Positions 1-6,158 of a stretch of 6,158 bases of DNA are shown piece after piece (the first letter of the stretch is position 1; the number at the start of each line of letters is the position of its first letter). The position numbers and the translations under genes are program-made. Where the stretch lies: contig DAOVRJ010000152.1 in the NCBI GenBank assembly GCA_030628225.1, forward strand, positions 1 through 6,158, read 5' to 3'. The stretch is from Candidatus Zixiibacteriota bacterium. GTDB lineage: Bacteria; SM23-81. The notes beneath the pieces are model-generated. The model searched no databases. It had not been told where the DNA came from and was given only the letters and a program-made list of their open reading frames with translations.

Positions 1-113
1 AAAAAGCAGCGGGCGTTTACCAAGAATGGTTAGGCGTTGCCTGCTTTACCCGCATCTTTCCGTCTTTTATTTTTTCTCTTGCGTGACCTGCAAACGAGAA
101 GGAGATGTTCCTG
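1..113 (+). promoter_or_regulatory. pheS leader with competing short stems and a T-rich tract
   Basis: No complete gene was recognised here. Two perfect short helices can form and cannot coexist fully because both need G9: AAAGCAG (3-9) with CTGCTTT (41-47), and GCGGG (9-13) with CCCGC (49-53). A small AGGC-GTT-GCCT hairpin (32-42) lies inside both. They are followed by a pyrimidine-rich stretch at 55-80 dominated by T. This resembles a weak terminator or attenuator ahead of pheS, but the T-run is interrupted and starts late, so termination is unproven. The left edge may also hold the last codons of an upstream gene (one frame stops at 31-33, another at 84-86). rplT often lies there in other bacteria, but neither tail is recognisable as L20. 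Confidence 0.3.
99..104 (+). promoter_or_regulatory. Ribosome binding site that sets the pheS start
   Basis: AAGGAG is a near-perfect Shine-Dalgarno sequence. It directly abuts the ATG at 105 (no spacer), so that codon cannot be the start. It sits nine bases before the in-frame ATG at 114, which is the right distance. The start at 114 is therefore preferred. Confidence 0.8.
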
Positions 114-1124
114 ATGCGAGAGGAGCTGGAACGGATTGGCCAACAGGCAGTAAATGAAATTTCCCTGGTGAAAAGGGAGTCCGATCTGGAGAAGATAAGG
201 ATTCGCTTGCTGGGACGGAAGGGGGAAATTACCATGCTTTTGAGGGGCTTGGGTAATCTTCCCGTTGGGGAGCGTCCCGCCATGGGTAATTTGGCAAACC
301 AGATAAAGATCAAGGTCGAGAAAGCCTTGGCAGAGAGAAAGCAAGCTTTGGGCTCCAGCGAAAGGGAGGAAGTTACTTCCCTGGACATTACCATGCCGGG
401 TCGTGAAAATTGGGTTGGCGGACTTCATCCACTCACTCGTGTGACCCAGGAGATTGTGGAGATCTTCACAGCCTTGGGATTTCAGGTGGCCCTGGGTCCT
501 GAGGTGGAAACGGATTATTACAATTTCGAGGCCTTGAATTTTCCCAAAGATCATCCTGCCAGGGATATGCAGGACACCTACTATTTAGCCGAAGACGTTG
601 TTCTGAGAACGCATACCTCACCAGTGCAAATTCGGGTTATGGAGAGTCAGAGTCCTCCTGTTCGAGTGGTCATGCCTGGAAGAGTCTACCGGAATGAGGA
701 GATAAATCCAAGGAGCTTCACCGTCTTTTATCAAGTAGAGGGGCTTTATGTGGATCGTGATGTAACCTTTGGGGATCTAAAGGGCATCCTGGTGGCATTC
801 GTGGAGCGGTTTTTTGGATTGAGCGTTCCTATTCGTTTTAGGCCAAGCTTTTTCCCCTTTACAGAGCCCAGCGCGGAGGTGGACATAGGCTGTATCTTAT
901 GCGCAGGCAAGGGGTGCCGGCTTTGCAAGAAAACCGGATGGTTGGAGATCTTGGGGGCCGGGATGGTGGATCCCGCAGTCCTAGCTCATGTAAATTACGA
1001 TCCCGAGGAGGTATCCGGCTATGCTTTTGGTATGGGGGTGGATCGCATAGCCATGTTACGGCATGGCATAGACGACATCAGGCTTTTTTACGAGAACGAT
1101 CTCAGGTTTCTGCGCCAGTTCTAA
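114..1124 (+). CDS. pheS: Phenylalanyl-tRNA synthetase alpha subunit
   Basis: This is the catalytic subunit of the alpha2-beta2 enzyme that charges tRNA-Phe with phenylalanine using ATP. The 336 residues match the usual length of short bacterial PheS. Residues 1-85 form the N-terminal helical arm that contacts tRNA. The class II core follows: GLHPLTRV (103-110), HPARDMQDTYY (147-157), RTHTSPVQIR (165-174), motif 2 around GRVYRNEE and the following QVEGLYVD (189-214), FPFTEPSAEVD (247-257), and motif 3 GYAFGMGVDRIAML (302-315) with its ATP-contacting Arg311. The motif 2 loop reads NEEINPRSFTVFYQ, not the common Asp/Ala-Thr-His-Ser version. A four-cysteine insertion (C260, C263, C268, C271) precedes motif 3; this variant occurs in several phyla. 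Motif 3 has Asp310 where Glu is more usual, a mild change. An in-frame ATG at 105 lacks ribosome-binding spacing and was not used. Confidence 0.97.
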   Translation: MREELERIGQQAVNEISLVKRESDLEKIRIRLLGRKGEITMLLRGLGNLPVGERPAMGNLANQIKIKVEKALAERKQALGSSEREEVTSLDITMPGRENWVGGLHPLTRVTQEIVEIFTALGFQVALGPEVETDYYNFEALNFPKDHPARDMQDTYYLAEDVVLRTHTSPVQIRVMESQSPPVRVVMPGRVYRNEEINPRSFTVFYQVEGLYVDRDVTFGDLKGILVAFVERFFGLSVPIRFRPSFFPFTEPSAEVDIGCILCAGKGCRLCKKTGWLEILGAGMVDPAVLAHVNYDPEEVSGYAFGMGVDRIAMLRHGIDDIRLFYENDLRFLRQF

Positions 1125-1145
1125 AATGAGAAGGGATACTGACTG

Positions 1146-3533
1146 ATGAAAATCAGCTGGCTATGGCTTGGCGAGTACGTGGACATAAATCTCTCCGTTA
1201 AGCAGCTTGCGGAGAGGTTGACACTTACGGGAACTGAAATAGCGAGCATTACTCCTCTGGCCGGCGATTTATCTGGAGTTTTGGTGGGGAAGGTCATATC
1301 AAAGGACAAACACCCACGGGCCGATCGTTTATCCGTGTGCCGGGTAGATGTAGGGGAGGAAATTCTAACAATTGTCTGCGGGGCACCTAATGTGGCTGTG
1401 GGGCAGAAAGTGCCAACCGCCTTGTTGGGCTCCAGTTTGCCTGGAGGATTTAAAATTGAGGCCCGTGAGATTAGAGGAGTTTTTTCCCAAGGTATGATTT
1501 GTTCTGAGAGGGAGCTAAATATCTCCGGGGAAGCCGCGGGGATCATGATTTTAGCGGATGACGCTCCTGTGGGAAAGCCGCTTAAAGAAGTAATTCCCTT
1601 GGAGGATGTGGTGTTGGAAGCGGAACTTACCCCGAACAGATCCGATTGCATGAGCATGATGGGGATAGCCCGGGAGGTGGCCATCATCTGCCAGACGTCG
1701 TTACGGAAGCCAGCGGTCACCTTATCCGAGGGACAGAAAGACGTGGATAAGCTGGTCAGAGTTAACATTAAGGATGTGGAGGGCTGTCCCCGATATACTG
1801 CTCGACTCATTCAGGGTGTGAAAGTAGGTCCATCGCCCTTCTGGTTATCGCGGCGAATAGCGGCTGCCGGCGTGAGATCTATAAACAATGTGGTAGATGT
1901 AACTAATTACGTTATGCTGGAGCTGGGTCAACCCCTGCACGCCTTTGATTACGATCTATTGGCCGGTTCTAAGATTCAGGTGCGAAGAGCCTGGAGGGGT
2001 GAGAAATTCATCACTCTGGATGAAAAAGAGCACATTTTGGATCCGGAGGTCCTGCTGATCTGCGACGGCCAGAAGCCCGTGGCTCTGGCGGGAATTATGG
2101 GCGGGCTACATTCCGAGGTGAGCGCTGGTACGCAGAACATCCTATTGGAGAGTGCTTATTTTCATCCGGCCATTATTCGCCGGGGTTCAAAAAAGCTAAA
2201 TATCTCTACCGAATCCTCCCAGCGTTTTGAACGTGGAGTGGATCCAAATGGTTTGGTGTTTGCCCTGGATCGAGCTGCCCAGCTCATAGCCGAGCTGGCC
2301 GGTGGTACAGTGGAAAGGGGAGTGGTGGATCGTTACCCCGAACATATTGATCCGCTAAACATTATCCTGCGTATTGACAGAGTCAACCAGATTTTGGGAA
2401 CAAGTTTATCATCGGATCAAGTGGCTGTTTTTATGGAAAAGCTAGGTTTTGAGATCGATGGAGAGGATCCGATACAGGTGCGGGTGCCTACCTTTCGCCC
2501 TGACATTAGCAGAGAGATCGACCTTATAGAGGAAGTTGCTCGACTCTACGGCTACGACAAGATCAAGGCCTCGATTCGCATCGGCGGTACTTTAAAAATT
2601 ACGCAGGACCTGGAGGAGGAAACCACCAATAAGATCAAATCGGCGCTGTGCGGTTTAGGTTTGCAGGAGGTGGTGACCAACAGTCTCACGGACCCTGGTC
2701 TGCTTGCGTCCATTGGCTGTCCGCTGCCGGCCAGGAGGATCATAAATCCACTGAGCGAGGATCTCTCCGTTCTTCGCCCCAGCCTCGTTCCCAGCCTGTT
2801 GCAAGTGTTGCGGAGGAACTTCCACAGGACCATAAGGGACATAAGGATTTTTGAGCTGGGAAAGGTTTTTCACGAGCAAGGCGGGAAGGATTCTTCTGCC
2901 GAGCAGTGGGACTTATGCGCTGTCATTGCCGGGAGGCGGAGCCCGGTAAATTGGGATGGAGGGGATGAGTCGGTCGATTTTTACGATCTTAAAGGTCTTC
3001 TAGAATCACTAATGGGCAAATTATCTATTGACAATTTCCACTTTTTACCGTATGATGGGGGTGGCATGTTTCGGGTGGGGTTTGCGGCCAGCCTTATGCT
3101 TGGTGATAATTTGTGTGGAACGTTGGGGCAGCTGGCCCCAGAGGTGAAGTCTGTTTTTGACCTCGAGGAGTATGTTTTCCTTTTTGATCTTAACGTCGCC
3201 TTTCTGATAAAAGCTATGGTCAGAGATAGACGTTATGTGAGTTTGCCCAAGTTCCCCGCCGCAGACAGGGACTTAGCCATTGTGGTTCCCGAGGAGGTGC
3301 TTGCTGGAGAGGTAGAGAGGTTTATTCAACATACAGGAGGAGAATTAGTGGTGGATGTTCGCCTTTTCGATGTTTACCGGGGAAAGCAGATTGCTTCTAA
3401 GAGGAAAGGATTGGCGTTTTCAATATGCTATCAATCGCCACAGAGAACTTTGACAGATAGCGAGGTGGAGGATATCCAGCAGAGGATAATTGCCGCGCTC
3501 AAAGAGAATTTCAGGGCGGAGCTAAGAGATTAG
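1146..3533 (+). CDS. pheT: Phenylalanyl-tRNA synthetase beta subunit
   Basis: This 795-residue protein is the full-length bacterial beta subunit, which supports the catalytic alpha subunit, binds and selects tRNA-Phe, and edits mischarged Tyr-tRNA. The domains are in standard order: N-terminal B1 (KISWLWLGEYVD, 2-13), an EMAP/OB-type tRNA-binding domain (about 44-153, with HPRADRLSVCRVDVG at 56-70), the B3/B4 editing region (about 212-385, with QPLHAFDYD at 262-270, MGG at 318-320 and the STESSQRFERGVDP stretch ending at 367), B5 (about 402-473, ending RPDISREIDLIEEVARLYGYDKI), the degenerate synthetase-like core (about 480-690), and the ferredoxin-fold anticodon-binding domain (about 701-794, starting PKFPAADRDLAI). 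The start ATG follows AAGGG at 1131-1135 with a ten-base spacer and lies 21 bases after the pheS stop, so the two genes form one transcription unit. No break or missing domain is seen. Confidence 0.98.
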   Translation: MKISWLWLGEYVDINLSVKQLAERLTLTGTEIASITPLAGDLSGVLVGKVISKDKHPRADRLSVCRVDVGEEILTIVCGAPNVAVGQKVPTALLGSSLPGGFKIEAREIRGVFSQGMICSERELNISGEAAGIMILADDAPVGKPLKEVIPLEDVVLEAELTPNRSDCMSMMGIAREVAIICQTSLRKPAVTLSEGQKDVDKLVRVNIKDVEGCPRYTARLIQGVKVGPSPFWLSRRIAAAGVRSINNVVDVTNYVMLELGQPLHAFDYDLLAGSKIQVRRAWRGEKFITLDEKEHILDPEVLLICDGQKPVALAGIMGGLHSEVSAGTQNILLESAYFHPAIIRRGSKKLNISTESSQRFERGVDPNGLVFALDRAAQLIAELAGGTVERGVVDRYPEHIDPLNIILRIDRVNQILGTSLSSDQVAVFMEKLGFEIDGEDPIQVRVPTFRPDISREIDLIEEVARLYGYDKIKASIRIGGTLKITQDLEEETTNKIKSALCGLGLQEVVTNSLTDPGLLASIGCPLPARRIINPLSEDLSVLRPSLVPSLLQVLRRNFHRTIRDIRIFELGKVFHEQGGKDSSAEQWDLCAVIAGRRSPVNWDGGDESVDFYDLKGLLESLMGKLSIDNFHFLPYDGGGMFRVGFAASLMLGDNLCGTLGQLAPEVKSVFDLEEYVFLFDLNVAFLIKAMVRDRRYVSLPKFPAADRDLAIVVPEEVLAGEVERFIQHTGGELVVDVRLFDVYRGKQIASKRKGLAFSICYQSPQRTLTDSEVEDIQQRIIAALKENFRAELRD

Positions 3534-3588
3534 GTGCCATAGAAATTGGTGCTATCACGAACCTCATATGTGCGAGTGCTTCGAAAAA

Positions 3589-3594
3589 GAGGTG
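3589..3594 (+). promoter_or_regulatory. Ribosome binding site of the zapB-like gene
   Basis: GAGGTG lies six bases before the ATG at 3601 and twelve before the next in-frame ATG at 3607. In-frame ATGs at 3568 and 3595 lie upstream of it or overlap it, and 3568 has no Shine-Dalgarno sequence of its own. The site therefore favours 3601 as the start. Confidence 0.65.
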
Positions 3595-3600
3595 ATGCTC

Positions 3601-3882
3601 ATGCAGATGGAGAGTTTCGATCAACTTGAGGAACGTATTAACAGAACGGTGGAGTTAATAGGTAAATTGATGGATGAGAAGAAAGATCTTGTCAAGGCGA
3701 ATCAGGAGCTTCAGGCTAAAATACAAGAGCTTGAAGAGGCCAATAAGGAACTTTTGCTTGATCAACAACGGCTAAGGCAGGAGGAAAAGAAGGACAAACA
3801 GCTTCAGAATAAACAGATGGAGATCACTGCGAAAATACAGCAGATGATGCAGAAATTGGACATCGTAGACAGCAGCTTGTGA
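3601..3882 (+). CDS. zapB: ZapB-like coiled-coil protein, probable cell division factor
   Basis: The product is a 93-residue, Leu/Ile/Gln/Glu/Lys-rich, cytoplasmic protein with no signal peptide or membrane segment. Nearly its whole length looks like a continuous coiled coil: hydrophobic residues fall at heptad-like spacing (L9, I13, I20, L23, L30, L37, I41, L44, L51) between charged residues, and Gln/Met-rich helix continues to about residue 86. This matches the character of ZapB (DUF904), a small coiled coil that binds ZapA and FtsZ-ring components. Position supports the call: the next gene is zapA, its known partner in Escherichia coli. Coiled coils are low-complexity and sequence similarity alone is weak, so the family name is an inference. 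The start at 3601 was chosen from the GAGGTG site; a start at 3568 would add 11 residues (MCECFEKEVML) that do not look conserved. The gap from pheT (67 bases) shows no terminator. Confidence 0.65.
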   Translation: MQMESFDQLEERINRTVELIGKLMDEKKDLVKANQELQAKIQELEEANKELLLDQQRLRQEEKKDKQLQNKQMEITAKIQQMMQKLDIVDSSL

Positions 3883-3964
3883 TCTTTATCTATATTTGGG
3901 GATTTATGAGATAGATTGCCGATGATCGTGGTGAGGGGGATGGGTTTTCTCTCGGGCCGATAAA

Positions 3965-4015
3965 GGGAAGGTAAGAGATCTGTTTCATCACCACAATCTG
4001 CGTGGTGACCTTCCC
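3965..4015 (+). other. Strong hairpin in the zapB-like/zapA gap
   Basis: GGGAAGGT (3965-3972) pairs perfectly with ACCTTCCC (4008-4015), and inside it CACCAC (3989-3994) pairs with GTGGTG (4002-4007) around a seven-base loop AATCTGC. A 16-base bulge (3973-3988, containing the palindrome AGATCT) lies on the 5' side. It stands in the 165-base non-coding gap before zapA, 32 bases from the zapA ATG. A run TTTTCTT follows eight bases later (4024-4030), too far for a standard intrinsic terminator. Its role is unknown; it could be an mRNA-processing, attenuation or leader element. Confidence 0.55.
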
Positions 4016-4047
4016 GCCGATGGTTTTCTTCCCAGGTTAGATGAGTG

Positions 4048-4344
4048 ATGGTAAGTGAAAAGTACACGGTGAAAGTAAACATCTTCGGAAATGAGTATCC
4101 TATAAAAAGCGAGGCAGACCCGGAGTACATCAAAAGGGTGGCCAAGTATGTGGACCGGAAAATGCGGGAGATCTCAGAAAAAGTCAATATCAGCTCAGCG
4201 GCTAAGGTTGCCGTACTGGCGGCGCTGAACATCACCGATGAGCTATTTCGAGAAAAAGCTGATAAAGACAAGGCATTAGCTGAGGTTGATGATCGAACTG
4301 CCGAGCTGGCCGAATGGTTGGAAAAAGCGTTGCACACTTTCTAA
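4048..4344 (+). CDS. zapA: Cell division protein ZapA
   Basis: ZapA is a small cytoplasmic protein that binds FtsZ and bundles its protofilaments at the division ring. The 98-residue product has the family layout: an N-terminal beta-alpha-beta head (KYTVKVNIFGNEYPIKSEAD, about 5-24), the characteristic segment DPEYIKRVAKYVDRKMREI (24-42), an Ala-rich helix (SSAAKVAVLAALNITDELFR, about 49-68), and a charged C-terminal coiled coil (about 69-98) used for dimer and tetramer formation. A GTG at 4045 in the same frame is an alternative start adding one residue; the only Shine-Dalgarno-like element is a weak AGG at 4034-4036, so the choice between GTG 4045 and ATG 4048 is not firm. The neighbours are a ZapB-like gene upstream, and a structured RNA plus rny downstream. 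Confidence 0.93.
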   Translation: MVSEKYTVKVNIFGNEYPIKSEADPEYIKRVAKYVDRKMREISEKVNISSAAKVAVLAALNITDELFREKADKDKALAEVDDRTAELAEWLEKALHTF

Positions 4345-4418
4345 TCCGGGTTTACGAAAAAAAGGAAATGATCGGTTTAGATAACTGAACTTTAAGTAGG
4401 TTCTGAGAACTTTAGATT

Positions 4419-4550
4419 CCCCGCCATATCCGCGGTTAGATGAGGCTATAAGCCTCAATCCAGACCATACTTCTGGCGATGCAGAGAGCCATTTCGTCGG
4501 AAGAGGGTCTGATGTCTCCAGAATCGCGGAAGCAAAAGGCGGGGTTTTTT
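4419..4550 (+). ncRNA. ssrS: Candidate 6S RNA between zapA and rny
   Basis: The region folds as one long rod. The outer helix is CCCCGCC (4419-4425) with GGCGGGG (4538-4544). The second helix is TCCGCGGTT (4429-4437) with AATCGCGGA (4522-4530), nine pairs including one G-T. A central open region follows, whose 5' side holds a perfect hairpin TGAGGCT-ATA-AGCCTCA (4441-4457) and whose 3' side is ten unpaired bases (4512-4521). The terminal arm has CAGACC (4461-4466) with GGTCTG (4506-4511), then an imperfect stem from CTTCTGGCGA (4470-4479) to TCGTCGGAAG (4494-4503), with about 14 bases at the tip. Closing stem, central bubble and terminal arm are the architecture of 6S RNA, which sequesters housekeeping RNA polymerase. 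6S genes are known next to zapA in Proteobacteria. The 132-base core is shorter than the usual 160-200, so the true 5' end may lie upstream (about 4390). A structured rny leader is the main alternative. Confidence 0.5.
4538..4550 (+). terminator. Terminator-like end of the structured RNA
   Basis: GGCGGGG is followed at once by six T. The only good partner for GGCGGGG is CCCCGCC at 4419-4425, about 110 bases upstream, with the whole RNA folded between them. That gives a G/C-rich helix plus U-run as in intrinsic termination, though with a very large loop. It would define the 3' end of the RNA; whether it stops read-through into rny is not clear. Confidence 0.4.
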
Positions 4551-4604
4551 ATGGCGTACGCTTTCTGTGGAAAAGGGCGTCATCAATAGAGGGAGGGAAC
4601 GAAC

Positions 4605-6158
4605 ATGGGAGAAATACCAGCGCATCTTTGGAGTTTATTTCCCTTGGTGGGCATGCTGTTCTTCTTGGCCGGATGGTATGTGAGCAGGAGAATCAGTGAG
4701 GGAAAGGTGAATAAAGCCGAGAAACTGGCTCATAAGATCATTTTAGATGCCGAAAAAGAAGCGGAGATCAAGATTCGAGAGGCCAAATTAGAGGCCAAAG
4801 ACGAATGGTATAAGGCCAAGATGAAATTTGAGCAGGAGACCCAGAAGAAGCGGGTTGAGACGCAGCGTTTGGAGAGAAAGCTCTCCGAGAGAGAGGGGAA
4901 TCTTGACCGCAAGGTGGATATTCTCAGCAAGAAGGAGAGAGAGAATCAAGCCCGGGAGAAGAATATTCTGTCGCGCGATCGGGCAGTACGTGCCAAGGAC
5001 ACAGAGCTCTCCCGACTCATTAGCGATCAGAACATGCAGTTGGAGCGAATCGCCGGCATGACCAGCTCCGAGGCCAAAAAGCTGCTGATGGCCAACCTGG
5101 AGACACAGGCGCGCCGGGAGGCGGCACATATTGTTAAAAACATAAAGGACAAAGCGCGGATAACTGCCGATAAAGAGGCCAAAGAGATCATCGTATCCTG
5201 CATCCAGCGCTGTGCTGCAGACCATGCAGTTGAGTCTATGGTTTCTGTGGTTTCCTTGCCAAATGACGAGATGAAAGGACGGATTATCGGCAGAGAGGGT
5301 CGGAATATTCGATCTTTCGAGACCGCCACAGGAATCGACGTTATAGTGGATGATACCCCAGAGGCAGTCATTCTTTCCGGCTACGATCCCATTCGTCGTG
5401 AGATTGCCAAGATGGCTCTGGAGCGGCTGATTCTTGACGGGCGCATACATCCTGGCCGTATAGAGGAGATTGTGGCCAAGGCCGAGAAGGACATGGAGGC
5501 CATAATTTTGGAGACGGGCGAGCAGGCTTGCTTCGATGTGGGCGTCGATGGAATACACCCGGAAATCATCAAACTTCTGGGAAGGTTGCGTTATCGAACC
5601 AGCTATGGACAGAATGTTCTGCAACACAGCAAGGAAGTTGCCACTATCGCCAGCCTGATGGCTGCCGAGCTGGATATGGATAGCAGATTGGCCAAAAGGG
5701 CAGGTTTGTTACACGACATCGGGAAAGCAGTAGATCGCTATACCGAGGGAACTCACAGCCAAATTGGCCATGAGATCGCTCAGAAATACGGAGAAGATCC
5801 TGTTGTGCTGAACGCTATCATGGCCCATCACGAGGATGTAGCGCCCACCTCATTGATCTCTGTGTTGGTTCAAGCCTCCGACGCTATCTCCGGAGCGCGT
5901 CCCGGGGCCCGGCGAGAGACGCTGGAGGGATATATCAAGAGACTGGAGAGGTTGGAGGAGCTGGCCGATTCTTTCAGGGGAGTGAGGAAAACTTACGCCA
6001 TCCAGGCTGGTCGGGAAATTCGGGTGATCGTGGAGTACGAGAAGGTAGACGATGCCCAGGCTGCAGAGTTGGCTGAAGAAATAGCTCAGAAGATTCAGGC
6101 CGAGATGGAATATCCCGGGCAGATAAAGGTGACGGTAATTCGCGAGATCCGAGCCGTC
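4605..6158 (+). CDS. rny: Ribonuclease Y, C-terminus cut by the window edge
   Basis: RNase Y is a membrane-anchored endoribonuclease that initiates mRNA decay. The frame is open for 518 codons to the last base, with no stop. The family ends soon after a VTVIRE-type segment, visible here at the edge, so only a few residues should be missing. Domains in order: an N-terminal membrane helix (about 8-26, [19 protein letters not shown]); a long Glu/Lys/Ala-rich coiled coil (about 30-190); a KH RNA-binding domain with the GxxG loop in GRIIGREG (225-232); and an HD phosphohydrolase domain with H341, the HD pair H370-D371 in LLHDIGKA, H408-H409 and D426, the expected metal-binding set. H370-D371 lie almost at the positions of the Bacillus subtilis enzyme's HD pair. 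The start follows GGGAGGG (4591-4597) with a seven-base spacer. It is probably expressed by read-through or from a promoter between zapA and rny. Confidence 0.97.

Follow-up and report, generated by a model that had tools for sequence, protein, structure and literature searches.

Between zapA and rny in the window, the stretch of 6,158 nucleotides analyzed here, lies a strongly folding element of 126 bases, which is real and which we take, with a probability of about one half, to be a large terminator-type RNA structure (leader or 3′-end) separating the pheST-zapBA genes from rny, at the site where relatives carry 6S RNA. The window is contig C272 of genome G000, whose assembly consists of 306 contigs and is 92% complete. 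All genes are on the plus strand in the order pheS-pheT-zapB-zapA-gap-rny; Pfam bears out zapA and rny as the genes flanking the gap (Table 1), and the 260 bases between them (4345–4604) are free of plus-strand ORFs of at least 60 amino acids, as the initial annotation had described. 6S RNA is a widespread regulator of RNA polymerase that is often recognized by its structure and place, and the initial annotation had tentatively assigned the element to this family.

Table 1. Features of the zapA-rny region, in window coordinates; pair counts refer to a hand-made, structure-guided alignment with the sister-genus locus L031
Feature	Position	Strand	Basis and comparison
zapA	4045–4344	+	upstream gene; Pfam ZapA, 3.8e-23
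Closing stem, 5′ strand CCCCGCC	4419–4425	+	sequence, fold; identical in L031
Second helix, 5′ strand TCCGCGGTT	4429–4437	+	fold; 4/9 pairs broken in L031
Perfect 7-bp hairpin TGAGGCT-ATA-AGCCTCA, ATA loop	4441–4457	+	sequence, fold; 3/9 pairs of the arm region broken in L031
Arm base helix, CAGACC with GGTCTG	4461–4466 / 4506–4511	+	fold; 2/6 pairs broken in L031
Terminal hairpin, CTTCTGGCGA / TCGTCGGAAG	4470–4479 / 4494–4503	+	against L031: three double changes, one single change, one broken pair
Second helix, 3′ strand AATCGCGGA	4522–4530	+	fold; helix has one G-U pair
Closing stem, 3′ strand GGCGGGG	4538–4544	+	one C-to-U change in L031, pair kept as G-U
T-run TTTTTT	4545–4550	+	sequence; makes the closing stem terminator-like
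rny (RNase Y)	4605–6158	+	downstream gene, runs past the window end; Pfam RNase_Y_N, 1.8e-55

The helices proposed in the initial annotation are all present in the sequence and in the minimum-energy fold of positions 4419–4550 (−59.8 kcal/mol), and the perfect hairpin with its three-base loop can be read directly from the sequence. Shuffled sequences average −38.3 kcal/mol, which corresponds to a z score of −5.9 (range of single-sequence values, −5.5 to −5.9), and 0 of 200 shuffles folds as well; among further 132-base windows sampled from both strands of this 6.2 kb, the best z score is about −3.6 and the median is 0. Because the helices occur where they were placed and the fold is far stronger than that of shuffled sequence, the element can be regarded as real. 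The closing stem encloses 112 nt, and this interior still folds with a z score of −4.7 when the stem is left out. The central region that had been described as unpaired is mostly paired in the predicted fold: the hairpin and the second helix occupy most of it, and about 10 unpaired bases remain on the 3′ side.

6S RNA was a good guess for the window, because related phyla carry it at the same zapA-rny site. It is found in the gap after zapA in KSB1 (L032), Calditrichota, SM23_31, Edwardsbacteria, WOR-3 and one Latescibacterota chromosome, and also in genomes G028, G086, G077, G058 and G082, in most cases directly before rny. The 6S RNAs of these relatives score 29–85 bits with RF00013 (several 60–80, others 33–85), and further ones are evident from the CCAACAC ... 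CCCAC blocks that these RNAs share. Most of them, like the window element, have a T-run after the closing stem, and the aligned ends of canonical 6S RNAs have little sequence in common.

The model match expected of a 6S RNA was not obtained. At E ≤ 10, RF00013 matched neither the window nor the 260-base gap, and it gave no match in L031 and nothing elsewhere in G000–G003, the four genomes that represent the window's phylum. R1, a core model for which 25 6S RNAs from related phyla were used, gave −0.1 bits on the window gap with filters off, as against 35–104 bits in 6S-bearing control genomes, including genomes outside the training set. R1 reached 79–101 bits in 24 of 24 KSB1 genomes, a success that is partly by construction because KSB1 members are in the training set, and 54–57 bits in four Latescibacterota outside it. 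Nothing significant was found with R1 in G000–G003, a negative that is not absolute because R1 missed one known 6S RNA (G082), and for G000 the lack of another 6S RNA is the outcome of searching the 92%-complete assembly with RF00013 and R1. The CCAACAC and CCCAC blocks, both nearly invariant in the 25 relatives, are missing from the element, and its 126 nt compare with ~143–207 nt for the 6S RNAs of the relatives compared and fall below the usual ~160–200 nt (PMC9130861; PMC8876501). Among Zixibacteriota, 0 of 132 genomes yielded a 6S RNA by RF00013 or R1 under stricter filters with few candidates scored per genome, so that either loss or strong divergence of 6S RNA would be compatible with this result. 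No paper was found in the literature on 6S RNA with zapA and Deltaproteobacteria, or on 6S RNA with Zixibacteria. The zapB-zapA gap, considered as an alternative 6S site, was rejected (fold z score −1.1). This gap (3883–4044 in the window, 2820–3010 in L031) contains a block, GATCGTGG ... GGGTTTTCTCTC, that is common to the window and the sister genus, and its folding is not unusually good.

A rival possibility is that the element is a 6S RNA, shortened and strongly diverged, in which the closing stem would stand for downstream DNA, followed by a bubble partly filled by the hairpin and by the arm, and which would bind the housekeeping holoenzyme and be released by product RNA (pRNA) synthesis. 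Apart from the missing model match and blocks, its length is below that of Aquifex 6S RNA, which at ~160 nt is named among the shortest known (PMC9130861). However, truncations of 6S-1 RNA to 78–82 nt still cycle in vitro (PMC8876501), and mainly because such short derivatives work and no other 6S RNA was found in the phylum, we consider this origin unlikely rather than negligible.

The closest named relative by ZapA (85% identity) is 'candidate division Zixibacteria SM23_81' (L031), of a sister genus, and the comparison of this type of zapA-rny element rests on two sequences, the window and L031. The two elements are nearly equal in length (126 and 125 nt) and share 64% identity, as against 63% and 67% in the flanking gap sequence, so that the element is conserved no more than its flanks. 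When the pairs were compared one by one on the hand-made, structure-guided alignment, the closing stem kept 7 of 7 pairs in L031, with one changed on one side (to G-U), and the terminal hairpin kept 11 of 12, with three double changes, while helix 2, the hairpin arm and the arm base lost pairs as listed in Table 1. Covariation in the two closing helices had been proposed as a check; on L031 alone, it speaks against helix 2 and is nearly uninformative for helix 1, where the single one-sided change is the only one. The suggestion that the bubble hairpin refolds after pRNA synthesis is likewise without comparative support, because L031 does not keep it as a perfect hairpin. The broken pairs in helix 2 and the hairpin count against a diverged 6S RNA. 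L031 prefers a different interior, with an 18-bp arm, and its center is more open than that of the window. In favor of a diverged 6S RNA, the L031 element folds as a closing stem, a bubble and this arm.

Joint folding of the two sequences on an automatic alignment, with the closing stem fixed, is only modestly better than that of shuffled-column sets (z score −1.8, 17/300). Since this value is modest and the sequences prefer different interiors, the strong structural signal sits within each sequence and is not clearly shared between them. The joint value would fit a chance folding of GC-rich intergenic DNA next to an ordinary terminator, with an interior devoid of function; the single-sequence z scores, including that of the interior alone, argue against such an accident and make it very improbable.

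ZapA could be placed in 132 Zixibacteriota, 64 Latescibacterota and 82 KSB1 genomes, and at most 30 gaps were inspected in each phylum. In many KSB1 and Latescibacterota and some Zixibacteriota, the zapA-rny gap has an element of 41–141 nt that is bounded by a C-rich/G-rich stem and leads into T's; stem-then-T-run elements are also present in G056 and in the phylum of the window. Their length and interior are very variable, and the interiors from KSB1, Latescibacterota and Zixibacteriota cannot be aligned with that of the window. No such element was seen in a few KSB1 loci (e.g., L196–L198) or in most of the Zixibacteriota read outside one group. In five Zixibacteriota species (L120–L124), the element is a small conserved rod preceding rny; its closing stem is CCCCAC/GTGGGG, its internal loop is A-rich on the 3′ side, and it has a GATTTT arm. 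The distance from the end of the T-run to rny has a median of 21 nt in 61 gap elements (range 3–192; about 55 nt in the window), so that most of these elements have little space for a promoter before rny.

Canonical 6S RNA lies away from zapA, on another contig or at another position, in 30 of 30 KSB1 genomes (24 of 24 searched by R1 and six by RF00013), and the same split is found in three Latescibacterota (G253, G255 and G258, with loci L174, L179 and L176). In KSB1 (L101, L102, L103, L108 and L109), this canonical 6S RNA adjoins genes for NfeD-family proteins, STAS-domain proteins of the anti-sigma-antagonist type and Mg-chelatase-like ATPases instead of zapA and rny. Most of the KSB1 and Latescibacterota genomes with 6S RNA elsewhere still hold a stem-plus-T-run element in the zapA-rny gap. 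The gap element therefore cannot be the sole 6S RNA of those genomes, and place and shape are not diagnostic of 6S RNA, which further weakens the case for a diverged 6S RNA in the window. Of the 6S identity first proposed, the locus shared with the 6S RNAs of relatives, the closing stem and arm, and the lack of another 6S RNA in G000–G003 still speak for it; the model match, an intact helix 2 and the diagnostic value of place and shape do not.

Of 40 representative gap elements, 12 have GT[TC]CG, GTTTG or GTCG shortly past the closing stem, as compared with 3.2 expected (0/300 shuffles), and this motif resembles UGUUCG, which is seen at some 6S 5′ ends. This motif may hint at common descent with 6S RNA, but it is only a hint, because it was chosen after looking and may arise from stem complementarity. 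A broader proposal is that the zapA-rny elements form a class of 6S-type RNAs that are minimal and divergent in sequence. They would be the sole 6S RNA where no recognizable one occurs (this phylum and part of the Zixibacteriota), and would accompany the canonical 6S RNA as a second one in KSB1 and some Latescibacterota; we regard this proposal as rather doubtful.

The other family of the window's phylum (L036 and L040) has a hairpin of 60–61 nt at the same place, without a large bubble. By eye, UUCGUGAU on the 5′ side of these hairpins resembles UGUUCGUGAU of some 6S 5′ ends (L024); the hairpins could possibly be shrunken relics of 6S RNA. The absence of the window's interior from this sister family also counts against the idea that the element is an independent small RNA, or an rny leader that binds protein or is sensitive to RNase Y, with a function unrelated to 6S RNA or simple termination. 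Such a function would agree with the strong folding of the interior, the compensatory changes in the terminal hairpin and the conserved placement before rny, but no sequence block is conserved across phyla and the identity to L031 is that of the flanks, so that we hold this explanation to be quite improbable.

The terminator-type structure is favored because KSB1 and Latescibacterota genomes with such gap elements also have a canonical 6S RNA elsewhere, because L036 and L040 carry only the short hairpin, and because the window and L031 have different interior helices but keep the closing stem and T-run; a GC-rich stem lies directly before the T-run in the window. It is also favored by the lack of a sigma-70-like promoter in 4200–4650 and the little promoter room before rny in most gap elements. 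Transcripts of the upstream operon would fold at the gap element, and the closing stem with its U-run would terminate a share of them, thereby setting the 3′ end of the zap mRNA, so that rny would be reached only by read-through or from starts within the gap. Conceivably, the structure is cleaved by RNase Y or by a different RNase, which would in this way adjust its own mRNA. The ancestor of the element may have been a 6S gene, the closing stem being retained as a terminator. Several features weaken this reading: the interior, taken without the closing stem, folds much more strongly than expected by chance, which a bare terminator would not require, the terminal hairpin has the three double changes on the hand alignment, and a terminator scan of 4200–4650, which took loops of 3–8 only, listed no terminator, the element having no such short loop. 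Terminators that enclose a domain of more than 100 nt are rare, which also counts against it.

Compared with known systems, the element resembles 6S RNA (RF00013, SsrS) in its location between zapA and rny, its closing stem followed by a T-run and its terminal arm, but differs from it in having no model score or shared blocks, a length of only 126 nt, a mostly paired center and interior helices that are not conserved in L031. Relying only on place and rod shape can be misleading, as many genomes keep a terminator-like structure here and true 6S RNA elsewhere. The KSB1 genomes tested and some Latescibacterota keep a canonical 6S RNA elsewhere, unlike the window's phylum within the RF00013 and R1 searches of G000–G003; this phylum and Zixibacteriota seem to be lineages in which 6S RNA is either lost or unrecognizable. 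With intrinsic (Rho-independent) terminators and terminator-type leader attenuators, the element shares a GC-rich stem directly before six T's and a position between two genes of the same orientation, near the start of the next gene, but where these have a short loop, its stem, a putative terminator, encloses a structured domain of more than 100 nt. Finally, it is like the zapA-rny gap elements of KSB1, Latescibacterota and Zixibacteriota, which occupy the same gap and have a C-rich/G-rich closing stem, a T-run and a variable length.
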